The translations under genes and the position numbers were made by a program. Below the pieces are notes generated by a model. That model was not told where the DNA came from. It ran no database searches and saw nothing but the letters and a program-made list of their open reading frames with translations. A stretch of 34,966 nt of DNA from a virus, in IMG/VR virus record IMGVR_UViG_3300007542_000081, positions 1 to 34,966 of that record; one strand, written 5' to 3'. Positions 1 to 34,966 of the stretch are shown piece by piece (positions within the stretch are counted from its first letter, which is position 1; every line of letters starts with the position of its first letter).

Positions 1-636
1 AAAGGTTCTATTGTTAAAGTCAAATATACAAATTCAAATTTTACAGATGGTATAATAGTAGAAATAGTTAAAGCTGAAATAGAAGATAGAGAATCATCAC
101 AGGCGTCCGCCGCCGCCGCAGCAGTAAATAATAGTAATAGCGTGACCACGGGGCCTCTGACTCCAGATAAGCTCAAAGAAGCCCTAGCTCCAGATAAACC
201 TAATCTTTGTGTTAAACGCTTAAAACAAGCTAGTATACAAAACGGAAGGTTGGACACGAGTATTTTAACCAGTATTGGAAATGGTCATAGGTTACAAAAA
301 GGCGCCGCAGAAGCCTATGGAAGAATGACACAGGCCGCCAACAACGATGGAATATCTTGGAGTATAACTGACTCATATAGAACATATGAAGCACAAGTAC
401 GATTAGCCGAGGAAAAGGGTCTATATAGTGAAGGCGGACTTGCTGCTAAACCTGGTACCTCTAATCATGGTTGGGCGCTAGCTGTAGATTTAGGCGACGG
501 TGCTAATGACTATGGAACTCCACAAAATAACTGGCTTATTGAAAATGCTAGAAACTTTGGTTTTTATACCATACCAGGAGAGCCTTGGCATTGGGAATAT
601 AGAGTTCATGAAGAAGATGAAGAATTTGAATGTTAA
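1..636 (+). CDS. Baseplate hub protein with C-terminal M15 (VanY-like) peptidase, 5' end missing
   Basis: The frame is open from the first base of the window, so this is the C-terminal 211 residues of a longer protein; the ATG at 142 is internal. The first ~30 residues (GSIVKVKYTN...GIIVEIV) look like the end of an OB-fold-type hub domain. An Ala/Ser/Asn linker follows (about residues 35-48), then a zinc D,D-peptidase/endopeptidase domain. Its M15 signature is visible: SNHGWALAVDLG supplies H156 and D163, and EPWHWEY supplies E194 and H197 (residues counted from base 1). These are the expected zinc ligands and general base. The domain would cut peptide cross-links of peptidoglycan during tail penetration, playing the part the muramidase domain of gp5 plays in T4. 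Next to a spike gene and wedge genes, a virion-associated role is far more likely than a free endolysin, although an endolysin of the same fold cannot be excluded without the N-terminus. Confidence 0.85.
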   Translation, partial: KGSIVKVKYTNSNFTDGIIVEIVKAEIEDRESSQASAAAAAVNNSNSVTTGPLTPDKLKEALAPDKPNLCVKRLKQASIQNGRLDTSILTSIGNGHRLQKGAAEAYGRMTQAANNDGISWSITDSYRTYEAQVRLAEEKGLYSEGGLAAKPGTSNHGWALAVDLGDGANDYGTPQNNWLIENARNFGFYTIPGEPWHWEYRVHEEDEEFEC

Positions 637-654
637 CCAGCAAGGTATAAATAA

Positions 655-1824
655 ATGTCTAATAATGATCCAAATATATGGTCTGGACAAGAGCCCAGTA
701 AAAAAGAAATAAAAGTAGCAGAAGCGATTATGGATGAATCGCTTTCATCTGATAATAGTTTAGAACAATTAGCAGACGCAGGAGGGGGTATATTTCCAGA
801 ATCAATAAATACTACAATATCTCGTCCGGATATAGAACCAAGAGAAGATTCTTTAGCCAAAAATATAACATCTGGCCCTGGTAATACTCTACAGCCAGAA
901 ATAACACCAGAATATAATAAAGCAGATAATGAAATTGTTATTCCTAGTTTTGACCAGAGAGAAGGAAAAACTAATTCTATTATAGTATTTGGCAGAGATA
1001 GGAATATCGGTGTAGAAACTGGATATGGTGGAAAAGGACATACTAAATCATCAGCAATAGATATAATAGTTGGTTTACAAGGTTTTGACGCTAGAGCAGG
1101 AAGTTCAGAGGACAAAACAGGAAAACGAATAGCAGGATATGCTAATAAAAACTTTGGTTCAATGAGAGCAGATAAACCAGGAGATGCAGCAAGAATTTTT
1201 ATTTCTCAAAGATGCGATATAGATAATTATTTTGATATCGCTGAAGGTTCCGTAGGGAATTCAATAGCTGATTCCGCGATTGGTATGAAAGCAGATTCAG
1301 TAAGAATCATGGCAAGAAAGGGAATTAAATTAGTTACAGGCGGCACAACTGCAAGACTAGCAAATGATGGTAAAAAAGATGTAATTTATGGTATTGATTT
1401 AATAGCTGGTAATATAGATATTCAACAAGAATCTATCTTACCAATTGGAAAAAAACTAACAGAAAATGAAAGATTCTATTTACAACCTATTCCAAAAGGT
1501 TATAATTTAGAAGAATGTTTAGAAAAGATGAATGAACTAATTATGGTGTTGAATACTAAAATAAACAATGTTGTTAACTTAACGAATTTATTAACTTTTG
1601 CGGTTTCACAACCAATGGCTGGTGTTGCTACACCAGCCGGATCAATACAAATAGTAGATAATTCACCTTGGGTAGAAGCATGGTTAACATATATTCAAAC
1701 AAGATTAAGAACAATTGGTGGAGAATTATATAAACATAGAATAGATATTATAGGTGTAACGGGCGATTATTTAAAATCTGGCTCCGCTGCTTATATAAAC
1801 AGCAAACATAATAGGACAAATTAA
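655..1824 (+). CDS. Probable baseplate central spike / hub protein
   Basis: A 389-residue protein starting 18 bases after the peptidase gene, with AAGG at 642-645 as a likely ribosome binding site. The middle (about residues 115-230) is glycine/aspartate-rich with short alternating beta-strand patterns, such as AIDIIVGLQGFDARAG and SAIGMKADSVRIMARKGIKL. Such stretches are typical of the beta-prism or beta-helix part of gp5/VgrG-like spikes, where ...GIKLVTGG resembles the usual 'I.A...I.....I.L.' rungs. The C-terminal third (about 270-389) is helical. A split arrangement is inferred: peptidase/OB hub in the preceding gene and needle in this one, together equivalent to T4 gp5. No catalytic motif is seen. 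The family was not identified with certainty, and a hub adaptor is the main alternative. Confidence 0.55.
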   Translation: MSNNDPNIWSGQEPSKKEIKVAEAIMDESLSSDNSLEQLADAGGGIFPESINTTISRPDIEPREDSLAKNITSGPGNTLQPEITPEYNKADNEIVIPSFDQREGKTNSIIVFGRDRNIGVETGYGGKGHTKSSAIDIIVGLQGFDARAGSSEDKTGKRIAGYANKNFGSMRADKPGDAARIFISQRCDIDNYFDIAEGSVGNSIADSAIGMKADSVRIMARKGIKLVTGGTTARLANDGKKDVIYGIDLIAGNIDIQQESILPIGKKLTENERFYLQPIPKGYNLEECLEKMNELIMVLNTKINNVVNLTNLLTFAVSQPMAGVATPAGSIQIVDNSPWVEAWLTYIQTRLRTIGGELYKHRIDIIGVTGDYLKSGSAAYINSKHNRTN

Positions 1825-1827
1825 ACC

Positions 1828-4800
1828 ATGGCTAAAAAGAAAAATAATCAAGGTAGGGAAAGCTTCGAAGCGTTTGCTGGGGATGAGAGTTTAAATATAG
1901 CAAACAGAGGAGCAGAGAAGAGTTTAAGAAAAAAAGCACAAGAATTTCTTGGAAATCCGAAAGGCGATAATGAGAAACAGAGACCACCAGCACGGAGCGC
2001 AGCACCTATGGCTGGTTCGGAAACGGCCATAGAAGCTTTCAAATTTCTAGAATGTGACCCGCTTATCCCAGGAGAAGAACCAGAACCTTGTCCGATTTGT
2101 CAAGAAAACCCATTTGCTTATGTCCCTGATTTTACCTTGATGGAAAATGGTGAAGTTTTCTTTGATGGAAAAAGGTGTTTACAAAGTATCGTTTTGACCG
2201 TCCCTTCACCAATATTAGAAGGACCAGATTATACAGAATTAAATAATCCAGCTTATATTCTTTCGAAAAAGGCAGAAGGTATTCGTTTAATTTTAGATTA
2301 TTATAATAAATCTGACATAGCAACTGTTTATTATTATGTTGAAAATGATAGTAAAGAGGGAGCAGGAGATACAATAGCTCAAGTGATAGGTGGACCTGCC
2401 GGCGAACAGGCCGTTGCACTATCCGCATTTATCCCAGTTATCCCAAACCCAATTCCAGGATATCAATTAGTTTCTGAGGAGAGAAATGTAGTTGAAGAAC
2501 TCCTACAATATACAGAATACGAATTTAGAATTCCAATTCAACAAAAAGCACAATCAAGAATTTTAATTTCAATACCCGTAGAATATTTAGACCGTTGCCC
2601 CGATAAAGCAATAACAGAACCAAAAACAATCTTTCAAACAGATTTGGAAGTTACAATTAATGGCGATGACTTTAAGCCATTCTTTCGAAGAGTCAATAAG
2701 GCATTTAGATTTTATCACAAACAACTACAACGTTGGTCTACTTTAGAAGGTGGAAAATTAGTAGAATTAACTGATAATGGTGAGCCAGGACCATCTGTAT
2801 TTCTTAATTTAGATACAGAGGCCAATTTAATTGATACATTCCAAAATACAATAGAGAATTTTATAGAAGATATAGGCTTATCGGTAGATCAATTTAAACC
2901 AGCAAAATTAATAGAAAAAATAGTTTTAAAATTTGAACCAAAAGAAGATGCTAAACAAGGGATAAAATTAAAAGAGATTATTTTAAATAAACCTGGTTGT
3001 CCAGATATTGTTTTTAATGAGGTAAATGCTGATACAAGAGCAAAATTTATTCAACTCTTAAAACAAGCACCTATGGGCGAAAGTAGAACACTTTATTATA
3101 TTGGTGCTTTACCAGAAATGGATATTGATTTAACTGCTTTAACTCCTGTACCATGGCTTGAATTTATAACAAAATATACTTGGCCAGGTTTACAAGTTTT
3201 TTATGGTGATAATTCAAATTCTATGTTGAATGATCCAACAATGGCAGCGTGTCTAGCATCTAGTACTTTTAATACTGAATCTGACCAGACCGTAGATCAA
3301 TTTATGTCTTTTGTTTCTGATACTGCTTTGAGTTTACCAGATGCTATATTAGATAAGTTTTCACAAAATACTTGTTTAACTAGAGAAGATAGTTTTAAAA
3401 ATCCTTTTGAAGATTTTGATCCTATAGAAATAGCATTAGAAGAAGCAAAGAAAAGAATTGCTGGTGATAATCCTTATTTACAGGACTTTTTTGACAGATT
3501 AGAAGCTTCTTTGGCTATAACTGCCACACCACTTCCAAAAGAAATTAGAGGAACAGGGCTCAAAAAAGGATTACAAAACTTAATTTGGGAAGATTTTTTT
3601 GATCGCTTGAAATGGTGCGGTTGGATTTCATTAATGCTCAAGGCAGTTGAGTGTGTATCACAAAATCTTGGTGTTGAAGATGCACAAAAGGCATTGGTAG
3701 AAGCGTCTTTTAATGCTATGGAAACTGCTCACGTAGAACGTGTTTTAATAGGTTTACCACCTGAAGCACAACAAGCCGTTTTTGATTCTTTAGAAGAAGA
3801 ACTAAAAATATTACCTGCTCCTTGGGATCCTAGCTATATTCCGGCAATTCCTACAGGTTCAATGTCTAATACAGGTTCGGCAGCCGGACAGTCTTTATTT
3901 GGTACTTCTTATAGTTCTGAAACAGGACAATTTTCATTTGGTTCGCAGTCGAAAGGCTCTGGTGGTTCCTACGGCACAGCTTTAGGGAACGTACAAAAAG
4001 ATATTGTTGATGCCTATAGAAATGCCGCATTACAAGCTGTCGGCGCCGACGTTTTATTAGAACAGATTAATAAACTTCCTGGAGCACCGATAGTATCTAA
4101 TTTCATCAAGCATATTCCTTGTAAACCAGTTCCTCCAATAGCGTTTGATCCAAGATTAGATTCATTTTTAAATACATTAGCGTTAGATTTTAATTTAGAA
4201 GAATGTAAATTTACAACTGATATTACAACGCCAAAATTACTTAGGATTGGTATTGGTAATCCGTTAGATTTATTAGCAAAATTGGCTAAAATGGCATTGG
4301 AGGCGATTTTAGAAGCAGCATTGGCTATTGTTGTTAAAGCAATAATTTTAATATTAGAAAAACTATTTTCTTTAGCATGTGATATTCTATCTACACTTGG
4401 GGCGAATTTATTAGATCTTATCGATGGAAGTGATAAATTTAAAGATCTTTTAAAAGAAAATATGTGTCCGGACGCAACGGACGAACAACTTTATGACAGC
4501 TTAAAAAACATATTTGCTTCTGTTGGCGGTCCAGAATCAGATTGTTTAAGAACTCTTGCTAATGATGAAATGGCTAAGTTTATACAAGATGTTTCTTTAA
4601 TGATGACACAAGGTCAATTAATACAATTATTAGAAGGAAATCCATCAAAAGAAACCCTACAACTTGCTAAAGAAGTAGCTGCTGTATCAGATTCACAATG
4701 TATTCGCGATGTTTTTGGAGACGGAACAGCATTTAATAATCTTTTTCCAGCAGTTGCAAAGCTTATTCCCAATCTACAAGAAATAAAAGATAATTTAGGA

Positions 4801-7800
4801 AGCTTTGATTTAAATCGTCCAATCTACCCATGCCCTCCTGAAGCAAAGAATAGAATAAACGAAATCAAGTGTAATCTACTACAAGAAAAAGGTTTATCAC
4901 CTGAACAATGTAGAGAAGAACTAGCAAAATCTAGAGAACAAGCACTTTCAGATTTAAATGATTTATTAAATAATTTACAGAACGGTCCTCTAGCTAATTT
5001 CCCGCCTTTGGTTGGAGAACCAGGGGAATGCGCTAATGACGGATTTTTCCCGGCTATTGATCCTATGCAGGCTGATTTATCTGCTAGTATAACGGAAAGC
5101 TTATTCCAAAAGATAGAAATAAAACATTTAAATGATTTATTAGATAATATAAATCCCTTTACTGGACAGGCTGGTGTTTTAAATATGATCCTTTCTGATA
5201 CGAAAGGTAGGTCTTTAAAAAGGCACAATACTTGGGTGCGTTTCTTCGGGTCTCCATTAGCAAATGAATTAGGTTTTTTTGAAAGTTGGTCCGATGATGC
5301 TATTCGTAAACCAACCGGAGATGGACCAGTACCAGAAAATGATAATGTTCCTATTAATATTTATGGTGAAGAATTAAGTGGTGATTTAGGAGGAAAACAA
5401 ACCATTTTTGGTTATTCAGAAGGCGGATTTCCTCCAACAGTCGGTGCTTGGATGGCAAAACAATTAAGAGAACTCAACCCAGAATTCAAAACAATTATAA
5501 CACCGGAAGGGTTTGCAACTCTTGGAGATGCTAAAAATGCTTATAATACTATTGATTTAATCAATAAAAGCAGAATAGCAAATCGTTCGCGATATGTAGA
5601 AGGATTTATAAATGAATTTGAATTAACAAATAATCCTTCCATGTTAGGTATGGTTCAAAATATTCGAGTCGCATTATCTGGTTCAGATTTGTTTATCAAA
5701 AGTGAAGATCCAAAAAAACAACCAGATTCAATCTCAAAAGATAGTGCGCAAGAAATAGTGAGAAATATTTTAAACGGTGAAAAAGTTAAAATAAACGGTG
5801 AAACAATAGCAAATGCTAGCGAGAATACTCCTTCTAAATGGTCGACTTTTAATAAAGCATTCGTAGAAACAGAAGGAGAAATATTCACAACTTTCTATAA
5901 TGCACGAGAAGAATATGATTTAGTAACATATCCAGATACTTCTTCGGCAGATATAAGATTGAAATATAATTCATATCCGGAAAATAGTGGAGATGAAAGT
6001 GCTTTGCCGGGCTGGGAATATGAAATTCAATTAGATTATAACATGACTGATGATGAAGGAAATATTATACCAACAAACGAATACAATTTAAAAATTGTTG
6101 AAACTTCTCGTCCTTCTGGGGCGGGAGGTGCAGAAGCAAGAAAAGAAAGAAGAAAACTAGAGAAATCAGGTGAATTACCTCCAGATTCTATTTTAGAAGA
6201 AGGAGAATATGTTTTTACAAAACACGACATAACAACAAAAAACATTATTGATGGACAAATTGAAAAATATATTTCTTCATTAGAAATAAGTGATGTGGTA
6301 AAAGATTCTTATCAAATAGAAACATTTTATAGATTTTTAGCAAATCGTATTTTAGAAGCAACAGACGATCAAAAATTTGTAAAATTAGAGATATTACAAC
6401 CAGAATTTAGAGATTATTTTGCTAAAGGTTCTGGTGGGAAAGACCGTCTATACGATAGAATATCGAATGCATTTATTAAAAGAATTTCTACAGTTGTTTC
6501 CACCGGTAAAGTAGATTATACTTTGCAAGAGGAACCAGAAGTAGAAAATGAACCAGGATTTTTAGAACCTGAAATACCAGATACTACAGTTGAACCAGAG
6601 CTTTCTAATACAGAAGAGAAGATTGCCGATGGTATTGATCTAGATGCAATTTCACCAGCATTCCATTTTGGTTATGACCCATATAAAGAACCAGAAATTA
6701 TATTCCTTGATAACGAAACTTATGGTGGTTTATTAGGTAGATTATTCCCTGATAAGGTACCTCCACCTTTTTATGTCGGAGAACCAAAATATACTGGATG
6801 GATGGATATTATGAATATTCTCGTACCAGAAGTTAATGGTTGTGAACCCGCAAGTAAACAAATTTTTAATCTTGAAGATTTGATACAAAAAGCATCTGAT
6901 TTAGCAAATCAACTCTTGCCAGATGAAAGATTGAATTATGATGTATTTTGTTCTCAAGAAGCTCCATTTGATAAAATAATGAATACTGCCGATGCAGCAG
7001 ATTTAGATAGTGCAATTAGAGCAATCATCCGCATCTATTTGGTAGATGTGTTTATCAGAGGAATTCCATCTTTTACAATATTCGCATTAAATTCAGATAA
7101 TTTTGGTGGCGTTTTAGAATCATTTATGGCCGATAGAATAAAGCAAGGTCTTTATGACGACGGCGCCGCTCGTTCTGGAAGAACAGATGATATGTATTAT
7201 TATAAAGTTCTAGAACAATGTGTAAATACTATTGCAAGGAAAATTAAATCAGGTATTCTTACATTTGAAGAATTAAACAGTGAAGAAAGAGAAGCATTTA
7301 CAATAATAGAACAGAAAGTATTAGAGTTCTATAATTTGAATGACGGTGCTTTAGGTGCTCTTTCTACAGCAGCTATTAAAAGTCAATCTATGTTCCGTAG
7401 AACTTTTTCTACTACTGCTGCTTCTGAATATGTTGGGTTAGGAGCAGGTAGTACACAATTTAGTAAAACTGCTGCCAAGAAAGCAAAAGAAATAGAATTT
7501 ATATCAATGTTAGAAGAAACAGAACAATATGCAAATGTTCTATTCAAAAGATATATTCGTGAAGAATTTGAAGCAGTTTCTGAACTTTTTAATGGTAAAT
7601 TACAATCTTCTGTTTCGAATATTCATCATCTTTTCTTATTAAACGATACATGGATACGCGGAGGAGTTTTCGGAGGCGGTCCTTTCGATGTAATGTCAAA
7701 CCCAAATGATTCTACAACCTACAACATCACAACTGGTGTTTCTACAAGTGTACAGAGTGCATTTGATAAACTAGGCGAAATTGGTGACTTATTGGGGCAA

Positions 7801-8871
7801 GCAGTCTCAGAACAATTAGACGAATGGCCTTTTGTTCTTGAAAAATACATCATGGTAGAAGATAAATTTGTTCAACCATCCGAAGTACAAAGAAAAGAAA
7901 ATTTATATAATATTATCAATATAAATGATTGGAAAGAGTATATAGATGAATTAAAATCTGACGGTTTAGAAGGATTTATTTCTGATTTTTGGGGTAATCC
8001 TGAAATAACTGGAGAGACATTATTAGAACAAGAACACACACATGAATACAGAATAGACGAAGAAGGTAATGGTAGAGCTTTTGAATATTGCGGAGTAAGC
8101 GGACAATGCCATTATCATCGTATTATAAATGGTGTAATACAGGAAGCTGAAGGTGATAATGGACTACACACACATGAGATGGATATAATCGGTTGGAAAT
8201 TTGGTTTAAGAATTTGTTATGTTCCAGAAAAGGATAAAAATAACATTTTCTCTTCGATGATTGATACAATTGGTAATGAAACAATAATGCTACAAAAGGC
8301 TTATAAGTTAGCAAACCCAGAAGGAGGAGAGACTTATATGATTCCATTAGCCTCTGTTGAATTACCAATACCAGACCAAGATTTTACCTTATTTGAACCT
8401 GATAGTTATGATGTATTCTGTTTAATCCAAGAACTAATTAAAACACCAGAATACAAAACTATGTTTAAATATGTTTTCCCACTTTCTACTTATAACTCTA
8501 TGATTGCTTTATATACTATTATGGGATTTTTTGATTCAATTGGTAATAGTGGATATCCCAATGACGGAGGAGATATGTGGGAAGTTCCTGGCGGAAGAAG
8601 AGGAAAAGGCTTTAGAAAATGGGTAAGGGGTCCGGGAACATTTAAAGCAACGCGGAGAGTAGCAAGAAATATTTTCTTAAACCTCTATGACGCTACTCAA
8701 GATGTAGATTTTAGTGGAGACAGTTTAGATAATAATGAAGATACTAATCCGGTAGACAATATTCGTTCATTATTGCGACCAAAGGTAAACTTTGAAGATG
8801 GTCTGCGTTGGTGGCAAAGAGGAAGAAGAATAACACAAAAACCATTTAATCTAGATGGTGAAGAATGCTAA
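1828..8871 (+). CDS. Giant virion structural protein (2347 aa) with HxH metal cluster, probable baseplate component
   Basis: The start is preceded by AGGA at 1813-1816, 3 bases after the upstream stop. Four cysteines near the N-terminus (C76, C88, C91, C117, including CPIC) could form a zinc site. Residues ~650-700 are Gly/Ser-rich. Residues ~813-857 form a long hydrophobic, Ala/Ile/Leu-rich helix-like stretch (...AIVVKAIILILEKLF...). Residues 2070-2116 hold three HxH motifs (HTH 2070-2072, HYH 2095-2097, HTH 2114-2116) with C2088 and C2094 between them. HxH motifs bind iron or zinc at the tips of phage spikes and in T4 gp12. The remainder is acidic and without recognised enzymatic motifs. 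The gene lies between the spike and gp25 genes, so a baseplate or tail-tip role is inferred from position. No function can be assigned from sequence alone, and the length far exceeds any T4 baseplate protein. Confidence 0.6.
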   Translation: MAKKKNNQGRESFEAFAGDESLNIANRGAEKSLRKKAQEFLGNPKGDNEKQRPPARSAAPMAGSETAIEAFKFLECDPLIPGEEPEPCPICQENPFAYVPDFTLMENGEVFFDGKRCLQSIVLTVPSPILEGPDYTELNNPAYILSKKAEGIRLILDYYNKSDIATVYYYVENDSKEGAGDTIAQVIGGPAGEQAVALSAFIPVIPNPIPGYQLVSEERNVVEELLQYTEYEFRIPIQQKAQSRILISIPVEYLDRCPDKAITEPKTIFQTDLEVTINGDDFKPFFRRVNKAFRFYHKQLQRWSTLEGGKLVELTDNGEPGPSVFLNLDTEANLIDTFQNTIENFIEDIGLSVDQFKPAKLIEKIVLKFEPKEDAKQGIKLKEIILNKPGCPDIVFNEVNADTRAKFIQLLKQAPMGESRTLYYIGALPEMDIDLTALTPVPWLEFITKYTWPGLQVFYGDNSNSMLNDPTMAACLASSTFNTESDQTVDQFMSFVSDTALSLPDAILDKFSQNTCLTREDSFKNPFEDFDPIEIALEEAKKRIAGDNPYLQDFFDRLEASLAITATPLPKEIRGTGLKKGLQNLIWEDFFDRLKWCGWISLMLKAVECVSQNLGVEDAQKALVEASFNAMETAHVERVLIGLPPEAQQAVFDSLEEELKILPAPWDPSYIPAIPTGSMSNTGSAAGQSLFGTSYSSETGQFSFGSQSKGSGGSYGTALGNVQKDIVDAYRNAALQAVGADVLLEQINKLPGAPIVSNFIKHIPCKPVPPIAFDPRLDSFLNTLALDFNLEECKFTTDITTPKLLRIGIGNPLDLLAKLAKMALEAILEAALAIVVKAIILILEKLFSLACDILSTLGANLLDLIDGSDKFKDLLKENMCPDATDEQLYDSLKNIFASVGGPESDCLRTLANDEMAKFIQDVSLMMTQGQLIQLLEGNPSKETLQLAKEVAAVSDSQCIRDVFGDGTAFNNLFPAVAKLIPNLQEIKDNLGSFDLNRPIYPCPPEAKNRINEIKCNLLQEKGLSPEQCREELAKSREQALSDLNDLLNNLQNGPLANFPPLVGEPGECANDGFFPAIDPMQADLSASITESLFQKIEIKHLNDLLDNINPFTGQAGVLNMILSDTKGRSLKRHNTWVRFFGSPLANELGFFESWSDDAIRKPTGDGPVPENDNVPINIYGEELSGDLGGKQTIFGYSEGGFPPTVGAWMAKQLRELNPEFKTIITPEGFATLGDAKNAYNTIDLINKSRIANRSRYVEGFINEFELTNNPSMLGMVQNIRVALSGSDLFIKSEDPKKQPDSISKDSAQEIVRNILNGEKVKINGETIANASENTPSKWSTFNKAFVETEGEIFTTFYNAREEYDLVTYPDTSSADIRLKYNSYPENSGDESALPGWEYEIQLDYNMTDDEGNIIPTNEYNLKIVETSRPSGAGGAEARKERRKLEKSGELPPDSILEEGEYVFTKHDITTKNIIDGQIEKYISSLEISDVVKDSYQIETFYRFLANRILEATDDQKFVKLEILQPEFRDYFAKGSGGKDRLYDRISNAFIKRISTVVSTGKVDYTLQEEPEVENEPGFLEPEIPDTTVEPELSNTEEKIADGIDLDAISPAFHFGYDPYKEPEIIFLDNETYGGLLGRLFPDKVPPPFYVGEPKYTGWMDIMNILVPEVNGCEPASKQIFNLEDLIQKASDLANQLLPDERLNYDVFCSQEAPFDKIMNTADAADLDSAIRAIIRIYLVDVFIRGIPSFTIFALNSDNFGGVLESFMADRIKQGLYDDGAARSGRTDDMYYYKVLEQCVNTIARKIKSGILTFEELNSEEREAFTIIEQKVLEFYNLNDGALGALSTAAIKSQSMFRRTFSTTAASEYVGLGAGSTQFSKTAAKKAKEIEFISMLEETEQYANVLFKRYIREEFEAVSELFNGKLQSSVSNIHHLFLLNDTWIRGGVFGGGPFDVMSNPNDSTTYNITTGVSTSVQSAFDKLGEIGDLLGQAVSEQLDEWPFVLEKYIMVEDKFVQPSEVQRKENLYNIININDWKEYIDELKSDGLEGFISDFWGNPEITGETLLEQEHTHEYRIDEEGNGRAFEYCGVSGQCHYHRIINGVIQEAEGDNGLHTHEMDIIGWKFGLRICYVPEKDKNNIFSSMIDTIGNETIMLQKAYKLANPEGGETYMIPLASVELPIPDQDFTLFEPDSYDVFCLIQELIKTPEYKTMFKYVFPLSTYNSMIALYTIMGFFDSIGNSGYPNDGGDMWEVPGGRRGKGFRKWVRGPGTFKATRRVARNIFLNLYDATQDVDFSGDSLDNNEDTNPVDNIRSLLRPKVNFEDGLRWWQRGRRITQKPFNLDGEEC

Positions 8872-8886
8872 AATAGGAGAAACCAA

Positions 8887-9279
8887 ATGGCACAAGGAAT
8901 ATCAGTTAAGCTACCATTACAAATAAGCGAAATAGATGGAGCATATGGTCTAAATAAAAGAATTATAGAAATGGCAGCCCAAAACTTAAAAATGATTGTT
9001 CTAACTTCTCCAGGTGAAAGAATAATGGAGCCCGAATTCGGTGTAGGAATTCGTAATTATTTATTTGAAAATAATACAAATAATACATTAACAACAATTA
9101 AAAACAAAATAGGCGAACAAGTTGGAAGATATCTACCTTATATTGTCTTAAATGACCTTCAAGTTTCCAGTCCTGCTGCTATCTCTAACACAGATAAAAC
9201 AATCGTTATGATTAAAATTGCTTATACAGTACCAGCGGCAGGAGGCTCTTCTGTTTTAACGCTTCCAATAATAGGATAA
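8887..9279 (+). CDS. 25: Baseplate wedge protein, T4 gp25-like
   Basis: A 130-residue protein, matching the usual ~130 residues of the gp25/IraD-like baseplate family. The family's core is visible: LNKRIIEMAAQNLKMIVLTS, then the turn GERIMEPEFGVGIRNYLFE (about residues 43-62), where the E-P-(E/R)-(F/Y)-G element is the hallmark, then helices and a C-terminal beta-strand pair. In contractile tails gp25 sits at the wedge core and contacts the first sheath ring, acting as the nucleation point of sheath assembly. AGGAGA at 8876-8881 is a clear ribosome binding site. It is directly followed by the gp6-like gene, the order commonly seen in contractile-tail clusters. Confidence 0.92.
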   Translation: MAQGISVKLPLQISEIDGAYGLNKRIIEMAAQNLKMIVLTSPGERIMEPEFGVGIRNYLFENNTNNTLTTIKNKIGEQVGRYLPYIVLNDLQVSSPAAISNTDKTIVMIKIAYTVPAAGGSSVLTLPIIG

Positions 9280-9291
9280 AATATAGATAAT

Positions 9292-9303
9292 ACTATTTAA
9301 TAA
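9292..9303 (+). promoter_or_regulatory. Candidate phage late promoter element (ACTATTTAATAA)
   Basis: A 12-base AT-rich motif in the 42-base gap before the gp6-like gene, 30 bases ahead of its ATG. The same motif (ACTATTTAWTWA) recurs at 22875 and 29110, each time alone in an intergenic gap at a similar distance from the start. The placement fits a -10-type late promoter element with a short leader. It differs from the T4 late box TATAAATA, so assignment is by recurrence only. Confidence 0.45.
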
Positions 9304-9321
9304 GAGTGGAGAAATTTATTA

Positions 9322-11118
9322 ATGGCCAAAAGAAATGTACCTATACGCTATACTAGTAGAGACTTTGATTCAATAAGAACAGACCTCATTGAATACGCAA
9401 AGCGATATTATCCAGATACATTCCAAGATTTTAGCGAAGCTTCTTTTGGTTCATTAATGTTAGATACAGTAGCCTATGTAGGCGATATTATGTCTTTTTA
9501 TTTAGATTATCAAGTTAATGAATCTTTCATAGATACAGCGGTAGAATATGATAATATTATCCGTTTGGCTCAACAAATGGGCTATCGCCACAAAGGTTCA
9601 GACTCCTCTACTGGTATGGTATCTTTTTATGTTATTGTGCCGGCTAATTCTACTGGTTTAGGGCCAAATAACTCTTATTTACCTATTCTTAAAAGAAATA
9701 CCGTTGTTTCTTCTGCTGGTGGAGGTAGTTATATTTTAACCGAAGATGTAAGATTCGATAATCCAAATAACGATGTTGTAGCTGCTACTGTAGATTCAGC
9801 AACAGGAATTCCAACCAGCTATGCTATAAAAGCACAAGGTCAGGTTATTTCCGGTCGTTTTGGAGTAAAAAACATTGATATTGGAGCTTTTGAGCGTTTT
9901 CGAAAAGTCTCTTTGGGTATTGCTAATATAGTTGAAATTATAAGCGTATTTGATTCTGAAGGAAATGAATATTATGAGGTAGAATATCTCACACATGATG
10001 TAGTCTATAAAGCAGTACCTAATAAAGATGAAAATACAAGAGAAAATGTACCTTCTTTATTAAGACCGTTTGTTGCAGCGCGAAGATTTATTACAAATAA
10101 AACTAGAACAAACTTTTTTCTTCAATTTGGATATGGTTCAGACTCACAGATATCTACTCCTACTTTAGCAGAACCTTCAAATACAATTCTACAAAGACAC
10201 GCTAAAGATTATACTACTGATATTGCATTCGACCCATCAGATTTATTAGGTACAGATAAACTTGGAATTGGTCCGGCAAATACAACTTTAACAATTACTT
10301 ATAGATTAAATACTTCTAATTCTGTGAATGCTGCTGTAAATTCTATAACCAACATAAATAATCCAATTGTAGAATTTAATGACCCTACAATTGCCGGTTC
10401 TGCTACTGCTAGAACAGTTATCAACAGTATTGAATGCTCTAACGAAGAGCCAATAGTAGGCTCAGTAAGAGAACCAAATGTGGAAGAAATAAGAATGCAG
10501 GCTATGAATTTATTTCCTTCTCAAAATAGAGCAGTAACATCAACCGATTATGAAGCAATTGCTTACGCTATGCCTTCTTATTATGGCTCGATTAAAAGAT
10601 GCAGAGTGGTCAGAGATCAAGATTCTCTAAAAAGAAACTTAAATTTTTATATTATTTCTGAAGACGTTAGAGGAAAATTAATTCAATCAAATTCAGCTTT
10701 AAAAGAAAACTTAAAAATTTGGCTAAATAAATATCGAATGATTAATGATACCGTAGATGTTTTAGATGCCAAAATAGTAAATATTGGGATTACTTTTGAA
10801 GTAATAGCAAACGAAGAAGTTAATCGTTATGAGGTATTGGATAACGCAATTCGTGCTTTAAGGAATAAATTCTCACGGACAATGTTTATAGGCGAAAGAT
10901 TTTATTTAACAGATGTTTATACAGAACTAAATAAAGTAAGAGGAGTTGCTGATACTGCTAAAGTAAAAATAATCAATAAAACAAGTGGCAACTATTCATC
11001 ATCAGCGTTTAATATAAATCAATTTACTTCTTTAGATGGTCGCTATATTTCGGTACCTGATAATGTAATTTTAGAAATAAAACACCCAGATATAGATATT
11101 AAAGGAACTGTAAGATAA
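9322..11118 (+). CDS. 6: Baseplate wedge protein, T4 gp6 / baseplate J-like
   Basis: A 598-residue protein (T4 gp6 is about 660). The N-terminus has the gp6 signature: YTSRDFDSIRTDLIEYAK (residues ~10-27), then F.DFSEASFGSLMLDTVAYVGD and the segment FYLDYQVNESFIDTA. A second conserved block, RAVTSTDYEAIAYAMPSYYG (about 400-420), is the baseplate J-like core. The C-terminal beta-rich region ends in GRYISVPDNVILEI. In myoviruses gp6 dimers form the inner ring of the baseplate and change shape on contraction. GGAG at 9308-9311 is the ribosome binding site, and a candidate late promoter lies at 9292. The stop codon overlaps the next start by one base (TAATG), so translation of the two is probably coupled. 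Confidence 0.9.
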   Translation: MAKRNVPIRYTSRDFDSIRTDLIEYAKRYYPDTFQDFSEASFGSLMLDTVAYVGDIMSFYLDYQVNESFIDTAVEYDNIIRLAQQMGYRHKGSDSSTGMVSFYVIVPANSTGLGPNNSYLPILKRNTVVSSAGGGSYILTEDVRFDNPNNDVVAATVDSATGIPTSYAIKAQGQVISGRFGVKNIDIGAFERFRKVSLGIANIVEIISVFDSEGNEYYEVEYLTHDVVYKAVPNKDENTRENVPSLLRPFVAARRFITNKTRTNFFLQFGYGSDSQISTPTLAEPSNTILQRHAKDYTTDIAFDPSDLLGTDKLGIGPANTTLTITYRLNTSNSVNAAVNSITNINNPIVEFNDPTIAGSATARTVINSIECSNEEPIVGSVREPNVEEIRMQAMNLFPSQNRAVTSTDYEAIAYAMPSYYGSIKRCRVVRDQDSLKRNLNFYIISEDVRGKLIQSNSALKENLKIWLNKYRMINDTVDVLDAKIVNIGITFEVIANEEVNRYEVLDNAIRALRNKFSRTMFIGERFYLTDVYTELNKVRGVADTAKVKIINKTSGNYSSSAFNINQFTSLDGRYISVPDNVILEIKHPDIDIKGTVR

Positions 11119-12620
11119 TGGCTATTAAAAGATATTACGCTGCAATAGACAATACAATAACAAATGCTTTTGAAGAAAATCTTTCTACTCGTGCTACTGG
11201 TTCTAATATGGGTGCTTCTGATATTTTAGAAATTTTTTCTATATATGGTCAGGCTAATTCATCATCAACAGAAGAATCAAGATTTTTAATAAAATTTAAT
11301 TGTACGGCTTCATCAGATTCTATTAAAGCAGATAGAACATCAGGTGTAATACCAGCGAGCGGTAGTGTATCATTTTATCTTCGTTTACATAATGCTCCAC
11401 ATGGCCAGACATTACCAAAATCTTATACAATGGATATATCAGCAATATCCGGTTCCTGGACAGAAGGTACAGGTTTAGATATGGAATCTTATAGAGATAT
11501 TGGAGTATCAAACTGGGTTTCATCTAGTAGTGGTGTAGGATGGAATACAGCCGGCGGCGATTATTTTACAGATGCATCTTCATCATTTACTGCTTCATTT
11601 GATAATGGAACAGAAGATTTAGAATTAAATATCACATCTTTAGTGGAGCAATGGTTAAATAGTGACGGAAACATTTTAGGTTCTAAAGAAGATGAAGGAG
11701 TTTTAGTTAAATTATCATCTGCTTATTCTACTGATACTCGTTCTTATTATACAAAGAAGTTTTTTGCTAGAGGAACTGAGTTCTTCTTTAAGAAACCATG
11801 CATTGAGGCCCGTTGGAACTCTTCAATACAAGATGATAGAGGAAACTTCTTTTATTCAAGTTCATTAGCAACAGCAGAAGAAAACTTACAGACACTTTAT
11901 TTCTATAATTATTTTAGAGGAAAATTAAGAAATATACCAAGTATTGGAACAGGAGAAATCTATTTAAATCTTTATTCTGGTTCAACTGGACCTACCGGTT
12001 CTGCTATTACTTTAGTGACAGATGGAACTTATGTAACTTCTGATTCACCTACATATGTAACAGGAGGTTGGGTTTCAACAGGTATTTATTCTGCTTCGTT
12101 TGCTATGACAGCGGCGGCGGCGCCATTAACCACTGTTTATGAAGTATGGAATAACGGTTCAGGAACAGAATTTGCTACTGGTTCATTTAAACCAAAAGTT
12201 TTGAATGGTTCAGAAATAGCACCAGCAGAGCAATATTTTATTTCAATGACAAATCTTCGTCAGAGTTATCGCGATGATGAAACTGCTAGATTTAGACTTT
12301 ATACGCGCAAAAAAGATTGGAGTCCAACTATTTATACTAAAGCGGTGGCAACACCTGAAGTACAAATAGCAGAGAGTGGTTCATACGAAGTTTATAGAGT
12401 GATAGATGACCTTAAAGTCATACCATATGGGACAGGAAGTGATTTTCATACATTAATGTCATATGATTCATCAGGATCTTATTTTGATTTAGATATGAAA
12501 ATGTTCGAACCTGGATATACATATGGAATAAAACTTTCTTTCTATAATCAAGATGTAGGAGCCTGGGTTGAAGAATCTGAACTATTTAAATTTAAAGTCG
12601 AATCAAGGCAGAATAAATAA
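11118..12620 (+). CDS. Baseplate/tail protein with N-terminal DNRLRE-type beta-sandwich
   Basis: A 500-residue protein joined by a one-base overlap to gp6 upstream and to the giant gene downstream. Residues ~1-215 resemble the jelly-roll modules of the DNRLRE/CBM96 group: an early ESRFLIKFN strand, a tryptophan-rich middle (GSWTEGTGLDMESYRDIG...W) and the signature NITSLVEQWL at residues 171-180, where other members have '(D/N)(V/I)T..V..W'. In surface proteins such modules bind carbohydrate or mediate assembly. Residues ~230-500 look like further beta-sandwich domains (an Ig/FN3-like strand pattern around DLKVIPYGTGSDFHTLMSYD). A run of four GCG alanine codons lies near 12111. By position it could replace T4 gp7/gp8 in the wedge, or it could be a fibre-attachment protein; neither can be decided here. 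Confidence 0.6.
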   Translation: MAIKRYYAAIDNTITNAFEENLSTRATGSNMGASDILEIFSIYGQANSSSTEESRFLIKFNCTASSDSIKADRTSGVIPASGSVSFYLRLHNAPHGQTLPKSYTMDISAISGSWTEGTGLDMESYRDIGVSNWVSSSSGVGWNTAGGDYFTDASSSFTASFDNGTEDLELNITSLVEQWLNSDGNILGSKEDEGVLVKLSSAYSTDTRSYYTKKFFARGTEFFFKKPCIEARWNSSIQDDRGNFFYSSSLATAEENLQTLYFYNYFRGKLRNIPSIGTGEIYLNLYSGSTGPTGSAITLVTDGTYVTSDSPTYVTGGWVSTGIYSASFAMTAAAAPLTTVYEVWNNGSGTEFATGSFKPKVLNGSEIAPAEQYFISMTNLRQSYRDDETARFRLYTRKKDWSPTIYTKAVATPEVQIAESGSYEVYRVIDDLKVIPYGTGSDFHTLMSYDSSGSYFDLDMKMFEPGYTYGIKLSFYNQDVGAWVEESELFKFKVESRQNK

Positions 12621-15600
12621 TGAGTATTAAAAAACTTTTTGATTCAAATAAACCTCAAAATGTTATTATAAATACAAGTTTAGAAGAAGAAATTGTAAAG
12701 AAAGCACCGGAACTTGAATCAGCGGATAATGTTAGACAACAAATTAAAAGAATAAACCGTTTTATTCCGCAAGTAGACTTTAGTGATCCAAATAATTTCG
12801 TTGTATACGGTTTAGCAAAATCTTATTATGAAGACTCAATGTCTCGTATCTGGAGAGAGTTTCCATATGATGGTTCAGAAGAAGAAATTACACGCTTCCA
12901 CAATGACTCAAATTATTTAGATCTTTATCTTTTTGATAAAAGATATCCTAGAACAACTGGATATGCTATTTTCTCTTCAAATGGCTGGGGGACAGCAGGA
13001 ACTCCAATACAAGGTTGGGGCTCTTCTTCAATTCCAGAATATATTTCTTTTTTTGGCGGCCCAAATACAGCCTCAAATGGAATGGAGGCTGGAACGCTAC
13101 ATACCAATTTTACAGGTTCTAATTATTACGATACAGATATCTACACAACTGATGGAACATTACCATTAGATAGAGTTGGAACCCGTGAATCAAACTTAAA
13201 ATTTGACCTATCAAACGGAATAACAACAGAATTCTGGTTAAAGAAAGATTCTTGGGTCTCTGCTTCTACTGAAAAAGAAGTTTTATTTGACCTTTGGAAT
13301 GGTGCAACAACATCTTCTGCTGATTATGGTCGTTTTCTACTTTATATGACTGCTTCTACTGACGGTAGTGAACCATTGAGACTGCATATGGGTTCTGGCT
13401 CAGTAGCAGTTGATTTGGAATTAGCATCAAGTGATATTACAACCGGTTCGATAGCAGACGGTTTATGGCACCATTACGCAGTTACAGTTTTATCTGGTTC
13501 TGGTGGTTTAACTACCAAAATGTATATTGATGGAACTTTAAACAAAACACAAACATCTGCCGTAAATTTTGGAGAAGTAACAGGTTCTCTGATAGGTTTT
13601 ATGGGAGCCCTTCAAACTTCTCCTTCTGGTAGTGTTTATGACGGCGAAGTCATGGTTGGCTATGCTAAATTAACCGGTTCAATTGATGAATTCCGTTATT
13701 GGAAATCAAAACGAGACGAAAAAGATATCCAATATAATTGGTGGACACAAGTTCGTGGTGGAACAAATGAAAAGATTTCAAACGCAGAACTAGGTGTTTA
13801 TTATAAATTCAATGAAGGAATTACAGGTACTTCTTCAGTAGATTCTATAGTATTAGATTATTCAGGTAGAATTACAAATGGTACTTGGGTAGGATATCCA
13901 GGTTCTTCGGCTAGAAGCACAGGTTCGGCTATAAATTCTTCAACCATGGTCGTATCCGGAACAACTGAATATCAAGACCCTATTATTTATTCTTTCCATC
14001 CAGATGTTCTATCATTATATGACGAATTATCAACATCAGGTAGTGTATATGATGATGAAAATAATGCCTCTATTTTAGATTCAATTCCAGCATGGATTAT
14101 AGAAGAGGACGAATATAAAGGTACTAAACAACTTAAAAATCTAACTCAAATAATTGGTTCTTATTTTGATTCCTTAAACTCCAAGATAAAGGTTTTACCT
14201 GAATTAGCTGAACTATCTTATGTTTCTGCTAGCGCAAAACCTACACCATTTAATAGAAATTTATTAAGTGCTCGTGGTTTGGCTGTACCAGACATATTTG
14301 TTGATGCCGAATTATTAGAATATTTTGCTAATAGAAGACAAGATAGAAAATATGATATTGATATAACAGAGGTTAAAAACCTTATTTATAAAAATATTTA
14401 TAATAATTTAACTTATCTCTATAAAGCAAAAGGAACACAAAAAGCATTTCGAAATATTCTTCATTGTTATGGTATTGGAGAAGAAATAATCAAATTTAAT
14501 GCGTATGGTAATAATACGACTTTTACTTTTGAAGATACTGATTATGAAGCAGTAACAAGAAAAAATTATATAGATTTTAACAATACAGATAGATTTGATG
14601 GAATAGTATATCAAAATTCTTCTTCAGCAAACTTAACAAATACATCAGATGTAACTTATATCTCAGGAACTTCAGGTGTTTTTGCTAATACAGCAGAAAT
14701 AGAAGTTATTTTTCCAAAGAAGTTTGCTTTTGAAAATTCACAATATTTTGATACTCCATTTGTAACAGCATCTATTTTTGGCCATCACGCCGCCGCCGCT
14801 GATCCAACAAATTTTGGTTTTGTTTCAACTGCAAACGATAAAAACTTTCAACTTTATTTTGTGAAAACAGAGAAAAATTCCAAAGATGGTTACTTCTTAC
14901 TAAAAGATAGAGCAGGAAACTTTGAACTTACCAGTTCAGTTTATAGTAATGTTTATGATAACCAAAAGTGGAATTTTGGTATTAAAATAAAAGATAAATT
15001 CTGGCCTTATTCCTCTGGAATTACTGGTTCTAATGTTAATAACGATTTAGAATTAGAATGGTATGGTGTGAATGTCGAATTGGGAGTAATAAAAAATGAA
15101 TTTACTCTAACAGCCAGTAGTTTAGATAATAGTTATTTGTCTAATCGTAGAAGATATTATGCCGGCTCCGATAGAACAAATTATACTGGCTCTGTTATTA
15201 CACAAACAGATGTACGAGTCACGTCTGTAAGACATTGGGCGACATATCTGGAAAATAGTGTAATTGTCGAACATGCAAAAGACCCAGACAATATTGGTAC
15301 CTTAAATCCATCTAAAAATGCTATTTTTGCTGTTGATGTTGGAGCATATGGAATAGATAATGTTTATTTCCCACAAGCAGCTACATTAGCATTAAATTGG
15401 GACTTCTCACAAATAACCGGTTCAGATTCGAATGGTGAATTTACTGTTGAAGATGCTTCTTCTGGTTCAGTAGAATTAAGAACAAGATATCCCAATACCG
15501 CTTATTTAAGTAACATTGTAGCGAATCAATACGCTGGTAGAGGATATTTCCCAAATGCGGTTTCTTCTATTTCAGTAGTTAATAAAGATTATATTGCGGT

Positions 15601-18600
15601 CGCTAAACAAAGATTACCTGAAGTCGTTAATAGTAACGATGCTGTTAATATCTTAACTCGTGATGATGATTTATACCCCAGAGAAAGAGCAATATCACAA
15701 GTTTTCTTCTCTTTTGAAAAGAGTATGTATGGAATTATTTCACAAGAAATGATTAATATGTTTGCTACAATAACAGATTTTAATAATCTAATAGGTAATA
15801 TAGCAAACAAATATAGAAATAAATACAAAGATTTAGATGTTTTAAGAAATCTTTTCTTTGAAAAAATTCAAAATGATCCTGATTTAGATAAATTTATTGA
15901 TTACTACAAATGGATTGACTCATCTATTATTATTTTCTTACAACAATTTGTTCCAGCGTCGGCAAATGTTTCAGACGAAATCAGAACAATGGTAGAAGAT
16001 CATATTTTAGGAAGAAACAAATATCGTCATCAATATCCTATGCTTGATTATAAGGGTAATGATCGATGGGGTGGAGACGAAACAAAACTTGAAGCAATTG
16101 TTAAAACTAACGATGAATTACTTTATAATTGGAAGTTTGGTCATGCCCCATTAAATAACGAACAAAGTTCAAGTGGTCGCTGGTGGAAAGAAAGAGCAGA
16201 ACGTACAAATTCTACTTTTGGTACAACATCCACAATTGATTCAGCAAGACAAACAATAACAGATATTATTTTAAGTTTTAATTCTGCTTCTGCCGAAATA
16301 TTTAATAATGGCTCCGGTGAAGGAGGAACTTATTCAGGTTCTACATATGCTATTCGTCAGTTTGCTAACCGTTCTAAAATTAGCACGTTTATAGATAGAC
16401 AAATAGGTGGAGGCTACAACTATAATAAATTTATTAAACCAGATGCGGTTTATTCAGTAATTAAAAGAGGTTCAGCAAGTTCGCAACTTACGGTCTCAAA
16501 AGGCACATTTAAAGATGTAGTAATAGAAGAAGTAGGTCCACCAAGTTTACAAACTAAAAGGCAACATGATTCTCAACTAGCTACCGATTCAAATAATACA
16601 AATGGATATTCTACTGCTAAAGAAATAGTACCTTACACAGCATTTAGCTCATCAGCAGGTAATACCGGCTATCGGTCACAAACAAATGGTATAGAGCTTG
16701 CTGGGTATCATAACGATTCTGTAGGCGAAGATTATGATATTCCAATGCAGGGTCCATTCACACAAATGCATGTTGGAGGTCATAGACACAGACATACAGA
16801 TTTAACAATTGATCCAACATTAACATCATCTGCAAATAGAGCAGAAGCTTGGAATTATAACTCAAATGTTTTCTCTGCTAATGATGCCAACTACAATAAG
16901 CCTTCTACGTCCCCACAATATAATGAAGGCGCAAAACAACCTATTAATATTAAAAATATTCAACATAGAACTGGTTCTTCTACAATTAGTATGGGCAACT
17001 TTAACAAGACATATGAGGTTGTAAATACGAATTCTAGAAGAACAAACAATAGTGCCTTTGTTAAACAGGAAGGCTTCTCAACGGCTTCTATAACTTCTGA
17101 TGTTACAGGGTATATATACGGTCTTATTGATTATGCAAAGCCTATAAGGGGCCGTACAGAACACGTAATCGTTAACCGTTTCTCAGCTCCCGGTTCACCT
17201 GAAACGGCTGGAGATGCGAACGGCGGTGCTGGATTAGATTATGAATCTGCTGAAATAAGCCCTTACAATAATCTAAATTATAGAAATCTAACTATCAGAC
17301 AACCACTACAAAGTTTATTGACTGAAAAAAGTGAACAATTTGGCCTTCGTTCTGGTTCTTCTGTTTCAGAACTCGACTATTCAAGTGTTACAGCAAGTTA
17401 TCATAAAATTAATAGAAATGGATTAAAGAGAATCGAATCTGGTTCCTCTGGATATTTTACAGCTTCAGTATATGACAATTATTATGTTCAACATGTAATT
17501 CCACAATCAGATTTCCAATATGCCTGGATTACCGAATCTTATGATTCAACAGAAACTTTAATCTATGGTTATTTACCTTATAATGGCTATGTTTCTACTT
17601 CTGCTGGGTTTGTAGGAGCAATAAACTTCGTTACTGGTAGTGATATTACTACTAATGGAATTTTTGTTGATTTTGTTAACTTAAATACTCTAATAACTGA
17701 ACCTGTTTCTTCTTCAACACAAATCTTGGGATATCCTCTTGAAACAACTGTTGATAGTTATGCTAATAGCGAATTTGGTACGCTAGCAAATTCGGAGATT
17801 CTTAACAGTCTTATAAATCATCGTGGAGGTCCTTTTGGATATTCTACTTGGAAACAGATAAGAATAGGCCAAGGTCAACTAGGTAGATATTTAAGAAATA
17901 ATAACCTTTATTCTCATACTCCGGAAGGCACAGAAGATATAATCGTTAATCTTGCAAATAATGGAACAACTACAATAAGACCACGTTACGGAGAAAGCAT
18001 CATAGCTACTCAATCAGTAGTAACTTCCAAATATCATCCAGTAGTGCATGAACTTATTGTACGCACAGGAAAAGATAAAAGAGGAAATGATAAAACTTCT
18101 ACTATTGTTGTACAATCAAGTTTTGCAAATAATCAGATTAAATTTGAAAATAAAGCCCTATCAGATTCATTAAATCTAAAAGAAAGTTTTAAGGATAGTG
18201 CTTATAAACAACTACTCAAAAATTATCAAGGTGAAGAATTAAATGATCCTTCAAATCCGATAGTTGGAATAGGATATATCAAATATAAAGAAACGGTCTA
18301 TCCAGCAACAGATAATATGTATACAAGTAACATTCGCGGCAGAACAAATTATGATAATAATTTCTGGCGTGATTCGAGAACCGATAGAACAACAAAAGGA
18401 GCAGATAAGAAGCCTACAAATTCTATGGGTAAGACAGTAAGCCAAAGTTCATGGGCTTTAGATGCTGATGAAAGCTTTACAACAAATACTTCCAACCCAA
18501 CCGGAGGTATAGATGCAAACAATACAGATGGATTTAAACCCGGAGAATTACAAAATAAATATGCTCACTTTGTTCAGAGACAACCAGATGACGACACTGG

Positions 18601-21600
18601 AACAGTCCCGGTAGGACAATTTAGAATAGGAACTCTATATGCAAGAAAGCATGTTATGCCATATACTGGTTCTGTTGCTCCTGCTTGGGGTATGAGAGAC
18701 AGTATAACGATAGATAATTTTGTTGCTGTATCTTATAATAATTACAGTATTTTAAGAAAAAATGCTATAGGTTCTGGTGAGGCTCATTGGGATGCTCCAA
18801 TATTATCCGGTAAATATACTGGCACAGGTAGCGTATTTACTACTTCTTCTAGAAATCCATTCTATGATAATTATTCATCTTATTTTGCTGATATTCGTTC
18901 AAAAGGCAACAACTATTCTATTGTTCCAGAATTTAGAATAACAGAACATTTAGATTTTTATGAAACAAGTAATGACTTCTTAAAAGAAAATAATAAGTTC
19001 TTAACAATTGCAGGAACTCCAAGTGGTTCATCTATACCACAAAATAGTGATGAAGATAATTTCTTTAAAATATTTACAAATTCAGATTTTATGAAATATT
19101 TTGAAATTATTGAAAAAGATCATAAAGGATATAATGATCCTGTTGCTATTACTATGAAATGTAAAGCAATTAAGAAGTTTATTCCTTATGATGGTTTCTT
19201 TCCTTCTGAAAGAACAGTCGAGATTGCTTCACAATTTTCAAAATCAGTTGGTCCTTATTTAAATATATTCGGTCCAAGCGCTGCCGCTTTGAGACCACAT
19301 TTAAAGCCTTTCTTTGCTCCCGGTATTCTTTATAATACAATTAAGTCCGGTATTGCAGTTGACTATCCAATTATGACAGGCTCTTATTTGACAAGACCAC
19401 TATATAACTCTTCTAGTGCTGATTATGCAGCAGAAAGATACGCTACAACTGCTTCCTATTGTATTTTCTCAAATTCTCGTTCCAGCTCTTATGACGGAAC
19501 AGACTCTACTATTTCTTTTAATCCAGGTGGTAGAGACCATAATAACGGATGGGATTATAGAATTCCTTTTGAGGCTCTTGTAGAACCAGAAAGATATCTT
19601 TCCAATAGACCAATCTATGAAGATGAACCAACTGAATTTACTAATTCTTCTGTTTCCGCTTCATGGACAGGTCAACTAAAAGATAATAAATATAAGAAAA
19701 TGATGCATAATTTCTTGGCTGAAACAATGAATTTCTTTATTGATAAAGGAAAGCCAACTGAAATACTTTCTGCTCCACAAGAAGAATTTTTAGATATGAC
19801 ACTTGGTCAACCTTATGGAATGAGAATCAAAATTTATCGTTCTTTGGAAAATCCAAACGTTTCTTCCGGCTCATGGGGCGATTATCCAATTCCACAATAT
19901 ATTTCTGGTTCCGCTAAAACAAATTTTGAAATGTATAGTAGGCCATCTGCTTTTGGTCCACCAGTTGCCACAAGAAGAAATGTTGATGGTGCAGCAATAG
20001 AAAACGCCATTACCGGTTCAAATGAATTCTCCCCAGCAAATGGAATTTATGCATCACATACCCCACCTTATTATGATGGTGAAGCTTGGATAGATGTTAT
20101 CTTCTATCCTTGGGCTACATTAGAAACCGGTTCAAACTCATATAAAAATGATATATTCAAACCTACATTAAAAGATTTGCATACAAAAGCAAAAATTCCA
20201 AGGGTTATAGGCACAAAAGCACAACCAGATGGATATCAATCAAGAATAGGAAATTTTGGTACATATATTAGAACTTGGCGTTTTGACCAAGAAGCTTTAT
20301 CATATGTATCTGATTCGTCTTATTGGCAAACAGGAAGTAATTTTGGGCCTATGGCCGGACCTTGGGCAAACAATTGGGCGATGCAAGGAGATGCTTCTTT
20401 AAACATTTTTGAAAAAACAAATGATGGTCGTTGGAAAATTCAGACTAAATTTGAAACTCCTATGTTGAATTTTAAATATTTGACGGAAGAGGATATAACA
20501 CTCCCAACAGAAGGAAAAGCAACGGTACCAAGAGGAATGTGGCATCAATTTGGGCGCTTGCCTAGAGAAAATGAAGGTGTCTATATACAAGTTACTGATA
20601 TACCTGATAACTGGTTAGATAATCATCCATCAGGAACAGTTATATTCGATCCGTCAGGTCAGTTCTCAAAAAGTAATCGTTATGCGAATACTACTGATCA
20701 GCCAACATTAAACGAAGGTGCTACTGCCTTAAATGGATATAAACTTCCTATTGATTTGCGCACTGTTTTAGTTGATGGAGATGGTAGATATACTTCTCCA
20801 TCACCACTATCATTAGTAGATATCTGTAAATTTAGTACTGATCCGGTAAGAGTAGGCGAGGTTAAAACAGGTAAGAAAGTTTCCGAAGCAATTGTGGCAA
20901 TACCTTTCTATGAAGAACAAGGCGAAAGAAAATTCTTTAAGCTTGTCGACACAAGATCAGCACTATTTAATGAAGCATCAGGTGATAGTATCAAAAGACA
21001 AGTATCTTTAATGAACAAATATATTTTCCCACCTTCATTAGATTTCGTTAAATACCCTGAAACTGTACAACCAATTGCTATGTATATTTTTGAATTTAAT
21101 CATACATTCAAAAAAGATGACTTATCCCATATGTGGCAAAATTTAATGCCCAATATTGGTACAAGAGCAGCAGCATCAACTGCTACAATAACTCACCCAC
21201 TTTTAGCTAATGAAATTATTGGTGATTCAAATGATTCTTTAAATTCGGTTACAAATGGAACTTCATTTAATAATACCGGAATAAAGAAAAACTTACAATG
21301 GATGGTATTTAAAGTAAAGCAAAGAGCAAAGACAGATTATTTTACCCAGATTGGTTCAAAAAAGAAATCAAACATTACATCAGATTATACTTATAACTGG
21401 CCTTATGACTTCTTTTCGCTAGTTGAATTAGCACAAATTGACGCCGAAGTCCAGTTTAGCGGAAGAATAAGCGAAAATAGCAAAAAGATTAAAACAGAAA
21501 TAAATAGAGGTTCTGGAAGACAACAGGTAATCAGCAACCTAACGGCAGGGACAGCCGGCTCAGAAGATATTATTACAAATATTAATGATGTACAAGGACT

Positions 21601-21778
21601 ACAAATGGCACCACCACAGTCAAACGTTATCACTGATGGAAAATCACCACCAAAGCCGGGCTTTAATATTAGAACAGGGATAGGTGCTATTGATACAGAA
21701 TTTTCACAACCTGAAACACAAGGTCAAAATCCAACAAACACAACACAAAATGGAACAATAAATCCAGGAAGTAACTAA
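12620..21778 (+). CDS. Giant virion structural protein (3052 aa) with LamG-like domain, probable baseplate/tail protein
   Basis: The start overlaps the preceding stop by one base, with AAGG at 12605-12608. The N-terminus (about 1-130) is charged, with the segment FVVYGLAKSYYEDSMSRIWR. Residues ~195-375 form a LamG/concanavalin-like jelly roll, with ITTEFWLKKD, then DGLWHHYAVTV, then a closing GSIDEFRYWKSKRDEKDIQY. A helical block follows (NLTYLYKAKGTQKAFRNILH, about 594-613), and another at ~1018-1143 (LQQFVPASANVSDEIRTMVE). HRHRH occurs at 1388-1392. Two further blocks look conserved: around 1514-1560 (EHVIVNRFSAPGSPE, NYRNLTIRQPL) and near the C-terminus (LQWMVFKVKQRAKTDYF). The last ~80 residues are Gln/Asn/Thr-rich and disordered-looking. 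From memory, equivalents occur in marine myophages as uncharacterised structural proteins. The LamG module suggests glycan contact, and the context suggests a baseplate or fibre base. No enzymatic motif was seen. Confidence 0.6.
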   Translation: MSIKKLFDSNKPQNVIINTSLEEEIVKKAPELESADNVRQQIKRINRFIPQVDFSDPNNFVVYGLAKSYYEDSMSRIWREFPYDGSEEEITRFHNDSNYLDLYLFDKRYPRTTGYAIFSSNGWGTAGTPIQGWGSSSIPEYISFFGGPNTASNGMEAGTLHTNFTGSNYYDTDIYTTDGTLPLDRVGTRESNLKFDLSNGITTEFWLKKDSWVSASTEKEVLFDLWNGATTSSADYGRFLLYMTASTDGSEPLRLHMGSGSVAVDLELASSDITTGSIADGLWHHYAVTVLSGSGGLTTKMYIDGTLNKTQTSAVNFGEVTGSLIGFMGALQTSPSGSVYDGEVMVGYAKLTGSIDEFRYWKSKRDEKDIQYNWWTQVRGGTNEKISNAELGVYYKFNEGITGTSSVDSIVLDYSGRITNGTWVGYPGSSARSTGSAINSSTMVVSGTTEYQDPIIYSFHPDVLSLYDELSTSGSVYDDENNASILDSIPAWIIEEDEYKGTKQLKNLTQIIGSYFDSLNSKIKVLPELAELSYVSASAKPTPFNRNLLSARGLAVPDIFVDAELLEYFANRRQDRKYDIDITEVKNLIYKNIYNNLTYLYKAKGTQKAFRNILHCYGIGEEIIKFNAYGNNTTFTFEDTDYEAVTRKNYIDFNNTDRFDGIVYQNSSSANLTNTSDVTYISGTSGVFANTAEIEVIFPKKFAFENSQYFDTPFVTASIFGHHAAAADPTNFGFVSTANDKNFQLYFVKTEKNSKDGYFLLKDRAGNFELTSSVYSNVYDNQKWNFGIKIKDKFWPYSSGITGSNVNNDLELEWYGVNVELGVIKNEFTLTASSLDNSYLSNRRRYYAGSDRTNYTGSVITQTDVRVTSVRHWATYLENSVIVEHAKDPDNIGTLNPSKNAIFAVDVGAYGIDNVYFPQAATLALNWDFSQITGSDSNGEFTVEDASSGSVELRTRYPNTAYLSNIVANQYAGRGYFPNAVSSISVVNKDYIAVAKQRLPEVVNSNDAVNILTRDDDLYPRERAISQVFFSFEKSMYGIISQEMINMFATITDFNNLIGNIANKYRNKYKDLDVLRNLFFEKIQNDPDLDKFIDYYKWIDSSIIIFLQQFVPASANVSDEIRTMVEDHILGRNKYRHQYPMLDYKGNDRWGGDETKLEAIVKTNDELLYNWKFGHAPLNNEQSSSGRWWKERAERTNSTFGTTSTIDSARQTITDIILSFNSASAEIFNNGSGEGGTYSGSTYAIRQFANRSKISTFIDRQIGGGYNYNKFIKPDAVYSVIKRGSASSQLTVSKGTFKDVVIEEVGPPSLQTKRQHDSQLATDSNNTNGYSTAKEIVPYTAFSSSAGNTGYRSQTNGIELAGYHNDSVGEDYDIPMQGPFTQMHVGGHRHRHTDLTIDPTLTSSANRAEAWNYNSNVFSANDANYNKPSTSPQYNEGAKQPINIKNIQHRTGSSTISMGNFNKTYEVVNTNSRRTNNSAFVKQEGFSTASITSDVTGYIYGLIDYAKPIRGRTEHVIVNRFSAPGSPETAGDANGGAGLDYESAEISPYNNLNYRNLTIRQPLQSLLTEKSEQFGLRSGSSVSELDYSSVTASYHKINRNGLKRIESGSSGYFTASVYDNYYVQHVIPQSDFQYAWITESYDSTETLIYGYLPYNGYVSTSAGFVGAINFVTGSDITTNGIFVDFVNLNTLITEPVSSSTQILGYPLETTVDSYANSEFGTLANSEILNSLINHRGGPFGYSTWKQIRIGQGQLGRYLRNNNLYSHTPEGTEDIIVNLANNGTTTIRPRYGESIIATQSVVTSKYHPVVHELIVRTGKDKRGNDKTSTIVVQSSFANNQIKFENKALSDSLNLKESFKDSAYKQLLKNYQGEELNDPSNPIVGIGYIKYKETVYPATDNMYTSNIRGRTNYDNNFWRDSRTDRTTKGADKKPTNSMGKTVSQSSWALDADESFTTNTSNPTGGIDANNTDGFKPGELQNKYAHFVQRQPDDDTGTVPVGQFRIGTLYARKHVMPYTGSVAPAWGMRDSITIDNFVAVSYNNYSILRKNAIGSGEAHWDAPILSGKYTGTGSVFTTSSRNPFYDNYSSYFADIRSKGNNYSIVPEFRITEHLDFYETSNDFLKENNKFLTIAGTPSGSSIPQNSDEDNFFKIFTNSDFMKYFEIIEKDHKGYNDPVAITMKCKAIKKFIPYDGFFPSERTVEIASQFSKSVGPYLNIFGPSAAALRPHLKPFFAPGILYNTIKSGIAVDYPIMTGSYLTRPLYNSSSADYAAERYATTASYCIFSNSRSSSYDGTDSTISFNPGGRDHNNGWDYRIPFEALVEPERYLSNRPIYEDEPTEFTNSSVSASWTGQLKDNKYKKMMHNFLAETMNFFIDKGKPTEILSAPQEEFLDMTLGQPYGMRIKIYRSLENPNVSSGSWGDYPIPQYISGSAKTNFEMYSRPSAFGPPVATRRNVDGAAIENAITGSNEFSPANGIYASHTPPYYDGEAWIDVIFYPWATLETGSNSYKNDIFKPTLKDLHTKAKIPRVIGTKAQPDGYQSRIGNFGTYIRTWRFDQEALSYVSDSSYWQTGSNFGPMAGPWANNWAMQGDASLNIFEKTNDGRWKIQTKFETPMLNFKYLTEEDITLPTEGKATVPRGMWHQFGRLPRENEGVYIQVTDIPDNWLDNHPSGTVIFDPSGQFSKSNRYANTTDQPTLNEGATALNGYKLPIDLRTVLVDGDGRYTSPSPLSLVDICKFSTDPVRVGEVKTGKKVSEAIVAIPFYEEQGERKFFKLVDTRSALFNEASGDSIKRQVSLMNKYIFPPSLDFVKYPETVQPIAMYIFEFNHTFKKDDLSHMWQNLMPNIGTRAAASTATITHPLLANEIIGDSNDSLNSVTNGTSFNNTGIKKNLQWMVFKVKQRAKTDYFTQIGSKKKSNITSDYTYNWPYDFFSLVELAQIDAEVQFSGRISENSKKIKTEINRGSGRQQVISNLTAGTAGSEDIITNINDVQGLQMAPPQSNVITDGKSPPKPGFNIRTGIGAIDTEFSQPETQGQNPTNTTQNGTINPGSN

Positions 21779-21817
21779 TAATTTTAAATTTATGGTTTTT
21801 ATAGGATTCTGAAAAAA

Positions 21818-22867
21818 ATGCAATTTTTTGATTCAAAAGAAGAAGTTTTAGACATAGAGTTAACACAATATGGTAAAAATCTATTATCAAAAGGGATTTT
21901 TAAACCAAAATACTATGCTTTCTTTGATGAAAATGTGATTTATGATAGACAATATTCTGGTCCATCAGAAAGTAAAAATGACTCTGAAACAAGAATTCAA
22001 GATGAAACACCATTATTAAAAACACAAGCAACATTTACAGGAAGAGATGAATATCTTTTTGATGGTGCAGGAGATGCAGATGAAAGAACAAGAATAGGTC
22101 TTTATGAAGAATTAAATGTAATGCCCTTCTATCTTGGCAATTCTTCTTTGGAATCAACAAAAACTCCTGCTTTTCAAATTCAGTTTTTTGAAGGAGATGT
22201 AAAAGGTTTAGAATATAATTTAACTGGTACTGTAAGAACAGAAAATACTGGTTCCATCAATCCAAGTTTTATTCCTTATTCTCATCAATTATTAAAAATA
22301 CCACAAATTGAATCAGAAGTAGAGTTTAAAATATCAGTTGCTTCATCTGAAATACCATTTAGAAAATTTAAAACATCTCCACAACTAACACCCGAAAATA
22401 TCTATAGTGATAATAATGTTGTAGTTGTAGGACCAGCGCAAATTTTGCTAGCAATGGAAGAGAAGAATACAACTTTTGCGTTTAAGAATTTTGATATTGA
22501 AGTTTTTGAAATTGTTTCCGGTTCAACTGGTCCTCTCGGAGAACAAGAATTAAGGAAACTTTCTTTTCTAAAACCAATAGAAATGGTAAAAGATGGCATT
22601 TTATTAGATACAGAAGAAGCTATGAAAATGGCAGGAAGAAGTAGATTTGGTGTGGAATCAGAGATAGATAATACATTTGTTCAATATTATTTTGATATAA
22701 ATGTAGATGAAGAGATAGATAGAAATGTTATTTGTAGTTCTATTTCTCGACTTAAAACAAAAGATTTCCTTGTTGATTTAGATATTGAATGCCCAGATTT
22801 AGATACTCCTTTTGAATCTGATATTTATGCCTCTGATTCTACTGGGGAAGATTGCCCTGATTATTAA
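21818..22867 (+). CDS. Virion structural protein with collar/fibre-type N-terminal domain
   Basis: A 349-residue protein beginning 39 bases after the giant gene. Its ribosome binding site is probably the AGGA at 21803-21806. The N-terminus MQFFDSKEEVLDIELTQYGK is followed by NLLSKGIFKPKYYAFFDENVIYD. This 'LT..G...L..G.F....(F)A..D' pattern resembles the N-terminal attachment domain of phage tail-collar fibre proteins, and the gene at 29143 carries the same layout. Residues ~45-330 are mixed beta/acidic, and the C-terminus is very acidic (about 325-349). It probably belongs to the baseplate or neck periphery; the exact location is unknown. Confidence that the gene is real is high, but functional confidence is low. 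Confidence 0.5.
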   Translation: MQFFDSKEEVLDIELTQYGKNLLSKGIFKPKYYAFFDENVIYDRQYSGPSESKNDSETRIQDETPLLKTQATFTGRDEYLFDGAGDADERTRIGLYEELNVMPFYLGNSSLESTKTPAFQIQFFEGDVKGLEYNLTGTVRTENTGSINPSFIPYSHQLLKIPQIESEVEFKISVASSEIPFRKFKTSPQLTPENIYSDNNVVVVGPAQILLAMEEKNTTFAFKNFDIEVFEIVSGSTGPLGEQELRKLSFLKPIEMVKDGILLDTEEAMKMAGRSRFGVESEIDNTFVQYYFDINVDEEIDRNVICSSISRLKTKDFLVDLDIECPDLDTPFESDIYASDSTGEDCPDY

Positions 22868-22874
22868 GCTAATG

Positions 22875-22886
22875 ACTATTTATTTA
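22875..22886 (+). promoter_or_regulatory. Candidate phage late promoter element (ACTATTTATTTA)
   Basis: Second copy of the ACTATTTAWTWA motif, in the 34-base gap before the 1233-residue gene and 27 bases ahead of its ATG. An AAAAGGAA ribosome binding site follows immediately. The assignment rests on recurrence with the copies at 9292 and 29110. Confidence 0.45.
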
Positions 22887-22901
22887 AAAGGAATTTAATA
22901 A

Positions 22902-25900
22902 ATGGCAGCAACAGTAGACTTTTCTAGTTTCTTCGATTCTACATTACCAAATGTCTATATTAAAAAGGTAACTATTAGTCCTGGAACAGAGGCTGGTAGA
23001 AGACTAGGCCATTCTCACGACGAAGAAACAGAAACGAATTTTGAAAAAGATAGATTCGGAAAAACTGTTACAAGAAAAAACAATACTAGAAATAACGCTT
23101 CTAATAAAGAAACGAGGGGTCTTGAGATAGAAGTAGAATTGGTTATAAAAGACACTTACGCTTATAACAAAAAAACAACCTGGTTCGAAGATGAAGAATT
23201 ATTAGATTTATTAAAAATTAAAGTAGTTTTATCAAAAGACCAAAATATAACAGATAGAATACTTGACGGAAGATTAACATCTAGTTTTCTTAAACGACAA
23301 AATGTAAGAAACAAAATACAAGAACAAATCTTATCTGTTCGTAAAATGCCATCTGAAACATTAGAAACATTCAAAGTGGAAAGAGTCCAAAATAAAAATG
23401 TATATAATGTAAACTATAAAATAAAGTTTTATATAAACAACTACAACCCTCAGCATTTAGCTGTTTTTGCTCACACCTTTTTAAATTTCAACGAGGCAGC
23501 GCGTAAACAAGAAATAATGGATGTTTCGCAGCGGAAAGAAATACAAGGATATGCAGTTTCTGAAATTATTATTAGAGAAGGTGATGTATTAAAAAATTCA
23601 AATGTATTTTTGTTACCAAATGGCAATGTTTGGGCCGGGCCGGTACATACAACAGAACAAGGTGGATATATGGCAGGAGCTTTTCACACCACCGATAATC
23701 ACCCACGATTAACAGAAAAACAAACTCCAAATGTATTAATACAAGATTTAAGAATTTTAGAAGAGGCAAAAGAAGCAGAATTATTATTACAACCTTACAG
23801 AGAAAAACAAATAGGAAAAGATACAAACATAAGAGATAAGAGTAAAGATAGAAAAAGTATTTCTAATTCTAATTCTTTAAGAACTATTAAAAAAGAAGTT
23901 TTTATTACTGAACCTCATATAACGACAAATCAAAATAATAAAGTTGGACTTTTATTTCATTTGGATTTTGAAAATATTATAAAAAAGAATTCACAATACG
24001 CTGCTTTTATTCCAACATCGGACAAGAAAACCCAAAATGAGATTTATTCTAATAGTACTATAAAAAGAATGAGTATTTTTAGAAATAGAGTTGTTAGAGG
24101 GATAAATAGAGGTGAAACAAAAGATATTGAATTTGAAGATTCAACACAATTAATTGCAGCTTCTTCTGAAAAGTCACCCGGCCGTTTTAGAAGAGGAGTT
24201 GTATATGGTCCTTACGTTAGCAATGAAGAAGACTCAGAGAGAATTGTAATTGGTGCAATTAAAGAAGTAGATATTAATTTAAACGATTCTTCCAATATAA
24301 GAACCTTTGCTGTAACCGATTATGATATGCAAAGAAGAACAGATGGGATTTATTCTTATAGAGTGGAAATAGAGATACAAGATTATACTTATACTTTTGT
24401 TAGAAATAGATTAAGAAGAATAACAAAAGCAAAAGAAGAATTATTAAAATTCTATCAAAAAGCAAACAGAAGAAACAATATTACAGGACAAGAATATACC
24501 CAAAACTTTATTTCAACCGAAAGAAATAAATACCAAACACCAACAGAAGAAACTTTATTGAATGGTCCTAGAAGAAGAAGAGCGAATACAGTACAAAATA
24601 GTATTTCGTCTGCTCCATGGATAAAATCTATTTCTGAATATTGTGATGCTCTTTATAATTTTACTTCCCTTGAAGAACAGAAAGTCATCAATATTTCTAT
24701 GATGTTGCATAAGTTATGTGAACCATCAGTAGGTAATCTGTCTGGTATTGAAATATTATTAGAATTGTTTGATTTAATGATAAATAAAATTGTCTCTATT
24801 ACCGGTAATATAGATAAAAATATATTAGCAACAGATTTTAATTCTAAAACTGCTTCTTTTCAAACAAAACAACCGAAAAATACTTTTAAAATTGAAAAAC
24901 GTTTTAAACAGAACCACGATAGTAATGTTCCAAAATTTATAGGATATGATTTTATAGGCGGCAAGAAAAGACGTACTATTGGACCATTACAATTAACAAC
25001 AGAAGAGTTTAGAGCAAGATTAGATGCGGAAAATAGAAAATACTTCTCTAAGATCCCTGATGATTCAAACACACAACAGCAGGTAGGAGACAAGAATTCA
25101 GTTGATTTTTCAAGCAGATTAAGATTAATGGACAATTATTTTTCTTATTTAACACCAGCTATGGTAATATTCGGTGATAATTCAAGATTAAAACTAACAG
25201 ACGCTGGACGTTCTTTGTGGAATCCAAAAAAATACAATTCATTTTCTAATAAAGTTCTGGCTCATAAAGAAGATATTTCTAGGCCAGAAGACAAAATCAA
25301 TAAAGATATTGACCCACTAGCTCCGACATATGATATCAAATCTCCAATAGATTTTGGTATGGGTTTTGACTCAAATATAACAGATATAGATTTAGAGGAT
25401 TACCAAAACAACATTGCTACAAGCTTAATTTTAGGTGGTCTAAATGTCTCTTTTTTCACACCAACTGAATATAGTTCATTATTAACTAATATTTCTTTCT
25501 TTGAAGATACGGATGAGGATGATTTTTCTTCTATAGACCCTAAAGATATTCTTGGAGAAAATACTAAATTTGCTACTGAACCAAGAAAAGATAAGGAAAC
25601 TTCATTATTAGAAATAGAAGAAACTTATATTGAGTTAGAAAACGATTTAGACCAAATTTCTAATATTTTTATTAAACCAATACAAGACGCTCAAGATGGG
25701 ATTTTCGATAAAAATAAAGAAAAAGGAATTTCTAAGCTAAATCCAAAAAATCGTGATAATATCATCGACACATATTTTTCAAAAATCAAAGAAGGAGACC
25801 AAAAAAAGAAAGAATATCTAGACAAACTACCAAATCAAATAAAATCTATAATAATGTCCGGTAAACCAAATACAAATCAAGATTGGTTTGCTTTATCAAA

Positions 25901-26603
25901 TTCTGGTACAGATTTATTATCTTCACCTGAATATGCAAATATTCTTTATTATAATTTTAAACATATTAATAGAATAGAAGTATTAACTGGTTTTGAAAAA
26001 AATAAAGAAGGTGAGTTGCAAATAAATAAGCCGATATATCGATTATTAACAAAAGAAATATTTGATATGGTAGCAAAATCTAAAAGACTAGCTGTTTGTA
26101 GAATGATACCGCATACTGATAATATATTAAATTTCAGTAAAAGTATTAAATTTAAATTACCTGAATTTGATACTACTTTCTTAATTGGTCCAAAACAAAC
26201 AAAAAATAAATATGATAATTCAGAAACATTAGAAGAAGAAGATATTATAAATGATGTAAGTGAAAACCAAAGAACAAGAGGAACAGAGCAGGATATCAAT
26301 AGAAGAATAGCTGATTTTAATAATCTTTCTGATGCTGGCAATAGAATAATGCAGGAACTAATTAACTCAGAAAGAAAATTAGACGGCATACCTGTTGAAT
26401 TAACTGCTACAGTAACTATTACACAACCAGAAGCAGTTACCAGAGTTGGAACTAGATTTGGAGTACAACAAACCTCTCCGCAAAAGGTACAACAAACTGG
26501 AGCAGAAAGAACTCTTCTTCAAAATCAACCCTCTAGAAGAAATATGGGAAAGAATAAAAATAAAAATATTATAACAAAAGGCAAAGTGAGTTATGGCGAG
26601 TAA
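22902..26603 (+). CDS. Large uncharacterised virion structural protein (1233 aa)
   Basis: It starts after AAAAGGAA (22886-22893). The composition is lysine-, asparagine- and glutamate-rich with long predicted helices. The N-terminal ~290 residues look folded and beta-rich. A block around residues 235-265 (VFLLPNGNVWAGPVH, then GYMAGAFHTTDNHPRL) has the conserved look of a surface or turn region with several histidines, and an HSH occurs near residue 37. The middle (~340-520) includes RTDGIYSYRVEIEIQDYTY, an Ig-like strand pair. The rest is helical and acidic, ending in a low-complexity Gln/Asn/Lys tail. No enzyme motif is recognised. It overlaps the next gene by 11 bases, so the two are probably translated together. 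A structural tail role is inferred only from the operon. Confidence 0.45.
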   Translation: MAATVDFSSFFDSTLPNVYIKKVTISPGTEAGRRLGHSHDEETETNFEKDRFGKTVTRKNNTRNNASNKETRGLEIEVELVIKDTYAYNKKTTWFEDEELLDLLKIKVVLSKDQNITDRILDGRLTSSFLKRQNVRNKIQEQILSVRKMPSETLETFKVERVQNKNVYNVNYKIKFYINNYNPQHLAVFAHTFLNFNEAARKQEIMDVSQRKEIQGYAVSEIIIREGDVLKNSNVFLLPNGNVWAGPVHTTEQGGYMAGAFHTTDNHPRLTEKQTPNVLIQDLRILEEAKEAELLLQPYREKQIGKDTNIRDKSKDRKSISNSNSLRTIKKEVFITEPHITTNQNNKVGLLFHLDFENIIKKNSQYAAFIPTSDKKTQNEIYSNSTIKRMSIFRNRVVRGINRGETKDIEFEDSTQLIAASSEKSPGRFRRGVVYGPYVSNEEDSERIVIGAIKEVDINLNDSSNIRTFAVTDYDMQRRTDGIYSYRVEIEIQDYTYTFVRNRLRRITKAKEELLKFYQKANRRNNITGQEYTQNFISTERNKYQTPTEETLLNGPRRRRANTVQNSISSAPWIKSISEYCDALYNFTSLEEQKVINISMMLHKLCEPSVGNLSGIEILLELFDLMINKIVSITGNIDKNILATDFNSKTASFQTKQPKNTFKIEKRFKQNHDSNVPKFIGYDFIGGKKRRTIGPLQLTTEEFRARLDAENRKYFSKIPDDSNTQQQVGDKNSVDFSSRLRLMDNYFSYLTPAMVIFGDNSRLKLTDAGRSLWNPKKYNSFSNKVLAHKEDISRPEDKINKDIDPLAPTYDIKSPIDFGMGFDSNITDIDLEDYQNNIATSLILGGLNVSFFTPTEYSSLLTNISFFEDTDEDDFSSIDPKDILGENTKFATEPRKDKETSLLEIEETYIELENDLDQISNIFIKPIQDAQDGIFDKNKEKGISKLNPKNRDNIIDTYFSKIKEGDQKKKEYLDKLPNQIKSIIMSGKPNTNQDWFALSNSGTDLLSSPEYANILYYNFKHINRIEVLTGFEKNKEGELQINKPIYRLLTKEIFDMVAKSKRLAVCRMIPHTDNILNFSKSIKFKLPEFDTTFLIGPKQTKNKYDNSETLEEEDIINDVSENQRTRGTEQDINRRIADFNNLSDAGNRIMQELINSERKLDGIPVELTATVTITQPEAVTRVGTRFGVQQTSPQKVQQTGAERTLLQNQPSRRNMGKNKNKNIITKGKVSYGE

Positions 26604-29088
26604 AGAAATAGTTTTAATAAACGAACAACTTTTAATTGACAATAGTTCTTCTACATATGATTTACTTCGTAGAGAATTAGGGGGTGTTTGGACTAATACT
26701 TCTGTTGGTAACATATCTCAACAAAAAATACATTTTAACAAAATTGTAAATAATAATATAAAAATACAAACAATTAGTAATCCAATTCCCGTATCGACAG
26801 AAGAAGAACCTAATATACAAATAAGAAATAACGAAAGTAAAATCAGAGAACTAGAAAAAGATGAATTATTAAACCTATTTCAAGATATACCAGGATGGCA
26901 ACCATATCGACAAACAGTTGAGTTGGTACAAATTAATAATACAACTACAACAAATACAGATTCATTATGGCAAACTTACATTAGTAATCTTTTTACTATT
27001 GGAAGGAAAGAAGATTTTATAACTAGCCTAGATTATATAACCACAAAAGACGATTTGTTAAATCTAGGAAGAGACGCCACATCTGCACCGGGTGGAGTGG
27101 AATATGTTTATAATTATAATGACATAGAATATGAAAGATTACTACAGAGAGTTCGTGATTATAATGTAATACCTGAAATTTATACAACTATAGAATTTCA
27201 AACAAATACAGAAGTTAATACTAATGTTGAAAGCCCAACACTCCGCTCATTAAGACAAAATATTAGATTAGCATCATTACAAAGAAATATGCGGGCTATG
27301 TATGAGAACAAAATTGTTCCAATAGAAAATACTAATTTTTTATTAAGAAACGAAGGAGCAAAAGGTTTCTTCCCAATGTATTGCGAAATTAAAATACCAT
27401 TGGATATGAATAACGATTTTGCTCAAATGGTTAAGAAAACTGCTACAAGCTGTATTTTATTAAGAGACCTACAAGGCGTTGTTAGCACACCAGCAAATAG
27501 TGTAGGAACAGAAAAATTTTATTATTCAGTACCATCTATTTCTGAAGATGGTGAGATTACACAAAATAATTTTAATATTGACACAAAGACCATGGATGTG
27601 TTTAAGTGGACATATTTACAAGATATAGCGAATATATGGCCCGCTCAATATAGTGGTTGGTGGGCGAACGATGCTCCTGGTTGGGTAGGCTCTAACTCAT
27701 TACCAGATAATTTTATGTATATTGGAGATGAACAAAAATCGTCTAACCTTGCCGAGTTAAGGTCTCCAACAAATTTAACGATTGCTCTAAACAACTTTTT
27801 TGTGAACTTATCAAACATAATTTCAGAAAAAAGAAGAACATTTAGAGATTTATTAAACGGCAAAAAAGCTTATTCTGAAACACTTCTTTATAAGGTTACG
27901 AAATATAAAGGAAAAAACCTAGACAATCCAGTACAGACTTTTCATTTTTATGCAGACCCAAATGATAAAGAAAATAAGTCAGAACAAAAGATTTTATCTT
28001 TTATTGATTCACAAGTTAAATATGGTGAAAAATATACTTATGCTGTTACGGCTTATCAGATTGTTATAGGTTCAGAATATCAATATGAAAATTTAAATGT
28101 TTTTGGAGCAAATGGGGATGCTGTTATACCATCAGAACCATATTCACCAGGCGGACCATCAGCAACACCAGACACCAGTATTGATATACCAGAGAGAGAA
28201 GGCCAGTTAGCTAAAACATCTTCTTCTATGCCACGACGCGCAACATTCGATGTAACAATTGCCCCATCTGTAAAACTTATTGAGGTGCCTTTATTTATTT
28301 CTTTTGGTAAAATAATCGATCATCCTCCGATGAGTCCGCAAATAGAATTTATTCCAATCAAAGGAAGAACAAATATTCTTAAAATGCATTTTCAAACAGG
28401 TATCGGAAAAGCAGATTTAGAACCGATAGCTTTTAATGATATAGAACAAGAAGATTATGAACAGATTGCTTATAATCAAATGAGAACAGACGGCACAATA
28501 ACATTTAGCGCAGATGATAGTTCATCTTCTTTTGTTATTTATAGAACAGATAAACAACCAATAGATTATAGTGATTTTTATAATAATTTATTTCTTACAA
28601 TACAAACAAACTTTCGTAAGAATGAACAAAATTTTGATGTTTCTTCTATTTCTAGGAATATTAGACAACAGACAAATAAGAAATATTATTATGTATTCCG
28701 TTCTATAGATACTCATGGGCATTACTCCTATCCATCACCAGTTTACGAAATAGAACTTTATGATGATGGAGGAGCCGGATATCCGATAATAAGAGAATAT
28801 CAATTTCAGGCAATTAATCCAAAATCGACAACTAAATCCGCTAGAAAATTAATTCAAATTGTTCCTCGTTTTACACAAGCTTATTTAAACGAAATTGCTT
28901 CTAATTTAATTGATAGTAATGGAAATGTTCTTAAAGCATCTGGAAACAAAGATATTACACTTGGTTTAGAAGATGATCCTTTATTTGGCAAGAAATTTAA
29001 AATTCGTTTAACTTCTAAACAGACAGGAAAAAAGATAGATATTAATGTAGATTTCAAAACAAAACGAGTTAGAAGCGAAATAGAATAA
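26593..29088 (+). CDS. Virion structural protein with FN3-like regions (831 aa)
   Basis: The ATG at 26593 lies inside the last 11 bases of the previous gene, which suggests translational coupling; AAGG at 26578-26581 may serve as the ribosome binding site. The N-terminal ~250 residues are polar and helical. The middle contains a tryptophan-rich stretch (about 340-375, including WAND...GWVG). Two segments have the strand pattern of fibronectin type III-like domains: YKVTKYKGKN to KYTYAVTAYQIVIG (about 430-495), and KKYYYVFRSIDTHGHYSYPS (about 696-715) followed by VYEIELYDDGG. Such domains are common in phage tail proteins. No catalytic residues were seen. Together with the preceding gene it probably forms one structural unit, and the function remains unassigned. 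Confidence 0.45.
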   Translation: MASKEIVLINEQLLIDNSSSTYDLLRRELGGVWTNTSVGNISQQKIHFNKIVNNNIKIQTISNPIPVSTEEEPNIQIRNNESKIRELEKDELLNLFQDIPGWQPYRQTVELVQINNTTTTNTDSLWQTYISNLFTIGRKEDFITSLDYITTKDDLLNLGRDATSAPGGVEYVYNYNDIEYERLLQRVRDYNVIPEIYTTIEFQTNTEVNTNVESPTLRSLRQNIRLASLQRNMRAMYENKIVPIENTNFLLRNEGAKGFFPMYCEIKIPLDMNNDFAQMVKKTATSCILLRDLQGVVSTPANSVGTEKFYYSVPSISEDGEITQNNFNIDTKTMDVFKWTYLQDIANIWPAQYSGWWANDAPGWVGSNSLPDNFMYIGDEQKSSNLAELRSPTNLTIALNNFFVNLSNIISEKRRTFRDLLNGKKAYSETLLYKVTKYKGKNLDNPVQTFHFYADPNDKENKSEQKILSFIDSQVKYGEKYTYAVTAYQIVIGSEYQYENLNVFGANGDAVIPSEPYSPGGPSATPDTSIDIPEREGQLAKTSSSMPRRATFDVTIAPSVKLIEVPLFISFGKIIDHPPMSPQIEFIPIKGRTNILKMHFQTGIGKADLEPIAFNDIEQEDYEQIAYNQMRTDGTITFSADDSSSSFVIYRTDKQPIDYSDFYNNLFLTIQTNFRKNEQNFDVSSISRNIRQQTNKKYYYVFRSIDTHGHYSYPSPVYEIELYDDGGAGYPIIREYQFQAINPKSTTKSARKLIQIVPRFTQAYLNEIASNLIDSNGNVLKASGNKDITLGLEDDPLFGKKFKIRLTSKQTGKKIDINVDFKTKRVRSEIE

Positions 29089-29109
29089 AGTTAAAAACAT
29101 TTTTTATAT

Positions 29110-29121
29110 ACTATTTATTAA
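29110..29121 (+). promoter_or_regulatory. Candidate phage late promoter element (ACTATTTATTAA)
   Basis: Third copy of the ACTATTTAWTWA motif, in the 54-base gap before the 310-residue gene and 33 bases ahead of its ATG. It sits within a small inverted repeat (CTATT at 29111-29115, AATAG at 29120-29124) and is followed by a GGAG ribosome binding site at 29131-29134. The preceding T-run and the absence of a GC stem argue against a terminator here. Confidence 0.45.
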
Positions 29122-29142
29122 TAGCACTTTGGAGACATAATA

Positions 29143-30075
29143 ATGGGATTCTTAGATAACTCAGGCGATATTATTTTAGATGCTGTTCTAACAGACACAG
29201 GCAGAATGAGAATGGCAAGAGGAGACGGTAGCTTTAAAATTGTAAAGTTTGCTTTAGGCGATGATGAGATTAATTATGAACTTTACGATAAGAACAATGC
29301 TAGCGGCTCTGCTTATTACGATTTAGAAATTTTACAAACACCAGTATTGGAAGCATTTACAGACAATGCTGCTTCGATGAAATCAAAACTTATTTCAATA
29401 CCAAGAAATAATCTTCTTTATTTACCAATTCTAAAGTTAAATGAGGTATTTGATACATCTACTAAAAAACATTCTAGTGGTTATTTCTTGATTGCAGTTG
29501 ATTCAACTACAGAAGATGAATTGGCTACTAATTATGGTGCTACAGAAAGCCCACTTGCTGGCGTTTTATATGGCGAAAGACCAAGCACAAATGGTAATAG
29601 AATTCGTATCGACCAAGGTTTAGATACGACAGAAATTTCTCCCGCTCGTACTCTAGACCCACTATTAGCTGAAACTGATTATCTAATCGAGATGGATAAT
29701 AGGCTTGGCCAAATTGTTTCCAAAGATACTGCTACGCGTGCTTCCGTTTCTTTCGTAGATGATGACAATATTGCGTCATATTATTTATCTCTTGGTACGG
29801 ACACTGAATATGTTATAAATAACAGCGACACTAGTACCGCTTCTACTCAAACAATTTCCGGTCCAAGAGGTTCTTATTTGGCTTTTAAAGTACAGGTATC
29901 GCTGGAATTGAATACTAGCTCTTATTTGTTTGACACAATAGGTTCTACAAAAGAAATAAGTTCAGTTAGTAGCGCTACACAATCATTTAAAATAATTGAT
30001 TCAACAATCAGAGTAACTGGTGTGAATACAGGTTATCGTATCGATATTCCAGTTAGATTCTGTAAGAAGAACTAA
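29143..30075 (+). CDS. Virion structural protein with collar/fibre-type N-terminal domain (310 aa)
   Basis: The N-terminus reads MGFLDNSGDIILDAVLTDTG, then RMRMARGDGSFKIVKFALGD, then DEINYELY. 'LT..G...(M)A.G.G.F.I..FALGDDEI.Y' is the pattern of tail-collar/fibre N-terminal domains, which anchor appendages to the baseplate or neck. The same pattern begins the gene at 21818. Residues ~60-200 are mixed, with repeated Thr/Ser/Asp-rich loops. The C-terminal ~100 residues form a compact beta domain (GPRGSYLAFKVQVSLELNTS onward) ending in YRIDIPVRFCKKN. The GGAG ribosome binding site is at 29131. It starts what appears to be a new late transcription unit that includes the two related proteins downstream. 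Assignment as an appendage or neck protein is inference. Confidence 0.55.
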   Translation: MGFLDNSGDIILDAVLTDTGRMRMARGDGSFKIVKFALGDDEINYELYDKNNASGSAYYDLEILQTPVLEAFTDNAASMKSKLISIPRNNLLYLPILKLNEVFDTSTKKHSSGYFLIAVDSTTEDELATNYGATESPLAGVLYGERPSTNGNRIRIDQGLDTTEISPARTLDPLLAETDYLIEMDNRLGQIVSKDTATRASVSFVDDDNIASYYLSLGTDTEYVINNSDTSTASTQTISGPRGSYLAFKVQVSLELNTSSYLFDTIGSTKEISSVSSATQSFKIIDSTIRVTGVNTGYRIDIPVRFCKKN

Positions 30076-30091
30076 AAAAAAGGATATAATA

Positions 30092-31204
30092 ATGGCAACA
30101 ACATTTAAAAACTTTCTAAGCAATGATCTTGCGAATACACGTACTTTACTTCACGAAGCTATACCTATAACCGGTTCAATCGTTTCAGGTACATATGCCA
30201 GTGATGGAAACATCAAGACCTATGGTCATGGAATGTTTAAAAGTGTATACGATTATCCTTATCTTTCTTCTTCAGCAAATCATATTTTTGATATAACGGC
30301 TGGTTATTCTACAACATCTGCCTTATCCGGTGCCGCGAATACACAAAATGCGAAAAAAATTAATCTTTATAACCAAATGGCCCAATATCTTGTAGGTTAT
30401 GATGAAACAGGCTCAATTAAGAAGTTTGTTATGCCCACAACATTAACTACTATGACAGATTGTTTGTTTATTCCTTTTGCTCGTTTGTTATCAAAGGACG
30501 AAATAAAAAAGGGTTCTGTAACATTAGAATTTGGTCTCTCCGCTTCCTATGCTCAGGATGGAACAACTTTTGATACCAGAGGCAAACTTATCGATTATTC
30601 AGGCTCAACTGGCTATTATGTAGATTCTCCTGCTGGTGAATATGGAGTACTTTATGGCACATCATCTACTTCTGCATCTGCTCATGGTGGGGTTTTTAAT
30701 AGTGAAACACTTGGAGATGCCACTACTATGCCGGCTGTTGGGTTAGTTTATTACCAAGCTGGTATTGCAGTTGTTTCTGCTTCATTATTTAATGATGTTG
30801 CTGATGGTGGTGTTTTAAAGGATGATTTAGGAACGAGCGAGTTAGGTTCCGGTTTTGGTGCTACTGGTTTTAATGCCATTACTGGTTCTACTTTGGATAC
30901 TTTCTCTGCTGGTATCTTAAACAGAGTTTATAATGTATCTTTTAATAATACTACTGAATTAAATTCAACCATTTACTTCTGTAGAGTCGGACACAATGAC
31001 TTTAATTATAGTTCAAATCCGACTTATCTATCTGGTAGTAAAATGCGAGTGAAGACAATTTCATCCGATACGCCAGTATCTTATTTTACTACAATTGGTC
31101 TCTATTCTGCTGATAATGAACTTTTAGCGGTTGCTAAATTGAGTGAACCGCTCCGTAAGGATCCAACTAACGAAATTACACTTCGTGTTAGATTAGACTA
31201 CTAG
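30092..31204 (+). CDS. Virion structural protein, paralogue of the next gene (370 aa)
   Basis: It begins 16 bases after the previous gene, with AGGAT at 30081-30085. It shares an architecture with the 420-residue protein at 31215. The shared parts are an N-terminal segment with ITGSIVSG-type strands; a central EIKKGSVTLEFGLSAS block (about 137-152); a YGVLYGT/VGLVYYQAGIAVVSASL strand pair; and a C-terminal module, FNYSSNPTYLSG (about 305-316), followed by a strand ending in LYSADNELLAVAKLSEPL and a final ITLRVRLDY. The protein is Ser/Gly/Thr-rich with beta-strand periodicity and no catalytic motifs. Such pairs probably arose by duplication and may form a heteromeric ring or appendage of the tail or neck. 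The family was not identified. Confidence 0.5.
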   Translation: MATTFKNFLSNDLANTRTLLHEAIPITGSIVSGTYASDGNIKTYGHGMFKSVYDYPYLSSSANHIFDITAGYSTTSALSGAANTQNAKKINLYNQMAQYLVGYDETGSIKKFVMPTTLTTMTDCLFIPFARLLSKDEIKKGSVTLEFGLSASYAQDGTTFDTRGKLIDYSGSTGYYVDSPAGEYGVLYGTSSTSASAHGGVFNSETLGDATTMPAVGLVYYQAGIAVVSASLFNDVADGGVLKDDLGTSELGSGFGATGFNAITGSTLDTFSAGILNRVYNVSFNNTTELNSTIYFCRVGHNDFNYSSNPTYLSGSKMRVKTISSDTPVSYFTTIGLYSADNELLAVAKLSEPLRKDPTNEITLRVRLDY

Positions 31205-31214
31205 GAGGTGCTAA

Positions 31215-32477
31215 ATGCCTCTCTATGAGTTTGGAGTAGGTGATGTTTTTTACAACACAATTAAAGCGCACCCTAGTAGCTCCTTTTTTATTTATGATTC
31301 AAAAATATATTTAAATAATCGTTCAACACAAGCAGGAGCAAATGTATCTTCTGTTCCAAATGTTCCTGCTGGCTATGTTAACTTATTTGAATTAAATATT
31401 GATAGAATTGTTAACAGTGACCTTACTGCTGTAATAGGCCCATCTTCATCTGTAAGTTCATCGCAGAATGTGCCAGATACAGGGTTTATATATCCTTTCG
31501 TTCAAAAGGGATTACAAAAAACAGCATTTAAAAATATAACAAGACAGCAGTTTATTCACAATTATAATAATGGCGATATTATAACAGGTAGTTATAAATT
31601 ATCTGCTAGTATAACAAGACAACTTTATTTAACATCAGCAGACCTAACATCCGGTTTTTTTGGTTCAAATCATACCGGAAGCGCATTAAAAAATAGTTTA
31701 AATTATGCTACAAGATTAGGACAACATTATTCTTTTCCAAATAAAGCAACTGATATTGTTAATTTAATCGATATTCCATCAATTTTTTATGGCTCCGAGA
31801 TTAAAAAAGGAAGTGTTGAATTAAATTTTTATATTACTGGTACATTAGCGGGAAGGTTGACAGATAAATACTATAATGGCGCCTTAATACAAGAATCAGG
31901 TACTTATTCGACTTCTAATGACAATTCGATAGCCGGCGTGGTTTTATATAACGAAGGAATTATTATCTTAACTGGTTCTTGGGATTTGGATTCAGGACCA
32001 ACCTTGAATGATAAAGATTATCTAGATACCTCTGTTAATACAAATCCAAGATGGGTTAGATTTGCTATGGGAGCCCAAGATAATGTTGATACAGGTTCTA
32101 GCTTGACAAATGGTTCAGCTTCATATGAAATAAAGTTTGCTGGTACTCATAAAATCCCAAATATAACGATGTTAACAAACGCTAATAGAGGTGAGTTGAA
32201 TTATACTAATAACCCAACCTATATTGAATATAATCAAACAGCTTCTTATTATCCTATAACTGGTGGAAATTTCTATAAAGAAAATGAACTTAATATTAAA
32301 AATATCCATTCTTCTTCTTATACAGACCCAACAGGTTCTCTCAAAAAAACAACATTTATAACCAAAGTTGGAATTTATGATGAAAATAAAAAACTAATTG
32401 GTGTTGCTTCATTGGCGAAACCGGTTAAAAAGACAGAAGATAGAGATTTAACCATAAAAATTAAAATGGATTTCTAG
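31215..32477 (+). CDS. Virion structural protein, paralogue of the previous gene (420 aa)
   Basis: A very strong ribosome binding site, AGGAGGTG (31203-31210), overlaps the stop of the preceding gene. The match to the 370-residue protein includes SEIKKGSVELNFYITG (about 195-210), AGVVLYNEGIIILTGSW, ELNYTNNPTYIEY (about 328-340) and the C-terminal TKVGIYDENKKLIGVASLAKP ending in LTIKIKMDF. Extra length lies in the N-terminal ~60 residues and the loop before the C-terminal module. No enzyme motif was seen. It is the last structural gene of the run. After a single base the resolvase gene begins without its own ribosome binding site, so the resolvase is likely translated by coupling to this gene. 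Confidence 0.5.
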   Translation: MPLYEFGVGDVFYNTIKAHPSSSFFIYDSKIYLNNRSTQAGANVSSVPNVPAGYVNLFELNIDRIVNSDLTAVIGPSSSVSSSQNVPDTGFIYPFVQKGLQKTAFKNITRQQFIHNYNNGDIITGSYKLSASITRQLYLTSADLTSGFFGSNHTGSALKNSLNYATRLGQHYSFPNKATDIVNLIDIPSIFYGSEIKKGSVELNFYITGTLAGRLTDKYYNGALIQESGTYSTSNDNSIAGVVLYNEGIIILTGSWDLDSGPTLNDKDYLDTSVNTNPRWVRFAMGAQDNVDTGSSLTNGSASYEIKFAGTHKIPNITMLTNANRGELNYTNNPTYIEYNQTASYYPITGGNFYKENELNIKNIHSSSYTDPTGSLKKTTFITKVGIYDENKKLIGVASLAKPVKKTEDRDLTIKIKMDF

Positions 32478-32478
32478 A

Positions 32479-32997
32479 ATGTTGATTGGATTGGATGTAA
32501 GTTCTAGCATAACCGGTTATACTATTATAGAAGATGGAAATATTATTTTAAATAATGTTTGGGATTTAAGGAAGTATAATGATTTTTTTGAAAAAGCGAA
32601 AGTTATTGAAGAAGGTATTAAAGAAATCGAAAGAGTTTATGGAGGAAAAATCAGAGCAGTTTATATTGAACAATCACTCCAGTCTTTTAAATCAGGATTC
32701 TCCAGCGCAAAAACTCTTTCAACTTTATCTCGTTTTAATGGGGTTGTATCTTGGTTTGTTTATGATATTTTTAACATTAAACCGGAATATATCGACGCAA
32801 AATCCGCTAGAAAACTTTGTGGAATTATAGTCCCAAAAAATACAAAAGCAAAAGAAGTAGTGTTAAAATATTTATTAGAAAATGAAACAAATTTTATTAT
32901 AGAATATACAAAACACGGAAATCCCAAACCAGAATGTTATGATAAAGCTGATTCAATTATTATTGCTAAAGCCGGCTTTATCAAACAAAACAAGTAG
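32479..32997 (+). CDS. RuvC-like Holliday junction resolvase
   Basis: A 172-residue protein, the size of bacterial RuvC (about 173). The RNase H-like fold with RuvC-type acidic residues is visible: D6 in LIGLDVSSSITGY, E64 in AVYIEQSL, and D155/D158 in CYDKADSIIIA. The helix with KTLSTLSRFNGVVSW and the segment YIDAKSARKLCGI (about 104-116) also follow phage RuvC-like proteins. The enzyme cleaves four-way DNA junctions. In phages this resolves branched replication intermediates before packaging, the task of endonuclease VII (gp49) in T4. The gene begins one base after the structural operon's stop, and no Shine-Dalgarno sequence is visible, so expression probably follows the late structural genes. 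A role in host DNA breakdown is an alternative. Confidence 0.9.
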   Translation: MLIGLDVSSSITGYTIIEDGNIILNNVWDLRKYNDFFEKAKVIEEGIKEIERVYGGKIRAVYIEQSLQSFKSGFSSAKTLSTLSRFNGVVSWFVYDIFNIKPEYIDAKSARKLCGIIVPKNTKAKEVVLKYLLENETNFIIEYTKHGNPKPECYDKADSIIIAKAGFIKQNK

Positions 32998-32999
32998 CC

Positions 33000-33028
33000 T
33001 TGACTTCAGATAGCCGGCGTGTTATTCT
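33000..33028 (+). promoter_or_regulatory. Candidate sigma70-type promoter for the primase gene
   Basis: TTGACT at 33000-33005 (5 of 6 to the -35 consensus) and TATTCT at 33023-33028 (4 of 6 to the -10 consensus) are separated by exactly 17 bases in the 51-base gap between resolvase and primase. Transcription would start near 33035, giving a leader of about 14 bases to the ATG at 33049. The gap's GATAGCCGGCGTG segment lies between the two boxes. Confidence 0.45.
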
Positions 33029-33048
33029 TTACTGTAAGCTGGTGTTGA

Positions 33049-33984
33049 ATGATAGAAGAAAAAGAAAAAATCATAAAATCTGTTTTAGGTTCTCATTATT
33101 ACTCTGGTAAAGAAATTCTATTTTATTGTCCGTTTTGTGATGATAAAAAAAAGAAATTATCTATTAATATTCAAAAAGGTTGCTGGAAGTGTTGGAGGGC
33201 CGAGTGTGGAAAGTCCGGCAATAATTTAGGTTATATTGTTAATAAATTTGGAAATGAAAAAGATAAAAAAGATTGGTCCAAATTTAATGATAAAGTAGAT
33301 ATTGGAGACTATGATTTTCTTTTTATACAACCAGAAGTAATAGCAGAACAAAGAGTATCTTTACCAGACGACTTTATTTCTTTGGTTAATAAAAATTTAC
33401 CAGATAGTCATAAACCAGCATTAAAATATCTCCATGAAAGAGGAATAACAAGGAAAGATATTCTAAAATGGAAAATAGGATATTGTGATAAAGGAGAATT
33501 TGCTGAAAGAATCATTATTCCTTCTTTTAATGAAAATGGGTGGATTAATTATTATGTTGCTCGTTCTTATAACTCTGGTTGGCCAAGATATAAGAATCCA
33601 CCTATTAGTAGAAATATTATTTTTAACGAACTTTATTTAAAATGGGACGAGGAAATAATATTAGTAGAGGGTGTGTTTGATGCTATAAAGGCTGGAAACG
33701 CCATTCCTCTTCTTGGTTCGACTCTTCGCGATAGTTCAGTTATTTTTGAAACACTAGTTAAAAATCAAGCAAAAGTTCTTCTTGCTCTCGATTCGGACGC
33801 GCAAAAGAAAAGTAAAGCAATTAGCCGTTTATTGTCTTTTTATGGCATAGAGAATTATAGTATAGATACCAATGGTTATGAAGATGTGGCAATAATGTCA
33901 AGGAGCGAGTTTAAAATAAGAAAAGAAGACGCGTCGTTAAATGAAAAAGATAACTATTTATTAGAAAAATTACTTTCTATTTAA
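33049..33984 (+). CDS. DNA primase, zinc-finger plus Toprim (T4 gp61 / DnaG type)
   Basis: A 311-residue protein, near the length of T4 gp61 (about 342). The N-terminal zinc ribbon has FYCPFC (C27, C30) and GCWKCWRAEC (C45, C48; C53 nearby). The RNA polymerase core continues through HERGITRKDILKWKIGYC (about 129-146). The Toprim domain has ILVEGVFDAIKAG (E207) and LLALDSDAQKKSK (D248, D250), the expected metal-binding acidic residues. It would make RNA primers for lagging-strand synthesis with a separate helicase, since no helicase domain is attached. An in-frame TGA directly precedes the ATG, fixing the start; the Shine-Dalgarno sequence is weak (GGTG at 33041). A sigma70-like promoter lies just upstream. 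Confidence 0.9.
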   Translation: MIEEKEKIIKSVLGSHYYSGKEILFYCPFCDDKKKKLSINIQKGCWKCWRAECGKSGNNLGYIVNKFGNEKDKKDWSKFNDKVDIGDYDFLFIQPEVIAEQRVSLPDDFISLVNKNLPDSHKPALKYLHERGITRKDILKWKIGYCDKGEFAERIIIPSFNENGWINYYVARSYNSGWPRYKNPPISRNIIFNELYLKWDEEIILVEGVFDAIKAGNAIPLLGSTLRDSSVIFETLVKNQAKVLLALDSDAQKKSKAISRLLSFYGIENYSIDTNGYEDVAIMSRSEFKIRKEDASLNEKDNYLLEKLLSI

Positions 33985-34005
33985 GTTTTATAAAGGAGAC
34001 TTCCA

Positions 34006-34548
34006 ATGAAGATAACAAGGGCACAGCTTAAAAAGATCATTAAAGAAGAATTATCATTATTAAATGAAAATTATAATATGAACGAAGAAGGCGATGACGT
34101 ACCCGAAATGAAAGAATATTCCGACGGCTCGAAGGAATGGCGGTTGAATGGTATTCTTCACCGAACCGACGGCCCGGCTGTTGAAAGGTCCGACGGCTCG
34201 AAGTTTTGGTGGTTGAAAGGTATTCTTCACCGAACCGACGGCCCGGCTATTGAATGGCCCAACGGCTCGAAGGTATGGTATTTGAATGGTGAGCTTCACC
34301 GAACCGACGGCCCGGCTGTTGAATATTCCAACGGCTCGAAGGTATGGCTTTTGAATGGCGAGTATCACCGAACCGACGGCCCGGCTGTTGAAAGGTCCGA
34401 CGGCACGAAGGAATGGTGGTTGAATGGTGAGCGTCACCGAACCGACGGCCCGGCTGTTGAATATTCCAACGGCAGGAAGGAATGGTGGTTAAATAATAAG
34501 AAAGTAACTTGGCGTAAAGTTTATGATAGCAAAAAAGGCAAACTATAG
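34006..34548 (+). CDS. HRTDGPA tandem-repeat (MORN-like) protein with possible capsid-targeting N-terminus
   Basis: A 180-residue protein with a strong AAGGAGA ribosome binding site upstream. The N-terminus MKITRAQLKKIIKEEL followed by SLLNE is a basic/acidic amphipathic helix ending in L-x-E. This resembles the short tags that T4 prohead protease removes from internal head proteins. An acidic linker follows (about 22-37). From residue 38 come five 23-residue repeats of the type (Y/R)S(D/N)GSK.WWLNG..HRTDGPA(V/I)E and a partial sixth ending in WWLNN, then a basic tail. Such W-LNG-HR-DGPA repeats are a MORN-like beta-hairpin type known in phages and large DNA viruses, with no settled function. 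The repeats are much richer in GC than the rest of the window, suggesting acquisition or recent expansion. Confidence 0.65.
   Translation: MKITRAQLKKIIKEELSLLNENYNMNEEGDDVPEMKEYSDGSKEWRLNGILHRTDGPAVERSDGSKFWWLKGILHRTDGPAIEWPNGSKVWYLNGELHRTDGPAVEYSNGSKVWLLNGEYHRTDGPAVERSDGTKEWWLNGERHRTDGPAVEYSNGRKEWWLNNKKVTWRKVYDSKKGKL
34117..34497 (+). repeat. 69-base in-frame tandem repeat, five full copies plus one partial
   Basis: Period 69 bases (23 codons). A 21-base core encoding HRTDGPA is identical in all five copies (starting at 34159, 34228, 34297, 34366 and 34435), including third codon positions; 16 of its 21 bases are G or C. Between cores the copies vary, mainly at the codons before HR and at the three codons after DGPA(V/I)E. 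The sixth copy (from 34462) stops before the core. Confidence 0.95.
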
Positions 34549-34709
34549 ATTCAATGTTCAAAACGGCGATGTCTAAACCGCTAAACGAATCTTGGGGAGT
34601 GAGGTCGCGGACAGGCTATAAGAATCCAGGCAACGAAAAAACAAGTACCTGCCTATGACCCAATGCGGTTGCCAGAGAATAAACTAAATTATTAGCTTGA
34701 CAGATGAAG
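34549..34709 (+). ncRNA. Candidate structured non-coding RNA / 3' leader between repeat gene and terminator
   Basis: About 160 bases without a convincing gene, more GC-rich than usual for this genome and closed by a strong terminator. Possible helices found by eye: AACCGC (34576-34581) with GCGGTT (34665-34670), enclosing TTGGG (34592-34596) with CCCAA (34659-34663), and AGGC (34613-34616) with GCCT (34651-34654). An alternative helix, GGCAAC (34629-34634) with GTTGCC (34668-34673), competes with the first. No match to tRNA, tmRNA, RNase P or a hammerhead core was seen. A 34-codon open frame (34554-34658) lies within it but lacks a ribosome binding site. It may be a processed 3' untranslated RNA, a small RNA or an unrecognised regulatory element. 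Confidence 0.3.
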
Positions 34710-34725
34710 CCCCTTGTGTTATTAA
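34697..34725 (+). promoter_or_regulatory. Candidate sigma70-type promoter overlapping the terminator
   Basis: A perfect -35 box TTGACA (34697-34702) is followed, 17 bases on, by TATTAA (34720-34725; 4 of 6 to consensus). The -10 lies at the centre of the terminator palindrome, so transcription would start near 34732 within its 3' arm and run toward the nuclease gene at 34826. Confidence 0.4.
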
Positions 34726-34746
34726 TAACACAAGGGGTTTTTCTTT
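34710..34746 (+). terminator. Rho-independent terminator
   Basis: A perfect 14+14 base palindrome begins with CCCCTTGTG (34710) and ends with CACAAGGGG (34737), and is followed by TTTTTCTTT. The GC-rich stem base, central AT loop region and U-rich tail are the classical intrinsic terminator form. It ends transcription of the primase and repeat-gene block. Confidence 0.92.
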
Positions 34747-34791
34747 GAAGATAAGACAAGACTATATTTCTCGTTGTGTAATATCAATTGT

Positions 34792-34799
34792 TATAAATA
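34792..34799 (+). promoter_or_regulatory. TATAAATA box, possible T4-type late promoter element
   Basis: The exact T4 late-promoter octamer TATAAATA lies 34 bases before the ATG of the nuclease gene in a non-coding gap, at a fitting distance for a short leader. In an AT-rich genome this octamer can arise by chance, and the candidate late motif in the structural genes is different, so this is tentative. Confidence 0.2.
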
Positions 34800-34825
34800 A
34801 TGAATGTCGGGTAGGAGGAAAATAA

Positions 34826-34966
34826 ATGCGAATTTGTCATATAAGTGATACTCATATCCGAAACTATAAATATCATAAAGAATATGAGAATATTTTTGAA
34901 CAAATTTATTCTTGTTTGCGTGAACAAAAAGTTGATTTAATTGTACATTGTGGTGATATAGCTCAT
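34826..34966 (+). CDS. Metallophosphoesterase, SbcD/Mre11/gp47-like nuclease subunit, 3' end missing
   Basis: The first 47 codons of a gene that runs out of the window. A near-perfect ribosome binding site, AGGAGG (34813-34818), sits 7 bases before the ATG. The protein starts MRICHISDTHIRNY, where D8 and H10 form the first metal-binding motif (D-x-H) of calcineurin-like phosphoesterases. It reaches VDLIVHCGDIAH, where GD (G43, D44) is the second motif. This pattern fits the SbcD/Mre11 group. In phages the T4 gp47 homologue pairs with gp46 to process DNA ends for recombination-dependent replication, which agrees with the nearby primase and resolvase. The usual partner (SbcC/gp46) would be expected downstream. 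Other phosphoesterases of the same fold remain possible. Confidence 0.8.
   Translation, partial: MRICHISDTHIRNYKYHKEYENIFEQIYSCLREQKVDLIVHCGDIAH

Follow-up and report, generated by a model that had tools for sequence, protein, structure and literature searches.

Five copies of a 21-nucleotide, GC-rich core lie near the end of an AT-rich stretch of phage DNA and are identical at every base, and the question that this locus raises is whether the constancy belongs to the DNA or RNA itself, to the recent history of the array, or to the protein that it encodes. The window, by which we mean the whole stretch of 34,966 nucleotides analysed (positions 1 to 34,966 of IMG/VR record IMGVR_UViG_3300007542_000081), is phage DNA of 33% GC. 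Baseplate wedge, RuvC-like and primase genes are present in it, and it is therefore a myovirus fragment; among the cultured phages of the collection, Microcystis phage Mel-JY01 and the Flavobacterium immuto phages resemble it most, with approximately 33-34% identity for baseplate and primase. The features of the repeat gene and its neighbourhood are as follows.

34006-34548, plus strand: ORF of 180 amino acids, consisting of a leader, an N-cap, five 23-residue repeats predicted to be MORN-like, and an altered tail
34006-34071, plus strand: N-terminal leader MKITRAQLKKIIKEELSLLNEN, 22 residues, with a helix predicted at residues 5-24 and IKE at 12-14; a candidate propeptide for head targeting
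34099-34524, plus strand: imported cassette, matched by blastn to viral contigs L007 and L087; fusion junction near 34099
34138-34206, plus strand: repeat unit 1 WRLNGILHRTDGPAVERSDGSKF
34207-34275, plus strand: repeat unit 2 WWLKGILHRTDGPAIEWPNGSKV
34276-34344, plus strand: repeat unit 3 WYLNGELHRTDGPAVEYSNGSKV
34345-34413, plus strand: repeat unit 4 WLLNGEYHRTDGPAVERSDGTKE
34414-34482, plus strand: repeat unit 5 WWLNGERHRTDGPAVEYSNGRKE
34159-34179, plus strand: 21-nt core, copy 1; copies 2 to 5 begin at 34228, 34297, 34366 and 34435
34553-34591, plus strand: C-terminal coding remnant; blastn (E 2.8e-5) and an alignment show 82% identity with the tail of L007
34707-34740, plus strand: probable terminator of the transcription unit of ORF 34006-34548, an inverted repeat followed by a T-run
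33049-33984, plus strand: DNA primase, the upstream neighbour, which marks the insertion slot in relatives
34826-34966, plus strand: start of an SbcD/gp47-like nuclease, the downstream border of the slot, running off the window end

The name SbcD/gp47-like was given on sequence resemblance rather than by a family search, and a similar frame lies downstream of the primase in relatives. From the tail remnant to the terminator, approximately 115 nt (34592-34706) show no evident ORF and no Rfam match above threshold; the Rfam search returned sub-threshold matches only, mostly around the terminator.

The identity of the core, reported in a first-pass annotation of this DNA, was confirmed at all five positions: CACCGAACCGACGGCCCGGCT (16 of 21 bases G or C) is unchanged at 34159-34179, 34228-34248, 34297-34317, 34366-34386 and 34435-34455, always in frame and always encoding HRTDGPA. 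Tandem Repeats Finder (TRF) describes the array with a period of 69, 5.4 copies and a score of 470, far above any other array in the window. The accompanying picture of a constant core amid varying flanks holds for the core and for the variable codons, but the constancy extends to framework codons outside the core. The T just before it is the same in all five copies, the codons for W (TGG), L (TTG), E (GAA), G (GGC) and K (AAG) are likewise identical in five of five 69-nt units, and variation is concentrated in nine of the 23 codons.

Selection might act on the core as DNA or RNA, as had been proposed to account for its identity; the core could then be a recombination site, a protein-binding site or an RNA element, and its presence in five copies and in both L007 and L087 would suit such a role. 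This proposal is largely refuted. Silent divergence is about equally low in the core (pS 0.05) and in the framework (0.07; window and L007 units pooled), and in the closest relative, L007, the core itself carries silent changes (CAT once, GCC twice) along with one residue change. The commonest core string of a locus takes 36 different forms among 68 loci with at least four units each, and covers a median of only 36% of the units of its locus; exact matches to the core in public viral contigs are restricted to the near relatives L007 and L087, and folding of RNA from 34117-34497 is unremarkable (z -1.4). On codon data and RNA folding we reject this explanation, to which we give a negligible probability. 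In bacterial and archaeal genomes the core pattern gave three single matches, in unrelated organisms, and plasmids hold only distant relatives. The 21-nt core is not special as DNA, and its identity reflects the youth or homogenisation of the array together with constraint on the peptide HRTDGPA.

The alternative offered at first pass, very recent tandem expansion or gene conversion, is supported by framework pS values of 0.04 (window) and 0.08 (L007), compared with 0.80 between loci. Low silent divergence here is the mark of a young, homogenised array. Across 22 multigene loci, units of one gene differ in framework pS as much as units of sister genes do (0.34 and 0.33), again against 0.80 between loci, and homogenisation therefore acts on the full set of repeats in a genome and not gene by gene; that it takes place we hold with high confidence. 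Copy number varies between relatives, as had been anticipated, from 2 to 11 units per gene; the genes of these relatives form multigene arrays in phages, with 16 to 31 repeat matches in each of four repeat-rich phage records.

Base composition and similarity identify the repeat gene as a newcomer to its genome. ORF 34006-34548 has 47% GC and a GC3 of 0.52, against GC3 values of 0.12-0.25 for the other 15 main ORFs of the window, and positions 34099-34524 are 87-88% identical to the L007 repeat genes and 85-91% identical to a fragment of L087 (blastn). The L007 repeat genes (50-53% GC) border a stretch of 30% GC, and L087 as a whole is 34% GC, an AT-rich phage contig with the repeat cassette at its edge and with genes named from their sequences as GroEL-like (6952-8511) and ClpP-like (12715-13380). 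Every complete repeat gene of L007 has its own upstream promoter-like block of the TTGACC-17-TATATT type and a common C-terminal end. The block, CTAGCCGCTGGCC followed by TATATT, occurs in L007 at 113-137, 1682-1706, 2248-2272 and 3748-3772, before each repeat gene and before a MoxR-like ATPase gene; this exact pattern is found in no other viral contig.

The other side of the junction belongs to the recipient. The leader, MKITxxxLKxIIKEEL, is found in 25 of 25 primase-related phage records, with up to 12 matches each, and in none of five repeat-bearing phage records; among the 180 repeat ORFs collected, that of the window is the only one to carry it. Conversely, repeats are present in none of 19 relative phage records, three weak matches there being to the leader. 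Relatives matched through their primase have other small genes after it, with the SbcD-like nuclease next in several cases, and in an immuto phage an exonuclease lies directly 3' of the primase. The cassette is very probably a foreign, GC-rich import, brought by horizontal transfer into a variable slot between the primase and the SbcD-like nuclease, and there is little doubt that it was fused there to the phage group's own leader. A 39-nt remnant of the native C-terminal end persists at 34553-34591, placed beyond the stop codon by an insertion and a frame change, and the original end was therefore lost after import; with that end gone, the window gene might be on its way out. Three of these points were absent from the first-pass annotation: the foreign origin of the gene, its fusion to a phage-specific leader and the loss of its native C-terminus.

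The variable codons were also predicted at first pass to form a diversifying surface around the constant core. We chose the variable positions from 499 units of other loci and then applied them to the window; the nine most variable, counted with W as position 1, are 2, 6, 7, 15, 17, 18, 19, 21 and 23, and they carry nearly all of the replacement variation in the window units. For these nine the window has a pN/pS of 5.4 (bootstrap 2.5% bound 2.5), L007 one of 4.6 and the pooled units one of 5.1, all bootstrap lower bounds lying above 2.2; at the other 14 positions the ratio is 0.1-0.3, with a framework pN of 0.01. Over whole units the ratio is 3.2 in the window (bootstrap 1.3-24) and 2.3 pooled (0.97-6.7), and only 1.4 when each variant is counted once; given these wide intervals and the per-variant value, the claim is strongest for the nine positions. 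Nonredundant loci of five or more units have pN values of 0.23-0.53 at the variable positions over pS values from 0.06 to 0.79, and replacement diversity is therefore already high in the youngest arrays and stays there. Since the nine codons are the ones that vary family-wide, and pN/pS at them is about 5 in the window and L007, diversifying selection on the protein surface is well supported, and we consider it probable that these positions are being diversified.

A mechanism that directs mutations to the variable codons, of the kind found in diversity-generating retroelements, would account for variation in fixed codons within a constant frame, but it is a most improbable engine because PF00078 reverse transcriptase was found in none of 11 repeat-bearing records, which may be incomplete (three control genomes did match), and because 11 of 27 variable columns lack any A and so show no adenine restriction. 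A neutral account deserves somewhat more attention. It holds that the array is young by chance, that the variable codons are merely unconstrained and that the import has no function, and both the very low silent divergence of the window array and the lost C-terminal end would fit it. Relaxed constraint, however, predicts a pN/pS near 1 where about 5 is observed, unrelated loci vary at these nine positions too, around a nearly invariant framework, and large phages hold whole multigene arrays of these repeats. We regard neutral expansion as improbable, and retain diversifying selection on the encoded protein as the explanation of the pattern.

What kind of surface is diversified is suggested by the predicted fold. 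An AlphaFold2 model built on an alignment of 28 sequences has a mean pLDDT of 92.8; its best solved matches in Foldseek are MORN1 crystal structures (E 4e-6), and VIA-align gives a Z of about 8 to MORN1 and radial-spoke MORN proteins, a value modest on its own, with MORN proteins occupying most of the top rows and Foldseek in agreement. The window protein is accordingly predicted to be MORN-like, a single-layer beta-sheet of 23-residue hairpins. From strand alternation, which sets variable positions 23 and 2 opposite the conserved W1 and L3, rather than from measured geometry, we infer that the variable residues share one face of this sheet. At the sequence level, Pfam MORN and MORN_2 gave no match on the window protein, and MORN_2 scored 20.0 and 18.2 bits on two relatives against a cut-off of 29.6. 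PF20530 (DUF6745) matches 34099-34545 with 30.2 bits, above its cut-off of 27, but the match extends over only about 20 of 206 profile positions, with no single stretch significant, and therefore marks the repeat motif and not the whole domain. Sequence search of solved structures found nothing significant, and the Big Fantastic Virus Database (BFVD) lists proteins like it from uncultured Caudovirales and giant viruses. NCBIfam had no match for the window protein; a dioxygenase model matched by relatives scored far under its cut-off and was judged spurious. PADLOC returned nothing relevant, its single weak chance match being on a relative, and the literature yielded no paper on DUF6745 and none in which DGPAVE or IIKEEL appears as a repeat or leader motif.

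The leader offers a clue to where such a protein might act. It is seen in L091-L170, L178-L194 and the window (34006-34071), an uncultured myovirus group, often adjoining the prohead protease, and we found no description of it in the literature. Among 84 distinct leaders 80 start with Met, and the mature parts fall into 54 BLAST families, one leader thus standing on unrelated proteins. Of the 84 leaders, 74 have at residues 12-14 the motif [IL]xE, the form of the T4 cleavage motif, whose frequency in the rest of these proteins is 1.7%; the comparison is to be read with the fact that the HMM used to collect the leaders favours this motif. Tblastn of the bare leader against phages gave no match, a result that is uninformative because the query is too short. 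The T4-type prohead protease, Peptidase_S77 (PF03420), is encoded by 18 of 19 relative phages and none of 14 controls; this count concerns the relatives, the window being a fragment. Leader genes lie at most 1.5 kb from the protease in 7 of 18 cases (1.2 expected, p 1.5e-4), and further leader-like genes adjoin it by eye. Two such neighbours, L178 ORF 1956-2948 and L180 ORF 2321-2782 (reverse-complement coordinates), have a leader-like motif at both the N- and C-terminus, one of them a protein of 330 amino acids. In L178-L193 a recurrent ORF of approximately 140 amino acids, at or shortly after the protease, starts MKxxELKxILKPLIKECIxE, resembles the leader, and is possibly a prohead core protein. 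Among cultured phages, the genome of Flavobacterium phage immuto 3-5A (MW353176) contains ORFs with a leader-like start at 102836 and 113144.

In T4, N-terminal leaders of 10-20 residues target unrelated internal proteins to the head, gp21 cuts after Glu, and the proteins are injected, among them IPI, which inhibits a restriction enzyme (PMC9026906, PMC5694885). By analogy with that system we lean, by a small degree, towards head targeting as the role of the leader. The main competitor accepts the same imported, diversifying binder but takes the leader for an amphipathic oligomerisation or docking helix, the protein acting in the infected cell and never being packaged. The predicted helicity of the leader fits this well, and so do the occurrence of leader genes far from head genes, as in the primase slot, and the use of the repeats by other phages without any such leader; the [IL]xE motif, too, could be kept for helix packing. 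Against it stand the strictly N-terminal position, the frequency of [IL]xE combined with clustering beside the prohead protease, and the 330-residue protease neighbour with the motif at both ends, and we consider the docking helix unlikely, though the most serious of the alternatives. Two repeat-rich phages have the protease without the leader, and packaging of the wider repeat family is therefore not implied. No virion proteome was found for immuto phages or any leader-bearing phage.

A model that combines diversification with head targeting may be outlined as follows. Phages keep pools of units in tandem paralogous genes, where duplication, unequal crossing-over or gene conversion re-uses and homogenises units pool-wide, and diversity at the positions presumed to face the ligand is maintained by selection. 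The window phage, from a group whose other examined members lack the repeats, gained one cassette horizontally, which entered the variable slot between the primase and the SbcD-like nuclease and was fused to the leader of the group. The leader would carry the protein into the prohead, in the manner of the T4 capsid targeting sequence, and a T4-type protease would trim it after IKE-14; the repeat protein would then be packaged, injected with the DNA and bind a variable host target. We infer these later steps, and the whole reading, of an imported, diversifying MORN-like binder that is head-targeted by its leader and co-injected with the genome, seems to us evenly poised between right and wrong. 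That the ligand is a host defence or regulatory protein is a guess, and a rather doubtful one. More speculative again is the suggestion that in this uncultured myovirus group one short cleavable leader serves as a general loading tag for swappable cargo from more than 50 protein families, tag and hypervariable array together making an injected, retargetable inhibitor. The phage multigene arrays represent a natural library of binding surfaces, which makes the question of their targets testable, and the leader provides a sequence handle for predicting which uncharacterised phage proteins enter the virion and the host.

To our knowledge, homogenisation of units across sister genes together with diversification of fixed surface positions has been described mainly for antigen and immune-receptor systems. 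Diversity-generating retroelements resemble the phage repeats in having a fixed scaffold with variable codons, but no reverse transcriptase was found in the 11 repeat-bearing records and the variable columns show no adenine restriction. With MORN repeat proteins (MORN1, radial spoke RSPH1, junctophilin; Pfam MORN and MORN_2) they share 23-residue beta-hairpin repeats, a conserved aromatic residue and NG turns, whereas a core of HRxDGPA replaces the MORN signature, nine positions are hypervariable and the genes form phage multigene arrays. For DUF6745, the window protein and some relatives exceed the Pfam cut-off, but few profile positions are covered. Repeat proteins of giant viruses of protists (mimivirus R871, Powai lake megavirus, Harvfovirus) have a similar predicted fold and 25-46% identity; their hosts are eukaryotic, and the likeness is one of predicted fold and identity only. 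The T4 proteins IPI-IPIII and Alt, with their capsid targeting sequence, differ in that their leader is unlike in sequence and they are not repeat proteins, but they are alike in joining a short N-terminal leader to unrelated, variable proteins, with a Peptidase_S77 protease and a glutamate motif that in the window group is a candidate cleavage site.
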